A stretch of 64,000 nt of DNA. Origin: Phycisphaerae bacterium (GTDB lineage: Bacteria; Planctomycetota; Phycisphaerae; UBA1845; Fen-1342). Every line of letters begins with the position of its first letter. Position 1 is the stretch's first letter. The stretch is taken from NCBI GenBank assembly GCA_022072445.1, contig JAJVHV010000020.1, forward strand, positions 62,001-126,000. The letters run 5' to 3'. A program made the translations under genes and the position numbers. The notes under the pieces are model-generated. The model was not told the origin of the DNA. It searched no databases and saw nothing but the letters and a program-made list of their open reading frames with translations. Positions 1 through 64,000 of the stretch are shown in pieces.

Positions 1-500
1 GCGACCTACTCTGCATCACGGGCGGCATGTCGCGCGGCACGCACGATCTCGTGCCGCAGGCGCTGGAATCGCTCGGCGTCCGCTGGATTGTGTCCGGGTT
101 GAACATGAAGCCCGGCAAGCCGACGCGGATCGGCCTGGCGCCCAGCGGCGCCTTTGTTCTGGGTCTGCCGGGAAATCCGGTGAGTTGCCTGGTCTGCTTC
201 GCGCTGTTCGGACGCATGATCCTGGACGGCCGCGAGGGGCTGGCACCCGCGCCACCGCCGCGTCTGCGCTGTCGGCTCCGCGACAGCATGCCCGCGAATG
301 GCTCCCGGCCCATGTTTCAGCCCGCCTGCTGGTGCGTCGACGACGACGGCGCGGCGTGTGTGCGGCCGCTGGCTTGGCGCGGTTCGGGCGACCCGTTCGG
401 GCTGGCCAGCGCCAACGCGCTGATCCATCGCCCGGCCGGGGCTCCACCGGCGAGCGCGGGCGACGAGGTACACGTCGTGCTGCTGAGTGTGCCGCGATGA
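1..500 (+). CDS. moeA: Molybdopterin molybdenumtransferase MoeA, C-terminal part (5' end outside window)
   Basis: The frame is open from base 3 and already in coding sequence, so the gene starts before the window. MoeA inserts molybdate into adenylylated molybdopterin in the cytoplasm, the last step of basic molybdenum cofactor synthesis. What is visible is the end of the MoCF-binding domain: DLLCITGGMSRGTHDLV matches the conserved D-x-TGG-x-S-x-G-x-x-D stretch, and LGLPGNPVS is the typical PGNPVS loop. A shorter, less conserved C-terminal beta domain follows, running to the TGA at 498-500. The stop overlaps the lnt start by ATGA (497-500), so the two genes are translationally coupled. About 166 residues are present out of the usual 400. 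The family call is firm; the paralogue (MoeA versus a MoeA-like fusion) cannot be told from a fragment. Confidence 0.88.
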   Translation, partial: DLLCITGGMSRGTHDLVPQALESLGVRWIVSGLNMKPGKPTRIGLAPSGAFVLGLPGNPVSCLVCFALFGRMILDGREGLAPAPPPRLRCRLRDSMPANGSRPMFQPACWCVDDDGAACVRPLAWRGSGDPFGLASANALIHRPAGAPPASAGDEVHVVLLSVPR

Positions 501-2422
501 GCCGAGCCGCCACGGCCCGCCGCGAACCGCCGCGCAGCACGCAAGACGTCGGCCGGCCCGCGCAGGGCGGAGAGTCCGTTCCGGCGTTGCCGCGCGAGGC
601 TGTCGTGCTGTCGGCGCTCATGCTCCTGCACGTCGTGCTGATGACGCCGATCTCCGCCCCGCGCGGCTGGTGGCCACTGGCGTTCGTCTGCCTGACACCC
701 TGGTGCGTGGCGGCGGCGTGGTCGCAGCGCGCGTGGCTGTTTCACGTGCTGAGCTATCTGGCCGGGTCGGCGTATTTTCTGGTCAACCTGACCTGGATGA
801 TGCCGGTGACAGGCCTGGGCTACATCGCCCTGGCGTTCTACCTGGGCGTTTACTGGCTGCTGGCTGGCTGGGCGGTGCGCACTGCCCAGCGCCGCGGGGT
901 TCCGCTCGTCGTGAGCGTCCCGGTCGTCTGGATCGGCTGTGAGTACCTGCGTGCCGTCGCGCTGACCGGGTTCCCATGGCTCTTCATCTCGCACGCGTTC
1001 TACCGGGTTCTGCCGTTGATCCAGGTCTCGGACCTGGTCGGAGCGTACGGCGTCAGCTTCGTTGTCGTCATGGTCAACGCGTCGCTGGCGCGCGTCGCGC
1101 TGCATCGGCTGTCGAGGCGACAGTCGGCTGGGCCGCGCGGCCCGCTGGTGTCCGTGATTGCGGCGGCGGTGTTGCTCATCGCGACGTTGAGCTACGGCTG
1201 GTACCAGCTTTCCGCGGCAGCATTGACGGCCGGGCCGCGCGTTGCGGTCGTGCAGGCCGATTTCCCGCTGCGCAACACGCCACCCTACAGCGCGCCCGGC
1301 CCGATCGTTTTCGGCCGCTATCTGCAGATCGCCGCCCTGGCCGCTGCCGAGCGGCCCGACCTGCTCGTGCTACCCGAAACCGTCTGGAACTCGGTTCAGA
1401 ATCTCGCGTTCCTCGAAAACAAGAACATCACCATTCCGGGACAGTCCCCCTCGGTCTACGCTTACAGCATGTTGTGCCATGAGGCGACGGCGGCGTTCTG
1501 CCGCGGCGATCTGGCCACGGCCGACCGTACGCTCGCCGAGCTGCTCGAGCGCTGGGTGAACCCCGCCCGCGTGCCGCGGCGCAACGGCGTGCCGGAGCCG
1601 CTGCCGCGCCTGGCCGGGCAATCGTCGCCGCCGGTCTGTGCCGTGATCGGATCGATGGCGATCGACCCGTCGGTCGACGCGGCGATCACGGGCGTCCGCA
1701 AGTACAATTCCGCGCTGGTCTACGACGCCGACGGCGTGCAGCGCCCGCAGCGCTACGACAAGACGCACCTTGTCCCGTTCGGCGAGGTCGTTCCCTTTCG
1801 CGGGACGCGGCTGCACTGGCTTTACGCCTGGCTCAACCGGCTCAGCCCGTTCAGCGGAGCCGACGGGACCTACGAGTATTCGATGACTTCAGGTGCCGGC
1901 TACACCGTCTTTTCGCTCAACACGCCTCAGGGCGTGTGGCGCTTCGGCACGCCGATCTGCTACGAGGACGTCATGCCCTACGTGTGCCGCGGCTACGCGT
2001 GGGACGGTGCGACCCGGCGCGTGGATTTCCTGGTCAACATCAGCAACGACGGCTGGTTTCTGCACAGTGCGGAGTTGCCGCAGCATCTGGCGATCTGCGT
2101 GTTTCGCGCCGTCGAGAATCGCGTCGGCATCGCTCGGTCCGTGAACACCGGCATCAGCGCGTTCATCGACCCGAACGGCCGCATCCGCGCACTCGTGCAG
2201 CGCGACGGCGTCAGCCACGGCCCGGGAATCGAAGGCTTTGCCATCGAGCCGGTTTGGATCGACACGCGCGCCAGTCTGTATGGACGATTCGGCGATTGGT
2301 TCGCACAATCATGTTTGCTGCTGAGCGTTGTCACGTGGATCGGCTCGCTTGCGGCCCGTGTGGCACGCCGCTTTCGCACCGCACGCGCCGGCCGCGCCGC
2401 AGACGCGTCGCCCGCCGCATAG
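497..2422 (+). CDS. lnt: Apolipoprotein N-acyltransferase Lnt
   Basis: Lnt is an inner-membrane enzyme that adds the third acyl chain to the N-terminal cysteine of lipoproteins. The 641-residue protein starts at the ATG that overlaps the moeA stop; the open frame extends further upstream but only across moeA. Residues about 35-245 hold multiple hydrophobic helices. The rest is a nitrilase-fold periplasmic domain with the expected Glu-Lys-Cys triad: E294 in LVLPETVW, K422 in YDKTHLVPFGE and C488 in GTPICYED. A final helix follows near the C-terminus. The Glu-Lys distance is 128 residues, against about 68 in Escherichia coli Lnt, so an extra loop of about 60 residues sits near the substrate entrance. 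Several predicted lipoproteins in this window would be its substrates. Confidence 0.93.
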   Translation: MSRAATARREPPRSTQDVGRPAQGGESVPALPREAVVLSALMLLHVVLMTPISAPRGWWPLAFVCLTPWCVAAAWSQRAWLFHVLSYLAGSAYFLVNLTWMMPVTGLGYIALAFYLGVYWLLAGWAVRTAQRRGVPLVVSVPVVWIGCEYLRAVALTGFPWLFISHAFYRVLPLIQVSDLVGAYGVSFVVVMVNASLARVALHRLSRRQSAGPRGPLVSVIAAAVLLIATLSYGWYQLSAAALTAGPRVAVVQADFPLRNTPPYSAPGPIVFGRYLQIAALAAAERPDLLVLPETVWNSVQNLAFLENKNITIPGQSPSVYAYSMLCHEATAAFCRGDLATADRTLAELLERWVNPARVPRRNGVPEPLPRLAGQSSPPVCAVIGSMAIDPSVDAAITGVRKYNSALVYDADGVQRPQRYDKTHLVPFGEVVPFRGTRLHWLYAWLNRLSPFSGADGTYEYSMTSGAGYTVFSLNTPQGVWRFGTPICYEDVMPYVCRGYAWDGATRRVDFLVNISNDGWFLHSAELPQHLAICVFRAVENRVGIARSVNTGISAFIDPNGRIRALVQRDGVSHGPGIEGFAIEPVWIDTRASLYGRFGDWFAQSCLLLSVVTWIGSLAARVARRFRTARAGRAADASPAA

Positions 2423-2441
2423 ACCGGCAAGGAGATTTCGC

Positions 2442-4463
2442 ATGCATGCCGCCAGTTTGCTGATGCTGTTCGCCGCCCTGTGTGCTGCGCCAGCGCAAAG
2501 CGGTAGTTTCGACGTAACGTTCGATGCGCTGCTGGACGAGATGGTCCGCCTGGCGACGCTCGCCGAGGTGCCCCGGCCCGCGTTCATCTGCCGGCAGTTC
2601 TCGAGCTACGACCGGGCGTCCAAGTCGCCGTCGGAGGACTGGTTTGCCAATAATGACGCTGGCCAGTACCTGCGCGTCGAGGAGCGCGCCGGCCGCAAAG
2701 AACACGTGATGATGGACGCCGCCGGGCCGGGCGCCATCGTCCGCATCTGGTCGGCCAATCCCAAGGGCACGCTGCGGGTCTACATCGACGGCGCCGAGCA
2801 GCCGGCCCTCGAGGCCCCGCTGGCCGATTTTCTCGGCGGCAAGTCCGCCGGCGTGCCGGCGCCGGTCGCCTGCGAGACGAGCCGCGGCTGGAACAGCTAT
2901 CTGCCGATTCCCTACGCGAAGAGCTGCCGCGTCACGTCTGACGAGGGCGGCTTCTACTACCACGTGAACTATCGCACGTACGCGGCCGGTTCGCGCGTCG
3001 AGTCGTTCGGCAAAGAGACCATCGCCAAAAGTCGCGAGCGGATCGAGCGGATCGCCGAAGAACTGAAGCACCCGGCGGCAATCGCCGTTACGCCCAGTGG
3101 TCGCGAGCTGACGCGCCTTAGCGCCGAGCCGGCGGCCGGCGAGACGTCTCGCCTCGCGGAGTTCAAGGAGGGCGGTTCGATCAGCGCCCTGTCGTTGCGC
3201 GTTCAGGCCGACGACCTCACGACGGCGCTGCGGCGCTGTGTGCTCGAAATGCGATTCGACGGCGAGCTGACCGTCGCCTGCCCGCTGGGAGATTTCTTCG
3301 GCTCCGCGCCGGGCGTCAACGAATTCCAGAGTCGGCCGCTCGCCGTGCGGCCCGACAAGCGGGGCGACCGGCTGGTCGCGGCGCAGGTGAGTAGTTACTG
3401 GGTCATGCCCTTCGAGCGCGCCGCCACGATCGACGTCGTCAACCACAGCGCCGCGAAAGTGGAGCTTCAGGGCAGCCTCATCAAGTACCCGCGCGGCGGC
3501 GACGCGCCGCCCTGGACGGAGCGCAACATGCACTTCCACGCGAAGTGGCGGCCGGCGTATGGCGTGCCGACGCGGCCGATGCAGGACTGGAACTACATGA
3601 CGGCCAAGGGCACGGGCGTGTTCGTGGGCGCGTCGTTCAGCATCGCCAACCCGGTGAAGGAGTGGTGGGGGGAAGGCGACGAGAAAATCTACGTCGACGG
3701 CGAGACGTTCCCCAGCCACTTCGGAACCGGCACCGAGGACTACTACGGCTACGCCTGGTGCTGCAACGTCCCGTTCCAGCACGCCTATCACAATCAGCCG
3801 CGCTGCGACGGTCCCGGCAACTACGGCCACACGTCGGTCAATCGCTGGCACATCCTCGACAAGATCCCCTTCGAGCGCGACTTCCGCTTCGACATGGAGC
3901 TGTGGCACTGGCACGAAACCTGCAAAGTCGACATGTCCGTCGTCTGCTACTGGTACGCACGCCCCGGCGGCAGCGACAACTTCCCGCCGATCGATCCCAC
4001 GGCCCTCCACGTGCCGGAAGTGCCGCCCTACCAGCCGCCGCGCGTCGCCGGCGCGATCGAAGGCGAGGAGATGCGCATCGTCAGCAAGACGGCCGTCGCC
4101 GGCCCGCAGGACATCGGCCCGTGCAGCAACGAGAAGCACCTCTGGTGGCGCGATCGGCCGCAGCCGGGCGAGAAGCTCGTTCTGGCGTTCAGCGTCTCTG
4201 AGGCGGGCCGGCGGCGCGTGATGGCGCGTTTCATGAAAGCCGTCGACTACGGCGTCGTGCGGATCGCGATCAACGGCAAGGAAGCGCTCGCCAGGCTCGA
4301 CCTTTACAACGACGGAATCAAGCTCAGCGACGAAGTTGATCTCGGCGTGCACGAACTCCGTTCGGGCGAAAACGAGCTGATCGTCGAAATCGTCGGCGCC
4401 AACGAGAAGGCGAAAAAGGAGTACATGTTCGGGCTCGACTATGTTCGCCTCGCCGCGCCTTAG
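2442..4463 (+). CDS. Exported DUF2961 (GH172-like) protein
   Basis: This 673-residue protein begins 19 bases after lnt. AAGGAG at 2429-2434 lies a suitable distance before the ATG, and this is the start that gives a signal peptide (MHAASLLMLFAALCAAPAQS). The mature N-terminus carries the DUF2961 signature: a P-R-x-A-F-x-C-R-Q-F-S-S-Y-D-R stretch, then DWFANNDAGQYLRVE and GPGAIVRIWSANPKGTLRVYIDG. The middle has the EWWGEGDEKIYVDGE and HFGTGTEDYYGYAWC blocks typical of the family. Some members are assigned to glycoside hydrolase family 172 and act on fructofuranoside-type or arabinan sugars; the substrate here is unknown. The C-terminal 150 residues look like a second beta-sandwich. The protein probably acts in the periplasm or outside the cell on plant or microbial polysaccharide. 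Confidence 0.85.
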   Translation: MHAASLLMLFAALCAAPAQSGSFDVTFDALLDEMVRLATLAEVPRPAFICRQFSSYDRASKSPSEDWFANNDAGQYLRVEERAGRKEHVMMDAAGPGAIVRIWSANPKGTLRVYIDGAEQPALEAPLADFLGGKSAGVPAPVACETSRGWNSYLPIPYAKSCRVTSDEGGFYYHVNYRTYAAGSRVESFGKETIAKSRERIERIAEELKHPAAIAVTPSGRELTRLSAEPAAGETSRLAEFKEGGSISALSLRVQADDLTTALRRCVLEMRFDGELTVACPLGDFFGSAPGVNEFQSRPLAVRPDKRGDRLVAAQVSSYWVMPFERAATIDVVNHSAAKVELQGSLIKYPRGGDAPPWTERNMHFHAKWRPAYGVPTRPMQDWNYMTAKGTGVFVGASFSIANPVKEWWGEGDEKIYVDGETFPSHFGTGTEDYYGYAWCCNVPFQHAYHNQPRCDGPGNYGHTSVNRWHILDKIPFERDFRFDMELWHWHETCKVDMSVVCYWYARPGGSDNFPPIDPTALHVPEVPPYQPPRVAGAIEGEEMRIVSKTAVAGPQDIGPCSNEKHLWWRDRPQPGEKLVLAFSVSEAGRRRVMARFMKAVDYGVVRIAINGKEALARLDLYNDGIKLSDEVDLGVHELRSGENELIVEIVGANEKAKKEYMFGLDYVRLAAP

Positions 4464-4534
4464 GTGAAAGCTGGAGCGACCCGGCCGCCGCTGGAAACAG
4501 GTGCGGCCCAGCGGTCGTTCGAAAACGTAGCCCA

Positions 4535-4614
4535 GCCGCCCTCGGCTGCGCCCGCAAGACTGGCCCGGTGCCCTCGGCTGTGCCCGCAGACCTGGCCGAG
4601 CCGCCCTCGGCCGT
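4535..4614. repeat. Three imperfect ~32-bp tandem repeats
   Basis: Copies begin at about 4538, 4570 and 4603 and share GCCCTCGGCTG followed by a GCCCGCA-type segment. They fill most of the 165-base gap between the GH172-like gene and the LutA-type gene. No promoter is obvious in them. Confidence 0.6.
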
Positions 4615-4628
4615 GAATCGCGCGCCAC

Positions 4629-5408
4629 ATGAACATGGACGTCGCCCTCTTTATCACCTGTTTGGCGGACACGTTTGAACCGCGCGTCGGCGTGGCGGTC
4701 GTGCGGCTGCTGCGCCACTTTGGCTGCCGCGTGCACTTTCCGGAAGCCCAGACCTGCTGCGGCCAGCCGCTCTACAACAACGGCTATCACCGCGACGCCG
4801 CCGACCTCGGCCGCAGGTGGATCGACGTCTTCGAGCGGTTCGCGCACGTTGTCGCGCCTTCCGGCTCGTGCGTGGCGATGGTCCGGCATCACCTGCCCGA
4901 GCTACTCCGAGACGATCCAGCGTATGCGCAGCGGAGTGTCGCGCTGGCGGCCCGCACTTGGGAATTCACGCAGTTCGTCACCGACGTGTTGAAGATCGAC
5001 CCGGCGACGCTGGTCCCTACCGCGACGCGCGGCAGCATTGCCGCGGACGGCGAGAGTGGTCCGCCCGCGCCGGTCACGTATCACTACAGTTGCCACATGC
5101 GCGGCCTGCAGTCCGTCGCGCAAGCCGAGCAGTGCGTTCGGGCGACGCCCGGCCTCGACTATCGCCCGCTCGAGCGTATCGAGCAGTGCTGCGGCTTCGG
5201 CGGCGCGTTTCACGTCCTCTATCCTGAGATTGGGGCCGCCATTACCGCCGACAAGCTCGACTGCATCGCCTCGACCGGCGCTTCGACGCTCATCTGCAAT
5301 GAGGTCGGCTGCGCGATGACGATCGGCGGATTGGCCCATCGCCGCGGCGTCGAGTTGCGAATCCGTCACATCGCCGAGTTGTGGGCCGAGCGGCTCGGAC
5401 TCACCTGA
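4629..5408 (+). CDS. Cysteine-rich (CCG) domain Fe-S oxidoreductase subunit, LutA/YkgE type
   Basis: The protein has 259 residues and two CCG domains, as in LutA/YkgE (lactate utilisation), GlpC and HdrB. The first runs from C11 (ITCLADTF) to the CCG in EAQTCCGQPLYNNG. The second runs from YHYSCHMRGL to IEQCCGFGGAF. Such CX(n)CCG domains bind Fe-S clusters or form disulfide active sites in electron-transfer complexes. The usual partners LutB and LutC are not next to it; upstream is the GH172-like gene, downstream an inverted repeat and the converging ribD. The start is ATG at 4629 (a second ATG lies 6 bases later), with no strong ribosome binding site at either. The family is clear; the lactate role is only inferred. 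Confidence 0.8.
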   Translation: MNMDVALFITCLADTFEPRVGVAVVRLLRHFGCRVHFPEAQTCCGQPLYNNGYHRDAADLGRRWIDVFERFAHVVAPSGSCVAMVRHHLPELLRDDPAYAQRSVALAARTWEFTQFVTDVLKIDPATLVPTATRGSIAADGESGPPAPVTYHYSCHMRGLQSVAQAEQCVRATPGLDYRPLERIEQCCGFGGAFHVLYPEIGAAITADKLDCIASTGASTLICNEVGCAMTIGGLAHRRGVELRIRHIAELWAERLGLT

Positions 5409-5412
5409 CGGC

Positions 5413-5578
5413 AATGCAGAATGAAGAGCGCAGAATGCAGAAACGTGCGCCGCGCCAGGTGTGGTGTGCCAGCGGCGAACTACACTGGACGTCTTTCACG
5501 TTGATACTTCATTCGTCGACTGCTGTCCCCATTCTGTGCTCTTCATTCTGCATTCTGCATTCTTCATTCTGCATTCTT
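5413..5578. repeat. Long inverted repeat between convergent genes
   Basis: Bases 5413-5436 (containing CAGAATGAAGAGCGCAG) pair with 5531-5554 over 24 positions, 23 Watson-Crick plus one G-U, with a 94-base loop. The right arm is followed by a second degenerate copy of the same CATTCTGCATTCTT motif (5555-5578). The element sits between the ends of the LutA-type gene (5408) and ribD (5586), where it could act as a two-way transcription barrier or be a small inverted-repeat element. It is much more AT-rich than the surroundings. Confidence 0.75.
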
Positions 5579-5585
5579 GATGGCG

Positions 5586-6680
5586 TTATCGAAGCAGCCC
5601 GTCGATCCGCCATCCCTCGCCGCAGCGTGTCAGCCTGGGCGGTTCGGAAAAGCGCAGCGCGTCGGCGACACGCACTGCCCCCTCCCCTGCGATCGCGCGA
5701 AGCGCCTCCGCACCGCCGATGATCGTCGGCGCGACGTAGACGTGTGCCTCATCGGCCAGCCGCTCATCCATCAACCTTCCGAGCAGCGTGCCGCCCCCTT
5801 CCACCAGCACGTTGGCCATCTGCCGGCGGCCCAGGTCGTCAAGCACGGCGTGCAGCGACAGCCCGCCGCGGCCGGCGGCGATCGGAACGACTTCGACGCC
5901 GCTTGCTTCCAGTCGCCGGCGCCGCACGCCGGGCGCGCCGGGCGCGCAGTAGATCAGCGTCGGCACCGTGTTCGCCGTACGCACCGGCTGCGCCTTGGGT
6001 GGCGTCCGCAGCCGCGAATCCAGCACGATCCGCGTTGCGACGCGCCGCGGCCGGCCATGCCGGCAGGTCAGCAGCGGATCGTCGGCCAGCACGGTCCCGA
6101 CACCAACCATGATGCCGTCGACGCGGCTGCGCGTGCGGTGCGCATCCGCCCGCGCCGCTTCGTCGGTGATCCACTTCGAGTCGCCGGTCCGCGTGCCGAT
6201 CGCCCCGTCGATGCTCTGCGCCCACTTCGCGATCACCCACGGTCTGCCGTGCGTCGTCAGCTTGACGAACGGCGCGACGAGTCGTGCCGCCTCGGCCTCC
6301 AGCACGCCGCACTCGACTGCGATCTCCGCCGCGCGCAGCGCGCGAAACCCACCCCCCGCAACGCGCGGATTCGGATCGCGCATCGCCGCCACGACGCGCC
6401 GCACGCCCGCCGCAATCAACGCGTCGGTGCACGGCGGCGTCTTGCCGAAGTAACAGCAGGGCTCGAGCGTCACGTAAACGGTCGCCCCAGCCGCGCGGCG
6501 TCCCGCGGCGCGCAGAGCTTCGACTTCCGCGTGCGCACCGCCAAACCGGTGGTGAAACCCATTGCCGACGATCCGCCCGTCGCGGACGATGACGCAGCCG
6601 ACCATGGGGTTGGGCTCGACCCGGCCCAGGCCGCGCCGCGCCAACGCGAGGGCTCGGCGCATGTAGTCTTCGTGCGTCAT
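5586..6680 (-). CDS. ribD: Bifunctional riboflavin biosynthesis protein RibD
   Basis: RibD performs two consecutive cytoplasmic steps of riboflavin synthesis: deamination of the pyrimidine intermediate, then NADPH-dependent reduction of the ribosyl side chain. The 364-residue length is standard. The N-terminal deaminase domain shows the zinc ligands in GGAHAEVEAL and EPCCYFGKTPPC and the PNPMVGCVIV stretch. The reductase domain starts near residue 145 (RPWVIAKWAQSIDGAIG) and has the DDPLLTCR and VEGGGTLLG motifs. The frame is open well upstream, but the ATG at 6680 (MTHEDYMRRALALA) gives the normal N-terminus. It lies 95 bases after alaS on the same strand, with no room for an FMN riboswitch; other rib genes are not in the window. 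Confidence 0.95.
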   Translation of the reverse strand: MTHEDYMRRALALARRGLGRVEPNPMVGCVIVRDGRIVGNGFHHRFGGAHAEVEALRAAGRRAAGATVYVTLEPCCYFGKTPPCTDALIAAGVRRVVAAMRDPNPRVAGGGFRALRAAEIAVECGVLEAEAARLVAPFVKLTTHGRPWVIAKWAQSIDGAIGTRTGDSKWITDEAARADAHRTRSRVDGIMVGVGTVLADDPLLTCRHGRPRRVATRIVLDSRLRTPPKAQPVRTANTVPTLIYCAPGAPGVRRRRLEASGVEVVPIAAGRGGLSLHAVLDDLGRRQMANVLVEGGGTLLGRLMDERLADEAHVYVAPTIIGGAEALRAIAGEGAVRVADALRFSEPPRLTRCGEGWRIDGLLR

Positions 6681-6775
6681 GCCGATCCTGTCGCCGGCTG
6701 CCGGCTGCTCGCTAGCGGGCGGGCTGGAACCCCGCCCCACCCAGATTGCGTGGCGCAGAGTCGTTGAGGCATACA

Positions 6776-9700
6776 CTAGCCGAGCTTCTGCTCGATCAGC
6801 TCGCGGCCGGCTTGCAGTGCCTCGACCAGCTTCGCCGGGTTCTTCCCGCCGGCCTGCGCCATCGTCGGCGGCCCGCCGCCGCCGCCCTCGACAATCGGTG
6901 CGAGCGCCTTCACCACGTCGCCGGCCTTCAGCCCCTTCTTGATCACGTCGTCCGTCATGGCCGCCAGGATCAGCGCCTTGCCGCCCGGATTCTCGTCCGA
7001 CGGCGCCAGGCGCACGCCGAGGATGATCGCCGCCGAGCCGCATTTCTGCTTGATCACGTCGGCGCCGTGCTTGAGCTGCTCGAGCGGCGCTTCGGGCAAC
7101 TCGCCCACCACGATCGACGTGTCGCCCGATTTCACGGCCGCCGCGATCAGCCGTTCGACGTGCTCGCGCACCGTGACGGCGGTGTCGGCGGCGTGTGCCT
7201 TCTGTGCCTGCTTGACGCGCTCCTGAAGCTGGCCCAGCAGCTCGCGCAGCCGCAGCCGTGCCAGATGCGGAATCTCGGCGTCGGCAATTCGCTGCTGCAG
7301 CGCTGTGACCTGCACCGCCAGATCGCTCGCGTTATCGTCCGCGCCTTGACTCGTCTCCGATCGGTCACGCGGCGGACTCGAGCCGCGAGGTTGCGTATCC
7401 GAGCCGCGAAGTTGCGTATCCGAGCCGTGCGGTTGCGGATCCGAGCCGCGACCGTGAGGGAGCGGTTTCTTAGCCGCGCTCGGGCCGTCCGCGACCACCA
7501 TCGACTCGTCTCTTCGCGCCGGACGGGACGTCTCGCCGGCCCCGTCCACGCCACGCGATAACCCCGTTGCGCCCGGAAGATCGCCTCCCTGTCCCTCGAG
7601 AACGTATTCCACCGCCCCGCGGACGTCGGAATCCGCCCAGAGATAGCGCGTGCTTCCGTGTCGCGCCCAGATCTTGCTGTCGGCGCGCAGCGCCCCCGAC
7701 TCGACGAGCCGCCGTGTCGCGTAGGATTTCAAATCGTTCATGATTCGCTCGGGCGGCGAAGCGGCACTCACGACCACGTGAACGTGATTCGTCCGCACGT
7801 TGAGCGCGTGCACGGTCCATCCGCGATGTTCGGCGACCTCGAGCACCGTGCGGTGCACGATCGCGCGACTTTGCTCGTCGAGGGAGACAGGATCGCGCTT
7901 GAGCGAGCGGAACTCCACGTACTCGCGTTCGGCGTCGGCGCTGGCGGTCGGCTCGCCGGGGATGTTGTGCTCACGATCGACCGATCCTGCGGGGTCGCCA
8001 TGCAGCCACGTGCCGTATGTATGAAACGTGATGAAGTAGCCGCGCACGTCGGTCGACGCTGGCGGCGAGTCGTTCGACGCACCGGCGTTCTTGCGCGGGG
8101 CCTGTGAAACCGCTCCCTTACGGTCGCGGCTCGGTTCCGCACTGCCGCGGCTCGGTTCCGCACTGCCGCGGCTCGGTTCCGCACTGCCGCGGCTCGGTTC
8201 CGCGGCGTCGCGGCTCGGTCCCGCGGCGTCGCGATTCGGACTCAGCAGCGCCTCCGCCCGTTCGACCAGCTCGTTACCCCGGCGCTGCGCCTCCGCCGCC
8301 GCGTCGCCCGTGATGCCCACAATGCGCCGCACGCCCTTGGCGACCGCCTCTTCGTGCGTGATCACGAATCGCCCGATCTCGCCCGTGCGCTTGACGTGCG
8401 TCCCGCCGCAGAATTCGACCGAGTACTTCCGCCACTCGGCGTTTTCGGGATCGTCCAGCAGCGTCAGCAACGGACCGGTCGCGGTGGCGCTGGACCCGTC
8501 ACGCGCCGCACCAGCGGCTTCCCCGCCACGCGCCGCGCCGGAGGCTGCGGCTTCCACGTCGCGCGGGCCGACCGGCACGCCGATCGAGACGACGCGCACC
8601 TGGTCCGGGTACTTCTCGCCGAAGATGGCCCGCAGGCCGTTGATTCGGATCGCCTCGGCCTGCGCGACGGGGACGTTGTCGTTCGTATACACGACGAGAT
8701 CGCGGCGAATCTGCTCGTTGCACAGCGCTTCGATTTTCTCGAGTTCCGACGGCGTCGGCGGTTTGGCGTGCGAGAAGTCGAAGCGCGTCTTCTCGGGGTC
8801 GACCAGCGAACCCTTCTGCTGCAAGTGTGCCCCGGCCGGGTCGAGCACCTCGCGCAGCGACCAGTTGAGAATGTGCGTGGCGGTGTGGTTGCGCATCGTG
8901 GGGACGCGAAGCTCCCGCGCGACGCGCGCTGAGACATTGCCACGGTCGAGAACCTCGCCTGCGTCGCGCTCCGTGGCGTTCTGACCCTGCGCCGCAGAAG
9001 CGTCGCCCCTAAACTGGGACCACAAATGTCCCTTTTCGCAGTACCCGAAATGAAAAACGAATCCGTCGCGTTCCTGGCAATCTTCGACCATGAACCGACC
9101 GTACGCGCCCTCGATCACGCCACGATCACCGACCTGTCCTCCCTTCTCCGCGTAGAAGGGCGTCTCAAGCAATACCAGCACTCCGCGGTCGCCTGCGCGG
9201 AGGATCGACACTTGCTGGGATGCTTCTGCGCCGGTGAGGATCAGCTCGACTTCTGTTTTCAGCGACTCTTCGGCCGCATGTTGGTACCCGCGAAAACGGG
9301 TTGGGCCCTTACATTTTGTTTTCACGAACGACGGAGCATGCGGATCGGTGAGGAGCCAAAGTTCCTTCGTGGTCCTGGTCGCTCCCCGTGCTCTTTCCCG
9401 CGCCTCCTCCATCAACCGCTCATACTCGACAATATCGACCCGCAACCCGCGCTCCGCCGCCATGATCTCCGTCAGGTCGATCGGAAAACCGAACGTGTCG
9501 TGCAGCTTGAAGGCATCCGCACCAGAGATCACGCCGATCGAGTGCTCTGTCCCGTCGCCTCCTGAGACGGCGCTCCCAGTCGAGCCCCGAGTTGCGTCCC
9601 CAGCCGAGCCCCGAACCGCGTTCGCACCCGATTCCCGACCCGTGTCCCCAGCCGAGCCCCGACCGTGAGGGAGGGGTTCGACCGATGCGGGCGCACGGCT

Positions 9701-11794
9701 CGCGCGTAGGGCCTCCGTCTCTGCCGGCACCTGGCTGGGAAGATCCCGGCCTTGACCTTCAAGCACGTAATCGCACGCGGCCCCGATCGACGCCTCGCGC
9801 CAAAGATAGCGCGTGCTGCCGTGCAGCGACCAGACCTCGATGTCCCGTTCGAACAGCCCCAGCTCGCGCAGCTTGCGCGTCGCGTACGACTTGAAGTCGT
9901 TCATGATGCGCTCGGGTGGCACCGCGGCACTGACGACGACATGCACGTGGTTTGTCCGCACACTCAAGGCATGAATCGTCCAGTCGCGGTGTCGGGCGAC
10001 TTCGTTGATCGCGGACTCAACCGCGCCGCGCTGCCGTTCATCGAGTGCGGTCGGCGGGCTTTTCGAATGCTGCTGCTCGAAGTGCTGCCGGCTGGCGCTC
10101 GGATCGATGTAAGGCTCTCCGGGGATGTTGTGCTCGTCGTCGACCGAGCCTTCGGCGCGGCCATGGAGCCAGGTCCCGTACGTGTGAAACGTGATCAGAT
10201 AGGCGGCCGGGAAGTCGGCGGGATCGGAGGACCTTTCGCGGTCGGAGGAGACCCCTTCCTTACGGTCGGGGCTCGGCTGGGGGCGCGATGTGCCGAGTTT
10301 GGGGGGGCGCGATGTGCCGAGTTCGGGGGCACACTCAGGTCGAACCCCGTCCTTACGGTCGGGGCTCGGCTGGGGGCGCGATGTGCCGAGTTTGGGGGGG
10401 CGCGATGTGCCGAGTTCGGGGGCACACTCAGGTCGAACCCCGTCCTTACGGTCGGGGCTCGGCTGGGAACGGATTTCGAGCAGCGCGCGGTTGGCTGCTT
10501 CCTCAAACAGCGCGATGCCGCGTTCCAGCGTCCGGCCGAACGACTGCTCCTCATCGCGAACGATGTCCGCCACGTGAGCCGCGTTGTCGCGCGGGTGAGC
10601 GGCGTTCGGCCCGATGCGCAGCTCCGGAAACGCGTCGCCCATCGCGTCCACGACCGCGGGCACGAGCTTGTGGAGGAACGGCTCGTGCACGTTCAGGTAC
10701 TGCCAGCCGTAGCGCACAGCGCGGCGCAGGATGCGGCGCAGCACGTAGCCGCGACCCTCCTTGTCCGGCGTCGCACCGTCGGTCAGGGCGATCGTCAGCG
10801 TGCGGATGTGGTCGCCAATGACGCGATAGGCCACATCCTTCATGACTGCGACCCGATTCGCCGGCACCTCCCCTCCGTCGCTTCGTCGCTCGGTCGCTTC
10901 GTCGCGCTGCCCCTCCAGCAGCCCGGCATACGCCGCTGCACCAGTGACTCGCTGAATCGCCGCGAAGATCGGCGTGAACACGTCGGTGTCGTAGTTCGTC
11001 ACTTTGCCGATTCGCCCGGTCTCCACGCCGCGAATGACGGCACAGACGCGCTCGAAGCCCATGCCCGTGTCCACGTGCTTGGCCGGCAGCGGCGTCAGCT
11101 TCCCATCCGCGCCGCGGTTGAACTGAATAAACACCAGATTCCAGATTTCAATGACGCGCGCATCGCCCGCGTTTACCAGCGGGCCGCCGCTGCGGTCGGG
11201 CGTCAGGTCGATGTGAATCTCGCTGCACGGTCCGCACGGGCCCGTGTCGCCCATCTCCCAGAAGTTGTCCTTCTTGTTGCCGGGGTGGACGCGCTCCGGC
11301 GGCAGAATCTCCCGCCACAGGTCGCGAGCTTCGATGTCAGGGTCGAGCTGTTCCGCCGCGTCGCCTTGAAAATACGTCGCGTGCAGCCGCTGTGGATCGA
11401 TCCCCCACACTCTCGTCAGCAGTTCCCAAGCCCACGCGATCGCTTCCTTTTTGAAGTAGTCGCCGAAGGACCAGTTGCCGAGCATCTCGAAGAACGTGTG
11501 GTGGTACGTGTCGTGGCCCACGTCGTCGAGGTCGTTGTGCTTGCCGCCCGCGCGGATGCACTTCTGGCTGTTCGCGGCGCGCTGCGGCGACCCGGGTGTC
11601 GCGCCCGGCCAGCGGTCGACGTCCGCCGCCCGCTGCCCCAGAAAAATCGGCTTGAACTGGTTCATCCCGGCGTTGGTGAACATCAGCGTCGGGTCGTCGT
11701 GCGGCACGACCGGGCTGCTGGGCACGAAGGTGTGCCCGCGCTGGCGGAAGAACTCGATGAACTCGCGGCGAATGTCGGCGGCACTACGCGTCAC
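6776..11794 (-). CDS. alaS: Alanyl-tRNA synthetase with two in-frame Y1/RAYT transposase-domain insertions
   Basis: AlaRS charges tRNA-Ala and edits mischarged products. I prefer the GTG start at 11794 (GAGGAG six bases upstream; protein begins TRSAADIRREFIEFF); an in-frame ATG at 11830 would add 12 residues. In order, the frame holds the class II aminoacylation domain (PTLMFTNAGMNQFKP, MGDTGPCGPCSEIH), helical domain, insert 1, a resumed segment (GADAFKLHDTFGFPIDL), beta-barrel and editing domain with zinc ligands (HTATH, CGGTH), insert 2, a coiled-coil linker and the C-Ala domain (EGGGGGPPTMAQAGG). Bacterial AlaRS is usually about 870-900 residues; this is about 1,672, nearly all the excess being the two inserts (roughly 308 and 298 codons). 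No stop interrupts either. Each insert holds a full HUH/Y1 domain. A separate stretch of about 25 small residues near 8480-8560 is also extra. Whether inserts are removed, tolerated or functional is unknown. Confidence 0.9.
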   Translation of the reverse strand: MTRSAADIRREFIEFFRQRGHTFVPSSPVVPHDDPTLMFTNAGMNQFKPIFLGQRAADVDRWPGATPGSPQRAANSQKCIRAGGKHNDLDDVGHDTYHHTFFEMLGNWSFGDYFKKEAIAWAWELLTRVWGIDPQRLHATYFQGDAAEQLDPDIEARDLWREILPPERVHPGNKKDNFWEMGDTGPCGPCSEIHIDLTPDRSGGPLVNAGDARVIEIWNLVFIQFNRGADGKLTPLPAKHVDTGMGFERVCAVIRGVETGRIGKVTNYDTDVFTPIFAAIQRVTGAAAYAGLLEGQRDEATERRSDGGEVPANRVAVMKDVAYRVIGDHIRTLTIALTDGATPDKEGRGYVLRRILRRAVRYGWQYLNVHEPFLHKLVPAVVDAMGDAFPELRIGPNAAHPRDNAAHVADIVRDEEQSFGRTLERGIALFEEAANRALLEIRSQPSPDRKDGVRPECAPELGTSRPPKLGTSRPQPSPDRKDGVRPECAPELGTSRPPKLGTSRPQPSPDRKEGVSSDRERSSDPADFPAAYLITFHTYGTWLHGRAEGSVDDEHNIPGEPYIDPSASRQHFEQQHSKSPPTALDERQRGAVESAINEVARHRDWTIHALSVRTNHVHVVVSAAVPPERIMNDFKSYATRKLRELGLFERDIEVWSLHGSTRYLWREASIGAACDYVLEGQGRDLPSQVPAETEALRASRAPASVEPLPHGRGSAGDTGRESGANAVRGSAGDATRGSTGSAVSGGDGTEHSIGVISGADAFKLHDTFGFPIDLTEIMAAERGLRVDIVEYERLMEEARERARGATRTTKELWLLTDPHAPSFVKTKCKGPTRFRGYQHAAEESLKTEVELILTGAEASQQVSILRAGDRGVLVLLETPFYAEKGGQVGDRGVIEGAYGRFMVEDCQERDGFVFHFGYCEKGHLWSQFRGDASAAQGQNATERDAGEVLDRGNVSARVARELRVPTMRNHTATHILNWSLREVLDPAGAHLQQKGSLVDPEKTRFDFSHAKPPTPSELEKIEALCNEQIRRDLVVYTNDNVPVAQAEAIRINGLRAIFGEKYPDQVRVVSIGVPVGPRDVEAAASGAARGGEAAGAARDGSSATATGPLLTLLDDPENAEWRKYSVEFCGGTHVKRTGEIGRFVITHEEAVAKGVRRIVGITGDAAAEAQRRGNELVERAEALLSPNRDAAGPSRDAAEPSRGSAEPSRGSAEPSRGSAEPSRDRKGAVSQAPRKNAGASNDSPPASTDVRGYFITFHTYGTWLHGDPAGSVDREHNIPGEPTASADAEREYVEFRSLKRDPVSLDEQSRAIVHRTVLEVAEHRGWTVHALNVRTNHVHVVVSAASPPERIMNDLKSYATRRLVESGALRADSKIWARHGSTRYLWADSDVRGAVEYVLEGQGGDLPGATGLSRGVDGAGETSRPARRDESMVVADGPSAAKKPLPHGRGSDPQPHGSDTQLRGSDTQPRGSSPPRDRSETSQGADDNASDLAVQVTALQQRIADAEIPHLARLRLRELLGQLQERVKQAQKAHAADTAVTVREHVERLIAAAVKSGDTSIVVGELPEAPLEQLKHGADVIKQKCGSAAIILGVRLAPSDENPGGKALILAAMTDDVIKKGLKAGDVVKALAPIVEGGGGGPPTMAQAGGKNPAKLVEALQAGRELIEQKLG
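7380..7463. repeat. 21-bp tandem repeat (about 4 copies) within alaS insert 2
   Basis: Units begin at 7380, 7401, 7422 and 7443 with GAGCCGCGAGGTTGCG or variants. The period is 21 bases, so the frame is preserved (GSDTQ-type heptapeptides on the minus strand). The last unit merges into the inverted REP-like core at about 7440-7468. Confidence 0.85.
8128..8232. repeat. 21-bp tandem repeat (5 copies) within alaS insert 2
   Basis: Units begin at 8128, 8149, 8170, 8191 and 8212 with GGCTCGGTTCCGC or a close variant; the first three are identical. The period is seven codons and the minus strand reads AEPSRGS repeatedly. The array directly continues the end of the REP-like core at 8106-8134. Confidence 0.9.
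9581..9676. repeat. 24-bp tandem repeat (4 copies) within alaS insert 1
   Basis: Units begin at 9581, 9605, 9629 and 9653 with CGAGCCCCGA or CGATTCCCGA. The period of 24 bases is eight codons. The last unit runs into the inverted REP-like core (GACCGTGAGGGAGGGGTTCG, from 9661). The copies are degenerate, suggesting some age. Confidence 0.8.
10258..10468. repeat. 93-bp tandem repeat (2.3 copies) within alaS insert 1
   Basis: Copies start at 10258, 10351 and 10444 with CCTTACGGTCGGGGCTCGG. The period is exactly 93 bases, i.e. 31 codons, so the array reads through in frame on the minus strand (PSPDRKDGVRPECAPELG and onward). The first two copies look identical. The array sits outside the REP-like core, on the N-terminal side of the Y1 domain. 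Confidence 0.9.
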
Positions 11795-11884
11795 GGCGGC
11801 TCCTCGGCACGCGGATTTCGAATCCCGCATTCTAATTCAAGTGCCGGAGTCCGGCGACTGAGACGCGCGGACGCCCTCAACCGC

Positions 11885-13195
<1,311 letters not shown>

Positions 13196-13612
13196 TCACT
13201 CCTTCTCTGCTGCTATCCGCGAACTCGCCGCACTACTCAGAAACGCCGGCGGCGATGGCCGCGGACCGTCACGCGCAATCCGTGCATAGCTGACGACGAT
13301 CGCCGGCGAAGTGGAACTCACGTCGCGCCGGCCGAGCAGCCGGACGGCGTCGCCGGCAATCACGTCCTCCAGACGCGACAGAACGTCGTCGACGTAGATT
13401 TCCGACTCTTGGGTTACCATGCACCGAAATGTCCGCTCGCCGCTCCCCCGGGACGTGCTGACGCGAATCGTCATCTCGCCCGCCTCCGGACGCGTCTCGA
13501 CGACCACGCCGCTCAGCCCGTCGAATTGCTGCGTCCCAGTCTGCCGCGCACAGCCGCACAACACGCCCGGCATCACCGCCAGCACCGCCAGCGTCAGGCG
13601 GCCAGCCGCCAT
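13196..13612 (-). CDS. Small predicted lipoprotein of unknown function
   Basis: I do not recognise a family. The start at 13612 gives a 138-residue protein with a lipoprotein signal (AVLAVMPGVLCGC, lipobox L-C-G-C) and then a small beta-rich domain (SGVVVETRPEAGEMTIRVS, FRCMVTQESEIYVDDVLSRLEDVIAGDAVRLLG). The beta part resembles short OB-like domains seen in planctomycete exported proteins, but that is only an impression. An ATG 45 bases further upstream is possible. It is followed by eno at a three-base gap, and its last codons contain the eno ribosome binding site. It should be anchored to a membrane after Lnt processing. Confidence 0.65.
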   Translation of the reverse strand: MAAGRLTLAVLAVMPGVLCGCARQTGTQQFDGLSGVVVETRPEAGEMTIRVSTSRGSGERTFRCMVTQESEIYVDDVLSRLEDVIAGDAVRLLGRRDVSSTSPAIVVSYARIARDGPRPSPPAFLSSAASSRIAAEKE

Positions 13613-13817
13613 TCCGCGTGTTCGCCTCCGCCCGGTGCCATCGCCTTGCGCGACCATTCCGCACTTACAGTAACCGCACTCCACGTCCCCGAAAACACCA
13701 CCCGACCGGCACGACCGGCACACGCGCACGACTCCACAACCGGCTGGTCTCCCTGACGACAGCGTACCCTCTCGCCGACGGACGTGTTATGCTCTCCAGC
13801 GCGTTCGGGCACTTCCC

Positions 13818-14432
13818 ATGGCCGAGATGGACATCCAGCTCCTGCGGCGAGCCGTCGACGGCGACGCACTCGCCTTGTCCGAACTGCTTGCCCAGCACGG
13901 ACCCGCCGTCGAGAAGACGCTTCGGATCGAACCGCTCTGGCGATCGCAGATCGATTCCGCCGACGTCATGCAGGTCACCTACATCGAGGCCTTCCGCCAC
14001 ATCCGCGAGTTCGACCCCGGGCGGGCCGAACGATTCGAAAGCTGGCTCCGCCAGATGGCCGAAAACAACCTTCGCGACGCCATCCGCGGCCTGACCCGGC
14101 AGAAGCGCGGCGGCGCGGCGGAGCCGGGAGCACCCGGCATCGGTGCCATGTTTCGCGACGACGCCGGCCTGCTGCTCGCCGCCACGAGCGCCACGCCCAG
14201 CCGCGCGGCGCGCCGCGACGACCGCGCCGAAAAACTGCGCAGCGCGCTGGAGAAGCTCCCGCCGGATTATTCTCAGGTTGTGCGGCTGGCGGATCTGGAG
14301 GGTCGGCCGGTCGGGGACGTCGCGGCGGCGATGGGCCGGTCGCCCGGCTCGATCCACATGCTGCGGGCCCGCGCGCACGACCGGCTGCGCGAGCTGCTCG
14401 GTCCGGCCTCGGAATTTCTAACGTCCGCGTGA
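13818..14432 (+). CDS. ECF-type RNA polymerase sigma factor
   Basis: This 204-residue protein has sigma region 2 (DSADVMQVTYIEAFRHIREFDPG, then ESWLRQMAENNLRDAIR) and region 4 (LRSALEKLPPDYSQVVRLADLEG, GRSPGSIHMLRARAHDRLRELL), with no region 1 or 3. The pattern is close to planctomycete ECF groups encoded beside eukaryote-like Ser/Thr kinases. The kinase gene 14534-17788 follows on the same strand after about 100 bases, and a second kinase after that, so sensing by the kinases and control of this sigma factor are plausibly linked. No anti-sigma gene is adjacent. The start is uncertain by three codons (ATG at 13827), and neither has a clear ribosome binding site. Confidence 0.9.
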   Translation: MAEMDIQLLRRAVDGDALALSELLAQHGPAVEKTLRIEPLWRSQIDSADVMQVTYIEAFRHIREFDPGRAERFESWLRQMAENNLRDAIRGLTRQKRGGAAEPGAPGIGAMFRDDAGLLLAATSATPSRAARRDDRAEKLRSALEKLPPDYSQVVRLADLEGRPVGDVAAAMGRSPGSIHMLRARAHDRLRELLGPASEFLTSA

Positions 14433-14533
14433 GGGCCGCGCGCCATTGTCGCATCACCAATGACGGTCGGTTGCCATGGCGGTTGCGCCCGGCCGTGCTG
14501 TGCGACAGTGCCGCACAAGAACGGGAGCCATGG

Positions 14534-17500
14534 GTGTCAGAGTCGGCGAGCAACGATCGGACTGCGAAGCAGGCAGCGCATTCCGACCTGATCGCGGCCG
14601 CATTGCGCCAGCACGAGGCGTGCGCCGCGGCGCTCTCGACCGACTCGGTCACGCTCGACTCCCCGGGCTCGAGCTTCACCCTTCCCCCGCCCGACTCCTT
14701 CGCCGGCTATCAGATTGTCCGTGAAATCCACCGCGGCGGGCAGGGCGTCGTGTTCCAGGCCTTGCAGAAATCCACGAACCGCAAGGTCGCCATCAAAGTC
14801 ATGCGCGAAGGACCGTTCGCCGGCAGCGGCGACCGCGCCCGCTTCGACCGCGAAGTGCAGATTCTCGGCCAGCTCAAGCACCCCAACATCGTCACCATCC
14901 ATGACACCGGCGTCGCCGCCGGCTGCTACTTCTTCGTCATGGACTACATCAGCGGCCAGCCGCTCGACGTCTACATGGCCAGCGGGGCGCGCGGCGTCGA
15001 CGACACTTTGCGGCTCTTCGCACGCATCTGCGAGGCCGTCAACGCCGCCCATCTCCGCGGCATCATTCACCGCGACCTGAAGCCCGGAAACATCCGCATC
15101 GACAACGACGGCCAGCCGCACGTGCTGGACTTTGGACTGGCCAAGGTGGCGGTCGCGGGGAGCATCGGCGTCTCGCCGGTCGGCGGTCCCGCGATGACCG
15201 TGACCGGTCAGTTCATCGGCTCGCTGCCCTGGGCTTCGCCCGAACAGGCAGAAGGCGCGCCCGACAAGATCGACGTCCGCACCGACGTCTACTCCCTGGG
15301 CGTGATCCTGTTCCAGATGCTGACCGGCAAGTTCCCGTACGAAGTGATCGGGAACATGCGCGACGTGCTCGACCGCATCATGCGCGCCGCGCCGATCCGC
15401 CCGCGCGACATCCGCCGCGAGATCAACGACGAACTCGAGACCATCGTCCTGAAATGCCTCAGCAAGGAGCGCGAGCGCCGCTATCAATCCGCCGGCGAGC
15501 TGGGACGCGACGTCGAGCGCTACCTCCGCGGCGAGCCGATCGAGGCCAAGCGCGATTCGCTTGGATACCTCGTCCGCAAGCAGATGCAACGGCACCGCGT
15601 GCCGATTCTGCTGGCCATCTCGTTCGTGGTTCTCCTCGCCACCGGCCTGATCAGCTCGCTCATTCTCTGGCGGCAGGCCGAATCCGCCCGCCGCGGCGAG
15701 CGCCGCCAGACCGAAATCGCGCAAGAGGCGCTGAAGGCGTCGGAACAGGCTCGCTCCGCCGAGCAGGAGCAGCGCACTGCGGCGCAAATCAACGCCGCCG
15801 AGGCCGCGCGCCAAGCCGCCATCGCGAATGCCGCGAACAAGTTCCTCAACGACATGCTCGCCAAGGCCAACCGCGCTGAACAGCGTGGCGATCCGAATGT
15901 CACAGTCCGCGCTGTGCTGGACGCCGCCGCTGACGATCTGGACGTCGGCGGCAAGCCCGACGTCCCGGAAGTCGAAGCCGCCGTCCGGCACACGATCGGA
16001 ACGACCTATTCCGCGCTTGGCCTGTACGACCAGGCCGAGCGCATGCTGTCCGAGGCGCTGCGGATTCGCATCGACGTCCTTGGCGAAGATTGCACCGCCG
16101 TCGCCGAAACCCAATGCAGCCTGGCCACCGTCCTGCAACTCACGCGGAGATTCGCAGACTCCGAGGTGCTGGTCCGCCGGGCGCTGACCACCTATCGGCA
16201 GCGCCTCGGGGACAAATCTCCGGCTGTCGCGTCGTGCATGCACGACCTCGGCGTCGTGTTGGAGTCGTTGGGCCGGTATGACGAGGCCGAAACGGTCTTT
16301 CGCGACACGCTCGCCCTTGACCTTGAACTGCGCGGGCCCGAGCATGAGTGCGTCGCCGCCAGCATGGGCGGCCTTGGCAGCCTCCTGCGACAACGGGGCA
16401 ACCTCGCCGCCGCCGAACCCTTCCTGCGCGACGCCCTTGAACTGGACCGAAAGCTCTTTGGAAACCAGCACCACCGCGTGGCGACCTCGCTCTCCGAGTA
16501 CGCCACACTGCTCGAGGACAAGGGCGACTTCAAGGCCGCCGCCGATCGCTACCGCGAAGCACTCAGCATCTATCAGACCATCCTCGGCGGCGAACACCCC
16601 TTCGTCGCAACCGTAATGAACAACCTCGCCGGCGTCTTGCGCGAGGCGAGCGATTTCGCCGCGGCTGAATCGCACTACCGCGCCGCGCTGGCCTTGCGAC
16701 GCCAAATCTATGGCGACGACAGCCCGGCCGTGGCGGAAAGCCTCAACAACCTCGGTTCACTGCTGCAGGAACAGGGTGTTTTCGACGCCGCCGAACCGCT
16801 GCTGCGCCAGGCGCTCGACATTCGGCGTACATCGCTCGGCGAGTACCACGAGGCAGTCGCCGACAGCTTGCATAACCTCGCCAGCCTGCTGGAACGGAAA
16901 GGTCAGCCCAGGGCGGCCGAGCCGCTCTACCACGCGGCGCTCGACAGCTACCGCCGTGTGCTTGGTCCGGAGAATCTGAAGGCCGCGATCACACTCGATG
17001 CGCTCGCACAGCTCCACATTGCGGCGAACGACGCCGCCAGCGCCGAACCGTTGCTGCGCGAAGCGCTCGCCATCCGCCGGAAGCTCCTCGCTGCGGATCA
17101 CTCCGATGTGGCGGCGAGTCTGAATAGCCTGGCGTGTGTGCTGCGGCAGCGCGGCGAGAAGGTTGATGCCGAGCAAATGTTTCGCGACGTGTTGGCGATC
17201 CGTCGCAAGCGCCTCGGCGCCGACCATCCCGAAGTTGCGAACACGCTGAATGATCTCGCCGGAACGCTCGTCGACCAGCGCGACTTCGTGGCGGCCGAGC
17301 CGCTCTACCTTGAGGCCCTTGACATTCAGCGCCGCAAGCTGGGACATAGCCATCCCGATGTGGCCGCGATCCTGAACAACCTCGCCGGCATGAAATACAC
17401 CGCCCGTGACTACCTGGCGGCCGAGCCGCTCTTCCGTGAGTCGCTCGCGATCATGCAGGGCGCCCTGCCCACGGGCCACTGGCACATTACCGTCGTGCAA

Positions 17501-17788
17501 TACCGCCTGGCGCAAACGCTGATTGAACTGTCGCGCTACGCAGACGCCGAACCGCTGCTGGTCGAGGCCGCTTCGCGCCTGGCATCTGGCCAGGATGCGC
17601 CGCGCGGCCTGTTGGAGCTCAACGAACGCGCTCTCGTCCGCCTCTACGACGAATGGCACATCGCCGAGCCGGACAAGGGCTACGACGCCAAGGCCACTGA
17701 GTGGCGCGCGAAACTTGTCGAGTGGCAGGCGTCCACGCAGCCTGCTTCGGCTGCCACATCGCAAACTGCGAACGAGGCCGCACCATGA
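14534..17788 (+). CDS. Membrane Ser/Thr protein kinase with 13 TPR repeats
   Basis: The start is a GTG at 14534 with GGGAG six bases before it; its first residues (VSESASNDRTAKQAAHSDLIAAA) align with the start of the next gene, which supports it. The protein has about 1,084 residues. A Hanks-type kinase domain spans roughly 57-330, with GGQGVVFQA, the AIKVM lysine, HRDLKPGN, DFGLAK and WASPEQAEG, so it should be active. One membrane helix follows at about 357-379 (VPILLAISFVVLLATGLISS), then a coiled segment, then 13 repeats of about 42 residues of the kinesin-light-chain TPR type to the end. The kinase would be cytoplasmic, the TPR side extracytoplasmic. The stop overlaps the next kinase gene by ATGA. 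Long stretches are nearly identical to that gene. Confidence 0.93.
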   Translation: MSESASNDRTAKQAAHSDLIAAALRQHEACAAALSTDSVTLDSPGSSFTLPPPDSFAGYQIVREIHRGGQGVVFQALQKSTNRKVAIKVMREGPFAGSGDRARFDREVQILGQLKHPNIVTIHDTGVAAGCYFFVMDYISGQPLDVYMASGARGVDDTLRLFARICEAVNAAHLRGIIHRDLKPGNIRIDNDGQPHVLDFGLAKVAVAGSIGVSPVGGPAMTVTGQFIGSLPWASPEQAEGAPDKIDVRTDVYSLGVILFQMLTGKFPYEVIGNMRDVLDRIMRAAPIRPRDIRREINDELETIVLKCLSKERERRYQSAGELGRDVERYLRGEPIEAKRDSLGYLVRKQMQRHRVPILLAISFVVLLATGLISSLILWRQAESARRGERRQTEIAQEALKASEQARSAEQEQRTAAQINAAEAARQAAIANAANKFLNDMLAKANRAEQRGDPNVTVRAVLDAAADDLDVGGKPDVPEVEAAVRHTIGTTYSALGLYDQAERMLSEALRIRIDVLGEDCTAVAETQCSLATVLQLTRRFADSEVLVRRALTTYRQRLGDKSPAVASCMHDLGVVLESLGRYDEAETVFRDTLALDLELRGPEHECVAASMGGLGSLLRQRGNLAAAEPFLRDALELDRKLFGNQHHRVATSLSEYATLLEDKGDFKAAADRYREALSIYQTILGGEHPFVATVMNNLAGVLREASDFAAAESHYRAALALRRQIYGDDSPAVAESLNNLGSLLQEQGVFDAAEPLLRQALDIRRTSLGEYHEAVADSLHNLASLLERKGQPRAAEPLYHAALDSYRRVLGPENLKAAITLDALAQLHIAANDAASAEPLLREALAIRRKLLAADHSDVAASLNSLACVLRQRGEKVDAEQMFRDVLAIRRKRLGADHPEVANTLNDLAGTLVDQRDFVAAEPLYLEALDIQRRKLGHSHPDVAAILNNLAGMKYTARDYLAAEPLFRESLAIMQGALPTGHWHITVVQYRLAQTLIELSRYADAEPLLVEAASRLASGQDAPRGLLELNERALVRLYDEWHIAEPDKGYDAKATEWRAKLVEWQASTQPASAATSQTANEAAP
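15332..15570 (+). repeat. Near-identical 239-bp tract shared by the two kinase genes (copy 1)
   Basis: This tract and 18583-18821 differ at only two of 239 positions by direct comparison. A second tract, 14842-14991 against 18111-18260, differs at three of 150. The sequence between the tracts (14992-15331 against 18261-18582) has many synonymous changes. A patchwork like this suggests gene conversion between the adjacent paralogues. Confidence 0.9.
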
Positions 17789-20700
17789 GCGACTCCGACA
17801 GCTCAGGCCCTGATTCATCCAACGCGGCGCACGAACGTCTGATCGCCGCCGCACGTGGACAGCATGAGGCGGCGGCCGAGGCGTCGCGCGGGCAACGAGG
17901 AAACGACGCAGCCACGGCTGATTCCGTCAAGCACGGGCCGGCCTTCGCGCTGCCGCCGCCAGACTCGTTCGCAGGCTATCGGATTCTGCGGGAGATTCAC
18001 CGCGGCGGGCAGGGGGTCGTCTACCAGGCGATGCAAAAGAGCACCAACCGAAAAGTCGCGCTCAAGGTGATGCGCGAGGGGCCGTTTGCGGGGGCCGCGG
18101 ACAAGGCACGCTTCGACCGCGAAGTGCAGGTCCTCGGCCAGCTCAAGCACCCCAACATCGTCACCATCCATGACACCGGCGTCGCCGCCGGCTGCCACTT
18201 CTTCGTCATGGACTACATCAGCGGCCAGCCGCTCGACGTCTACATGGCCAGCGGGGCGCGCTCGATCGGGGAGACGCTCAAGCTGTTTGCCACGATCTGC
18301 GAGGCGGTCAACGCGGCCCACTTGCGCGGCGTCATTCACCGCGACCTGAAGCCCGGCAACGTCCGCATCGACAACGAGGGAGCGCCGCACATCCTCGACT
18401 TTGGGTTGGCGAAGGTAGCGGCCAGCGACGCCGAGGCGGCGGCGATGACGATGACGGGTCAGTTCGTGGGGTCCTTGCCGTGGGCCTCGCCGGAGCAGGC
18501 CGAGGGCGCGCCTGGCAAGCTCGACGTACGCACGGATGTCTACTCGCTCGGCGTGATTCTCTACCAGATGCTGACTGGGCGGTTCCCGTACGAAGTCATC
18601 GGGAACATGCGCGACGTGCTCGACCGCATCATGCGCGCCGCGCCGATCCGCCCGCGCGACATCCGCCGCGAGATCAGCGACGAACTCGAGACCATCGTCC
18701 TGAAATGCCTCAGCAAGGAGCGCGAGCGCCGCTATCAATCCGCCGGCGAGCTGGGACGCGACGTCGAGCGCTACCTCCGCGGCGAGCCGATCGAGGCCAA
18801 GCGCGATTCGCTTGGATACCTGCTGCGCAAGCAACTGCGGCGACATCGCCTCACGCTGCTGGTCGGGGCGGCGTTCTTGCTGCTGCTGTTTTGTTTTTCG
18901 ATCACGTCGTGGACGCTCTACCTCGACGCCCAGCGACGCGGCGCCCAGGCCGCGCGCGCCGCACAACGAGCCGAGCGGGCCGAGCACCAGGCGACCAATC
19001 GGCTGCGGGACGCCTACCTGGCGCAGGCCCGCGCGCGCCGCGTCGCGGACAGTCCGGGACGCCGCTTCGAGAGTCTTCAGGCCCTTCGTCAGGCGGCCGA
19101 ACTGCGGCCCACGCTCGAATTGCGCAATGAGGCAATCGCCTGCATGGCGCTGTGCGACGTGCAGGTGGAACGGACATTTCCCCGGCCGCGGCGCGCCGGT
19201 GCCGTCGCATTCACGGACCAGCTCGACCGCTACGCCATCGGCACGTTGGACGGCGAGATCACGATCCACTCCACAGAGGGCCATCAGGAGCAGGTGCGCC
19301 TGGACGGCCCCGGGCTGGAGGTGCACGTCTTGCGGTTCAGCAGTGACGGGCGACATCTCGCCGTCAAATACCACACGGATCGCACGGTGGCATGCTGGGT
19401 CTGGGACATCGAATCCGGAGAGCCGCGGCTCCAGATGGACACCGACGATTTCCGAGAAGCGATGGCCGTCGCAGCGGACGGCCGCTACGCGGCCCTGGGC
19501 CTACGCACGGGCGGCGTCACGCTCTACGGGCTGCCTTCGGGAGAAGCATGGAAGACGATCGGCGTGACGGGCGACGCGGCCTTCGTTGCGTTCCACCCGT
19601 CCGGCCGGATGCTCGCGGTGTGCGGCTTCGGCGACCCACCCGTATCGGTTTGGGACGTCGATTCAGAACAGTGCCTGGCGTCGATGAATGCGCCGGCCGG
19701 TGTCTATCACGTCGCCTGGAGCGCCGACGGCCGGCGTCTGGCGGGCGCCTGCAAAGACCGGAACGTGTACCTGTGGGACGCGCGGACCGGACGCCTGGAG
19801 ATGACGTTTGCCGGGCATCGGCACGACGCTCGCTTCGTCTGGATCACCGAGTACGACGACCTCCTGCTTTCGCGCGGCTGGGACAACACCTTGCGACTGT
19901 GGAACCCCCGCACGGGCGCCCCGCTGATGGGCCCGCTCCAGGGCTGTCTACCCGACGCGATCGCCGAGTATCGCATTGCTGGACGCATCGGAAGCTCCAT
20001 GGGTATCCTTCGATTCGAGCCGGCCCACGAATGCCGACGGCTGATCTCCGCCGCGAATCACGAAGGCGCCGCCGGGGCTACGTTCGCCCCGGACGACCGG
20101 CTCGTCGCGACGCACGGCGAGGATGGACTCACGCTCTGGGACCGGCTCACGGGCAAAGAGGTGGCCGCCGTGAGCACGCATCCCACCTGGTCGGCTGTGT
20201 TCCTTCCCGATGGCTCAGGCCTGGTCTCAACGACGGCCGAGGGCGCCCACTACTGGCCGCTCGCGGTCGATGAAGACGGAGTCCGTGTGGGCGTTCCGAA
20301 ATCATGGCCGCAGCCGGGCATCAATCGGGTGTGTCTCGGTCCCGACGGCCGCAGCGTGGTGATCTGCGGCGCCCGGCGGATCGTCGTGCTCGAAGTCCCC
20401 GAGTGGCGCGAACGAGTCGGGCTGGAAGGATACGGCGGCGTGGATATGCCCGCGCTCAGCCCCGACGGTCGGTGGCTCTTCACCGGCGTCCGCGTGGCGC
20501 ACGAAGCCATCGCCAAACTCTGGGATATGCAGACTCGTGAGCCTGTCCGCGAGTTCCCGGGCGCCAATCGGTTCGGAACGTTCAGCCCGGACGGCCGCTG
20601 GTTGGTCGTCGGTGACAACACAGTACCTGAGTACGCCTTTTACGAGGTCGGAAGCTGGACACTGCACCACCGCATCCCGCTGGAGCCGGGTACGACGACG

Positions 20701-21018
20701 CTTGTCCCCGCATTCACGCCGGACGGCCGGATCGCAGCGGTGCCGCGGACCCGCTTCGATGTCATGCTGTTAGACGCGGCTTCGGGCCGGCAGCTCGCTA
20801 CGCTTGCCGCTCCGGAACAGGAGATGGCAGGCTCGCTCTGCGTCAGTCGCGATGGCACCTGCCTGGCCGTCGGCACATCCGGCCGCATCACGTACGTGTG
20901 GGACCTGGCCCGCATCCGCCGCCAGCTCCGCGAGATGGGCCTCGACTGGGACGATCCGGAAGTTCCCCTCGGCGGAGAATCGGCACTTCCTCACGTTCCG
21001 CACGGCTCGGCACCTTGA
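17785..21018 (+). CDS. Membrane Ser/Thr protein kinase with WD40-like sensor region
   Basis: The 1,077-residue product starts at the ATG overlapping the upstream kinase stop. The kinase domain (about 57-330) has all key motifs: GGQGVVYQA, ALKVM, HRDLKPGN, DFGLAK and WASPEQAEG. A helix at about 355-377 (LTLLVGAAFLLLLFCFSITS) leads to a coiled segment and then a beta-propeller-like part to the C-terminus, with weak WD40 repeats such as SADGRRLAGACKDRNVYLWD, LRLWNPRTGAP, SPDGRWLFTG and AVGTSGRITYVWDL. Compared with its neighbour, the kinase half is duplicated and the sensor half replaced. The shared operon with a sigma factor suggests both kinases sense different extracytoplasmic signals and feed one response; that is inference. 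Confidence 0.93.
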   Translation: MSDSDSSGPDSSNAAHERLIAAARGQHEAAAEASRGQRGNDAATADSVKHGPAFALPPPDSFAGYRILREIHRGGQGVVYQAMQKSTNRKVALKVMREGPFAGAADKARFDREVQVLGQLKHPNIVTIHDTGVAAGCHFFVMDYISGQPLDVYMASGARSIGETLKLFATICEAVNAAHLRGVIHRDLKPGNVRIDNEGAPHILDFGLAKVAASDAEAAAMTMTGQFVGSLPWASPEQAEGAPGKLDVRTDVYSLGVILYQMLTGRFPYEVIGNMRDVLDRIMRAAPIRPRDIRREISDELETIVLKCLSKERERRYQSAGELGRDVERYLRGEPIEAKRDSLGYLLRKQLRRHRLTLLVGAAFLLLLFCFSITSWTLYLDAQRRGAQAARAAQRAERAEHQATNRLRDAYLAQARARRVADSPGRRFESLQALRQAAELRPTLELRNEAIACMALCDVQVERTFPRPRRAGAVAFTDQLDRYAIGTLDGEITIHSTEGHQEQVRLDGPGLEVHVLRFSSDGRHLAVKYHTDRTVACWVWDIESGEPRLQMDTDDFREAMAVAADGRYAALGLRTGGVTLYGLPSGEAWKTIGVTGDAAFVAFHPSGRMLAVCGFGDPPVSVWDVDSEQCLASMNAPAGVYHVAWSADGRRLAGACKDRNVYLWDARTGRLEMTFAGHRHDARFVWITEYDDLLLSRGWDNTLRLWNPRTGAPLMGPLQGCLPDAIAEYRIAGRIGSSMGILRFEPAHECRRLISAANHEGAAGATFAPDDRLVATHGEDGLTLWDRLTGKEVAAVSTHPTWSAVFLPDGSGLVSTTAEGAHYWPLAVDEDGVRVGVPKSWPQPGINRVCLGPDGRSVVICGARRIVVLEVPEWRERVGLEGYGGVDMPALSPDGRWLFTGVRVAHEAIAKLWDMQTREPVREFPGANRFGTFSPDGRWLVVGDNTVPEYAFYEVGSWTLHHRIPLEPGTTTLVPAFTPDGRIAAVPRTRFDVMLLDAASGRQLATLAAPEQEMAGSLCVSRDGTCLAVGTSGRITYVWDLARIRRQLREMGLDWDDPEVPLGGESALPHVPHGSAP
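18583..18821 (+). repeat. Near-identical 239-bp tract shared by the two kinase genes (copy 2)
   Basis: Partner of 15332-15570. It covers the end of the kinase domain from about FPYEVIGNMRDVLDR to EAKRDSLGYL, just before the membrane helix where the two proteins stop resembling each other. Confidence 0.9.
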
Positions 21019-21240
21019 GCCGCCGACTGCGTCCAACAATTCTCGCGTGACGTCCAGCCAGCGGTTACCAATACAACTAGTCCGCGCAGAAACGCTCGAT
21101 CAAGGGTTTCCCCCTCCGCCCGCCGCGCGCTCAAAGTTCTCACGAGATCACCGTGAGCCGCTCAGCCGCCTGTCGCAACACCCGTGAGAGCCGGGGCGTG
21201 TGCCACGGCGACCAACGTGAAGCAACCCAGGAGCAGGACC

Positions 21241-21831
21241 ATGTTTCGGAACGCACTTCGGAATCGGCGGACCCTTGACGGACGGTTCCCCACGCAGACT
21301 CTGATCCCATCAGTCGTGATGTTCTGTACTGCCGCCACCGCCATCGCCGGTGATGGAAAGGACTGGATCATCGTCGGAGAAGGCAACGGCCAGAAGGTCC
21401 AGAGCGGCGCCGCCTACACACTCGTCAACCGCAACTGCGGTGACGCCCTGGTCTACGGTGAGCGCGACTACGGCATCAACCTGAAGTGGGCGAACGCCAA
21501 GAAAGCTGGGAAATCCATCCACGTTGAGGCCGAAAGCGGCTCGGTCGTGAAGTTCGGGAGCAAGGTGGCCATCAAGGTCGACGGCGGCGGATATCTCAAG
21601 TACGAGGAACGCCGCTGGGGCATCAACCTGAAGTGGTCTCCCACACCCGTCTACGAGTGGGAAATCCAGGGCGGTACCGCCGGCCAGCCCGTGACGACCG
21701 GCGTGGCAGTCTCGCTCTACAACACTGTGGAGAAAGATCACATGATCTACTGCAAGCGTCCCTGGAAGGTGATCAACCTGGGGTGGGAGGACGACTGTAT
21801 TGCAGGCGTCCGCCCGCCGGACCTGCCGTAA
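21241..21831 (+). CDS. Small secreted repeat protein, possibly beta-trefoil-like
   Basis: I do not recognise a named family. The ATG at 21241 follows AGGAG at 21229 and gives 196 residues. The N-terminal part has a signal-like hydrophobic stretch (LIPSVVMFCTAATAIAG). The mature part shows three related units with a Y/L-x-Y-x-E-R-x-x-GINLKW pattern: ALVYGERDYGINLKWA, YLKYEERRWGINLKWS and MIYCKRPWKVINLGWE. Three such units of about 45-50 residues suggest a three-fold beta fold such as a beta-trefoil. It is the first of three exported-protein genes lying directly after the kinase pair, so it may be part of the same regulated surface response. The 220-base gap before it could hold its own promoter, but none stands out. 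Confidence 0.75.
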   Translation: MFRNALRNRRTLDGRFPTQTLIPSVVMFCTAATAIAGDGKDWIIVGEGNGQKVQSGAAYTLVNRNCGDALVYGERDYGINLKWANAKKAGKSIHVEAESGSVVKFGSKVAIKVDGGGYLKYEERRWGINLKWSPTPVYEWEIQGGTAGQPVTTGVAVSLYNTVEKDHMIYCKRPWKVINLGWEDDCIAGVRPPDLP

Positions 21832-22039
21832 GAACGCGACCTACTCACGTTGACTCTCTGACGAGCTCCGAGCCGATTGGCGGTTCGGAGCTCGCTCCGT
21901 CTTTGCCACCCTCCGGTCACGGTGTCCCCGAATTTTCAGCCGCGTGATTTCTCCGCCGGTATGTCGCACCAACTTCGAAGCCCACAATCACGGCACGGTG
22001 CGGCGATGTGGGCGGGATGGCTCATGTGGAGGTTCTGCC

Positions 22040-23113
22040 ATGAATCGCATCTGGTTCGTTTCGACGATCGTCTGTGCGTCCACACTGCTCAGCGCGGCTG
22101 CCTCGCCGCAGGACAAGCAAGGCCAGGCGCCCGACCGACAAAGCCCGCAGAAATTGGCTGCCGGGTTGCGGAACCCGGACGTGGCCCGGCTCTTCGGTCA
22201 CATGCTGGAGCGGCACGAGGCCGGCTACCCCGGCGGCAAATCGCCTCTCGAGCAACGCTTCGCCGCGGCGATGGCCAGAGGAGGCATCTCGAACGCGTTC
22301 GTTCGAAACGCTTGCGCAAAACTGAAGCCTTGCCAGGCGGCCCTGAATCGCGTCGCTCGTAACACCGAGATCAGAACGTTGTCAGTCCAAAAGCCCGCGC
22401 CTCAGAAGCTCCTGCGCAAGGTGCTCCGATCAAAGAACGGCGTAGGCGGCACGAGGTCTCTCGCATCCCCGTCCGTGCGCTATGCCATCCGGCTGCGCGG
22501 CGTGAAGTCTCTCGTGTGCGCCGACGACGTCGGCTGGGAGAGGGACTGTGACGAAGAAGAGCCGTTTGTCGTCTGGAGCTGCTACGGCCCCGACTACATG
22601 CGCAGCGGCGTCACCGACACCGGTGAGGGTGTCAAGAAGGGCGACAACTGGGACTTCCGCCAGCAGGTGAACATCTTCAGTGCCTCACCCGATTCCATCG
22701 AAAGTGCCGTCCCGCCGCCCTGGCTTCTCTTCGCCTATCAGGTCATCGAGGACGACCCTGGCGGCGCAACCAAGGACGACTGGCGGCAGGCGTTCGGTTC
22801 CGCGAGCGCGTTCGCGGGCGCCCTCTTCGAGGGAAACTACGAGGAAGCCATCGACCAAGTGGACGATCTGCTCGTCGACGCCAAAGAGCTGATCATGAAA
22901 CTGTCCGGCGGCGAGGACGACCTGTATCCGACGCTTTCCGCGTATTTCACGCCACAAGTTATCGCTGAGTGTACGTCCGGCAACACGACGCCGCCGTTGA
23001 ACTCGGAGCCATTCAATCACCCCGGCAATTATCGGGGGCTGTCGCTGCAAATCGGAAGAACCCCCGAAAACAAGCCTCACTGGGCTGTGCTTTACGAAAT
23101 TACGCGTCGTTGA
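22040..23113 (+). CDS. Secreted protein of unknown function
   Basis: The start at 22040 has GGAGG at 22028-22032 and gives a 357-residue protein with a signal peptide (MNRIWFVSTIVCASTLLSAAAS). No family is recognised. The N-terminal third is basic and helical with two cysteines (RNACAKLKPCQAAL). The middle has CADDVGWERDCDEEEPFVVWSCYGPDY and looks like a beta-rich module with possible disulfides. The C-terminal part (DDWRQAFGSASAFAGALFEGNYEEAIDQVDDLLVDAKELIMKL) is helical and acidic. The order after two kinases and next to a lipoprotein gene on the same strand suggests an envelope-related cluster, but no function can be stated. Confidence 0.7.
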   Translation: MNRIWFVSTIVCASTLLSAAASPQDKQGQAPDRQSPQKLAAGLRNPDVARLFGHMLERHEAGYPGGKSPLEQRFAAAMARGGISNAFVRNACAKLKPCQAALNRVARNTEIRTLSVQKPAPQKLLRKVLRSKNGVGGTRSLASPSVRYAIRLRGVKSLVCADDVGWERDCDEEEPFVVWSCYGPDYMRSGVTDTGEGVKKGDNWDFRQQVNIFSASPDSIESAVPPPWLLFAYQVIEDDPGGATKDDWRQAFGSASAFAGALFEGNYEEAIDQVDDLLVDAKELIMKLSGGEDDLYPTLSAYFTPQVIAECTSGNTTPPLNSEPFNHPGNYRGLSLQIGRTPENKPHWAVLYEITRR

Positions 23114-23152
23114 CGAATGGACCACGACACGCACAACGTAGGAGGATCTCAC

Positions 23153-23911
23153 ATGACTACGCGAAGACTACCACGGCGCGCACTCATGCTTGCGGCCGCC
23201 GCATCGATCACACTGCTCGGCGCGTGCGCTTCCAACAAGGGCATGAAATCCGGCAACCTGGTGGCGCAGGGCCACAATGAAACCCTCGGCGACTCCGTGC
23301 AGGATCGTTCCGACTCGTCCGAAGCCGAGGACGACGAAGACGCCGGCGAAAACGGGGATGCCCAGACGCACGGCCAGGACGAGGAGTCCCAAGTCCAGGA
23401 GGGGGAATCACAGACCCAGGGTGAGGAGACCCAGAACCAGAACGAGGGATCCCAGACCCAGGAGCAGGATGACTCCTCCGAAGCGCAAAGCGGCGCGACA
23501 TCCGAATTGGGTTCGCGCGTGCTCGACAAGGTGAGCCAACGGCTGGGCGACCGGCTGCTGGACGTTCTCGATCGTGGCCTCGACAGAGTCGCCACGGAGC
23601 CCGATAACACGCATTCGGCACCGCCATCCCCGCCCCCTGACGACGGGACGGACCCTTCGGCCGGAGCGCAGCCGCCGGGAAAATCCGGCGGCAAGAGCCT
23701 GGATTTCAGGTACGTGAGCCCGTCGACGCGGATGAAATCCGTTCCTCTTGCCGACAATTCGAAGGCGAAGCGCCTGAGCAACCGCGCGCTTAAGTCCGCA
23801 AAGAGAAACGTGCCTGATCAGACCAAGCCACGGAAGAACATCCGAGAAAAGTCTACCTCAAAAGACAGAATGACGCAGAAACGCAACAAGCCGCCCGTGC
23901 CGCCATTCTGA
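23153..23911 (+). CDS. Low-complexity lipoprotein with acidic Gln-rich middle and basic tail
   Basis: GGAGG lies just before the ATG at 23153. The 252-residue protein has a lipoprotein signal ending ITLLGACAS, so cysteine becomes lipidated. Residues about 45-115 are strongly acidic and rich in Gln, Glu and Ser, with repeated ESQTQ/EETQNQ-type units; next is a short predicted helix (SRVLDKVSQRLGDRLLDVLDRGLDRVA), a proline-rich linker and a lysine/arginine-rich C-terminal tail. It has no recognisable domain. A charged spacer with a basic end could bind nucleic acid or anionic cell-wall polymer, but that is a guess. It is the last gene of the cluster, followed 24 bases on by a strong terminator. 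Confidence 0.7.
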   Translation: MTTRRLPRRALMLAAAASITLLGACASNKGMKSGNLVAQGHNETLGDSVQDRSDSSEAEDDEDAGENGDAQTHGQDEESQVQEGESQTQGEETQNQNEGSQTQEQDDSSEAQSGATSELGSRVLDKVSQRLGDRLLDVLDRGLDRVATEPDNTHSAPPSPPPDDGTDPSAGAQPPGKSGGKSLDFRYVSPSTRMKSVPLADNSKAKRLSNRALKSAKRNVPDQTKPRKNIREKSTSKDRMTQKRNKPPVPPF

Positions 23912-23934
23912 CGCCGACGCCCGCAAGAAAGCAG

Positions 23935-23970
23935 GGCAGGTCGCCGCTGGGCGACCTGCCGCTCCTTTTC
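23935..23970 (+). terminator. Intrinsic terminator, probably acting in both directions
   Basis: An 11-bp perfect stem, GGCAGGTCGCC (23935-23945) and GGCGACCTGCC (23950-23960), with a GCTG loop, is followed by GCTCCTTTTC. It lies between the converging ends of the lipoprotein gene (23911) and the PEP-CTERM gene (23988). Confidence 0.8.
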
Positions 23971-23987
23971 TCAAACCGACCGCCGTA

Positions 23988-24683
23988 TTATCCGCGCCGA
24001 CGCAACACGCGCAGCAGCGCCAGTCCGCCCGCCGTCAACCCGAACACCGTCGCCGGCTCGGGGACGGTCGACGTCCGCCAGCGCCCGTTCGGCAGATCAA
24101 GCTCAAATCGGACGATCTCATTGGCAATCGTCGTCGTCACCTGATTGTCCGCCGCCGAGTTGCCGAAGTTGTCGCCGATCGAAATGTCCCAACTGAACGA
24201 CTCGCGGAACTTGAAGCCGTACGTGCCGGGCGCCGCGATCGTGTAATCAACCGAGTACAGCCCGCCGCCCATGTCCGTCAATTGCCGGGCGGCGCTGTCC
24301 AGGTTCTCGTCCCAGTTATTGAACGCGCCCTGGATTTCCCAGCCGAACATGGCGGGATCGTCATACCCGACGCGATCTTGCGGTGGATTCCATCCGTCGG
24401 CGATCGCGCCGGGGATGAAGTGAAACGTGATCGCTCCGCCCGCGTTGACCGCCGTCCGCGCGTCCGAGCCGGGCCAGCTCTGCGCCCAGTCGTTGAACGC
24501 GACCTTGAAGTTATGCCGGTCACCGGGGTTTAAACCGCCCGCCGTCAGCGAATACGTGCCATCCAGGTCGTCATTCATCGGCGACTCGCCCCATCCGTTA
24601 AAAGTGCCTCGAACGTTGTAGGGCTGTGCGAGGGCGGCGACGGCCGCGAAACCAACGATTGCAATCGCGATGAGTTGCTTCAT
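23988..24683 (-). CDS. PEP-CTERM sorting domain protein with carbohydrate-binding-like fold
   Basis: The start at 24683 follows GGGAGGCAGGAA and gives a 231-residue protein with a signal peptide (IAIAIVGFAAVAALAQP). Two related units carry FNGWGE and FNNWDE with later YTIAAPGTYGFKFRE-like strands; this is the look of starch-binding or CBM48-like beta sandwiches. The C-terminus is a textbook PEP-CTERM signal: VPEPATVFGLTAGGLALL plus RVLRRRG. Such proteins are exported, then sorted and cleaved by an exosortase, often for release or attachment in exopolysaccharide. No exosortase gene is in the window. The sugar-binding role is inferred. Confidence 0.85.
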   Translation of the reverse strand: MKQLIAIAIVGFAAVAALAQPYNVRGTFNGWGESPMNDDLDGTYSLTAGGLNPGDRHNFKVAFNDWAQSWPGSDARTAVNAGGAITFHFIPGAIADGWNPPQDRVGYDDPAMFGWEIQGAFNNWDENLDSAARQLTDMGGGLYSVDYTIAAPGTYGFKFRESFSWDISIGDNFGNSAADNQVTTTIANEIVRFELDLPNGRWRTSTVPEPATVFGLTAGGLALLRVLRRRG

Positions 24684-24821
24684 TTCCTGCCTCCCAAGGC
24701 GGTCCGAACGGACCGACCAGAACCACATCCTATCCTACCCGCTGGCGACGGTCGCCGCAACGCGGCGCTGGCACCGTTTTCACAACCATGTGCCAGCCCG
24801 CGCCGCGGGTCCGAGAATCTA

Positions 24822-25925
24822 CTAGCAGCCGCCGCCCGAGAGCGCCGCCACGAAGCCGTCAACGTCAAACCCGTTGACCGAACCGTCGCCGTTCACGTCG
24901 CCGGCGCACGGCGAGCACGGGCTTCCGCCGCCGGTCAGCAATGCAACCAGCGGGTCGATGTCGAAGCCGTTGACCGAGCCGTCGCAGTTTGTGTCGCACG
25001 GCACGCACGAGCCGCCGGTCAGTGTATAGGTCACCCACTGCGTTCCGTCGAACATCGGATCGGTGTCGAAGTGATAGCCGGGCCGCGTGAACGGGTCACC
25101 CGAGTTGTTCACGCCGTTGATCTCGTCGCCCAGCCCGTCATACGGCGGAAGGGCCTGGTTCGAAATGTAGCCGTCGCCGCTTCCGCTTTTGAGCATCGCC
25201 CAGAGGCGGATGTCGCTGCCGCCGGCCGGCGAACCGATCATGGTGAGCGGGATCAGTGCTTCCATGCCGGTCGTCGCGTCAGTCGGATCGCCCAGTCCGC
25301 CGCCGTCGCCCGTGCCCAGCACGCCGACGATGTTGCTGTTGTCCATCGCGACCTTCAGGTCCGGATTCACGTCCAGATCGCCGTTGCCCGACGCGACAAA
25401 ACCCTGGCCCTGATAGGCCTTGTTACCCTCGAACACGCACGCGCACACGCCCGCTTCCAGCGTGTACCAGGTCACGTAGATGTTCCCCGCGAAGCAGTCG
25501 AACGCCATCGCATAATCCGGCTCAAAGCCGCTGTCGAACGTGCTGTTATGCAGGCCGTTCATGGCGTAGGGCGGGCCTTCGTCGAAGCCCGGATCGGAAT
25601 TGACCGTCGCCTGACCGCCCGTCTGCGTGTCGAAGAAAATGATGTAGCAGTTGCCGTTGTACTGAAGGTTACCCGTAATCGAAATCCGCAGGTTCGTCCC
25701 GTCGTCATCCACCCACATGCGGTCCATTTCGTTGCCGCTGTTGCACGGGTCGCCGCAGCCAGGATCCTGCGACGGGTCGGTGTCGTTGCCGTAGCTGGTC
25801 GGGTTCGTCTGCGTCACGATCAACGGCGAGCCGCTGTGAATGTCGGGGATGTTGACGCCGTCGACCTGGGCAAGCGCCAGTGTCGCGGTACAGCAAAGTG
25901 CGAGAATTCCCACAGTGGTGCGCAT
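24822..25925 (-). CDS. Exported protein with C-terminal dockerin-type repeat pair
   Basis: I use the second ATG (25925), because AAGGAG is too close to the first (25934) and well placed for the second; the product is about 367 residues with a signal peptide (TTVGILALCCTATLALAQ). The large middle domain is beta-rich and acidic with many Gly and Asp, and has no recognised family; segments such as YIIFFDTQTGG and NIYVTWYTL suggest a laminin-G or hydrolase-like beta fold. The C-terminal 60 residues carry two calcium-binding dockerin-like units, DTNCDGSVNGFDIDPLVALL and DVNGDGSVNGFDVDGFVAAL, framed by cysteines. Such dockerin-like ends are common on planctomycete exported proteins and may mediate surface attachment. 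It may be transcribed with the downstream PEP-CTERM gene. Confidence 0.82.
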   Translation of the reverse strand: MRTTVGILALCCTATLALAQVDGVNIPDIHSGSPLIVTQTNPTSYGNDTDPSQDPGCGDPCNSGNEMDRMWVDDDGTNLRISITGNLQYNGNCYIIFFDTQTGGQATVNSDPGFDEGPPYAMNGLHNSTFDSGFEPDYAMAFDCFAGNIYVTWYTLEAGVCACVFEGNKAYQGQGFVASGNGDLDVNPDLKVAMDNSNIVGVLGTGDGGGLGDPTDATTGMEALIPLTMIGSPAGGSDIRLWAMLKSGSGDGYISNQALPPYDGLGDEINGVNNSGDPFTRPGYHFDTDPMFDGTQWVTYTLTGGSCVPCDTNCDGSVNGFDIDPLVALLTGGGSPCSPCAGDVNGDGSVNGFDVDGFVAALSGGGC

Positions 25926-25945
25926 GTTTCCCATGCTCCTTGAAG

Positions 25946-25961
25946 CTGAAAGTGCTTTCAG
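25946..25961 (-). promoter_or_regulatory. 16-base palindrome upstream of the dockerin gene
   Basis: CTGAAAG-TG-CTTTCAG lies about 20 bases before the start at 25925, in the gap dividing this gene from the divergent pyk. It could be an operator or a leader hairpin. No promoter is clear next to it. Confidence 0.4.
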
Positions 25962-26191
25962 TGCCCCTCCGGCGCGCTGACCATCCTCAGGTCAGACCCG
26001 AACGCGCGGGGCCAACTGTAACGTCTCTCAATAGAATAAAGCCAGTCGGTTCGCAGTCCAAGCCGTTTCTGCCGATCCGGCGTTGGCGACCAGGTCGAGC
26101 TAGCCATGCTCGCGTGAGGGGCAAGGCGCGTGCCAATTGCGGCACCTTCTGCGCGTTTCGCGACGCCCAACCCGCCGATAGGATGTTCGCC

Positions 26192-27637
26192 ATGCCCGCC
26201 CCCGCTTCACCGCCGCCACGGACGCGACTTATCGGAACGATTGGCCCCGCCAGCGCTCCACCCGAGCGCTTCCTGGCACTGCTCGACGCCGGCCTTAACG
26301 TGGTTCGAGTCAATTTCAGTCACGGCGACGTGGCGGCGCGGACCGCAGCAGTGCAGAACGTCCGCCAGGCGGCCGCAGCGCGGGGAGTGACGCTGACGAT
26401 TATTGGCGACCTGTGTGGTCCGAAAATTAGACTTGGGAGGTTCGCCGCGGGACCCGCAGCGATCGCGCCGGGAGAAACCATTCGCATCGCTCGCGGCGAC
26501 GGGCCCTGTACGCCCACCTCGCTCACCACCAGCTACGCCAAACTCGTGGATGAATTGCTCGTCGGCCAGCACGTCCTGATCGACGATGGTCTCGTGCGTC
26601 TACTCGTGATGGAAAAATCCTCCCAGGCGGTGACGTGCGTCTGCAAGACCGGCGGCGCGCTCTCCGACCGCAAGGGCGTGAATCTGCCGGATTCCAAGCT
26701 GACCATGCCCTCGCTGACGCCCAAGGACCTCGCCGATCTCGACTGGGCCGTCGCCAACGACCTCGACTACGTCGCGCTCTCCTTCGTTCGCCGGCCTGAA
26801 GATCTCTACGCCCTGCGCCGCGCCATCCAGCAGCGCGGCGCCGACATTCCCGTCATCGTCAAGATTGAGAAGCCCGAAGCCCTCGGTCACCTGGACGAGC
26901 TGATCGAGAACTCGGACGGCGTGCTAGTGGCCCGCGGCGATCTGGGCGTCGAAATGGAGCTGTGGCGCGTCCCGCTTTTCCAGAAGGACATCGCGGCCCG
27001 CTGCCGCGCCGCGGGCGTCCCTGTCATCATCGCCACGCAGATGCTCCAGAGCATGGTCGAGAACCCCGGGCCGACCCGCGCCGAAGTCAGCGATGTCGCC
27101 AATGCCGTCTTCGACCTCGCCGACGCCCTGATGCTCTCGGCCGAGACCGCGGTGGGACGCTATCCAGAGCTGGCGGTCGACGTCCTCGCGCGCGTCTCGC
27201 GCGAGACCGAAGGCTATCTGGCGCGCCACCCCATCGCCGATCCCTCGCCCGATCGCATCTCGGTCGCGTCCGTCACCGACGCGGTCACGCATGCCGCCGC
27301 CCAGGCGGCCCGCGAGCTTAACGCCCGGCTCGTCGCTCTCTGGACCGCCTCGGGCGCCAGCGTCCGCATGATCGCTAAACACCGGCTGCCCGTTCCGGTC
27401 GTCGGGCTCACGTGGGACGAGCGCATCGCCCGGCGGATCAACCTCATGTTCGGCGTTGTTCCACTGCACGTCGAACCCGCTGCCGAGCCGGAAGAGATGT
27501 TCCGACGGATCGACGCACGCCTGATTGCGCGGCAACTGGCCGCGCCGGGCGACCTGATCATTGTCGTCACCGCGACGCGCATCGGGCAAGTTGGCGCAAC
27601 CAACGCGCTGATGGTCCATCACGTCCAGCCCGCCTGA
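26192..27637 (+). CDS. pyk: Pyruvate kinase
   Basis: Pyruvate kinase makes pyruvate and ATP from phosphoenolpyruvate in the cytoplasm. The 481-residue protein starts at ATG 26192 (AGGA nine bases before); another in-frame ATG at 26183 is less well placed. Family motifs are VRVNFSHGD, IGDLCGPKIRLG with the conserved KIR, VIVKIEKPEAL with the catalytic lysine, VARGDLGVEM and IIATQMLQSMVENPGPTRAE. The A, B and C domains are complete. An unusual point is GDLCGPKIR in place of the common DTKGPEIR. It is transcribed away from the dockerin gene; after its end comes a satellite array. Together with eno and gpmI it gives lower glycolysis. Confidence 0.96.
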   Translation: MPAPASPPPRTRLIGTIGPASAPPERFLALLDAGLNVVRVNFSHGDVAARTAAVQNVRQAAAARGVTLTIIGDLCGPKIRLGRFAAGPAAIAPGETIRIARGDGPCTPTSLTTSYAKLVDELLVGQHVLIDDGLVRLLVMEKSSQAVTCVCKTGGALSDRKGVNLPDSKLTMPSLTPKDLADLDWAVANDLDYVALSFVRRPEDLYALRRAIQQRGADIPVIVKIEKPEALGHLDELIENSDGVLVARGDLGVEMELWRVPLFQKDIAARCRAAGVPVIIATQMLQSMVENPGPTRAEVSDVANAVFDLADALMLSAETAVGRYPELAVDVLARVSRETEGYLARHPIADPSPDRISVASVTDAVTHAAAQAARELNARLVALWTASGASVRMIAKHRLPVPVVGLTWDERIARRINLMFGVVPLHVEPAAEPEEMFRRIDARLIARQLAAPGDLIIVVTATRIGQVGATNALMVHHVQPA

Positions 27638-28086
27638 AGCACACTGCGCAAACGCGCTCATCTGGGCGCATCGCGCCATCGGCCGAGCACCGGCGCGCGC
27701 GAAGGGCCGAGCAGCGCCCTAGAGGAGAGTCTCGAACGGCGGACGCGGGTCGAGCCGGAAGACGGAGCGTTTCGGTCAAGGCGATGATGCGCTCGACGAA
27801 CACGGCCATCGGTCGAACCCCTCCCTCACGGTCGGGGCTCGGCTGGGGACACGCTTGCGCACGGCTGGGGACACGCTTGCGCTCGGCTGGGGACACGCTT
27901 GCGCTCGGCTGGGGACACGCTTGCGCACGGCTGGGGACACGCTTGCGCACGGCTGGGGACACGCTTGCGCACGGCTGGGGACACGCTTGCGCACGGCTGG
28001 GGACACGCTTGCGCACGGCTGGGGACACGCTTACACGGCTGGGCACGTCTTCGCGCGAGACGAACAACAGCGGTCCAATCGCGAGC
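27638..28086. other. Gap after pyk: solo REP-like core and satellite array
   Basis: This 449-base gap between pyk and the converging cupin gene has no credible gene. Open frames on both strands through it are just translations of the repeats. The first 165 bases contain nothing I can identify. Confidence 0.75.
27806..28050. repeat. REP-like core followed by nine 22-bp tandem repeats
   Basis: The core CCTCCCTCACGGTCGGGGCT (from about 27817) and its leader (ATCGGTCGAACC from 27806) match the inverse of bases about 9646-9687 in alaS insert 1. Units containing GGCTGGGGACACGCTT start at 27841, 27863, 27885, 27907, 27929, 27951, 27973, 27995 and 28017; a degenerate tenth starts near 28036. The period is 22 bases. 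The array extends from the same end of the core as do the arrays inside alaS. No transposase remains next to it. Confidence 0.9.
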
Positions 28087-28572
28087 CTACGGCGCCTCGC
28101 GCTCAACCGAGCGGCTGCCCGCCGGCGCGGGGATCGAATCCTTGCCGTCATACGGCGGCGTGAAGATGTTGACTGAAATGAGCGGTTCATCCCCTGCGTT
28201 GCGGATCGAATGCGGCACGCCGCGCGGAATGTGAAACACGTCGCCGGCCCGTGCCATCCTTCGCACGTCGTCGATGAGAATCTCGCCCCGCCCACGATGC
28301 ACGACGATTGTCAGGTCGTGTTCGCGATGAATGTGACGCTGCTCGCCGGTGCGGAACTGCAGCAGGTGTGCGCTGAACTCATCGCTGGCCATCAGCGTGT
28401 AAGGCAGGAAGTCCTGATCGTCGCGCACCGGACGCTGCCGTAGAATCTGCTCGATCAGCGCGGTGTCCAGAATCTCCGTCGGACGCACCGCAAGCGCGTG
28501 CTCCCGCGCACACCCGCAGCAAACCGCCGTCAATGCGACAGCCCACCGCAACCCGATAAACCACGCGCGCAT
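28087..28572 (-). CDS. Cupin-domain lipoprotein
   Basis: The 161-residue product has a lipoprotein signal (GLRWAVALTAVCCGC) and one cupin_2 domain at about 62-140. The first cupin motif provides likely metal ligands in QRHIHREHDLTIVVHRGRGEI, and the second is DVFHIPRGVPHSIRNAGDEP. Small single-domain cupins bind a divalent metal and may act as sugar isomerases, dioxygenases or sensors; the activity cannot be told. The start codon overlaps the stop of the TPR gene (TAATG), so it is the last gene of the dnaJ operon. A membrane-anchored cupin is somewhat unusual. Confidence 0.85.
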   Translation of the reverse strand: MRAWFIGLRWAVALTAVCCGCAREHALAVRPTEILDTALIEQILRQRPVRDDQDFLPYTLMASDEFSAHLLQFRTGEQRHIHREHDLTIVVHRGRGEILIDDVRRMARAGDVFHIPRGVPHSIRNAGDEPLISVNIFTPPYDGKDSIPAPAGSRSVEREAP

Positions 28573-30101
28573 TACGGGTTCTCCGCCGGACCGGACGACG
28601 ACGACGGCGGGGGCTGGCCGTTCGGAGCGTGAGGGACCGTCGCACCCAGCTCGGCCAGTGCCTCGGGTGGGAACATCCGCGCCAGCACCTCAACCTGCGC
28701 GACTTGCTCGCTTAGTTTGCGATCAAGCTCAATGGCGGTTCGCAATTCGGCCGCCGCTTCATCGCGCCGCGCACCGCGCGCCAACGTGATCGCAAGCATG
28801 AAGTGCGCCGTGGCCCGTCCCGGCTCGCTCTTGAGCGCTTCGCGCAGCGACTCCTCGGCCGATCCAAGTTCGCCGGCGTTCAGCGCCAGCGAGGCCAGCG
28901 CTTCCCAGGCCGGCGCATAGCGCGACGACGCGGCCAGCGCGTTGTGAAAAAGCTCCGCGGCCCGCGCGGAGTTTTCCTGCCGCAGGTGAACCACTCCCAG
29001 CCAGTACCAGGCGTCGGGCCGGCCGGGACCGGCGCTGACGGCCTTCATCAGCGTTTCGCGGGCCGCCTCCGGCTGCGCGGCGCGCAGCAGCGCCACGCCG
29101 CGCCACGTCAGCGCGTCGTAGTCCGCCGGCTCGTGCGCCAGCAGGTAGTCGAGGATCGCGACGGCCTGCGCGTAATCGCCGATGGAAGTCAGATGCACGG
29201 CCGCCAGAAAGTCGCGCTGCGCGGCGAACTCGTCCGGCACGCTTTGTAACGCCTCCAGTGCCCGCCCCAGGCCATCCCAATCTTCCAGCGCGGCACGCAT
29301 GTGCGCCAGGGCGAGACGGTCGGGCAGCGACAGCCGTTCGTCGCCCGCGAGCGCCCGCAACTCATGGCGGGCGTCGTCGGGGCGCTGCGCGAGCATGAAG
29401 CAGCGCGCCAGAAGTATGACTCCCGCGGCACGCCGTTCGGCGCTCGACCGCAGCGCCAGCGCATGATGCAGTGCCTCGGACGGCCGGTTGGCGGCCAGCA
29501 GCCGCCGCGCCGCGGTCTCGTGGTAGAGGCGCGCGTCTTGCCCGGCAGATTGAGCGCGCGAGGCCCATGACTCGGCCAGCGATTCATTCTTGAGCAGTTG
29601 CGCCATCAGCGCCAGCGCCAGCCACGATTCCGCGCTCAGTTGCAGCTCGGGCTCGTGCTCCGCCGCGTGTCCGAGCATGGCCCGAACCCGGTCCTCATTG
29701 CGGATCTCGGCGGGCAGGCCGTCAAGCTCCGCGACCGACGCCAGGTACGTGGCGCGCACGTCCTCGTCCGACAACGCCGGCACGATGGCAGGCTGGGGCG
29801 TCGACGCCGCCGACGGTTGCGAGCGGGTCGACGGACGTGACGTCGGGCCGTGCGGCTCCCCGCCGCGGGCCGGCTCGCGGCCCGCCGCCGCGGGCGAGCG
29901 GCGCGTTTCGGCGACGGCCTGCTCGAGCGCTTCGACGCGCTCGGCGAGCTGCAGGCTGAAATCAGTCTGTTGGGTCATTCGCCCGGCAACGAAGACCGCG
30001 AGCAGCGCGAAGGCCAGGGCGATGATCAGCGTCCCGGCCACGAGCAGGACGTAGATTCGCTCCAGTGTTCCGCGCGTGTTTGGTGGAGGCGTTAGCGGCA
30101 T
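28572..30101 (-). CDS. TPR-repeat protein with N-terminal membrane anchor
   Basis: The 509-residue protein has a single membrane helix at about 16-40 (IYVLLVAGTLIIALAFALLAVFVAG), a short coiled coil (TDFSLQLAERVEALEQAVAE), a proline/serine-rich linker and then a series of TPR-like helical pairs from about 130 to 490, for example PDAWYWLGVVHLRQENSARAAELF and YAPAWEALASLALNAGELGSAEESL. The C-terminal 20 residues are disordered. It should scaffold other proteins at the membrane, partners unknown. It follows a two-helix membrane protein and dnaJ on the same strand, and overlaps the cupin gene. Confidence 0.85.
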   Translation of the reverse strand: MPLTPPPNTRGTLERIYVLLVAGTLIIALAFALLAVFVAGRMTQQTDFSLQLAERVEALEQAVAETRRSPAAAGREPARGGEPHGPTSRPSTRSQPSAASTPQPAIVPALSDEDVRATYLASVAELDGLPAEIRNEDRVRAMLGHAAEHEPELQLSAESWLALALMAQLLKNESLAESWASRAQSAGQDARLYHETAARRLLAANRPSEALHHALALRSSAERRAAGVILLARCFMLAQRPDDARHELRALAGDERLSLPDRLALAHMRAALEDWDGLGRALEALQSVPDEFAAQRDFLAAVHLTSIGDYAQAVAILDYLLAHEPADYDALTWRGVALLRAAQPEAARETLMKAVSAGPGRPDAWYWLGVVHLRQENSARAAELFHNALAASSRYAPAWEALASLALNAGELGSAEESLREALKSEPGRATAHFMLAITLARGARRDEAAAELRTAIELDRKLSEQVAQVEVLARMFPPEALAELGATVPHAPNGQPPPSSSSGPAENP

Positions 30102-30119
30102 GGATTCGCGTCCGTCTCT

Positions 30120-30572
30120 CTAGTGTCGATCGTCACGGTCCGGTTCGTCCGGCCCGCTTTCACCCTTATCGGACGAAGTGTCCTCGCCGCCTTCGTCCTG
30201 CTCATGCGTCGCGGCGTGAATCTCGTCGTCGCTGATGCGGTAGTTGGACCAGGCGTCGACGTAGCGCGTCGGTGCGCCGCCCACGTCGCGCGAAATCAGC
30301 GTACGCCCGATTCGAATCACCATGTACGAACCGATCACAAACGCGGCAAGCGCCAGTGCCGCCGCCATCAGCGTTGCCAGCAGCAGGCCCAGCCGCTGCC
30401 GCACATCCGTTTCGAGCGGCGTCCCGCCGACCGGGACGGCGGGCGGCGTGCTGAGTATCCCGCTTCCGGCGCGGCGCGAGACGAATAGCGCCGCCATCGC
30501 CGCCAGCGCAATGAGCAGCGCCGCCACGGTCGCTCCGAATGCCAGTCGCGCAAGCGTGCCGTTTCGTTGCAT
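30120..30572 (-). CDS. Two-helix membrane protein of unknown function
   Basis: The protein has 150 residues with two clear membrane helices (LAFGATVAALLIALAAMAALFV and LLLATLMAAALALAAFVIGSYMVI), a short loop between, and an acidic C-terminal tail (HEQDEGGEDTSSDKGESGPDEPDRDD). No family is recognised. It starts nine bases after the dnaJ-like stop and ends 18 bases before the TPR gene, so it belongs to that operon. Confidence 0.75.
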   Translation of the reverse strand: MQRNGTLARLAFGATVAALLIALAAMAALFVSRRAGSGILSTPPAVPVGGTPLETDVRQRLGLLLATLMAAALALAAFVIGSYMVIRIGRTLISRDVGGAPTRYVDAWSNYRISDDEIHAATHEQDEGGEDTSSDKGESGPDEPDRDDRH

Positions 30573-30581
30573 ACCGTTCGC

Positions 30582-31517
30582 TCACGTCAGCCGCCAGCCG
30601 GCCTGGGCGCGCGGATCGAACCGCCATTCGCGGTCGAGCGCCTCGACCAGGCGTGATGCGTTCTCCGAACCGTTGCGGGGAATCATGATCTTCACCACCG
30701 CGATCATGTCGCCCGTTTCGCCCGTCCGGTTGCTGGCGATGCCCTTTCCGCGCAGTCGCAATTTCGAGCCGCTCGACGTTCCGGGCGGCACTATCAGCGT
30801 CGTCGGTCCGTCGAGCGTCGGCACGTCCACCCGCGCCCCGAGCACCGCCTCCTTCACCGACAGCGGTAGGTCCAGAAGAACGTTGAGCCCCTCCCGCCGG
30901 AAGTACGCGTGCGGTAGGATCCGGCACTCGATGATCAGGTCGCCTCGCCCGCCGCGGCCTTCCTGCCCCTTGCCGCGCAGGCGGATACGCTGCCCGTCCT
31001 CCACGCCAGCCGGAATGCGGAACTTCAGCCGCTCCGGGCTCTCCCCTTCGATCTGCAGCTCGACCTCGCGCGTCGTTCCCCGCACACCCTCTTCGAACGT
31101 GAGTTCCACCGTGTGACGAACGTCCTCCCCGACGCGCCCGCCACGCCGCACACTCGCCCGCCGCGTCCCGCCGCCCGCGCCGCCACGCGTGAAGAATTGC
31201 TCGAAGATGCTGCTCAGGTCGCCGAAGTCGCTGACGGTGAAGTTGCCGTTGCGCGAATCGAAGTGCGGCTCCCAGCCGTTGATGTCGGGCGGCGGCCCGC
31301 CAGCCCCGAACTGGTCATACTGGCGGCGGCGGCGCTCATCTCCCAGGACTTCATACGCGGCCTGAACCTGCTTGAAGCGCTCTTCAGCCGTCTTGTCGTC
31401 AGGGTTGCGGTCGGGATGATACTGCTTGGCCAGTTTGCGGTAGGCGCGCTTGATCTGCTCTGCGTCAGCGGATCGATCGACTCCCAGAATCTGATATGGG
31501 TCCTTCCGCGAGTTCAC
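30582..31517 (-). CDS. DnaJ/CbpA-type co-chaperone without zinc finger
   Basis: This Hsp40 protein stimulates DnaK. I choose the GTG at 31517 (VNSRKDPYQILGV); the longer open frame upstream runs backward into the tRNA-Ser gene and is not real. The 311-residue protein has a J domain at about 5-70 with the HPD motif (KQYHPDRNPDD), a Gly/Phe-containing linker and the two-part C-terminal substrate-binding domain (HTVELTFEEGVRGTTREVEL, LKFRIPAGVEDGQRIRLRGKG). It has no CxxCxGxG zinc repeats, so it is the CbpA (class B) type. No dnaK or grpE is nearby. It heads a four-gene operon and may be transcribed together with tRNA-Ser, 150 bases upstream. Confidence 0.92.
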   Translation of the reverse strand: MNSRKDPYQILGVDRSADAEQIKRAYRKLAKQYHPDRNPDDKTAEERFKQVQAAYEVLGDERRRRQYDQFGAGGPPPDINGWEPHFDSRNGNFTVSDFGDLSSIFEQFFTRGGAGGGTRRASVRRGGRVGEDVRHTVELTFEEGVRGTTREVELQIEGESPERLKFRIPAGVEDGQRIRLRGKGQEGRGGRGDLIIECRILPHAYFRREGLNVLLDLPLSVKEAVLGARVDVPTLDGPTTLIVPPGTSSGSKLRLRGKGIASNRTGETGDMIAVVKIMIPRNGSENASRLVEALDREWRFDPRAQAGWRLT

Positions 31518-31666
31518 GTCCCGCTGCGCTCCAAGCAGGCCAAGCCCACGCGGCCATGCCGCCGCGTGCCGCAATCCTTGCACGTTGATTCTAGCCCCGC
31601 CAGTCGCGGGAACCCGCCGGCCACGTGCGATGATCGCCGCCGGCGCATCGACCGCGCGATGTGAAC

Positions 31667-31751
31667 CGGAGAGGGTGGGATTCGAACCCACGTTGGCTTG
31701 CGCCAAACCGGTTTTCGAGACCGGCCCAATCAGCCGCTCTGGCACCTCTCC
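31667..31751 (-). tRNA. tRNA-Ser (anticodon CGA)
   Basis: The 85-base gene folds as a serine tRNA. The acceptor stem GGAGAGG/CCTCTCC is perfect with discriminator G; the anticodon stem CCGGT/ACCGG encloses loop CTCGAAA, anticodon CGA, reading UCG. The long variable arm (TTTGGCGCAAGCCAA) and T arm GTGGG-TTCGAAT-CCCAC are typical. The 3' CCA is not encoded (next bases GTT). It precedes the dnaJ-like gene on the same strand. Confidence 0.97.
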
Positions 31752-32059
31752 ATGCGCCACACGGCCAAGCCGGGCAGCGGCCGCACATCATCGGTAAATT
31801 CTCGACCGTTGGCAACTCTGTCCGGCCGTCATGCGGGTCCCCGCCGTCCATGCCGCATCCGCCGATCGTAAGACGCTCGGGGGGCGTGGGTTATGTCGCC
31901 TCGCCGCCGCCCTCGGCCCGATGAGCGATTTGAACGAAAAATCCAACCGTCCTGTACGGCGCGCCTTGGCCGGCATGCTACACTCTGCCGCGTTTTTCGA
32001 CATGGAGATACCTCATTCATCCGGCGGTTATCGAACCGTCGGCCTACGGAGCACGATCG
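31752..32059. other. Divergent intergenic region, tRNA-Ser to epimerase gene
   Basis: About 308 bases that divide the leftward tRNA-Ser from the rightward TIGR01777 gene. Apart from the tRNA promoter candidate I see no gene or repeat; the sequence near 31925-31960 is relatively AT-rich and may hold the epimerase promoter, but no good -35/-10 pair was found. Confidence 0.6.
31787..31815 (-). promoter_or_regulatory. Candidate promoter for tRNA-Ser
   Basis: Minus-strand TTGCCA (31810-31815), 17-base spacer and GATGAT (31787-31792). The predicted start would give a leader of about 30 bases before the tRNA. The -10 matches the consensus at four of six positions. Confidence 0.4.
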
Positions 32060-32962
32060 ATGCGCATCGCCGTCAGCGGCTCGTCGGGTCTGGTCGGCTC
32101 GGCACTCATCCCGTTGCTCGCCACCGCCGGACACAGCGTGACGCGGATCGTCCGCACGCCGCCGCACGAGGCCGAGCTGAAGCTGTATTGGGACCCGCAG
32201 ACGGGTCGCGTCGATCGCCGGCGTTTGGAGGGGCACGACGCGGTCGTGCATCTCGCGGGTGAAAATATTGCCGCGCGGCGCTGGAGCGCGCGGGTCAAAA
32301 GCGCCATCCGCGAGAGCCGGGTCGAGGGTACACGTCTGCTGGCCGACGCCATCGCCGGCCTCGAACGGCCGCCCAAGGTGCTGGTCTGCGCGTCGGCGAT
32401 CGGCATCTACGGCGATCGCGGCGACGACGCGTTGGGTGAGGAAAGCGCGCCGGGCAAAGGCTTCCTGTCGGACGTGTGCCGTGCGTGGGAGCAGGCGGCG
32501 GATGTGGCCCGCGCGAAGGGCGTCCGCGTGGTGCACGCGCGCTTCGGCGTCATCCTGAGTCCGAAGGGCGGCGCGCTACACAGGATGCTGCCAATCTTCA
32601 GGATGGGCCTGGGTGGCGTCCTGGGGAGCGGGCGGCAGCACATGAGCTGGATCTCGCTGGGAGACGCCGTCGGGGCGATCTACCACCTGACGTGCCATGA
32701 ATCGGTCAGCGGAGCCGTTAACGTCGTCACGCCCGGGCCGGTGACGAATCGCGAGTTCACGCGAGCGCTCGGCCGTGTGCTGCGCCGACCGACGGCCTTC
32801 CCGTTGCCGGGTTTTGCGGCGCGACTGGCGTTCGGCGAGATGGCCGACGCGCTGCTGCTGGCCAGCGCGAAGGTGTTTCCGACGCAACTGCTGGATTCGG
32901 GTTATCGCTTCGCCCACCCGCAACTCGAGGACGCGCTGCGCACCATGCTCGAAAAGAGCTGA
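32060..32962 (+). CDS. TIGR01777 family NAD(P)-dependent epimerase-like protein (YfcH/SulA type)
   Basis: The 300-residue protein begins MRIAVSGSSGLVGSALIPLL, a Rossmann GxxGxxG nucleotide-binding start, followed by VVHLAGENIAARRW (the family's HLAGE-N motif) and LVCASAIGIYGDRGDDAL. The C-terminal DUF1731 part is LPGFAARLAFGEMADALLLASAKVFPTQLL. Members are short-chain epimerase-like proteins known as YfcH in Escherichia coli, linked to cell division or NAD metabolism in some reports, with no settled reaction. GGAG lies ten bases before the start. It converges with the Clp-N gene 13 bases further on. Confidence 0.92.
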   Translation: MRIAVSGSSGLVGSALIPLLATAGHSVTRIVRTPPHEAELKLYWDPQTGRVDRRRLEGHDAVVHLAGENIAARRWSARVKSAIRESRVEGTRLLADAIAGLERPPKVLVCASAIGIYGDRGDDALGEESAPGKGFLSDVCRAWEQAADVARAKGVRVVHARFGVILSPKGGALHRMLPIFRMGLGGVLGSGRQHMSWISLGDAVGAIYHLTCHESVSGAVNVVTPGPVTNREFTRALGRVLRRPTAFPLPGFAARLAFGEMADALLLASAKVFPTQLLDSGYRFAHPQLEDALRTMLEKS

Positions 32963-32974
32963 GGCCAGCGGCGG

Positions 32975-33418
32975 TCAGGCGGAAAGCTGCCGGACGATTT
33001 CTTCGCGGCAGCGCGTCAGCGTGACGCCCAACGCGTGCAGCACGCGCTCCGCGCCGCAGCCGCGCTCGCGCAGCAGGCCGAGCAGCAGGTGTTCGCTGCC
33101 GACGCTCTTGGCTTCAAGCTGCTGTGCTTCTTCCACCGCCCGCGCCACGACGTTCTTGAAATTGGGCGTTCCTGGAAGACGGCCGAGCACCCACGTGTCT
33201 TCCTTGGCCTTTTGATACACGTCGTCGATCGCTTTCTTGCCGCGGGCTTCGTCGACGTTCAGACTCGCCAGCACGCGCGCCGCCAGCGAGCCCGGCTGCC
33301 GCAGGATCGCCAGCAGGACGTGCTCGGTCCCGACGTGCTCCTGCTCGTAGTCGCGGGCGATGACCTGTGCGGTCTTCAGGATCGCGTCGGCGTCGGCGTC
33401 GAGGTGCTGCATCGGCAT
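32975..33418 (-). CDS. Stand-alone Clp N-terminal domain protein (ClpC-N like)
   Basis: The 147-residue product consists of the two Clp_N repeats only: DADAILKTAQVIARDYEQEHVGTEHVLLAILRQ and NVVARAVEEAQQLEAKSVGSEHLLLGLLRE (each split here by its own spacer). There is no AAA+ domain and no frame continuation. Such short ClpN/ClpS-like proteins occur as adaptors or decoys for ClpC. ATG at 33418 or six bases later are both possible. It is the last gene of a run of four minus-strand genes (35792 to 32975) encoding mostly membrane proteins. Confidence 0.85.
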   Translation of the reverse strand: MPMQHLDADADAILKTAQVIARDYEQEHVGTEHVLLAILRQPGSLAARVLASLNVDEARGKKAIDDVYQKAKEDTWVLGRLPGTPNFKNVVARAVEEAQQLEAKSVGSEHLLLGLLRERGCGAERVLHALGVTLTRCREEIVRQLSA

Positions 33419-33431
33419 GGCGATCAGTCCC

Positions 33432-33935
33432 TTATCGGATCCACAATCGGACCAGCAACTTATAACCCAGCGATAGGAGCGCCACAAGAACAGTGAACGC
33501 CAGCGTGATCTTCAACAGCCGCAGCCGGTGACGAATCTCGCGGTCGCGCAGGTCGCCGAGCTGCTCGTGAATCTCGAGCAGCTTGCGGTCGAGCCGGCCC
33601 TCGATCTCATCCAGCTTCACGTCGACCCGTGCCTCGATCTCGTCCAGCTTAGCCGCCACGTACGTGTCCGCCGCGCCGCGCAGCTTCTCGGCCACGGCGC
33701 CCAGCATGCCGGCCCGTTTCTCGGCCGCGGGCGGCTCAGCGGGGCCTCCGGCATTTCGTTCGTTCTCCGCCGCGGGAGGGAGCAGGCCCGACGTGCCCAG
33801 GACCTGATCGACGCGACGCTCGAGCCAGGCCGCGCTGCTCCGCTGCACCCGGCGCAGCAGACCAGCCAGCAGCGACGTCCGCCGCGGCGGAGTGGGCTGT
33901 GGCCGTTCGCCCGGTGGCGGCGTCATGGGATCCAT
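33432..33935 (-). CDS. Coiled-coil protein with C-terminal membrane anchor
   Basis: No family is recognised. The likely start at 33935 gives 167 residues: a proline-rich N-terminus, an amphipathic segment (LLAGLLRRVQRSSAAWLERRVDQVLG), a long helical region with a heptad-like repeat DEIEARVDVKLDEIEGRLDRKL, and one membrane helix near the end (LLKITLAFTVLVALLSLGYKLLV). This resembles tail-anchored membrane coiled-coil proteins. It overlaps the upstream 88-residue membrane protein gene by 13 bases, so they are co-translated. Confidence 0.75.
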   Translation of the reverse strand: MDPMTPPPGERPQPTPPRRTSLLAGLLRRVQRSSAAWLERRVDQVLGTSGLLPPAAENERNAGGPAEPPAAEKRAGMLGAVAEKLRGAADTYVAAKLDEIEARVDVKLDEIEGRLDRKLLEIHEQLGDLRDREIRHRLRLLKITLAFTVLVALLSLGYKLLVRLWIR

Positions 33936-34189
33936 CGATGTGCCCAGCTCAGAAAGCCCAGCGCCGCGAGCAGCGCGCCGATCTGAAGCAGTTCGCCGCG
34001 CTGCCGGCTCCACCGGATCGCCAGCAGGTGATACGTCACGTAGCGACGCAGGAGGCGTCGCTGTGCGTCGACCGGCGCGAGCACGCGCGACAACGCCGCG
34101 AACGCCGAGAGTGCGACCAGCGCGGTGTAAACACCGACCGCGACAAACAACATCGTGCGGAACAGATCGAAGAGATCGAAATCAATCAT
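33923..34189 (-). CDS. Small membrane protein of unknown function
   Basis: The 88-residue product has a hydrophobic N-terminal helix (TMLFVAVGVYTALVALSAFAAL), a basic middle (VDAQRRLLRRYVTYHLLAIRWSRQRG) and a second helix (LLQIGALLAALGFLSW). It overlaps the upstream glycosyltransferase-like gene by 8 bases and the downstream coiled-coil gene by 13, which argues that it is a real gene. No family recognised. Confidence 0.7.
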   Translation of the reverse strand: MIDFDLFDLFRTMLFVAVGVYTALVALSAFAALSRVLAPVDAQRRLLRRYVTYHLLAIRWSRQRGELLQIGALLAALGFLSWAHRWIP

Positions 34190-35792
34190 TGTCGATCTGA
34201 TCCGTTGTAGCCGGCAGCGTCGTGGGCTCTGTCGCTGCCGCGCCTTGCGCCGAGAGGTTCGATGCTGGCGGCAAAAGAACGTAAATGTCGCCGCGCCGCT
34301 CCCACACGCCGCCCGGAATCTCCGTCGCGGGTCGATCGCGATCCAGCGGTACCAGCACGACGCTTCGGCGTTCGCGGACGGCGTCGGCCACGGGCTGCTC
34401 GTGCGGCTCCAGCCCCAGCGCGACGATTCGGGCCGCGCGGGCGCGCCCGACGGCCTGCTCGTAGAGCAGGGCGTAGCGCACCATCTCGTCCTCGCACAGG
34501 ATCACGCCGCCAGCGCCCGACAGCTCGTACGCCTCCCGATTTAGCGCCGCCGCGTGATGCAGGCCGCGGCCCCAAGGCTGGAACATGGCGGCGTAGCCAT
34601 CGCGATACGGCTTGTTTCCGACCATGCCCGCCAAAAGACCGCGCGCCCGCAAGATCTCGCTCGCCGCCACGTAGAGCAGCGGCGTCCACAGCGCGGTCAG
34701 TGCCGCGGCCCCCAGGAGAAGGCGTCGCGAACCACTGCGACGCAGGCGAACGCGCGTCAGTCCGATTCCGGCCAGCAGGGCCAGCGCCGCATAAACCGGA
34801 AAGAAGAACATGTACTGATCACGCACGGAGTAGCGCACTACAAACAGCGCAAAGATAATTGCTTCGGCCGCTACGGCCCGTACCAACGTCCGCTCGTCGC
34901 GTCCGTGCCGCGCGAGCCCGAGCAGCGCCAGCGGCAGCGTCAGCCCGGGAAAGTTGTAAACGACGAACGCCAGGCTGAAGGCCAAACCGCGCGCCGTCAC
35001 GCCCACGTTGGTCACATCGGAGCCGAACCGCCCGACCAGCGCCGAGCCCAGTGTCGCCCACGCGTCGCCGCTGGTCACCATTGTCCGTACGACCAGCGTC
35101 AGATACGGCGCCGCCCCCAGCAGCCACACTCCCAGGGCCAGCAGCGCCGTCCTCACGCCGCGCCGCCGGCCGCGCAGCACACTCCACGCCACGACGCAAT
35201 CGACCGGCGTCGCCAGCGATGCCAGCAAGTGATTCGCCACGCCCAGGCCATTCAGCAGCGCCATCGCCAGCAGCCACGAAACACGCCGCGACGCCGCAAG
35301 CTGCGCCAGGCAGAGCCATTCGCCGGTCAGCAGGGCGGCGGTCAGCGCGTACGACTCCGTGTGCGTCGCGTGATGCCAGAAGGTGTGCGACAGCATGAGG
35401 GCGGCGGCGGCGATGAACGCGGCGGCCGTCGTCGTCGCGGTGTGGACGTCGCGCGCCGCGCGCAACGCAACCCGGATGGCGCCGGCCACGTTGGCGACGG
35501 CGATCGCACCGCACAGAGCGCTCACCAGCGTGATCGCGCAGGCCGGCTCGACCGGCAGAGCGCTCACGAATAGCCGCCCGATCCAGAATTGCAGCGGGTG
35601 GGTCAGCGCCAGACCGAGACGATGCTCGAGCTGGCCGGTCACGATGCGATACTGCTGCCACCCCGAGTCCTGCCATTGGACGCCGGGGTCCATCGTCAGC
35701 AGATAGAGCGCTAGTGCGGCCGCGCCGGCCGCCAGCCACAACGTCGGCGTTCGCGCACTGCGTCCAGTTTCGGCCGAGGGAGCCGGCGCCAT
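34182..35792 (-). CDS. Polytopic membrane protein, DUF2723 (protein O-mannosyltransferase-like)
   Basis: The 536-residue protein has about ten hydrophobic helices. Its N-terminus (LYLLTMDPGVQWQDSGWQQYRIVTGQLEHRLGLALTHPLQFWIGRLF) has the acidic D-S-G region and the H-P-L of DUF2723, and the SHTFWHHATHTESYALTAALL block is the family signature. DUF2723 proteins are distantly related to GT39 protein mannosyltransferases and are found in Bacteroidetes and planctomycetes. The soluble C-terminal 150 residues (GGVILCEDEMVRYALLYEQAVGRARAARIV and onward) would face outside. It starts a minus-strand gene string; substrate and donor are unknown. Confidence 0.85.
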   Translation of the reverse strand: MAPAPSAETGRSARTPTLWLAAGAAALALYLLTMDPGVQWQDSGWQQYRIVTGQLEHRLGLALTHPLQFWIGRLFVSALPVEPACAITLVSALCGAIAVANVAGAIRVALRAARDVHTATTTAAAFIAAAALMLSHTFWHHATHTESYALTAALLTGEWLCLAQLAASRRVSWLLAMALLNGLGVANHLLASLATPVDCVVAWSVLRGRRRGVRTALLALGVWLLGAAPYLTLVVRTMVTSGDAWATLGSALVGRFGSDVTNVGVTARGLAFSLAFVVYNFPGLTLPLALLGLARHGRDERTLVRAVAAEAIIFALFVVRYSVRDQYMFFFPVYAALALLAGIGLTRVRLRRSGSRRLLLGAAALTALWTPLLYVAASEILRARGLLAGMVGNKPYRDGYAAMFQPWGRGLHHAAALNREAYELSGAGGVILCEDEMVRYALLYEQAVGRARAARIVALGLEPHEQPVADAVRERRSVVLVPLDRDRPATEIPGGVWERRGDIYVLLPPASNLSAQGAAATEPTTLPATTDQIDND

Positions 35793-35830
35793 TGACCGAC
35801 ATCATACTCGCCGCGACGCTTGCGAGGGGC

Positions 35831-36094
35831 CTACCGCCGGCGCCGCCGGCCGCCGCCGTCGATCCGCTGCACAGCGAACAGCAGGATGAGCGCCCCGACC
35901 GTCGCCGTAATTAGCGTGCCGCACGAGTTTGACGTCGACAGCCCCAGCATACGGAACACAAATCCGCCGATCACCGCCCCCAGGATGCCGATGACCATGT
36001 TTCCGGCCAGACCGAATCCCCGGCCTTTCCAGAGCTGACCCGCCAGCCAGCCCGAAACCACACCAATCAGCAGGAACCAGAGCAGACTCAACAT
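35831..36094 (-). CDS. GlsB/YeaQ/YmgE family small membrane protein
   Basis: The 87-residue product begins MLSLLWFLLIGVVSGWLAGQLWKGRGFGL and continues NMVIGILGAVIGGFVFRMLG, the standard three-helix, glycine-zipper pattern of transglycosylase-associated/stress-induced proteins such as YeaQ. A longer start at 36124 is possible (MPTELPTVHAM). The C-terminus ends in an unusual Gly/Arg run (GGGRRRRR). Function of the family is uncertain, linked to stress. It stands alone, divergent from the glycosyltransferase at 36252. Confidence 0.85.
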   Translation of the reverse strand: MLSLLWFLLIGVVSGWLAGQLWKGRGFGLAGNMVIGILGAVIGGFVFRMLGLSTSNSCGTLITATVGALILLFAVQRIDGGGRRRRR

Positions 36095-36251
36095 CGCGTG
36101 CACCGTCGGCAGTTCTGTCGGCATCGCTCGCCCGTCGCCGGCCACGATCTCCGGCGCGACGTGCGGCGGCGCGGCAGGCCGCGTGAAGATAACGCGCCGC
36201 GGCAGCCGCGGCGACGCCCGCCGCCGCTATCATCCGGCGCAAGGCTGATCC

Positions 36252-37055
36252 ATGACCGTGATTTCCGTCATCATCCCCGCGCGAAATGAGCAGGAAAGTC
36301 TGGCGCCGCTCGTGGCCGAGCTGACCAGCGCCGTGCGGCGCGAGCAGCCCGGCGTCGAGATCGCCGCCGAAGTCATCATCGTCGATGACTGCAGCACCGA
36401 CGACACCTGGGCGCGCATCGTCGCGCTGTCGTCTCAGCGGCCCGACGGGCCGTCGGCGCCGGTCCCAGTCCGCGGCCTGCGGCTCGCGCGGCACCTGGGC
36501 AAGAGCGCCGCATTAAGCGCCGGGCTCGCCGCGGCACAGGGCGAGCTGCTCGTCACGATCGACGCCGACCTGCAGGACGATCCCGCCGAGCTGCAGCGCC
36601 TCCTCGCCCGGATCGACGACGGCTGCGACCTGGCGACCGGGTGGAAGCAGCGGCGGCAGGACGGCTGGCGGCGGCGCCTGTCCAGCGCGCTGTTCAACGT
36701 GGCGGTTTCGCTGCTGACCGGAGTCTGGCTGAGCGACCATAACTGCGGCTTCAAGGCCTTCAAACGACGCGTCCTGCCCGCGCTGCGGCTCGAACGCGGC
36801 ACGCACCGCTACCTGGCCGTCATGGCGGCCGCCGGCGGATTTCGCGTCGGGCAGACCCCCGTCCATCACCGGCCGCGGCGCTTCGGCCGCTCGCGCTACG
36901 GCTGGCGGAGGGTCCCGGAGTCGATCGCCGACCTGGCCCGTATCATCGTCTGGACGCGCGGCATGCGCCGCCCCGCGCCCGCACCGCCGGCGCCGGCGGC
37001 GCCGCCCATTGTCGAGCGCTGCGGCTTCGAACTCGAGAGTGCCACAAACTCATGA
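36252..37055 (+). CDS. Family 2 glycosyltransferase, dolichol-phosphate mannosyltransferase-like
   Basis: The 267-residue protein has the GT2/GT-A fold: VISVIIPARNEQESLAPLV, EVIIVDDCSTDDTW, the DxD motif in LVTIDADLQDDP, GLRLARHLGKSAALSAGL and SDHNCGFKAFKRRVL. These are typical of DPM1/ArnC-like enzymes that transfer a sugar from a nucleotide to a polyprenyl phosphate. No C-terminal membrane helices are present; a Pro/Ala-rich tail ends the protein. It is translationally coupled (ATGA) to the next gene, a polytopic membrane protein of the kind that uses lipid-linked sugar. The pair likely modifies a lipid or protein on the outer side of the membrane. Confidence 0.93.
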   Translation: MTVISVIIPARNEQESLAPLVAELTSAVRREQPGVEIAAEVIIVDDCSTDDTWARIVALSSQRPDGPSAPVPVRGLRLARHLGKSAALSAGLAAAQGELLVTIDADLQDDPAELQRLLARIDDGCDLATGWKQRRQDGWRRRLSSALFNVAVSLLTGVWLSDHNCGFKAFKRRVLPALRLERGTHRYLAVMAAAGGFRVGQTPVHHRPRRFGRSRYGWRRVPESIADLARIIVWTRGMRRPAPAPPAPAAPPIVERCGFELESATNS

Positions 37056-38365
37056 ATTCGCCCGAGTCCGAATCGGATCGAGGCACCTGGATCGTACCTC
37101 TGGCCGGCGCGGTCGCAGCGGCGCTCGTGCTTGGCGCGATGCTGCGCCTGCCACCGATCCAGAACGCCAATGACGAATCGCGCTGGTGCACGGTCTGGAG
37201 CCTCGTCGAGCGCGGCACCTACGCGATCGACGACGCGCCCTGGACCGCGCACACCGTCGACAAGATTCGCCGCGACGGCCACTACTACTCCAGCAAGCCC
37301 CCGCTCTTCCCGACGCTGCTGGCCGGCTTCTACTGGCTGCAGCGCCACGTGCTGGGCTGGTCGCTCGACACGCACCGTGCGCTGGTCGTGCGTTCGACGC
37401 TCTTCCTCGTCAACATCGTCCCGCTGATGATCTTTGTCGCCCTCTACGCCCGTTTCGTCGCTCGCGAGTACGCACAGCGGCAACCCTTCGTCCTGGCCTA
37501 TTGCACGTTGGCGGCCGCACTGGGGACCTACCTGGCGCCCTACTGCGTCACGCTCACCAGCCACACCGTCGCCGGGTTCTGCTGCATGGCGACCATCTAC
37601 GTCGTCTGGCGCATCAGCCGCGCCCGGCCGACGCCCAGCGCGGCGCCGACCGACGGCGCCTGGTTCGCGCTGGCCGGATTGCTCGCCGGCCTGCTGCCAG
37701 CTCTCGACCTGCTCGCCGCGCCCTTCTGCGTCTGCGTCTTCCTCGGGCTGCTCTGGATCGACCCGGCCCGAACGATGCGCGCATTCGTCCCCGCCGCACT
37801 CGTGCCCATCGCCGCTTTCCTGCTGACGAACTGGTTGGTGATGGAGACCGTCGTCCCGGCCTACGCGTTCAAGAGCACCGAGCTGTATCACTACCCCGGC
37901 AGCTTCTGGGAAAACCCGCGCGGCATCGCCGCCAACACCGACTCCCGCGCCGTCTACCTTCTTCACATGCTCGTCGGCCACCACGGCTGGTTCACGCACA
38001 CGCCGATCTTCCTCCTCGCCATCCTCGCGGCACTCCGCCGGCCGCTCGGCGGTCCAGCCGCACTGCCGAGTTTCAACCTGCTGGTGCTGGCGAACTTCGT
38101 CTTTCTGGTCGTGTTCTACCTGATCATCAGCGACGACTACGGCGGCACCTGCCAGGGCCTGCGCTGGCTCTTCTGGCAGATCCCGCTGCTGCTGATGCTG
38201 CTGCCGCCGGCCGTGCAATCGCTCGCGCCGTCGCGCGCCGGACGTGGCATCCTGTGGGCGGCGCTGGCCCTGTCAGTCTTCAGTGCTGCTTACGCGCTTC
38301 CCGGACCGTGGGGCTCGTCGTGGCTGCACGAACTGATCCGGTCGGCGGGCTGGATCACGTATTGA
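37052..38365 (+). CDS. Polytopic membrane protein, ArnT/PMT-like glycosyltransferase candidate
   Basis: The 437-residue protein has about ten hydrophobic helices. After the first helix comes an extracytoplasmic loop with acidic residues (PPIQNANDESRWCTVWSLVERGTYAIDD) and KIRRDGHYYSSKPPLFPTLLAG; the S-K-P-P-L pattern is typical of GT39/GT83 lipid-linked sugar transferases. The C-terminal part is a set of helices with DDYGGTCQGLRWLFWQ between two of them. Coupled to the GT2 gene, it plausibly uses the polyprenyl-linked sugar made by that enzyme. The acceptor is unknown. Confidence 0.82.
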   Translation: MNSPESESDRGTWIVPLAGAVAAALVLGAMLRLPPIQNANDESRWCTVWSLVERGTYAIDDAPWTAHTVDKIRRDGHYYSSKPPLFPTLLAGFYWLQRHVLGWSLDTHRALVVRSTLFLVNIVPLMIFVALYARFVAREYAQRQPFVLAYCTLAAALGTYLAPYCVTLTSHTVAGFCCMATIYVVWRISRARPTPSAAPTDGAWFALAGLLAGLLPALDLLAAPFCVCVFLGLLWIDPARTMRAFVPAALVPIAAFLLTNWLVMETVVPAYAFKSTELYHYPGSFWENPRGIAANTDSRAVYLLHMLVGHHGWFTHTPIFLLAILAALRRPLGGPAALPSFNLLVLANFVFLVVFYLIISDDYGGTCQGLRWLFWQIPLLLMLLPPAVQSLAPSRAGRGILWAALALSVFSAAYALPGPWGSSWLHELIRSAGWITY

Positions 38366-38429
38366 AGCCGGTTGTCATCCCCACGCCTGCTATGAAGCCG
38401 CGGCCGCCGAAGTCCTGCGCGTCAGCGCG

Positions 38430-39734
38430 CTATCCGCCGTCGGCCTCGCTCGCGACGCGCTCGGCGATCCGCACGCGCTGCGGGTGCTCGGGTGAGAGTT
38501 CGATCAGCCGGCGGTAGTGCTCCACGGCCGCCACCCGCTGACCCGCATCCCAGAGCGCGTCTGCCAGACGGAGCCGAAGGCCCACGTCCCGCGGCACCTC
38601 GGCCACCGCGCGCTCCAGCCACTCGTGATAAAGCCGCACCTCGCCGCGCTCGCCGTACCGTTCGGCCAGGCGGACGTACCCGTCGCGCAGAATCTCCGTT
38701 GCGCGGGCGCTGTCGCGCTGCGCAGCAGCCCGCAGATACGCGAGAAACTCGGGCAGCGCGTCGGCGGCCAGCGCCACGTCGATCAGCCCCGCAAGCACCT
38801 CCGGGTCGTCCGCTTTCAGCAGCGCGGCCTCGCGCGCCCGAACGATCTGCATCGCGATCTGAGGCTTGCGGGCTGTCAGCCAGATGCGGGCGTGCAGCAC
38901 GTGCGCGGCGGGTTCGTCCAAGCCGCCGTCCAGCGCCCGCCGGAGCTGGTAGACGGCGGAGTCGGCCGGGCAGCAGAGGAAATCGGAGCCCTCGCCGTGC
39001 CGTTCGAGCAGCAGCCAGTCGCCGTCGAACTGCCCTTCGCGGCCGTGCGGACACGCGCGGATGCACGTGTTTCCGAGAATTCGGCCCAGGGCGAAGTGCG
39101 CCTGCGCCGCCCGCAGATGCAGAGACGGCAGTGGGCCGGCGGCCCGCACCGCCTCCCTCACCATGCGCAGCGCGGCGACAGGCCGGCCGCCGCGCAACGC
39201 GTCGTCGAGTATCGCCAGCCAGAGTGCTTCGCAGGCCGGCCAGCGTTTGAGTGCGCCTTCGAGCAGCGCGCGGGCCGCGCCGGCGCCGGCCGTCTGTCGC
39301 CGGGCTTCAGCCAGAAGCAGCATGTCCGGAGGATCAAGTTGTTCGAGCGCGGGGCCCAGCAGCAGCTCGACTCGTCTCCAGTCGGCAGCTCCCGCCGCGT
39401 GGCGTGCACCCGCCAGCCGGACGCGCAGGCGGCGAGAGTCGGCCTGAAGCGCGTTATCAAGCACCCTGCAGGCCGTCTCGGGTTGTCCCGCGCGAACATA
39501 CGCCTCGAGCAGCCGAATGAGATACTCGTCGTTCTCCGGCTGGCGCGTCACGGCACTCAACAGGAGATCGACACCGGCGAGAGCATCGCCCGACTCGAGC
39601 TTTTCGCATCCGGCGCGGAAAAGCGCGCTGCTGTCAGCCGCTGCCGCGGGGCGCGAAGCGGCTTCCTGCGGTCTGGATGCACAGAGCGCCGCCGCCGCCG
39701 CCAGACACCGCGCCGCTTGCAGAATACCGATCAT
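38430..39734 (-). CDS. TPR-like repeat protein, probably exported
   Basis: The 434-residue product starts with an Ala-rich hydrophobic segment (ILQAARCLAAAAALCA) that may be a signal peptide or lipoprotein signal. It is followed by TPR-like helix pairs from about 37 to 425, for example LFRAGCEKLESGDALAGVDLLLSAV and GLRLRLADALWDAGQRVAAVEHYRRLI. One segment with several cysteines (NTCIRACPHGREGQFDGDWL, SDFLCCPAD) breaks the pattern. Similar in build to the TPR protein at 28572-30101. It is divergent from mutS2 and converges with the glycosyltransferase pair. Confidence 0.8.
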   Translation of the reverse strand: MIGILQAARCLAAAAALCASRPQEAASRPAAAADSSALFRAGCEKLESGDALAGVDLLLSAVTRQPENDEYLIRLLEAYVRAGQPETACRVLDNALQADSRRLRVRLAGARHAAGAADWRRVELLLGPALEQLDPPDMLLLAEARRQTAGAGAARALLEGALKRWPACEALWLAILDDALRGGRPVAALRMVREAVRAAGPLPSLHLRAAQAHFALGRILGNTCIRACPHGREGQFDGDWLLLERHGEGSDFLCCPADSAVYQLRRALDGGLDEPAAHVLHARIWLTARKPQIAMQIVRAREAALLKADDPEVLAGLIDVALAADALPEFLAYLRAAAQRDSARATEILRDGYVRLAERYGERGEVRLYHEWLERAVAEVPRDVGLRLRLADALWDAGQRVAAVEHYRRLIELSPEHPQRVRIAERVASEADGG

Positions 39735-39765
39735 CGCCTCAACCCGTGGCCGCCGACCGTCTCAA

Positions 39766-39794
39766 TTGTGACCGACCCGCGCGACCGATACAAT
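39766..39794 (+). promoter_or_regulatory. Sigma70-type promoter of mutS2, probably leaderless
   Basis: TTGTGA (39766-39771), a 17-base spacer and TACAAT (39789-39794). The ATG of mutS2 at 39802 lies seven bases after the -10, so transcription would begin at or within a base or two of the start codon. Confidence 0.65.
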
Positions 39795-39801
39795 CGGCCG
39801 C

Positions 39802-42168
39802 ATGGACGCCCACACGCTCGAATGTCTCGATTTCGCGCGCATCCGCGAACTGCTCGCCGGCTACGCCATGTGTGGTCTCGGGCGCGGGCTGGCGCTGTCG
39901 ATCCGGCCGGGCGGCCGACTTGAGGTCGTCCGCCGCTGGCTCGTGCAGGTCGAGGAGATGCAGCGCTACACCGCCGCCGAAAGTATGCCACCCTTCGGCG
40001 GCATCAGCGACGTTCGCGAGCTGGTGCGGCGGAGCGCGCCGCCGCTGCGGCTGAGCGTGGAGGAGATCGCCGACGTCGGGCGGACGCTTCAGGGCGGGCA
40101 CGCGGTGGTCGGTTGGCTGAGTCGCGTCGGAGACGAGCTGCCCGAGCTGAAGGTGCTGGTGGGCCGCGTCGGGGACTTCGTCCACATCGCCGAGCGGATC
40201 GCGCGGGTGATCGACGAGCGCGGCAGCGTGCGCGACAACGCCAGCGAGAAGCTGGCCCGCATTCGGGCGCGCATCGCCGACGCCGCCGCCGCGATCCGTC
40301 AGGTCGTGCACAAGCTGCTGGCCGAACCGGGCGTGACGAAGTACCTGCAATACCACAATCACACGTTTCACAACGACCGCATCGTGCTGCCCGTGCGGGC
40401 CGAGTGTCGCGGACGCGTCGCCGGCATCATCCATCGCAGCTCCGACAGCGGCGCGACCGTCTACGTCGAGCCGGCACCCGTGGTCGAGCTGAACAACGAA
40501 ATCAGCCGGCTGCGGGCCGACGAGGACGAGGAGGTCGCGCGGCTGCTGTGGGAGCTGGCGCACGAAGTGCACATCAACGCCGAAGCGATCCTGACCACGC
40601 TCGACACGCTGGCGGTGATTGACCTGATCGTCGCGAAAGTGCGTTTCTCGCGCGATTTCGACGCGCGCTGCCCGGCGCTCAATGACGACGGCCGCATCGT
40701 GCTGCGGGGCGCGAGGCATCCGCTGCTGCTCGATCTGGCACGGCGGCGAAGCGACGACGGCCGCCCGATCGAGGACGTCGTGCCGATCGACGTGCGCGTC
40801 GGCGACGACTTCGACATGCTGATCATCACCGGCCCGAACACCGGCGGGAAGACCGTCACGCTCAAGACCGTCGGGCTGCTGTGCGTCATGGTGCAGGCCG
40901 GCATCCCGATTCCCGTCGGCCCCGGCTGCGACGTGGGCCTCTTCCCGCACGTGATGATCGACGTGGGCGACGAGCAGAGCATGCAGCAGTCGCTCAGCAC
41001 GTTCAGCGCGCATCTGACCCGCCAGCTCGACATGATGCGCCGCGCCAACAACCGCACGCTCGTGCTGATTGACGAGCTCGGAGCCGGCACCGACCCCGAC
41101 GAAGGTGCCGCGATCGGCCGCGCCATCCTCGACGAGTTCGGCCGCCGAGACTCGCGCTGCATCGTCAGCACGCACCTGGGCGCGCTGAAGGGCTATGCCC
41201 TGACGCGGCAGCGCGTCGAAAACGGCTGCGTCGAGTTCGACATCGAGACGCTCCGCCCAACCTATCACCTGCGCATCGGCGAGCCGGGCAACAGCAACGC
41301 CATCGAGATCGCCCAGCGGCTGGGTCTGCCCCGCCGCCTGGTCGCGGCGGCGCGCAACAATCTGTCGCGAAAGGGCCGCGCCCTGCGCGAGGCCATCGCC
41401 GGTACGGTCGAGAGCAAACGCCGCGCCGAAGCCGCCCGCGCCGCCGCCCATGAGGCCCGCGTGGCGGCCGACGACGCCCGCTCCGCCGCCGAGAACGCAC
41501 GGGCACGCTTCGCGCAGCAGCAGTCGGAGTTTCACGAGTGGGTGCGGCACGTCGTGCATCTGCGGCCGGGTGACGCGGTGCGCGTGCGGAACTTCGACCG
41601 CGACGGGCGCGTGGTACGCGTGCACATCGAGCAGCATCGCGCCGAGATCGACGTCGGCGCGTTCGCGGTCGACGTGCCGCTCGGCGACGTGTTTCCGCCG
41701 CAGGCCCCGCCGCCGCCCCCGCCGCTCGAACGGCCGGCCGCGGAGCGCCCCACGCGGCTGCGCCCGCAGCGCCTGGCGCCGGATCGCCCGCCGCGCAACA
41801 AGGCCAACTCCGCGGCCGGCGCGGCGCGCGGCGGCAAGCCGAGATCCACGCACCCCACCGAAGAAGACCGGCGGCCCAAACCGGTCGTGCCGTCGTTGAC
41901 GGACAGCGAAGCCGAGACACTGAAAGCCGGCGACACCGTGTTGGCCAAGCGATTTCATCGCAACGGACGCGTCGTCCGTGTCGTGCCCGCCAGGAAGGTC
42001 GTCGTCGTCTCGGTCGGAGCGCTCGAACTCGAACTGCCTTATAGCGGCCTCGCGCTGCCCGAGGCGGTCGAGCGCGCCCGGCGGGCAGCCGAGAGCCCGC
42101 CTCCATACGCGCCGCCGTCCGAAACGGGCGGCACGCCGCAGAACGCACCGCTGCCCGAAGCAGGCTGA
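39802..42168 (+). CDS. mutS2: MutS2-family ATPase lacking the Smr domain
   Basis: The 788-residue protein has the MutS2 core: N-terminal clamp/lever helices, then the ABC ATPase with Walker A in ITGPNTGGKTVTLKT, the Q-loop/signature area (SMQQSLSTFSAHLTRQL), Walker B LVLIDELGAGTDPDEG and the STHLGALKGYA switch. After it comes a coiled coil (about 510-570) and a KOW-like domain (RPGDAVRVRNFDRDGRVVRV). In most MutS2 a C-terminal Smr nuclease domain follows; here there is a Pro-rich linker and a second KOW-like domain (LKAGDTVLAKRFHRNGRVVRV), then the stop. So the nuclease module is missing and the KOW module is doubled. MutS2 proteins suppress recombination or rescue collided ribosomes. It has its own promoter, and the 145-bp array follows. 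Confidence 0.93.
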   Translation: MDAHTLECLDFARIRELLAGYAMCGLGRGLALSIRPGGRLEVVRRWLVQVEEMQRYTAAESMPPFGGISDVRELVRRSAPPLRLSVEEIADVGRTLQGGHAVVGWLSRVGDELPELKVLVGRVGDFVHIAERIARVIDERGSVRDNASEKLARIRARIADAAAAIRQVVHKLLAEPGVTKYLQYHNHTFHNDRIVLPVRAECRGRVAGIIHRSSDSGATVYVEPAPVVELNNEISRLRADEDEEVARLLWELAHEVHINAEAILTTLDTLAVIDLIVAKVRFSRDFDARCPALNDDGRIVLRGARHPLLLDLARRRSDDGRPIEDVVPIDVRVGDDFDMLIITGPNTGGKTVTLKTVGLLCVMVQAGIPIPVGPGCDVGLFPHVMIDVGDEQSMQQSLSTFSAHLTRQLDMMRRANNRTLVLIDELGAGTDPDEGAAIGRAILDEFGRRDSRCIVSTHLGALKGYALTRQRVENGCVEFDIETLRPTYHLRIGEPGNSNAIEIAQRLGLPRRLVAAARNNLSRKGRALREAIAGTVESKRRAEAARAAAHEARVAADDARSAAENARARFAQQQSEFHEWVRHVVHLRPGDAVRVRNFDRDGRVVRVHIEQHRAEIDVGAFAVDVPLGDVFPPQAPPPPPPLERPAAERPTRLRPQRLAPDRPPRNKANSAAGAARGGKPRSTHPTEEDRRPKPVVPSLTDSEAETLKAGDTVLAKRFHRNGRVVRVVPARKVVVVSVGALELELPYSGLALPEAVERARRAAESPPPYAPPSETGGTPQNAPLPEAG

Positions 42169-42183
42169 GCACCGCCGCCCGGC

Positions 42184-42890
42184 ACGCCGACGTTCGTCGG
42201 GCAGCCCGATTCGGATGGGTCGACATTTGTCGGACGGCCCGATCCGAACCCCCGACGCCAGTCGGGGGCCGACCGGCGAGGACGCTCGTCGCCCTGACAA
42301 CCATCCTGACGCAACACGCCTGCCGCGCCTCCGACCCCTCACTCGCGTGAGGGGTTCGGATGCGTCGACGCTCGTCGGGCGGCCCTATCCGAACCCCCGA
42401 CGCCAGTCGGGGGCCGTACGGCGAGGACGCGCTTCGCCCTGACAACCATCCTGACGCAACACGCCTGCCGCGCCTCCGACCCCTCACTCGCGTGAGGGGT
42501 TCGGATGGCTCGACGCTCGTCGGGCGCCCGATCCGGTCAGCGCTCGTCGGACGGCCCGATCCGAACCCCCGACGCCAGTCGGGGGCCGTACGGCGAGGAC
42601 GCGCTTCGCCCTGACAACCATCCTGACGCAACACACTTGCCGCGCCTCCGACCCCTCACTCGCGTGAGGGGTTCGGATGCGTCGACGCTCGTCGGGCGGC
42701 CCTATCCGAACCCCCGACGACCCCCGACGCCAGTCGGGGGCCGTACGGCGAGGACGCGCTTCGCCCTGACAACCATCCTGACGCAACACGCCTGCCGCGC
42801 CTCCGACCCCTCACTCGCGTGAGGGGTTCGGATGCGTCGACGTTTGTCGGACGGCCCGATCCGGACCCCCGACGCCAGTCGGGGGCCGCA
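42184..42890. repeat. Five-copy ~145-bp tandem array with two hairpins per unit
   Basis: This fills the 723-base gap between mutS2 (+) and the converging zinc-ribbon gene (-). Copies of CCCCCGAC-GCCA-GTCGGGGG start at 42249, 42394, 42566, 42721 and 42866 (spacing 145, 172, 155, 145). Between successive copies sits a second perfect hairpin CCCCTCAC-TCGC-GTGAGGGG and the conserved stretch GACAACCATCCTGACGCAAC. Units are mostly near-identical; the 172-base spacing has an extra partial copy. Frames open across it are repeat translations, not genes. It may act as a terminator block for both genes. Confidence 0.92.
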
Positions 42891-42891
42891 C

Positions 42892-43617
42892 TCACGTCAG
42901 CTCGCTAAACCTGTCCAGCAGGCCGAATCCGCCACCGGCAATCATCCGCCGCCGCGTGTAGTCACGCACCATCGAAATCGCCAGCTCCCGCTGCAGCGGG
43001 TGAATCACGGCACAGGCCGCCTCATACAGCGGCCGAACGCAACCCATCCAGGTCGGGATGAGCAACAGCGCCGCCGTCACGGCGCTGGCCACGTCTGGCA
43101 GCGACTCGCCGATGCTCCGGTACTGCTCCAACCGGCTCACAGTGGCATGTGCTGCGATGGCCCCCGCAATTGGAATCAGCAGCGACGCAAACATCGCCGA
43201 GGCGCAAAGCTGATATCGCAAGAGCGCTGCACGCCATGCCGGATTATTGCCGCACGTCGCCCGGAATCGCGCGAGCCCCAGCGAAAAGAAGGCCAATGAC
43301 GGAACGCCGAGGCACACCAATCCAGGGCTGCCGTCGCCGAGGGTTCCGGTCATTGCGCTGACGATCGCGATCGTCAGAGCGCCAACCAGCCCGACCAGCC
43401 CGACGAAGCAGAAGGTCGGAGACGTTTCGAGCTTGCGAAGCTGCTGCGAGATCATCCCGGCCGGCGGCATGGCGTCGCCGACCGGGTTGGCGAAGAAGCA
43501 CTCCGGGCAGCGCACCGGATCGCCTGCCAGACCGCGCAAGTTGTAGCCGCAGCGCAGGCAGTAAAGATCGAGCTCCACGACGGCGGGTTTGTCGATCTCG
43601 AGCGGCGCGCCGGACAT
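42892..43617 (-). CDS. Zinc-ribbon membrane protein of unknown function
   Basis: The start at 43617 has GGGAG before it and gives 241 residues; the frame is open upstream only as antisense of the ACT gene. The N-terminus carries a treble or ribbon-like zinc motif, LYCLRCGYNLRGL and VRCPECFFANP (two C-x2-C pairs), as seen in many planctomycete membrane proteins. Four hydrophobic helices follow (CFVGLVGLVGALTIAIVSA, PGLVCLGVPSLAFFSLGLA, LLIPIAGAIAAHATV, AVTAALLLIPTWMGCV). The function is unknown. Confidence 0.82.
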   Translation of the reverse strand: MSGAPLEIDKPAVVELDLYCLRCGYNLRGLAGDPVRCPECFFANPVGDAMPPAGMISQQLRKLETSPTFCFVGLVGLVGALTIAIVSAMTGTLGDGSPGLVCLGVPSLAFFSLGLARFRATCGNNPAWRAALLRYQLCASAMFASLLIPIAGAIAAHATVSRLEQYRSIGESLPDVASAVTAALLLIPTWMGCVRPLYEAACAVIHPLQRELAISMVRDYTRRRMIAGGGFGLLDRFSELT

Positions 43618-43744
43618 CGGCACACTCCCGGCCGCGCCGTGCGGCCTATCGAGTTTTAGGCGCCAGAACTGCGCCAAGACAAGCGCCAGGCGATATGCTG
43701 TCCGCGGCGCGCCTCGAGGACGGCGCCGAACGGAGAAGCCCGCG

Positions 43745-44341
43745 ATGCCCTTCATCATCCGCAAGGTCGATATCTGGGCGGTCGACATGCTCAATCGCCC
43801 GGGAATGCTTGCCCGCGTGCTCGAGTCGCTTTCGAACGCCGGCGCCAACCTCGAATTCGTCGTCGCGCGGCGCATCACAGAAAACACCTCGCGAGCATTT
43901 GTCGCCCCGATCCGCGGTTCCGCCCAGACCCGCGCCGCGCGCCAGGTCGACATGGTGCTGGCCAGCGGCATGCACTGCCTGCGCGTCGAAGGCCCCGACC
44001 GGCCCGGCCTGGGCGCCGAGTTGACGCGCCGCCTGGGAGACTCCAACCTGAATCTGCGCGGTCTCTCCGCCGCCTCGATCGAGGGCCGCAGCGTTTGCTA
44101 CGTCGCCTTCGCCGCCGAGAGCGACTGCCGCAAAGCCGCGACCATCCTGTCGAGGTCGCTGCGTAACGGTCCCGTCGGCATGACGCGAGCCGTCAAGGTC
44201 AAGGGCGACCACAAGCCACCGCGCATGGGCGGACCATCCGCGGCAAAGCCGGCGCGAACGAGTCGTCGGGTCCCGCAGCGGGCGTTGTCCACCCGCAAGA
44301 CGTCAAAACGCTCCGCCAAGGGCAAGCGCCGCCGCCGCTGA
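43745..44341 (+). CDS. Tandem ACT-domain protein with basic tail
   Basis: The ATG at 43745 follows GGAGAA and yields 198 residues. Two ACT domains are visible: about 7-70 (IWAVDMLNRPGMLARVLESLSNAGANLEFVV) and about 80-145 (LRVEGPDRPGLGAELTRRLGDSNLNLRGLS). ACT domains bind small ligands, usually amino acids, to regulate enzymes. Here there is no enzyme domain; instead a Lys/Arg-rich tail of about 45 residues (ending KRSAKGKRRRR) could bind nucleic acid or ribosomes. The neighbours (zinc-ribbon protein, gpmI) do not reveal its target. Confidence 0.85.
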   Translation: MPFIIRKVDIWAVDMLNRPGMLARVLESLSNAGANLEFVVARRITENTSRAFVAPIRGSAQTRAARQVDMVLASGMHCLRVEGPDRPGLGAELTRRLGDSNLNLRGLSAASIEGRSVCYVAFAAESDCRKAATILSRSLRNGPVGMTRAVKVKGDHKPPRMGGPSAAKPARTSRRVPQRALSTRKTSKRSAKGKRRRR

Positions 44342-44361
44342 ACTCGCGTCGCCCGCCGCCG

Positions 44362-45978
44362 TCAGACCATCAGCGGCCGGCCGGTCATCTCGGCGGGAAC
44401 GTCGAGCCCCATCATGCCCAGCGCCGTGGGCATCACGTCGGCCAGCCGCCCGCCGCCGCGCAGCTTCGCACCGCGAAACGCCTCGCCGAAGAGATAGAGC
44501 GGCACGGGATAGGTCGTGTGTGACGTGTGCGGCCCGCCCGTCCGCGGGTCGATCATCTGTTCCAGGTTGCCGTGATCGGCGGTGACGACGGCACACCCGC
44601 GCCGCGCCGTGATCGCCTCCAGCACCCGGCCGACGCATTCGTCGACCACTTGGCAAGCCCGCACTGCCGCCGGAAGCGAGCCGGTGTGGCCGACCATGTC
44701 CGGATTCGCATAGTTCAAAATCATCAGGTCGTCGATGCCCGTTGCGATCCTCTTCAGCATCACGTCCGTCAGCTCATACGCCGACATCTCCGGCTTGAGG
44801 TCATAAGTGCTTACTTTTGGCGACGCGACGAGCTGCCGCTCTTCGCCCGCAAACGGCTCCTCGCGGTAATCATTGAAGAAGAACGTGACGTGCGCGTACT
44901 TCTCCGTTTCCGCCGAGCGGAACTGCCGCAGGCCCAACCGGCTGACGTACTCGCCCGCGATGTTGGACATCCGCGGCTCCTTCGGAAACAGCACGCTGAC
45001 CGGCAGCCCGCTCTCGTATTCCGTCATCGTCGCGACCAGCACGTCGAGCCGCGGCCCGCGCGCAAAGCCCATCTCGCGCTCCACGCCCGTCCGGTCCTTC
45101 TCGCGAAACGGAAACGCGTCGAACGCGAACGCCTTGACGAGCTGCCGTGGCCGGTCGCCGCGGAAATTGAACGTCACGATCGCGTCGCCGGCGCGAACCG
45201 TGGCGACCGGGGTCCCGGCCGCGTCGACGATCGCCGTCGGCTCGACGAATTCGTCTCCCGCCATGTTGGGCTTGCTCGGCTGCGCGTAGTACGCCCGCAG
45301 CGCCTCATCCGCGCTCGTGGCCCGCTTGCCCGCCCCTTGCGTCAACAGCCGATAAGCCCGCTCCGTCCGCTCCCAGCGATTGTCGCGGTCCATCGCCCAG
45401 TATCGGCCGCAGACGCTGGCAATTCGCCCCACCCCGATCCGACTCAGCTCGCCCGATATCTGCTCGACGAAGCCGACGCCGCTGGTCGGCGGCGAGTCGC
45501 GCCCGTCCGTAAAACAGTGTACGTAAACTTCCTTCAATTCCTGCCGCGCCGCCGCCTCAACAATCGCCGTCAGGTGTGCCAGCCGCGAGTGCACTCCCGT
45601 GTCGCTGGTCAGTCCCAGAACGTGCAGGGCCGAACCGCGCTCCTTGCAGCGGGCGATAATTCGCGCCAGCGCCTCGTTGCGAAAAAACGACCCGTCGCGG
45701 ATCGCGCGGCTGATGCGCACCGACTCCTGATAAACGATCCGCCCGGCTCCGATATTCTGATGCCCCACCTCGCTGTTGCCCATCGTCCCGTCCGGTAGCC
45801 CCACGTCCTCGCCGCTGGTCGCGATCAGCGTGAACGGCCAGTCGCGCCGCAGCCGCGCGTCGACTTTCGGATGGGCGAGTTTGACGGCGTTGGCGTGGTC
45901 CCATTCGGCGTACGGGTTTTCCCCCCAGCCGTCGCGCACGATGACAACACACGGCCGGTTCTTGACGATGATGCTCAT
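44362..45978 (-). CDS. gpmI: 2,3-bisphosphoglycerate-independent phosphoglycerate mutase
   Basis: GpmI interconverts 3- and 2-phosphoglycerate in the cytoplasm with two metal ions and a phospho-serine intermediate. The 538-residue protein has VVIVRDGWGENPYAEWDHAN (metal ligand Asp), the catalytic serine in DGTMGNSEVGHQNIGAGR, HCFTDGRDSPPTSG, FNFRGDRPRQL and the second metal-site cluster NYANPDMVGHTG and VTADHGNLEQM. GGAG nine bases before the ATG at 45978 supports the start; the frame continues upstream without a suitable start. The length is slightly above the usual 510. It is the third lower-glycolysis enzyme in the window. Confidence 0.96.
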   Translation of the reverse strand: MSIIVKNRPCVVIVRDGWGENPYAEWDHANAVKLAHPKVDARLRRDWPFTLIATSGEDVGLPDGTMGNSEVGHQNIGAGRIVYQESVRISRAIRDGSFFRNEALARIIARCKERGSALHVLGLTSDTGVHSRLAHLTAIVEAAARQELKEVYVHCFTDGRDSPPTSGVGFVEQISGELSRIGVGRIASVCGRYWAMDRDNRWERTERAYRLLTQGAGKRATSADEALRAYYAQPSKPNMAGDEFVEPTAIVDAAGTPVATVRAGDAIVTFNFRGDRPRQLVKAFAFDAFPFREKDRTGVEREMGFARGPRLDVLVATMTEYESGLPVSVLFPKEPRMSNIAGEYVSRLGLRQFRSAETEKYAHVTFFFNDYREEPFAGEERQLVASPKVSTYDLKPEMSAYELTDVMLKRIATGIDDLMILNYANPDMVGHTGSLPAAVRACQVVDECVGRVLEAITARRGCAVVTADHGNLEQMIDPRTGGPHTSHTTYPVPLYLFGEAFRGAKLRGGGRLADVMPTALGMMGLDVPAEMTGRPLMV

Positions 45979-46124
45979 GGCGTGCTGCTCCGTCGCGGGG
46001 CCGACATTTCGTCGCGGTGACCGGCAGACATGGCCGCCGGCAGTCCCCATAATACACGCCGTGCCGACCGGCGGCTGCCGGCGGTTGGCGAGGCAACGAG
46101 ACGGTTCCTATCGGGTTCAAGAAC

Positions 46125-46865
46125 ATGCGAATCGAGAGCGGAGCCCCGCCGCGGGCGAAGATCGAGTGGCTGGTGTACACCGTGCTGTGCCTCGGTGTGG
46201 CGGGTTACTTCGTGTACGACTGGAAGGTCGGATACCCCAGCGCCAATCGCGAGGAGGCGCGCAAGCAACTGGCGCTGAAGCCGGAAGAGCCGCTGGAGCT
46301 GCGCGACAAACCCACGAAAGGGGAGTACGACGCGCTGTTGGCGGAGTTCGCCGCCAAGCGCACGCTTGGGGCGGACCGCGTCCGCAGCCTCGGCGAACCC
46401 ATCCGCCGGGCCACCGATCCGCAGAACGGCGAAGTCGCCGAGACGTTCGGCGACACGTTGGGTTACGGCGTCATCGTCTCGCGCGGCGGCGCGGTGACGG
46501 ACGTGCGGCCGTGGCGCGACTGGAAGCACTCGGCTTCGACCATCGAAGGTCAGATGTACTTTGCCGTTCTCTGCCTGCTGCTCATGCTCTATCCGCTGTC
46601 GCGTTTGATTCGCGCGCTGACGCTGCGCGTCGTGCTGGACGACGCCGGATTGGACTACGCCGGCAAGCGCGTCGGCTTCGACGCAATGACCGGATGGAAG
46701 AATTTTGACCGCAAGGGCTGGGTCGATCTGGTCTATCGCGGTGAGTCAGGCGAGGCGCTGCTGCGGCTCGATAATCAGCGCGTCAAGGGGTGGGACGCGC
46801 TGCTCGCCGCGATTTCGGAGAAGCGCGGCTTCAAGAACCCGGCCCGCGAGGAGCCCGCCCCATGA
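46125..46865 (+). CDS. Membrane protein with two helices, unknown function
   Basis: The 246-residue protein has a helix at about 14-30 ([20 protein letters not shown]) and another at about 147-165 ([19 protein letters not shown]), enclosing an extracytoplasmic segment; the C-terminal 80 residues ([38 protein letters not shown]) look like a small cytoplasmic beta domain similar to PH-like domains of membrane proteins. No family is named. The stop overlaps the start of the fucose-synthase-like gene (ATGA), so both are co-translated. Confidence 0.78.
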
Positions 46866-47824
46866 ACTGGGCCAACCAGCGCATCTGTGTCACCGGCGGT
46901 GCCGGCTTCCTCGGCTCGTTCATCGTCGAACGACTGATCGAGCGCGGAGCGCCGGAGCAGCGCATCATCATCCCGCGGCGCCGCGACTACGACCTGACGC
47001 GCGAGGTCGACGTCGAGCGGCTTTACGACGACGCCACGCCCGACGTGGTGATTCACCTGGCGGCCGAAGTGGGGGGGATCGGCGCCAATCGCACCAACCC
47101 CGGGCGGTTCTTCTTCGCCAACATGGCGATGGGCCTGCATCTCATCGAGCACGCCCGCCGCCGCAAAGTCCGCAAGTTCGTCCAGGTCGGCACGATCTGC
47201 GCCTATCCGAAGTTCACGCCGCCGCCGTTCCGCGAGGATGAGCTGTGGAACGGATATCCGGAAGAGACGAACGCGCCGTACGGCGTTGCGAAGAAGGCGC
47301 TGCTGGTAATGTGCCAGTCGTATCGGCAGCAGTATGGGCTCAACGCGATCTACCTGCTGCCGGTTAATCTCTACGGCCCGCGCGACAACTTCGATCTCGA
47401 GACCTCGCACGTCATTCCCGCCATGATCCGCAAGTTCTGGGAGGCGAAGCGCGACGCGGCGCCGGCAGTCGAGCTGTGGGGCGACGGCTCGCCGACGCGC
47501 GAATTCCTGTATGTGGAAGACGCGGCTGACGGCATCGTCGCGGCGGCGGAGAAATACGACGGCGCCGACCCGGTCAACCTCGGCAACGGCCGCGAGATCG
47601 CGATTCGCGACCTGGCGAAAACGGTCGCGGCCGCGGTCGGCTACACGGGGCGGATCGTCTGGGACACCAGCAAGCCCAACGGCCAGCCGCGCCGCTGCCT
47701 CGACGTCTCGCGGGCCCGCGAGCTGTTCGGATTCGAGGCCCGCACGCCGTTCGACGAGGGCCTGCGGCGGACGATCGCCTGGTACGCCGAACGCCGCACC
47801 GCAGTGCTTCAGCACGGCGGATGA
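46862..47824 (+). CDS. GDP-L-fucose synthase-like NAD-dependent epimerase/reductase
   Basis: The 320-residue protein is a short-chain dehydrogenase/epimerase. It has [19 protein letters not shown] (NADP-binding GxxGxxG), [33 protein letters not shown] and the catalytic Y-x3-K in [10 protein letters not shown]. The [10 protein letters not shown] and [19 protein letters not shown] segments are close to GDP-fucose synthases (Fcl/WcaG), which convert GDP-4-keto-6-deoxymannose to GDP-L-fucose for surface polysaccharide. No gmd gene is nearby, so the exact substrate is inferred from sequence likeness only. It shares an operon with the preceding membrane protein. Confidence 0.88.
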
Positions 47825-47922
47825 CGTTGGCGGGAACGAGTGAGCGGAAAGGCGGGAGAGCGCGCGAAATTCGTCGGTCACCGCTTCAATGAGTCGCGCC
47901 GCCGGTCGCGACCTCCGCAGGG

Positions 47923-49770
47923 CTACTCGAATCGTACATCGTCAACATACAGCTTGAATTCGCCGGGCTTGTCGCCCGCGCCGACGAACACGCCCATGAT
48001 GTCCGCGCCGGTGCAGTCGTCGAAGTCGCGGATACTGAAACGCTGCTCGCTCCACTCCTCGCCGGCTACGAATGGCTTCATGCTGGGCCGAAAACCGCGG
48101 GCCTTGGTAAAGAGCATGATCGAATAGCGGCGACCGTCGCCCTTGGCCTTGAACGCGAATGCCTTTTTCCCGGAGAGATTCGCCGGGGCCATCGGGACCG
48201 TGCCGGGGTAGAACATGACGCCCGCCCAGCGAGGCTGCGGCTCGCCGAGCGCGCCCATGACGTGCAGGCAGCCCTTGCTGCCACTCGCGCCGCCGGCCAC
48301 ACGCTCGAACCTCACTGTCGATGTGCCGCCGCGCATCTTGTCGGTCGATTCCATCCAGCCCGCGCCGAACCGCGCCTCCAGGCCATCGGCCTCGAAGTCA
48401 CTGACCAGGCCCGATTCCGATCCCGGCGGCGGGGGCAGGCTGGCGGCCTCGGTGGCCTCCTTGCGGGCTTTGGCGACGGTGCGCTGCCAGGAATCGCGAT
48501 CCACCCGTTGGCCGTTCTTCCATACACCGACGATTCTCCGCGTGGCCTTGATGTCCGCGGTCGGGTCGCCTTCGACCAGTAACAAGTCGGCTCGCAGCTT
48601 CGGCGCGATCCGCCCGCGATCCGTCAGGCCGAATTTCTCTGCCGGGAGCGCTGTAGCCGCGGCGAGCGCCTCGGCCGGCGTCAGACCTGCTTCGACCAGC
48701 AATTCCATCTCGCGGTGCATGCTGACGCCGTGCGACGTGCCGGGGTTGGGCGCATCGGTGCCGGCCAAAATGGCGACGCCGGCGGCCTTGAGCTTGCGAA
48801 GCGTGTCGGGCGGCACATCGGCCTTCGTCCGCGCGCTGGGCCGCCGGGGGAACGAGCCGCTCAGCTCCGCCGCAATCGTCGGCGAAATGCAGCCGGACAG
48901 TCCGGCGTCGTCGATCAGCGACTTGCCGCTGGGGACGCCCATCGCGCCTTCCAGCACGGTGAGCGTCGGAATCAGAAACGCCTTCTTCTCGGCGAACAGC
49001 TTCACGAACGCGTCGTCGATCGGCTCGTCGAGCCAGGTATGCACCAGCCCATCCGCCCCGGAGGCGATCGCGTGTTGTGCCGTTTCGCGCGAGCTGATGT
49101 GGACGACCGCGAGTTTCTTGTGCTTGTGGGCGGCGGCGATCACGGCCTCGATTGTCTCGCGCGAGAGTGAGGGCAGCTTGATGCCCAGCGTCACGCCGGT
49201 TTCGTGCACGATCTTGATGTAGTCGGACCCCTCCCTGATGCGCGCCTGCACCCATTCGTCGGCCTGCGACGGCTCGGTCAGCGTGGGGATCACGACACCA
49301 AACTGCGTTCCGTGCCCGCCAGGAACGGTCGCAAGCGTGCCGGCGGAGAAGAAGTCGGCCCGGTGGTAGGCGGTTCCCTCCACCTGAGCGCGGCGCATCT
49401 CGGCGGCGAACTCGTGCGGCGAGAACATGTCGAGCTCGGACGTCACGCCGAAGATGAGCGCTTGCTGGAGCATCTCCGCTGCAAACGTGTGCGTGTGGCA
49501 GTCGATCAGGCCGGGCAGGAGCGTGCGATCGGCGCCGTCAACGATCTCGGCGTCGGCGGGCGGCTGGAGATCAGCGGCCAGCGCGTCGATCCTGCCGTCG
49601 CGGACGAGCACGTTCAGCGGCTCGCGGGCGGACCGGCCGTCGAAAACGCGGACGGCGCGGAAGTAGGTCGGCGAATGCTCGGACTTCGGATCCCTCACCG
49701 GCGTCGACTGGGCTTGCGCACACCGCACGGAGAGGAGAGCGAGACCTGAGATCAGTGCACGAGTCAACAT
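47923..49770 (-). CDS. Exported amidohydrolase fused to a CIA30-like beta domain
   Basis: GGAGG before the ATG at 49770 sets a 615-residue protein with a signal peptide (LTRALISGLALLSVRCAQAQS). Residues about 40-440 are an amidohydrolase-superfamily barrel with LLPGLIDCHTHTF (HxH metal ligands), IKIVHETG, KLAVVHISS, GLVHTWLDE and ILAGTDAPNPG (metal-binding Asp). The C-terminal 150 residues (ESGLVSDFEADGLEARFGAGW to the end YVDDVRFE) resemble the CIA30 domain, a galactose-binding-like beta sandwich. Similar exported imidazolonepropionase-like hydrolases occur in many bacteria; the substrate is unknown. It stands alone between genes on the opposite strand and glyS. Confidence 0.87.
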   Translation of the reverse strand: MLTRALISGLALLSVRCAQAQSTPVRDPKSEHSPTYFRAVRVFDGRSAREPLNVLVRDGRIDALAADLQPPADAEIVDGADRTLLPGLIDCHTHTFAAEMLQQALIFGVTSELDMFSPHEFAAEMRRAQVEGTAYHRADFFSAGTLATVPGGHGTQFGVVIPTLTEPSQADEWVQARIREGSDYIKIVHETGVTLGIKLPSLSRETIEAVIAAAHKHKKLAVVHISSRETAQHAIASGADGLVHTWLDEPIDDAFVKLFAEKKAFLIPTLTVLEGAMGVPSGKSLIDDAGLSGCISPTIAAELSGSFPRRPSARTKADVPPDTLRKLKAAGVAILAGTDAPNPGTSHGVSMHREMELLVEAGLTPAEALAAATALPAEKFGLTDRGRIAPKLRADLLLVEGDPTADIKATRRIVGVWKNGQRVDRDSWQRTVAKARKEATEAASLPPPPGSESGLVSDFEADGLEARFGAGWMESTDKMRGGTSTVRFERVAGGASGSKGCLHVMGALGEPQPRWAGVMFYPGTVPMAPANLSGKKAFAFKAKGDGRRYSIMLFTKARGFRPSMKPFVAGEEWSEQRFSIRDFDDCTGADIMGVFVGAGDKPGEFKLYVDDVRFE

Positions 49771-50084
49771 GAACGTCCTCCTGGCGACTGATTCGCGACT
49801 GCCGGTCGAATATTTGAACGGAATCGATCGTGCGTGCGAAATCAGGCCGCTTCGCTCCCGCGCTCCGCTCAACCTCCCCCGTTGAGCCGCGAAGATTGTG
49901 ATTGCAGCGCCTACAGACGCAGGTGGCCCGATTCGTTCCGATACGCGCGCACAGGGCGGGCGGCCGAGCGGCGCGCCAGCCTTGCGCAGGCGACGACCAA
50001 TGCGCTGGTCGTCAGCAACTCGGTCGCGGCCCGCTGGTGGAATCTCCAGCGCGGCTCTTCAGAGTGCGGCGGGGGAGCCGTCCG
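49771..50084. other. Intergenic region between amidohydrolase and glyS
   Basis: About 314 bases upstream of the amidohydrolase and downstream of glyS, both on the minus strand. The only structure I see is a hairpin, GACGACCA (49992-49999) and TGGTCGTC (50006-50013) with a six-base loop, without a T run. Small plus-strand frames here are not supported. Confidence 0.6.
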
Positions 50085-51839
<1,755 letters not shown>

Positions 51840-51907
51840 CGGGCTGCTCCTTGAATAGACCGCGAATCCGGAATCCTATCGGAAAGACGCCCGTCGCTGA
51901 AACGCGC

Positions 51908-52276
51908 TTATTCGTCAAGCGCCGCGTCGTCGGGCAGCGGCGGCACCAGAGGCGGCAGGAGGCGAACCAACTCGGGAATGTGCGTTTCGACCACGCGCCA
52001 GAGACGCTCGTGCTCGATCGTCCCGTAGTGATGGGCAAGGATGTGCCGCTGTGCGACGATCTTCGTCCAGGGGATTTCCGGATGTGCCTGGCCAAACGGC
52101 TCACTCACGAAGCGCGCCGCCTCGCCGACAATCTCGATGCAACGTTCCGTAGCGAGCTGGAGCGTTCGATTCGACAAATACGTGGCGCGATCGGCGCCTT
52201 TTGTAATGAGGATCAGCGTGCGGGCGGCGTCAAGCATGTCCCAGAGATACGCGGCATCGTCCTTTTCAGGCGGCAT
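51908..52276 (-). CDS. HepT-like ribonuclease toxin (DUF86)
   Basis: The 122-residue protein is a DUF86/HEPN protein with the catalytic RX4HXY motif in QRHILAHHYG. HepT-type toxins cleave RNA and are silenced by a partner nucleotidyltransferase that AMPylates the tyrosine. That partner is the preceding gene (52266-52571), which overlaps it by 11 bases. The N-terminal helices (DDAAYLWDMLDAARTLILITKG) are typical. The pair is a common type VII-like toxin-antitoxin module and sits as an island between glyS and the VOC/cytochrome oxidase genes. Confidence 0.9.
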   Translation of the reverse strand: MPPEKDDAAYLWDMLDAARTLILITKGADRATYLSNRTLQLATERCIEIVGEAARFVSEPFGQAHPEIPWTKIVAQRHILAHHYGTIEHERLWRVVETHIPELVRLLPPLVPPLPDDAALDE

Positions 52277-52571
52277 ACAGGATCCTGCGGTTCGCGAGAA
52301 TCGAGCGCCGGCGAAACGGATTTCGCAGCGTCGACCTCTCGATCAGGTCGATCGGACGACCGAAAAGCTCGTGAAGTTCCCATTGCAGGTCCACCAGGTC
52401 GAGGGTGCTCCAGGGGGCGGCAGGCGCGAACGTCACCAGTACGTCGACGTCGCTGTCGGGGCGGAAGTCGTCGCGCAGGGCCGAACCGAACAGCGACAGC
52501 TCGACGATCTGCCAGCGCCGGCAGAGTTCGGCGATGGCGCCGCTCGATACGGATATTGATGCCCCGCTCAT
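52266..52571 (-). CDS. MntA-like minimal nucleotidyltransferase antitoxin
   Basis: The 101-residue product has the exact nucleotidyltransferase signature GSX10DXD (GSALRDDFRPDSDVDVLV) and later LDLVDLQWELHELFGRPIDLI, the standard minimal-NT fold. In characterised pairs MntA adds AMP to the HepT tyrosine and neutralises it. The gene precedes and overlaps hepT, the usual order for coupled expression. The first ten residues are a guess at the start, since no good ribosome binding site is seen. Confidence 0.9.
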   Translation of the reverse strand: MSGASISVSSGAIAELCRRWQIVELSLFGSALRDDFRPDSDVDVLVTFAPAAPWSTLDLVDLQWELHELFGRPIDLIERSTLRNPFRRRSILANRRILYAA

Positions 52572-52662
52572 CGATCGCCCGCACCCATTCTATCGAACCT
52601 CCTCCCGCTCCGAATCAAGCGCGGCGGATTCTGAAACCGACGCCGGCGCGGCGGCGCCTGGC

Positions 52663-53160
52663 TCAGCCCCGCCGGTCGTCGCCCTCATCATCCTCGTCCG
52701 CGTCGGCATCGTCCTCGTCGTCGTCCGCTTCGACGTCGTCGAGATCGTCATCCTCGGCGTCGTGATCGAACTCGCCGCCCTCGCGAACCTCGTAAAGGTC
52801 GAACGTGTTGCCGTCCGGGTCGGCGATAGTGACGCTGCGGGCCTCGGCGTACGACTCGATGTCGCCGATTTGCGTGCCGCCATGTTCCGTCAGCCGGGCC
52901 AGGGCGCCATCAAAATCCTCGGCGTACAGATTAAAGCTGATCTGCGGGCTGGCGCCGTGCTCGGGCCGACGGCCCTCCTCCCAGGGATCGACCGGCGCCA
53001 TGAGCACCAGCGCCGCCCCGCCTTCGGCGAATTCGAGCACGACGTAGCCAGTGTGGTCGCGCAGATTCCGCTCGACGACCCGCATGCCCGCGCCGGCCGA
53101 CCAGAAGCGCAGCGAACGCTCCAGGTCGGTGCTGAAGATCGTGATCTCGCCAATCCACAT
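52663..53160 (-). CDS. VOC-superfamily (glyoxalase-like) protein with acidic tail
   Basis: The likely start at 53160 (MWIGEITIFSTDLERSLRFW) gives 165 residues. Residues 1-120 are one VOC (glyoxalase/bleomycin-resistance/dioxygenase) fold with two beta-alpha-beta-beta-beta units; SVTIADPDGNTFDLYEV is the typical C-terminal motif. The last 40 residues are almost entirely Asp and Glu, an unusual addition that may be a disordered anion tail. The VOC part may need a partner chain or dimer to bind metal. Function unknown. It is the last gene downstream of the cytochrome oxidase string but may be unrelated. Confidence 0.85.
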   Translation of the reverse strand: MWIGEITIFSTDLERSLRFWSAGAGMRVVERNLRDHTGYVVLEFAEGGAALVLMAPVDPWEEGRRPEHGASPQISFNLYAEDFDGALARLTEHGGTQIGDIESYAEARSVTIADPDGNTFDLYEVREGGEFDHDAEDDDLDDVEADDDEDDADADEDDEGDDRRG

Positions 53161-53177
53161 GCGCCGCGACTCCAGAG

Positions 53178-53528
53178 TCAGGGCTGCACGGTCGCGGAGC
53201 GATCCGCGCCGAATTCGCACGGCTGGCCCGGCGCGGGCTCACCCGACCCAGCCGAAGCGCCTGGCGGACGTGCGGCGGGGCACGCAAACCCGCCCGGCAT
53301 CAGCGACGCGCGCCGCGCCCGCACGAACCAGAATGTACCCAGGCCGACAAAACCGCCCAGCACGATACCCGTCACCGCCAGGAGCAGCACGATCCCCTGC
53401 ACCGCGCCCTGCACAAGCGGGGAGTCCGGGTCGCCAAAGCAGACCGGGCAGGCCTGCGCGGCGGGGACCGCGAGCAGCACCAGCAACGCAAGCGACGAAC
53501 GGCGGCGTGGATTCGTCGGCCGAGTCAT
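53178..53528 (-). CDS. Small membrane protein of the cytochrome oxidase operon
   Basis: The 116-residue product has a signal-like N-terminus (SSLALLVLLAVPAAQA) followed at once by CPVCFGDPDSPLVQGAVQGIVLLLAVTGIVLGGFVGLGTFWF (two segments), i.e. a CPVCF motif then one or two helices, and a Gly/Pro/Ala-rich tail. A small exported protein with a CPVCFG motif next to oxidase genes could be a copper-handling or assembly factor, but no function is known to me. The ATG overlaps the stop of the 68-residue gene (ATGA). Confidence 0.78.
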   Translation of the reverse strand: MTRPTNPRRRSSLALLVLLAVPAAQACPVCFGDPDSPLVQGAVQGIVLLLAVTGIVLGGFVGLGTFWFVRARRASLMPGGFACPAARPPGASAGSGEPAPGQPCEFGADRSATVQP

Positions 53529-53731
53529 AGATAGCTCACGTGCTTCAGTTTTCGCAGAAACCAGACGCCATAGATTGGCAGTGCCACTCCAGCCAGAAGC
53601 GAGACGAGGGCGACGAGCAAGACGGGCGTTCCGCCGGCGCTGGCGTGAAAGGCGACGCCCCACGCTCCGAAGCCGAAGCAGAAGAGCGTGGCGACGGTCA
53701 GGAATATCACGTGGAACGCCTTGAGCGACAT
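53525..53731 (-). CDS. Very small membrane protein (68 residues) in the oxidase operon
   Basis: Two hydrophobic segments (FHVIFLTVATLFCFGFGAWGVAF and TPVLLVALVSLLAGVALPIYGVWFL) and little else. It lies between coxD-like and the CPVCF protein with a four-base overlap, so it is co-translated. It may be an oxidase accessory subunit; the family is not recognised. Confidence 0.75.
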   Translation of the reverse strand: MSLKAFHVIFLTVATLFCFGFGAWGVAFHASAGGTPVLLVALVSLLAGVALPIYGVWFLRKLKHVSYL

Positions 53732-53746
53732 GACCGCCTCGCGGTG

Positions 53747-54148
53747 TCAGGGGTGCTGCGCGTGGCCGGCCTGGCCCTCGGTCCCGGCCTCGGAACCGTG
53801 GTCGGCGGCATGGTGTGCGCCGGCGACGGCCGCCACGTGGGCAGGGTCGTGGATCAGGACGTTGTCGTCGTCGGTGAACTTGGGCACGAACAGCAGGACG
53901 GCGAAGAAGCAGACGCACAACGCCAGTGTGTAGTGGATCGTGCGGCGTTCGCTGAACAGGTGCATGAAGTAGCCGGCGACGAGCGTGCCCTTGATGAGGG
54001 CGACGATCATCGCAACGACGATCGCCTTGTAGATGTCGAGATGCACGTAGGAGACGCCAACCGTGACGAGCGTCAGCACGCCCAGCGCGACGAAGACGTT
54101 GATGTAGACGCGGACGTGCTGCTTGATGGATTCGGCGTCATGAGCCAT
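53747..54148 (-). CDS. Cytochrome c oxidase subunit IV-like protein
   Basis: The 133-residue product has three helices: VRVYINVFVALGVLTLVTVGVSYV, VVAMIVALIKGTLVAGYFMHL and LALCVCFFAVLLFVPKF, with a His-rich C-terminal tail. This matches the prokaryotic CoxD/CyoD-like subunit IV. CGGAGTG lies before the ATG at 54148, 16 bases after the coxC stop. The histidine-rich tail (VAAVAGAHHAADHGSE) may bind metal. Confidence 0.85.
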   Translation of the reverse strand: MAHDAESIKQHVRVYINVFVALGVLTLVTVGVSYVHLDIYKAIVVAMIVALIKGTLVAGYFMHLFSERRTIHYTLALCVCFFAVLLFVPKFTDDDNVLIHDPAHVAAVAGAHHAADHGSEAGTEGQAGHAQHP

Positions 54149-54164
54149 GGGTGCGACACTCCGA

Positions 54165-54764
54165 CTAGAGCAGGTACAGCGTGGGGAACAGGAAGATCCA
54201 GACCAGATCGACAAAGTGCCAGTAGAGGCCGGTGCACTCGATGCGGTTGGTGTAGTGCTCCGGATTTTCGTGCCACAGATGCGCGCCGGGCCACAGGAAG
54301 TAGCCGATCACGATCATGCCGCCGACGACGTGCAGGCCGTGCAGGCCGGTGAGAACGAAGTAGGTGCCGTAGAAGTTGTCGTGTCCCGGCGTGTGGCCCG
54401 CCTGGAACTTGGGGTAGTACTCCAGCGCGAGCTTGAGACCCAGAAAGAGGGCCGCCAGCAGAAACGTCCAGAGCAGGTATTGCCGGCCCTTCGCGAAGTC
54501 GTGCACCTTGAGCGAGGCCCAGGCCATCACCATGGTGACGCTCGAGGAGATCAGCACGAACGTGTTGAGCGTGCCGATCGGGACGTTCAGGACGGTGTAG
54601 CCGTGCGGCCAGCTCGCGGCCCCGGCGCGCAGCAGCACCAGCGCGCTGAACAGCGCGCCGAACAGCATCACCTCCGACGCGAGGAACAGCCACACGGCGA
54701 ACTTGCCGTTGTAAATACCCGTGATCGGGTGCGCCTTGACTTCACACGGAAGACCCATCGTCAC
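54165..54764 (-). CDS. coxC: Cytochrome c oxidase subunit III
   Basis: The 199-residue protein has about five helices, the short bacterial form of subunit III (often 190-210). Typical pieces are [41 protein letters not shown] and the end [18 protein letters not shown] with the conserved E-V-M and H residues. The start is taken as GTG 54764 (AGGAG nine bases before); an ATG six bases later is possible. Gene order coxB-coxA-coxC-coxD is conventional. Confidence 0.94.
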
Positions 54765-54779
54765 GTTCAGTCGCTCCTG

Positions 54780-56558
54780 CTAGGCGATGTGCTGCGGGCT
54801 GAAATCCTGCGCCGCGCCCGGCACGCTGTATTCATAGGGACCACGGTGCACCACCGGCTCGGCCGCGAAGTTGCCGTGCGGCGGAGGCGAAGGAGCGGCC
54901 CACTCGAGCGTCGTCGCGTTCCACGGGTTGTCGCTGACCTTCTGCCCGACAAAAATGCTCGCAAAGAAATTATAGATGAACGGAAGCTGCGCCAGCCCCA
55001 GCAGCCACGCGCCCCACGACGAAATCTGCGTCAACGTGTGCACGCCGCTCCCGCTGTGATACTGCGTCTGGTCATACAGCCTGCGGCTGACGCCCGCCAT
55101 GCCCTGAAAGAACATCGGCATGAAGACCATGTTGATGAAGATCAGACTCGGCCAGAAGTGCAGCTTGCCGAGAAAGTCGTTCAGCTTGCGGCCGGTGACC
55201 TTCGGGAACCAGTAATAGATGCCGGCGAAGACGGCGAAGATCGTCCCCGGCGCCACCACGTAGTGGAAGTGCCCGATGACGTAATAAGTGTCGTGCAGGT
55301 GAATGTCCGACGTGGTCAGCCCCAGCGGCAGCCCGGTCAGCCCGCCGATGCCGAACATCGGCAGGAACGCCAGCGCGAAGAGCATCGGCACGGTATAGCG
55401 GATGCGCGCCCCCCAGAGGCTGAGCAGCAGGCAGGTCAGGATGATCACCGAGGGAATCGAGATGATCATCGTCGTGGCCTGGAAGAACGTGCTCATGGTC
55501 GTGCCCATGCCGGTCATGAACATGTGGTGCGCCCAGACGACGAACGACATGAAGCCGAGGAAGATGGTCGAATAGACCAGCGTCCGATAGCCCCAGAGCG
55601 GCTTGCGGATGTTGTTCGCGATCACCTCGGACACGATCCCCAGCGCCGGCAGGATCAGCACGTACACCTCGGGGTGCGCCAGGAACCAGAAGAGATGCTG
55701 CCACAGCAGCGGGTTGCCGCCGCCCGCGACCTGCAGCGCACTCCCACTCACCACCAGCCCGCTCGGCAGGAAAAAGCTCGTCCCGGCCACTCGGTCCATC
55801 AGTTGCAAGACGGCCGCGGCTTCCAGCGGCGGAAACGCCAGCAGCAGAAGAAACGAGGTGACGAGCTGCGCCCAGACGAAGAAGGGCAGCCGGAACATGC
55901 TCAAGCCGCGGGCCCGCATGTGCGCGACCGTCACGATGAAATTGATCGAGCCGAGCAGTGACGAAGTGATCAGAAACACCATGCCCAGCAGCCACAGCGT
56001 CTCGCCGTTCTTGGCGATCACCGAGAGCGGGGCGTACGCCGTCCACCCCGACGCAGCGGCGCCCTGCTGTGTGAAAAAGCTGGCCAGCATGATCAGCCCG
56101 CCCGGCACGTACACCCAGTAGCTCATCATGTTGAGCTTGGGGAAGGCCATGTCCGGCGCGCCGATCTGCAGCGGCAGCACGAAGTTACCGAAGCCGCCGA
56201 CTAGCACCGGCACGATCGCCAGAAACACCATGATCGTGCCGTGCATCGCGCCCAGCTCATTGTAAAAATCAGGCGTCATGAAGCCGCTTTGCCAGCGGCG
56301 CTCGCCGAAGATGCCGTTCAGAAAATTCAGCGGCGTACTGGGATAGGCGAGCTGATAGCGCATCAGGGCCATCAGGCAGAAGCCGAAGAACAGAAAGACG
56401 AGCGCCGAGACGGCGTACTGCACGCCGATCACCTTGTGATCGATCGAGAAGATGTACTTGCGCCAGAAGGGCAGCTCGGGGTGCCCGTGGCCATGGTCGC
56501 CGCCATGGCCGTGTGCGTCCTGCGGTTCGTGCGCGTGGTGAGCGTGCGATTCGGCCAT
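54780..56558 (-). CDS. coxA: Cytochrome c oxidase subunit I (heme-copper oxidase, A type)
   Basis: The 592-residue protein is the catalytic subunit that reduces oxygen to water and pumps protons across the membrane. The 12-helix core carries the heme and CuB ligands: AMHGTIMVFLAI (heme a His), LAHPEVYVLILP (CuB His and the linked Tyr), WAHHMFMTGM (CuB His pair) and HDTYYVIGHFHYV (heme a3 and a His). The D-pathway aspartate is present in GAPDMAFPKLN, and the HPEVY glutamate marks the A1-like class. A His-rich N-terminal segment (HAHHAHEPQDAHGHGGDHGH) precedes the core. The ATG overlaps the coxB stop (TAATG). Confidence 0.96.
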   Translation of the reverse strand: MAESHAHHAHEPQDAHGHGGDHGHGHPELPFWRKYIFSIDHKVIGVQYAVSALVFLFFGFCLMALMRYQLAYPSTPLNFLNGIFGERRWQSGFMTPDFYNELGAMHGTIMVFLAIVPVLVGGFGNFVLPLQIGAPDMAFPKLNMMSYWVYVPGGLIMLASFFTQQGAAASGWTAYAPLSVIAKNGETLWLLGMVFLITSSLLGSINFIVTVAHMRARGLSMFRLPFFVWAQLVTSFLLLLAFPPLEAAAVLQLMDRVAGTSFFLPSGLVVSGSALQVAGGGNPLLWQHLFWFLAHPEVYVLILPALGIVSEVIANNIRKPLWGYRTLVYSTIFLGFMSFVVWAHHMFMTGMGTTMSTFFQATTMIISIPSVIILTCLLLSLWGARIRYTVPMLFALAFLPMFGIGGLTGLPLGLTTSDIHLHDTYYVIGHFHYVVAPGTIFAVFAGIYYWFPKVTGRKLNDFLGKLHFWPSLIFINMVFMPMFFQGMAGVSRRLYDQTQYHSGSGVHTLTQISSWGAWLLGLAQLPFIYNFFASIFVGQKVSDNPWNATTLEWAAPSPPPHGNFAAEPVVHRGPYEYSVPGAAQDFSPQHIA

Positions 56559-57388
56559 TACTCCTCTTCCTCTTCTTCTCCGCCGGCGCTGGCGGCCTGC
56601 TCGTCAAGCCACTTGCTGAAATTCTCGCTCGAGTCGACGAACAACTGGCCCTTCATCTTGAAGTGGTTGTTGCCGCAGAGCTGAGCACACTGGATGTCGA
56701 ACGTGCCGGTCTTCTTGGCTTCGAACCAGATCGGCACGGTCATGCCCGGGATCAGGTCCGACTTGGCCCGCAGCACCGGAATAAAGAAGCTGTGGATCAC
56801 GTCTTTCGACGTGCCGCGGATCACGACCGGCTTATTGATCGGAATGTGCAACGTGTTGATGACCGCGATGTCGTCCTTGGCTTTCGGGTCGCTGCGGTCG
56901 ATTCCCAGCGGGTTTTCCGTCCCCACCAGCGTCGCCTTGGTCGTGCCGAACTCGCCATCCTTGCCCGCGTAGTGGAAGTTCCACGCGAACTGCTCGGCCA
57001 CGCAACGCACGGTTACCACGTCGCTACCCGTCGGAATCTTCGTCTTGACGCTCGCCCAGATCGGCATCGACAGCGCCACCAGCAGAAACACCTCGAAAAC
57101 GATCACGCCGATCTCGGCGTACTTCGACGGCTTGGCCTTGATCTCCTCATACGCGGCCGAGATGCCCGTCCGGTCGCGAAACCGCACCAGGCAGTACGCA
57201 AAAAGTGCCCCCCAGCCGACGAACAGAACTGCCATGAAAAAGTGCACGACGTAGATCAGCCGATCGACGCCTTGCGCGTTGTCGCCGCCGATGTTCGGCG
57301 GCAGCCACCAGCCGTAATGCACGTCCACTTCGGTCTCCCAGATTGCCGCGGGAGTGATGATAAACACCCTCTCCCGGAGGTCGTTCAT
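56558..57388 (-). CDS. coxB: Cytochrome c oxidase subunit II
   Basis: The 276-residue protein brings electrons from cytochrome c to subunit I through the CuA centre. Two helices near the N-terminus (LIYVVHFFMAVLFVGWGALFAYCL and IGVIVFEVFLLVALSMPIW) are followed by the periplasmic cupredoxin domain. CuA ligands are seen in DVIHSFFIPVL and IQCAQLCGNNHFKMKG (His, two Cys, His, Met). There is no C-terminal cytochrome c domain. The C-terminus ends in a run of glutamates. First gene of the operon; promoter proposed at 57461-57489. Confidence 0.95.
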   Translation of the reverse strand: MNDLRERVFIITPAAIWETEVDVHYGWWLPPNIGGDNAQGVDRLIYVVHFFMAVLFVGWGALFAYCLVRFRDRTGISAAYEEIKAKPSKYAEIGVIVFEVFLLVALSMPIWASVKTKIPTGSDVVTVRCVAEQFAWNFHYAGKDGEFGTTKATLVGTENPLGIDRSDPKAKDDIAVINTLHIPINKPVVIRGTSKDVIHSFFIPVLRAKSDLIPGMTVPIWFEAKKTGTFDIQCAQLCGNNHFKMKGQLFVDSSENFSKWLDEQAASAGGEEEEEE

Positions 57389-57460
57389 CGGGCTTATCGG
57401 GCAGCCCGATCGAGCGACCGCGCGACTCGAAAGGCAAATTTCCAGTAACGAGCGGGCGGG

Positions 57461-57489
57461 ATTATAGGGTCGGACCGTTGACCCGACAA
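57461..57489 (-). promoter_or_regulatory. Promoter of the cytochrome oxidase operon
   Basis: Minus-strand TTGTCG (57484-57489), a 17-base spacer and a perfect TATAAT (57461-57466). Transcription would start near 57454, giving a leader of about 65 bases before coxB. It overlaps the proposed divergent sigma-factor promoter. Confidence 0.65.
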
Positions 57490-57508
57490 GCGCAGCGCGC
57501 GATACGAT
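57478..57508 (+). promoter_or_regulatory. Candidate promoter of the second sigma-factor operon
   Basis: TTGACC (57478-57483) and TACGAT (57503-57508) with a 19-base spacer, about 60 bases before the ATG at 57568. The spacer is longer than ideal. Its -35 lies inside the oxidase promoter of the opposite strand. Confidence 0.35.
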
Positions 57509-57567
57509 TGTCCCGACGCCGACAGTCCGCGGGCAATCTCCTGCAATGATCGGCGCCGCCGGACGTT

Positions 57568-58146
57568 ATGCACTTCGAGGACGCGGTGGACGAAGCAGCG
57601 CTGGCAGACCTGATCGAGCGCGCCCGGCGGGACGATCCGGGTGCGCTGGCTGCATTGATCGAAGCCTACGGCCGCCGCGTGTATGGCTTTGTTTATCGGC
57701 TCACCGGCTCGCGCGATGCGTCCGAGGACCTGATGCAGACGACGTTTCTGCGGCTGGTGCGGATGCTGCCGGGTTATGTGCACCAGGGAAAATTCGACGC
57801 CTGGCTTTTTCGGATTGCTGGCAACGCTGTCCGTGATCGCGCCCGGGCCGCAACGCGACGCGATCGACACTTTGCCCACAGCAATGAGCTCGCGTCCGCA
57901 AATCGCGCCGCGCGCGACAACGGCGACCCGCACGCGCGGGCTGTCTCGGCCGAGGATGGCGACCGCCTGCAGGCCGCGCTGGCGGAGCTGGAGCCGGCGG
58001 ATCGCGAAATCGTCATGCTGCGACACTTCTCGGACCTGTCGTTCCGGGAAATCGCCGATCTGCTCAATGTGCCGCTCGGCACCGCCCTGAGCCGGGCGCA
58101 CCGAGCGCTGGGCAGGTTGCGAGCGCGGCTCGAACCGAGCGAGTAG
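57568..58146 (+). CDS. ECF-type RNA polymerase sigma factor
   Basis: The 192-residue protein has region 2 (LTGSRDASEDLMQTTFLRLVRML and GKFDAWLFRIAGNAVRD) and region 4 (LAELEPADREIVMLRHFSDLSFREIADLLNV and GTALSRAHRALGRLRARL), the usual ECF layout. It starts a three-gene string with a short single-helix membrane protein that may be its anti-sigma partner. It is divergent from the cytochrome oxidase operon, with overlapping promoters, which may connect it to respiration or redox state; that is speculative. Confidence 0.92.
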   Translation: MHFEDAVDEAALADLIERARRDDPGALAALIEAYGRRVYGFVYRLTGSRDASEDLMQTTFLRLVRMLPGYVHQGKFDAWLFRIAGNAVRDRARAATRRDRHFAHSNELASANRAARDNGDPHARAVSAEDGDRLQAALAELEPADREIVMLRHFSDLSFREIADLLNVPLGTALSRAHRALGRLRARLEPSE

Positions 58147-58150
58147 GATC

Positions 58151-58576
58151 ATGCCGATGAAGGGATTGAGACAGCTCGAGGCGGCGGTGGAGCGCGACGC
58201 GCGCTGGCTGCGCCAGTTTCCCGATCCCGTGCCGCCGCCGGGAGCGTCCGAGCGGCTTGTCGCCGCGCTCGCGTCCCATCGCCGCGGTTCGGATCGAGCC
58301 ATCGAACGAATACGGCCCGTCGGCGCGATCGCCGCGGCGCTGCTGCTGGGAGTGGGCCTGCTTTGGCAGATGCCGGCCGAGCGCGGCCGGACCGTGCGCG
58401 ACGATCCGGCCGCCGCGCTGCGCGACTGGAGTGCGGCGGTCGATGATTCGACGTCGCAGGTTGATCGGCTGGTGACGCACGCGTGGCTGCCGGCCGACGG
58501 CGACGCCGAAGACGCGGACGCGGCCCTCGACGACGCCATCAAGAGTCTTGACGCGACGCTGGAGCTGGGTGCGTGA
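58151..58576 (+). CDS. Single-helix membrane protein, candidate anti-sigma factor
   Basis: The 141-residue product lies four bases after the sigma-factor stop. It has an N-terminal cytoplasmic helix (LRQLEAAVERDARWLRQFPDPVPPPG), one membrane helix at about 55-75 (RPVGAIAAALLLGVGLLWQM) and a small outer domain. There is no ZAS zinc motif, so it is not a classic ZAS anti-sigma factor, but position and topology fit. A second ATG six bases downstream has better AGGA spacing. It overlaps the next gene (GTGA). Confidence 0.7.
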   Translation: MPMKGLRQLEAAVERDARWLRQFPDPVPPPGASERLVAALASHRRGSDRAIERIRPVGAIAAALLLGVGLLWQMPAERGRTVRDDPAAALRDWSAAVDDSTSQVDRLVTHAWLPADGDAEDADAALDDAIKSLDATLELGA

Positions 58577-59577
58577 AATCCCGTGCGGAAACTTCGGCAT
58601 GCTGCTTGAGCGCGGCGCGACTGCCCGGTCGGGCGCGGTCCGGCCCCGCGGCGCGGTGCGCCGGAGCTGCCTGGCGCTGGCTTTGGCGTGTCGCCGGCTT
58701 GTGCGTCTCCGCGGCAGTGATCTCCGCGCCCGCGGCTGCGCAGGAACGCCCCGAGCGGCCCGCCGCACTGCAGCGTGCCGCGCGCGGCGAAACGCGACCC
58801 CAGGATGGTTCACGCGCCGAGAAACGGCCGCAGGATCGCCCGCGCGACGGCGGCCCGGCCCGTCCGCTGGCCGGCGGCCTGGCCCTGCCGCGCGGCTTCA
58901 GCCCCACCGCCGAAGATTTCGGTCCACTTCAGCCCGGCGAAGATGAGCAGCTTTCGCAGTTCACGCAGCGCTTCCTGCCGCAGGTCGCCCGCGCGCTTCA
59001 GGAGATTCGCAGCCGCAATCCGGGGGCGTACGCCGATCGCCTCGCCGAACTGACACCGCGCGTCCGTGCCCTGCGGCGCGTGATGCGCGAGGACCAGGCG
59101 TTGGGGCGTAAGCTGTTGCGTCACATCGAGAATGAGCAGATGCTTCGCCGGGCACGGCGCGTGTTTCAGTCCGCCCCGCAAACCGGCCCGGCCCGCCAGC
59201 GCATTCTGAGCGAGGCCCGCGAGCGGATCGGCGAGAACATCGCCATCGAGAGCGACATGCTGCTGGCGCGTGCCGCCCAGATGCGCACGCAGCGCGAGCG
59301 TTGGATCGAGCAGACCGTCGCGCTGCTGCTCTCCGACGACGCCGACGCCAGCGAGCAGCCCGAGCGCCTCAAGGCCGTCGCGCGGCGTATCCGCGAAGCG
59401 AGCGACGACCAGAAGCCCGAGATGATTCAACGGCTGCGCGAGACACTCGCCGAGCGCGGCGAAACCGACGCCGCCGACCTCGAACGCCGCGCCGCCGAGA
59501 TTCAATCCAACCGCGAGGCGATGGTCGACCGCCGTATCAACGCGTTCTTCGGCGGTTCGCCGCCCGGCGGGCCGTAG
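58573..59577 (+). CDS. Exported helical protein of unknown function
   Basis: The start is a GTG overlapping the stop of the preceding gene. The 334-residue protein has a long signal-like N-terminus (about residues 33-57, WRWLWRVAGLCVSAAVISAPAAAQ), then a low-complexity Arg/Pro/Gln-rich part and a long helical, charged region (about 120-330), such as RALQEIRSRNPGAYADRLAEL and RHIENEQMLRRARRVFQS. It looks like the periplasmic Spy/CpxP-like or heavy-metal-resistance type helical proteins often encoded with ECF sigma factors, but no clear motif proves it. Confidence 0.72.
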   Translation: MKSRAETSACCLSAARLPGRARSGPAARCAGAAWRWLWRVAGLCVSAAVISAPAAAQERPERPAALQRAARGETRPQDGSRAEKRPQDRPRDGGPARPLAGGLALPRGFSPTAEDFGPLQPGEDEQLSQFTQRFLPQVARALQEIRSRNPGAYADRLAELTPRVRALRRVMREDQALGRKLLRHIENEQMLRRARRVFQSAPQTGPARQRILSEARERIGENIAIESDMLLARAAQMRTQRERWIEQTVALLLSDDADASEQPERLKAVARRIREASDDQKPEMIQRLRETLAERGETDAADLERRAAEIQSNREAMVDRRINAFFGGSPPGGP

Positions 59578-59625
59578 TGTCCGGAGTCAGAACGTCCCAC
59601 GATTCCCCGCGTCGTGCAGTCCTCG

Positions 59626-59709
59626 GGTTTGCACGTGCCAACCTGCGGTTTGCACGTGCCAACCTGCGGTTTGCACGGGCGAACCCCCAGTTTGCACGCT
59701 CTCGCTGCA
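59626..59709. repeat. 21-bp tandem repeat (4 copies)
   Basis: Units begin at 59626, 59647, 59668 and 59689 with GGTTTGCACGTGCC or a variant. They lie in the gap between the helical exported protein and the converging PEP-CTERM gene. The period is 21 bases, but the region is not coding. Confidence 0.85.
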
Positions 59710-59806
59710 TGCGTGCGCCTACTTGAAGTGGCATGCTCTCGCCGTCAGGCGTGGGCAGGCATGACTCTGGGTGGCAAGGCAGCCGCGCCGATTTCCCGCG
59801 CGTGCC

Positions 59807-60466
59807 TTAGTGCCGCCGGCGGCGCAGGATGCCAACGGCCGCCAGCGCGGCGAGCGTCACGCTCGCCGGCTCCGGCACGTAGCAACTGGTGTCAATGACG
59901 ACCTGATCGACCCACAGAACCGTTCCAAAGACCGGCGGCGTCAGAATCAGCGTCTCGCTGGCGGGACAGCCGTTGAAACGCCACAGCGAGGCCTCGTGCG
60001 TCCAGCCGTTCGCCAGCGGGGTGATGGTCGGCGTGCCGATGAGCGTGGCCGGCCCGAGCGTGCTGGTCAGCGATACGCCGCCCACAACCGGAGGCTGGTT
60101 GTTGTACGTAATCTGAAGCCAAACGTCCTTGATGGCGGTGAGGTCGGGTCCGTCATTGGGAACGTCGAATCGCAGGAAGTCGAGGTCGTTGACGGCCCAA
60201 ACGTCGTTGCGGCCGTTCCAGGTGGGCAGAAAATTGGCCGGGTCGGTCACGGTAAGGAATGGCGTGCCATACGGGTTGCTGAACGGCGCCGCATCCGGCG
60301 CACCGCCACCCGAACCCGCGCTGAAGTCCCACGCCTGCACGGTCGAGCCTGGCGAGAAGCGCGGCCAGGGCGGCGGGATCAGGTCATCGGCCAGGATCGG
60401 GGCCGTCCAGGCGAGTGCGGCCAGACCGGCGAGCGTTTGAAGCGTACGACTCCGACGCGGCGACAT
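59807..60466 (-). CDS. PEP-CTERM sorting domain protein
   Basis: AGGAGGG before the ATG at 60466 supports the start. The 219-residue product has a signal peptide (TLAGLAALAWTAPILA) and an otherwise unrecognised beta-rich domain with few charged residues (FLRFDVPNDGPDLTAIKDVWLQITY and onward). The C-terminus is a PEP-CTERM signal: YVPEPASVTLAALAAVGIL followed by RRRRH. It should be exported and processed by an exosortase. It is the second PEP-CTERM protein in the window, 36 kb from the first, with no visible operon partner. Confidence 0.83.
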   Translation of the reverse strand: MSPRRSRTLQTLAGLAALAWTAPILADDLIPPPWPRFSPGSTVQAWDFSAGSGGGAPDAAPFSNPYGTPFLTVTDPANFLPTWNGRNDVWAVNDLDFLRFDVPNDGPDLTAIKDVWLQITYNNQPPVVGGVSLTSTLGPATLIGTPTITPLANGWTHEASLWRFNGCPASETLILTPPVFGTVLWVDQVVIDTSCYVPEPASVTLAALAAVGILRRRRH

Positions 60467-61203
60467 GAACAGCCCTCCTGGGACGACGCGACTGGCCGCG
60501 ACACCGCATCCAGACGAGCCTGGATCCGGACGATGGTCGGCCCGGCCCAGTTTACCAAGAAAGGCCTGTTGTTCCCAGATGGTGGCGTACTCGCGCGGGT
60601 GACGGGGTCGCGGCAGGCTCTCGCGATCAGGCGTCTCACGCCAGCCCGCCCCATCATCGTATGCTCACGCGCGGGTGCCCTGCCGACGGCCGTTGCGTCG
60701 GCAGGGCAGTCGCGTGCGTGTGCCGTGGCGCGCAGGGGCGCCTTCGAATTCAGAACGGCGGCCGGTAGCCGCGCGGCGGGTCGGGAAGGGACTCAAAGTC
60801 AATCGAGAGCGGCTGGCCCGAGCGGGCGGCGCGGGTGCCCTGCCGACGGCCGTTGCGTCGGCAGGGCTGTCGCGTGCGTGTGCCGTGGCGCGCAAGGGCG
60901 CCTTCGAATTCAGAACGGCGCGAGCGATCCAGGGCATCGACAAACCAGCCGCGGGCCCGGTCCTTTGAAAGAAGCGCCTGACGTCGGAAACACGAGAAGG
61001 TGAGGAATCGCGCGTCGTCAAACCCGACGTCGGCCGGGCGGCGCAAAGCGTCGGAGATGGACATTCCCTCAGTCTACGCGGTCGTCCGATGTCGAAGCCC
61101 TGCCGACGCAACGGCCGTCGGCAGGGCACCCGCGCAGGGCACCCGCGCGGCGCGAGCGAGAATTCCACCCCAGAGTAGCCCAGGGCCACATCCGCCAGCG
61201 TTG
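60467..61203. other. 737-base intergenic region with composite repeat
   Basis: It separates DUF4340 (upstream, ends 61204) from the PEP-CTERM gene (starts 60466). Besides the repeats at 60671-61135 I see no gene; minus-strand frames such as RSEFEGALARHGTRTR are translations of the repeat. Confidence 0.7.
60671..61135. repeat. Composite element: two direct 90-bp repeats and one inverted end
   Basis: Direct copies lie at 60671-60760 and 60831-60920 and match at 88 of 90 positions. Each starts GCGGGTGCCCTGCCGACGG and contains a hairpin (CCCTGCCGAC...GTCGGCAGGG). Bases 61097-61135 are an exact inverted copy of the first 39 bases (60669-60707, GCGCGGGTGCCC...). The whole block has the shape of a small element with terminal inverted repeats and an internal duplication. 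No transposase gene is inside. Confidence 0.85.
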
Positions 61204-63570
61204 CTACTGGTCTTCGTCACCTTCCGGTGGGATACCGGCGGGCGGCGTGCCCGGCGGGGTCTTCTTGGCGTCCGGCTTGGCGAAATCGTCGATGGTCTTG
61301 AGGATTTTCGCCGGGTCGCCGGCGCGGAGCATGAAAATGCGCTTCGCCTCCAGCAGCGCCGCCTTGCGCGGCAGCACGCCCGGTTTCTCCGAGTCGACGT
61401 TCATGATGATCTCGCGCTGCTCGCTCAGGCGGATGCGAACCTGAATCGGGGTCTTGTCGAGCCCCTCGGCCGCCACGTCGCCATCCGAATACGCGAGATA
61501 CTGCTCGACGCGCAGCCCGACCAGCTCCTTGAGAAAATCGGTCACCTGCTTCTGCACCAGCTCGACAAACGGGTCGCTCGACAGCACCCACTTGTCGCCG
61601 CGTTTCTCCAGCTCCACCAGCGAGGCCAGCGTGCGAATCGTGACGCCGGTGACTTTGTCGGCGTCGAAATCGAAGAGCTTGCGATCGATGAGCTCGCCGG
61701 CCAGCGACTGCTGCACGGTCTGGTCGAGCTCGAAGATGTAGGGATCGTCGTCGTAGCGGCAATACGCCACTCCGTCGGCACGTCCGACGCGCAGCACGTG
61801 CTCGGCGCGCGACGGTGGCGGGGGCGCGCCGGTCTCCTGAGTCGTGGGCGCGGGGTGCTCCACGCCGAGCTTGATCGTCAACTCGGGAGATTCGAGCCCG
61901 TAGGAGCCAAACGCGTCGCGGGCCACGACGCGCCGGGCGCGCAGCGCCGACAGGTCGGTCACCAGGTCGCGCACGCCACCGGCGTCGACCTGTGCGCCGG
62001 CCGGCTGAGCCAACTTCCACTGCTCCGCTTCGAGCTTCAGCGCGTAGTGCCGGTTGCGCGCCGTCAGGTCGAGTTCGACGATGCGTCCTCCGGCAAGATT
62101 GACGATCGAGCGCGAGCGCAGCGAGAGCGGCGTGACGGCCAGGCGCTGGGCCGCGGCGGCGTCGACGACGATGACGGTCGGCTTGCCGGCCAGTTGCACA
62201 TACGTGTTGCGCCCGCTCGCTGTGTTCCCGCCCACCAGCAGCGTGATCGGCTCAACCGAGCCCGACGCCACGACCGTCACGCTGCCCTTCGGATCGGCCA
62301 GGCCGTATTGCGCCACGTCGCCGGGCTCGTCCAGATAGTCGATCGCCGACAGATCCTCCATCGCCGCCAGCACGTCGGCGACGGCGCCGGCGTCAAGGGC
62401 CGTCAGGTCCCCGTCGCCCTGCCAGGCGTTCTCGGACTTGTGCAGGCACGCCGATTCCGGGCCCAGGCTGACCGTCAGTTCATTCACGTCGGCGGCGCGG
62501 ACGCGCGTGACGCGCGGATCGCGCAGCTTGCGCAGCTCGGGCGTGATGGTCTTGATATTGGCCGCCGGGACCGTCGCCGCCCAGGTCTGATCGCCGACGC
62601 GGACGTAGCGCTTGGTCTCGTTCATGTCCGCGAACTTGCCGATCTCGACCGTGTATGAATTCTTGATCAGCTCAAACGTCGGCTCGGCCGGCTGGCTGGC
62701 GGCCGGGTCGGCCGGCGGCTTGAGCTCCTTTTTCTTCTCGGTCTGCACCACCAGCCGGATCGCCGGCTCCTTGAGCCCATAACGGGCCGGATCGGCCGAA
62801 AACTCGTCGACGAAGTCGTCGGCGTAAAGCGAGTTCAGCCCGCGCAGCAGAGCGATAATCTCCTGCTTGGCGCCGTGCCACTTGATCGGCGCGTTGATCA
62901 CCCACTCGCCCGACTCGGCGACCGAAAAATCGTAGCTCTTGCCCTCATGCGTGACGGTCAGGTGTTTGGCGTCCTCGGGGGTCAGCTTCAGCAGCCGCTT
63001 GGCGCGAAACTCCTTGACCTCCTTCTTCAGGTCGCGCGTCAGGTCCTGCGCGACACGCTGGATGCGCGTCTGGCCGGCGACTCGGACGTATGTGTCGTCG
63101 CTCAAGGCCGCTTTCGCGCCGATCTCCAGCCTGTATTCCTTACCGGACTTGTCCGCCAGCGTGACGACCGCGGCGGGTGGATTCAGCCCCGCCGTCTCGG
63201 GTGTGACGCCCGCCTCGCCCTCGGCCGCGCGGGCCTGGGCGCCAGCGATCCGGCGGGCGAGATCGCTGATGACGTAGTTCTCGGCCGCGGCGCGGATCGG
63301 CTCGACGAACTCCCACTCGTCCATTTTCGTGGCGTCCGCCTCCGAGGCTTTCCGCTCGAAGACCATGCGCGGCTGCGACTGACCCTCGAGCGTGCAGCGC
63401 AGCAGGTCGGACTCCGCCGGCGGAGGGTCGAAGACGCTGACCTTTTTCTTCTCGTCACCCTGGTCGCTCCTCGAGTCGGCCGGCGCGTTCTTGCTCTCCG
63501 GAACAAGGTAGACGACGAGTCCGCCGACGATCAGCACGGCGAGCAGGATGAACGTGGTCTTGAAATTCAC
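61204..63570 (-). CDS. DUF4340 domain protein, membrane-anchored
   Basis: The start is a GTG at 63570, with GGAGG nine bases upstream. The 788-residue protein has one N-terminal helix (TTFILLAVLIVGGLVVYLV) and then a very long extracytoplasmic part of repeating DUF4340-like beta units, for example RIQRVAQDLTRDLKKEVKEFRAKRLLKL and FDFDADKVTGVTIRTLASLVELEKRGDKWVL. The C-terminus is Pro/Gly-rich (PPGTPPAGIPPEGDEDQ). DUF4340 proteins are regularly encoded after GldA/GldF/GldG-like ABC transporter genes, as here. The family is usually 300-500 residues, so this one is long, probably from repeated units. The role is unknown. Confidence 0.88.
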   Translation of the reverse strand: MNFKTTFILLAVLIVGGLVVYLVPESKNAPADSRSDQGDEKKKVSVFDPPPAESDLLRCTLEGQSQPRMVFERKASEADATKMDEWEFVEPIRAAAENYVISDLARRIAGAQARAAEGEAGVTPETAGLNPPAAVVTLADKSGKEYRLEIGAKAALSDDTYVRVAGQTRIQRVAQDLTRDLKKEVKEFRAKRLLKLTPEDAKHLTVTHEGKSYDFSVAESGEWVINAPIKWHGAKQEIIALLRGLNSLYADDFVDEFSADPARYGLKEPAIRLVVQTEKKKELKPPADPAASQPAEPTFELIKNSYTVEIGKFADMNETKRYVRVGDQTWAATVPAANIKTITPELRKLRDPRVTRVRAADVNELTVSLGPESACLHKSENAWQGDGDLTALDAGAVADVLAAMEDLSAIDYLDEPGDVAQYGLADPKGSVTVVASGSVEPITLLVGGNTASGRNTYVQLAGKPTVIVVDAAAAQRLAVTPLSLRSRSIVNLAGGRIVELDLTARNRHYALKLEAEQWKLAQPAGAQVDAGGVRDLVTDLSALRARRVVARDAFGSYGLESPELTIKLGVEHPAPTTQETGAPPPPSRAEHVLRVGRADGVAYCRYDDDPYIFELDQTVQQSLAGELIDRKLFDFDADKVTGVTIRTLASLVELEKRGDKWVLSSDPFVELVQKQVTDFLKELVGLRVEQYLAYSDGDVAAEGLDKTPIQVRIRLSEQREIIMNVDSEKPGVLPRKAALLEAKRIFMLRAGDPAKILKTIDDFAKPDAKKTPPGTPPAGIPPEGDEDQ

Positions 63571-63576
63571 GTGGCA

Positions 63577-64000
63577 CTACCTCCGACGAAACAGCCAGAC
63601 CGCGCCGCCGGCGACCAGTGCCAGCGTCGGCCAGATTCCGACCAGGAAGACGCGGCAGAATTGCGCCGAGGCGCCTTCGCGCAGCCGCGACAGCCGCGGG
63701 ATGTCGCTGCTGGCCGGGCCGGCGGCGATGCGGTCGGCGTTGCCGGCCAGCCAGTGCAGGGCGTTCAGAAACAGCTCGATGTTGCCCGGGTTGAGATTCA
63801 TGATCGCCAGCGTGTTGCCCGTCGGCACCAGGCCGGTGCGGAAGGCGACGTCGTCGACGGCGAACGTCTCACTGGACACGACCACGGCCCGTTGCCCCTT
63901 GTCGCTCTCCGCGGCGATCGCCACCGGGAAACCGCCGTCGCGGGCCTTGATGTCCTTCTCGTTCGGCTTGAGGCCGTGGCTTTTGCTGTACTCCTCCTGG
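63577..64000 (-). CDS. GldG-like ABC-type transport auxiliary protein, C-terminal part (5' end outside window)
   Basis: The frame is open to the window edge, so the start lies beyond 64000; a GTG at 63924 is internal. The visible part reads KARDGGFPVAIAAES, GQRAVVVSSETFAVDDVAF and NLNPGNIELFLNALHWLAGNADRI, then one C-terminal helix (VFLVGIWPTLALVAGGAVWLF). This is the end of the ABC_transp_aux/GldG family, a periplasmic-facing subunit partnered with an ABC permease and ATPase. Its stop precedes the DUF4340 start by six bases, as in typical gld-like clusters. The permease and ATPase would lie beyond the window. Confidence 0.83.
   Translation of the reverse strand, partial: QEEYSKSHGLKPNEKDIKARDGGFPVAIAAESDKGQRAVVVSSETFAVDDVAFRTGLVPTGNTLAIMNLNPGNIELFLNALHWLAGNADRIAAGPASSDIPRLSRLREGASAQFCRVFLVGIWPTLALVAGGAVWLFRRR

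Follow-up and report, generated by a model that had tools for sequence, protein, structure and literature searches.

How does an essential enzyme come to carry two transposase domains within its reading frame, and whom do they serve there? The question is raised by alaS, the gene for alanyl-tRNA synthetase (AlaRS), of a Phycisphaerae bacterium (genome of 5.25 Mb, 50 contigs, 97% complete). The gene lies in a 64,000-nucleotide stretch of one contig, referred to here as the window, in which all positions below are given. The first-pass annotation had described an uninterrupted frame of about 1,672 codons with two extra modules of about 300 codons, each bearing an HUH motif and a complete Y1 domain and each placed where AlaRS tolerates changes in length. 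This description holds: the frame is open from an upstream ATG as well, the inserts measure 310 and ~304 codons, Pfam reports Y1_Tnp in both, the HUH motif NHVH is present in both, and the positions were rightly judged.

6776..11830, minus strand: alaS frame (1,684 codons from ATG; 1,672 from GTG at 11794)
9536..10465, minus strand: insert A (310 codons, residues 444-753, alaS site 2)
9737..10207, minus strand: Y1 domain A (157-aa core, residues 530-686)
9941..9952, minus strand: HUH motif NHVH of Y1 A
9767..9769, minus strand: candidate catalytic tyrosine Y676 of Y1 A (YVLEGQ, signature Y----Q)
7331..8242, minus strand: insert B (~304 codons, residues ~1185-1488, alaS site 3)
7574..8044, minus strand: Y1 domain B (157-aa core, residues 1251-1407)
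7778..7789, minus strand: HUH motif NHVH of Y1 B
7604..7606, minus strand: candidate catalytic tyrosine Y1397 of Y1 B (YVLEGQ)

The host chain is a bacterial AlaRS, in which Pfam recognizes tRNA-synt_2c in two stretches (the first covering profile positions 1-375), tRNA_SAD (editing) and DHHA1 in addition to the two Y1_Tnp stretches. Insert A is bordered by '...FEEAANRALLEIRS' on one side and 'GVISGADAFKLHDT' on the other, and the entire RDEE...KLHDT stretch of alaS amounts to 43-46 aa in sister lineages; insert B occupies the linker ahead of the DHHA1/C-Ala region. The repeats that flank the inserts and the 50-contig state of the assembly could suggest an assembly error, or a dead alaS kept beside a working copy. 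However, the gene is single, with no second alaS found elsewhere in the 97%-complete genome; its catalytic, editing (HTATH..CGGTH) and DHHA1 domains are all intact; the two Y1 domains differ at 38% of residues; and the same architecture recurs across many independent assemblies, including the one-contig genomes G036 and G032, which carry it in purH. Neither a second normal alaS nor assembly joins, the two objections that the first-pass annotation had raised against itself, thus accounts for the locus, and we regard this reading as scarcely credible and largely refuted already. In another genome (G110), alaS is split in two, its halves separated by 500 kb of the same contig (C1:827745 and C1:321275), probably a scaffolding artefact.

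The fold of the inserts is that of a Y1 transposase. An AlphaFold2 model of insert A reaches a pLDDT above 90 in its core, and its closest structural matches are the IS200, IS608 and ISDra2 TnpA proteins and TnpA_REP; in a model of a relative's AlaRS with a Y1 domain (1,184 aa; overall pTM 0.38), the Y1 core scores ~80-93 between linkers below 50. The catalytic tyrosine had been placed in KSYATR, ~20 residues past HUH, an assignment that does not survive comparison: among 50 relatives this column holds Y 30 times, W 16, N 2, H 1 and T 1, and it aligns with the KGKSAR/KGASAR helix of solved IS200-type transposases, in which the active-site tyrosine comes later in the chain (Y132 in ISDra2, according to entry titles). 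The better candidate is the tyrosine of YVLEGQ (Y676 and Y1397), ~58 residues past HUH, which is invariant in 10 of 10 aligned alaS copies, as is HUH. Within this genome, Y1 A and Y1 B have no close relatives but each other, the next ones being 39% and 33% identical and apparently degraded. Y1 A and Y1 B share 61-62% identity and are therefore not one repeat placed twice; a tandem duplication within alaS is likewise unsupported, as A and B cluster apart, each with its own set of relatives (moderate support, 85 and 94). Relatives on contigs C5 and C17 of the same genome seem degraded, and one stand-alone Y1 relative (L017 11112-12383, on C5) is broken by about ten tandem repeats VPKDATTTPGPNAR, apparently a copy in decay.

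Each alaS Y1 domain is flanked by inverted REP palindromes.

10251..10467: insert A, upstream side, three REP hairpins (10251-10281, 10344-10374, 10437-10467) arranged as 93-nt tandem units
9652..9678: insert A, downstream side, inverted REP hairpin with CCGA foot, reading as PLPHGRGS
8109..8139: insert B, upstream side, REP hairpin adjoining 21-nt tandem repeats (8111-8236)
7441..7467: insert B, downstream side, inverted REP hairpin adjoining 21-nt tandem repeats (7372-7455)

The family has 235 exact copies in this genome, against none for a reversed-pattern control. All 67 readable contexts have a CCGA foot (63) or a CAGA foot (4), with covariation at the variable stem pair (C-G in 42, G-C in 24, a mismatch in 1). 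These features point to a known group: the class 3 TnpA-Y1 proteins, or REPtrons, of Planctomycetes and Acidobacteria combine NHVH and Y----Q motifs with CnGA-footed flanking hairpins and high-copy REPs, and have been described as stand-alone genes of ~178 aa (PMC6006769). The alaS inserts share all four traits: both carry NHVH, YVLEGQ fits the class signature Y----Q (YV..EQ), and the flanking REPs have the 5' CnGA foot and the high copy number. Unlike the described members, they lie inside an essential enzyme and lack a start codon of their own; they are not independent ~178-aa genes, a form that is typical of class 3 but lies outside its signature. The same survey left out 'unexpectedly long proteins', taking them for erroneous annotations or fusions (PMC6006769). 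Across 114 genomes of the order, those with the Y1 clade embedded in alaS or valS have a median of 17 REPs versus 1 in those without it (p = 5.5e-5, kinship ignored), and the three highest counts (246, 235 and 234) all belong to embedded-Y1 carriers; some REPs are present even in 54 of the 101 genomes that lack this clade.

Several other systems resemble the inserts in part. TnpA_REP/RAYT proteins (class 2) are encoded by separate REP-flanked genes and associated with REPs and REPINs (PMC2817692, PMC3116915); the HUH/Y1 fold, the REP flanks, the hundreds of REPs and, in the ileS/purH-type Y1 domains, a YI..NP motif are all reminiscent of them, whereas the Y1 domains seen here in ileS, purH, gcvP, leuS and mgsA are internal to their hosts. 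Rickettsia palindromic elements and intragenic REPs are short palindromes of tens of codons, translated in frame and free of a transposase (PMC3733652); the alaS inserts also place palindromic repeats in frame within genes, but each holds a complete Y1 transposase. Subterminal hairpins around a Y1 transposase recall IS200/IS605 elements and IStrons, but the inserts have neither TnpB nor a group I intron and would be read through at the protein level; in place of the near-identical multiple copies of IS200/IS605, there are two at 62% identity and remote degraded relatives. A self-splicing intron, or RNA splicing of any such kind, was rejected, Rfam giving no group I or group II match in 6700-11900.

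An analogy can also be drawn with inteins, which likewise set a selfish nuclease domain in frame within essential enzymes and are patchy among close relatives; here, however, a Y1 single-strand nuclease domain takes the place of the homing endonuclease, and insertion is into loose loops, with linkers that are disordered. Could the Y1 blocks nonetheless be removed after translation, by splicing or proteolysis, freeing the transposase? Cleavage would release a domain that has no start codon of its own, and long low-complexity linkers lie on both sides of Y1. Against this, Pfam scans reveal no Hint or other splicing domain, which also dismisses an intein identity; the borders lack conserved splice residues, and the linkers vary in length and composition; and Rfam reports neither an intron nor a ribozyme. 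We consider such removal very unlikely. A second route to free transposase, the internal start suggested by the first-pass annotation, is disfavored as well: an ATG lies within 20 codons upstream of only 3 of 33 embedded Y1 copies versus 28 of 40 stand-alone ones (a few loci are duplicated in these counts), and no ATG, GTG or TTG occurs within 60 codons upstream of the Y1 domain of insert A. An internal start is thus rejected for insert A and improbable for the majority of embedded copies. In nearly all inserts no frame but that of the host stays open, the others averaging 2.6 to 6.6 stops per ~200 codons, so Y1 must be translated together with its host.

Whether the inserts are tolerated or domesticated, which the first-pass annotation correctly identified as the question to ask, depends on what maintains them. 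They could be passive passengers, akin to Rickettsia palindromic elements but larger: insertion would occur anywhere, only in-frame cases in loose loops would persist, and Y1 would have no continuing activity. The sites are loops that in relatives accept REP-only and other repeat peptides, two Y1 relatives in this genome (C5 and C17) appear degraded, and the stops in the other frames mean that survivor bias accounts for the sense, in-frame orientation, which we therefore do not take as proof of selection for a transposase. Passengers, however, would not be expected to show what the Y1 domains do. Pairwise dN/dS between embedded copies is 0.09-0.21, with dS often near saturation, and the comparison of alaS with valS of G015 gives 0.16; ratios of 0.1-0.2 span long divergence. 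HUH and the YV..Q tyrosine are invariant in the aligned alaS copies, and linkers diverge where Y1 does not: in purH of two species of one genus, the Y1 domains are 84% identical (dS 0.62, ratio 0.12) and the linkers that flank them have diverged in length and sequence. Judged by these ratios, embedded Y1 domains evolve under purifying selection, to which selection against misfolding within an essential protein could contribute. Purely passive carriage is, on balance, unlikely.

The first-pass annotation knew of no described case, and a literature search that took in few subscription papers found no published description of Y1/RAYT domains in aminoacyl-tRNA synthetases. The arrangement is nonetheless not unique: we count at least 71 genes with an in-frame Y1 domain in related genomes, and at least 41 of the 114 genomes of the order bear an insert of this kind in at least one housekeeping gene. 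The comparison of alaS with and without inserts in related genomes, which the first-pass annotation had proposed, finds Y1 in 12 of the 114, at three sites, with empty sites within the same genus. The other hosts, which emerged from searches blind to the host gene, are purH (26), valS (11, one of them from Acidobacteriota, L150), ileS (10), gcvP (3), leuS (2), mgsA (1) and DNA methylase or restriction genes (6); about 40 of 48 ileS/purH-type Y1 copies lie within frames longer than 390 aa. The present genome has such hosts besides alaS: its ileS (C27, L019 5361-10301; a 1,647-aa frame) and purH (C22, L016 5369-8263; a 965-aa frame) each hold an in-frame RAYT-type Y1.

The details of these hosts vary. 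In ileS of this genome, ~13 tandem GSIGVPPV repeats precede Y1, which sits in the CP1 insertion, unlike that of G010, G064 and G016 (L233, L235, L236), where Y1 lies directly ahead of the conserved CIVLGHVMGEDGLKMSK segment of the KMSKS loop. In G019 (L237), a second ileS Y1 is split over two frames, which reflects either decay of that copy or a frameshift in the assembly. Restriction-modification genes are another host class: in L190, L258, L261, L269, L270 and L110, the MmeI-like, type ISP and N6/N4 DNA methylases carry Y1 in frame, either internally or at their end. At alaS site 1, several loci (L044, L046, L067 and others) encode in-frame peptides unrelated to Y1 (SEPRASARA...RGLKPAA, HRLETGAT), and the site 1 loop is a general hotspot for small translated repeats.

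Has Y1 then been fully domesticated, serving the enzyme or the cell, for example, by binding REP hairpins or tRNA or by regulating the synthetase, rather than the element? RAYTs have generally been proposed to be domesticated, and the repeated presence of Y1 in four tRNA synthetases and purH, together with its vertical persistence inside a genus, is compatible with a host function. Its distribution, however, is patchy within genera, the alaS site that holds Y1 in G058 being empty in G046 and G049 of the same genus and filled elsewhere by REP-only or unrelated repeat peptides; one Y1 subfamily is common to the unrelated hosts gcvP, mgsA and DNA methylases at ~70% identity; and the nearest kin of Y1 B resides in valS of another member of the family (support 94), Y1 A grouping elsewhere (support 85). 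Together these patterns resemble movement, and full domestication seems distinctly unlikely. Host and Y1 similarities agree in part (rho 0.24-0.65), which rejects a clean co-divergence and suggests a mixture of vertical upkeep and re-invasion or hopping.

We therefore favor a reading in which the inserts are probably REP-processing transposases (REPtrons) that settled in tolerant alaS loops and persist there as domains built into an essential enzyme, as their kin do in others. We posit that a class 3 TnpA-Y1 with its inverted REP hairpins entered two length-tolerant loops of alaS, sense and in frame, the transposase inserting together with the hairpins at single-stranded sites; of such events, only those in sense, in frame and within loose loops of essential genes would survive. 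Start and stop codons of the element, useless after insertion, would then decay, and with both lost the synthetase protein becomes the sole source of Y1. Ribosomes would read through to yield one chain, composed of the catalytic domain, Y1 A, the editing domain, Y1 B and C-Ala, with the Y1 domains carried on disordered linkers. The fused Y1 probably still binds and nicks single-stranded REP hairpins, feeding the 235 REPs genome-wide, and residence in an essential gene may offer the element both constant expression and shelter from loss, since inexact deletion would kill the cell. A stronger version of the REPtron reading, to which we give an even chance, makes the transposase an obligate internal domain that moves among alaS, valS, ileS, leuS, purH and gcvP, is expressed only through its hosts and serves the REPs, in the manner of an intein that does not splice; imprecise deletion of the element would again be lethal.

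Class 3 TnpA-Y1 proteins with their CnGA hairpins and short intragenic REPs were known already; not described in the papers searched is the presence of Y1 domains within essential enzymes, where a mobile element appears to have become a permanent lodger in indispensable proteins of this bacterium and dozens of its relatives. tRNA synthetases and PurH are evidently able to house entire extra domains in internal loops, and fusions that filters have removed as erroneous annotation may be genuine and widespread across a whole bacterial order. It is an old question about REPs and RAYTs why bacteria should retain, over such long times, a transposase that is not spreading its own gene; a transposase welded into indispensable enzymes suggests a testable answer, retention through the essentiality of its host.
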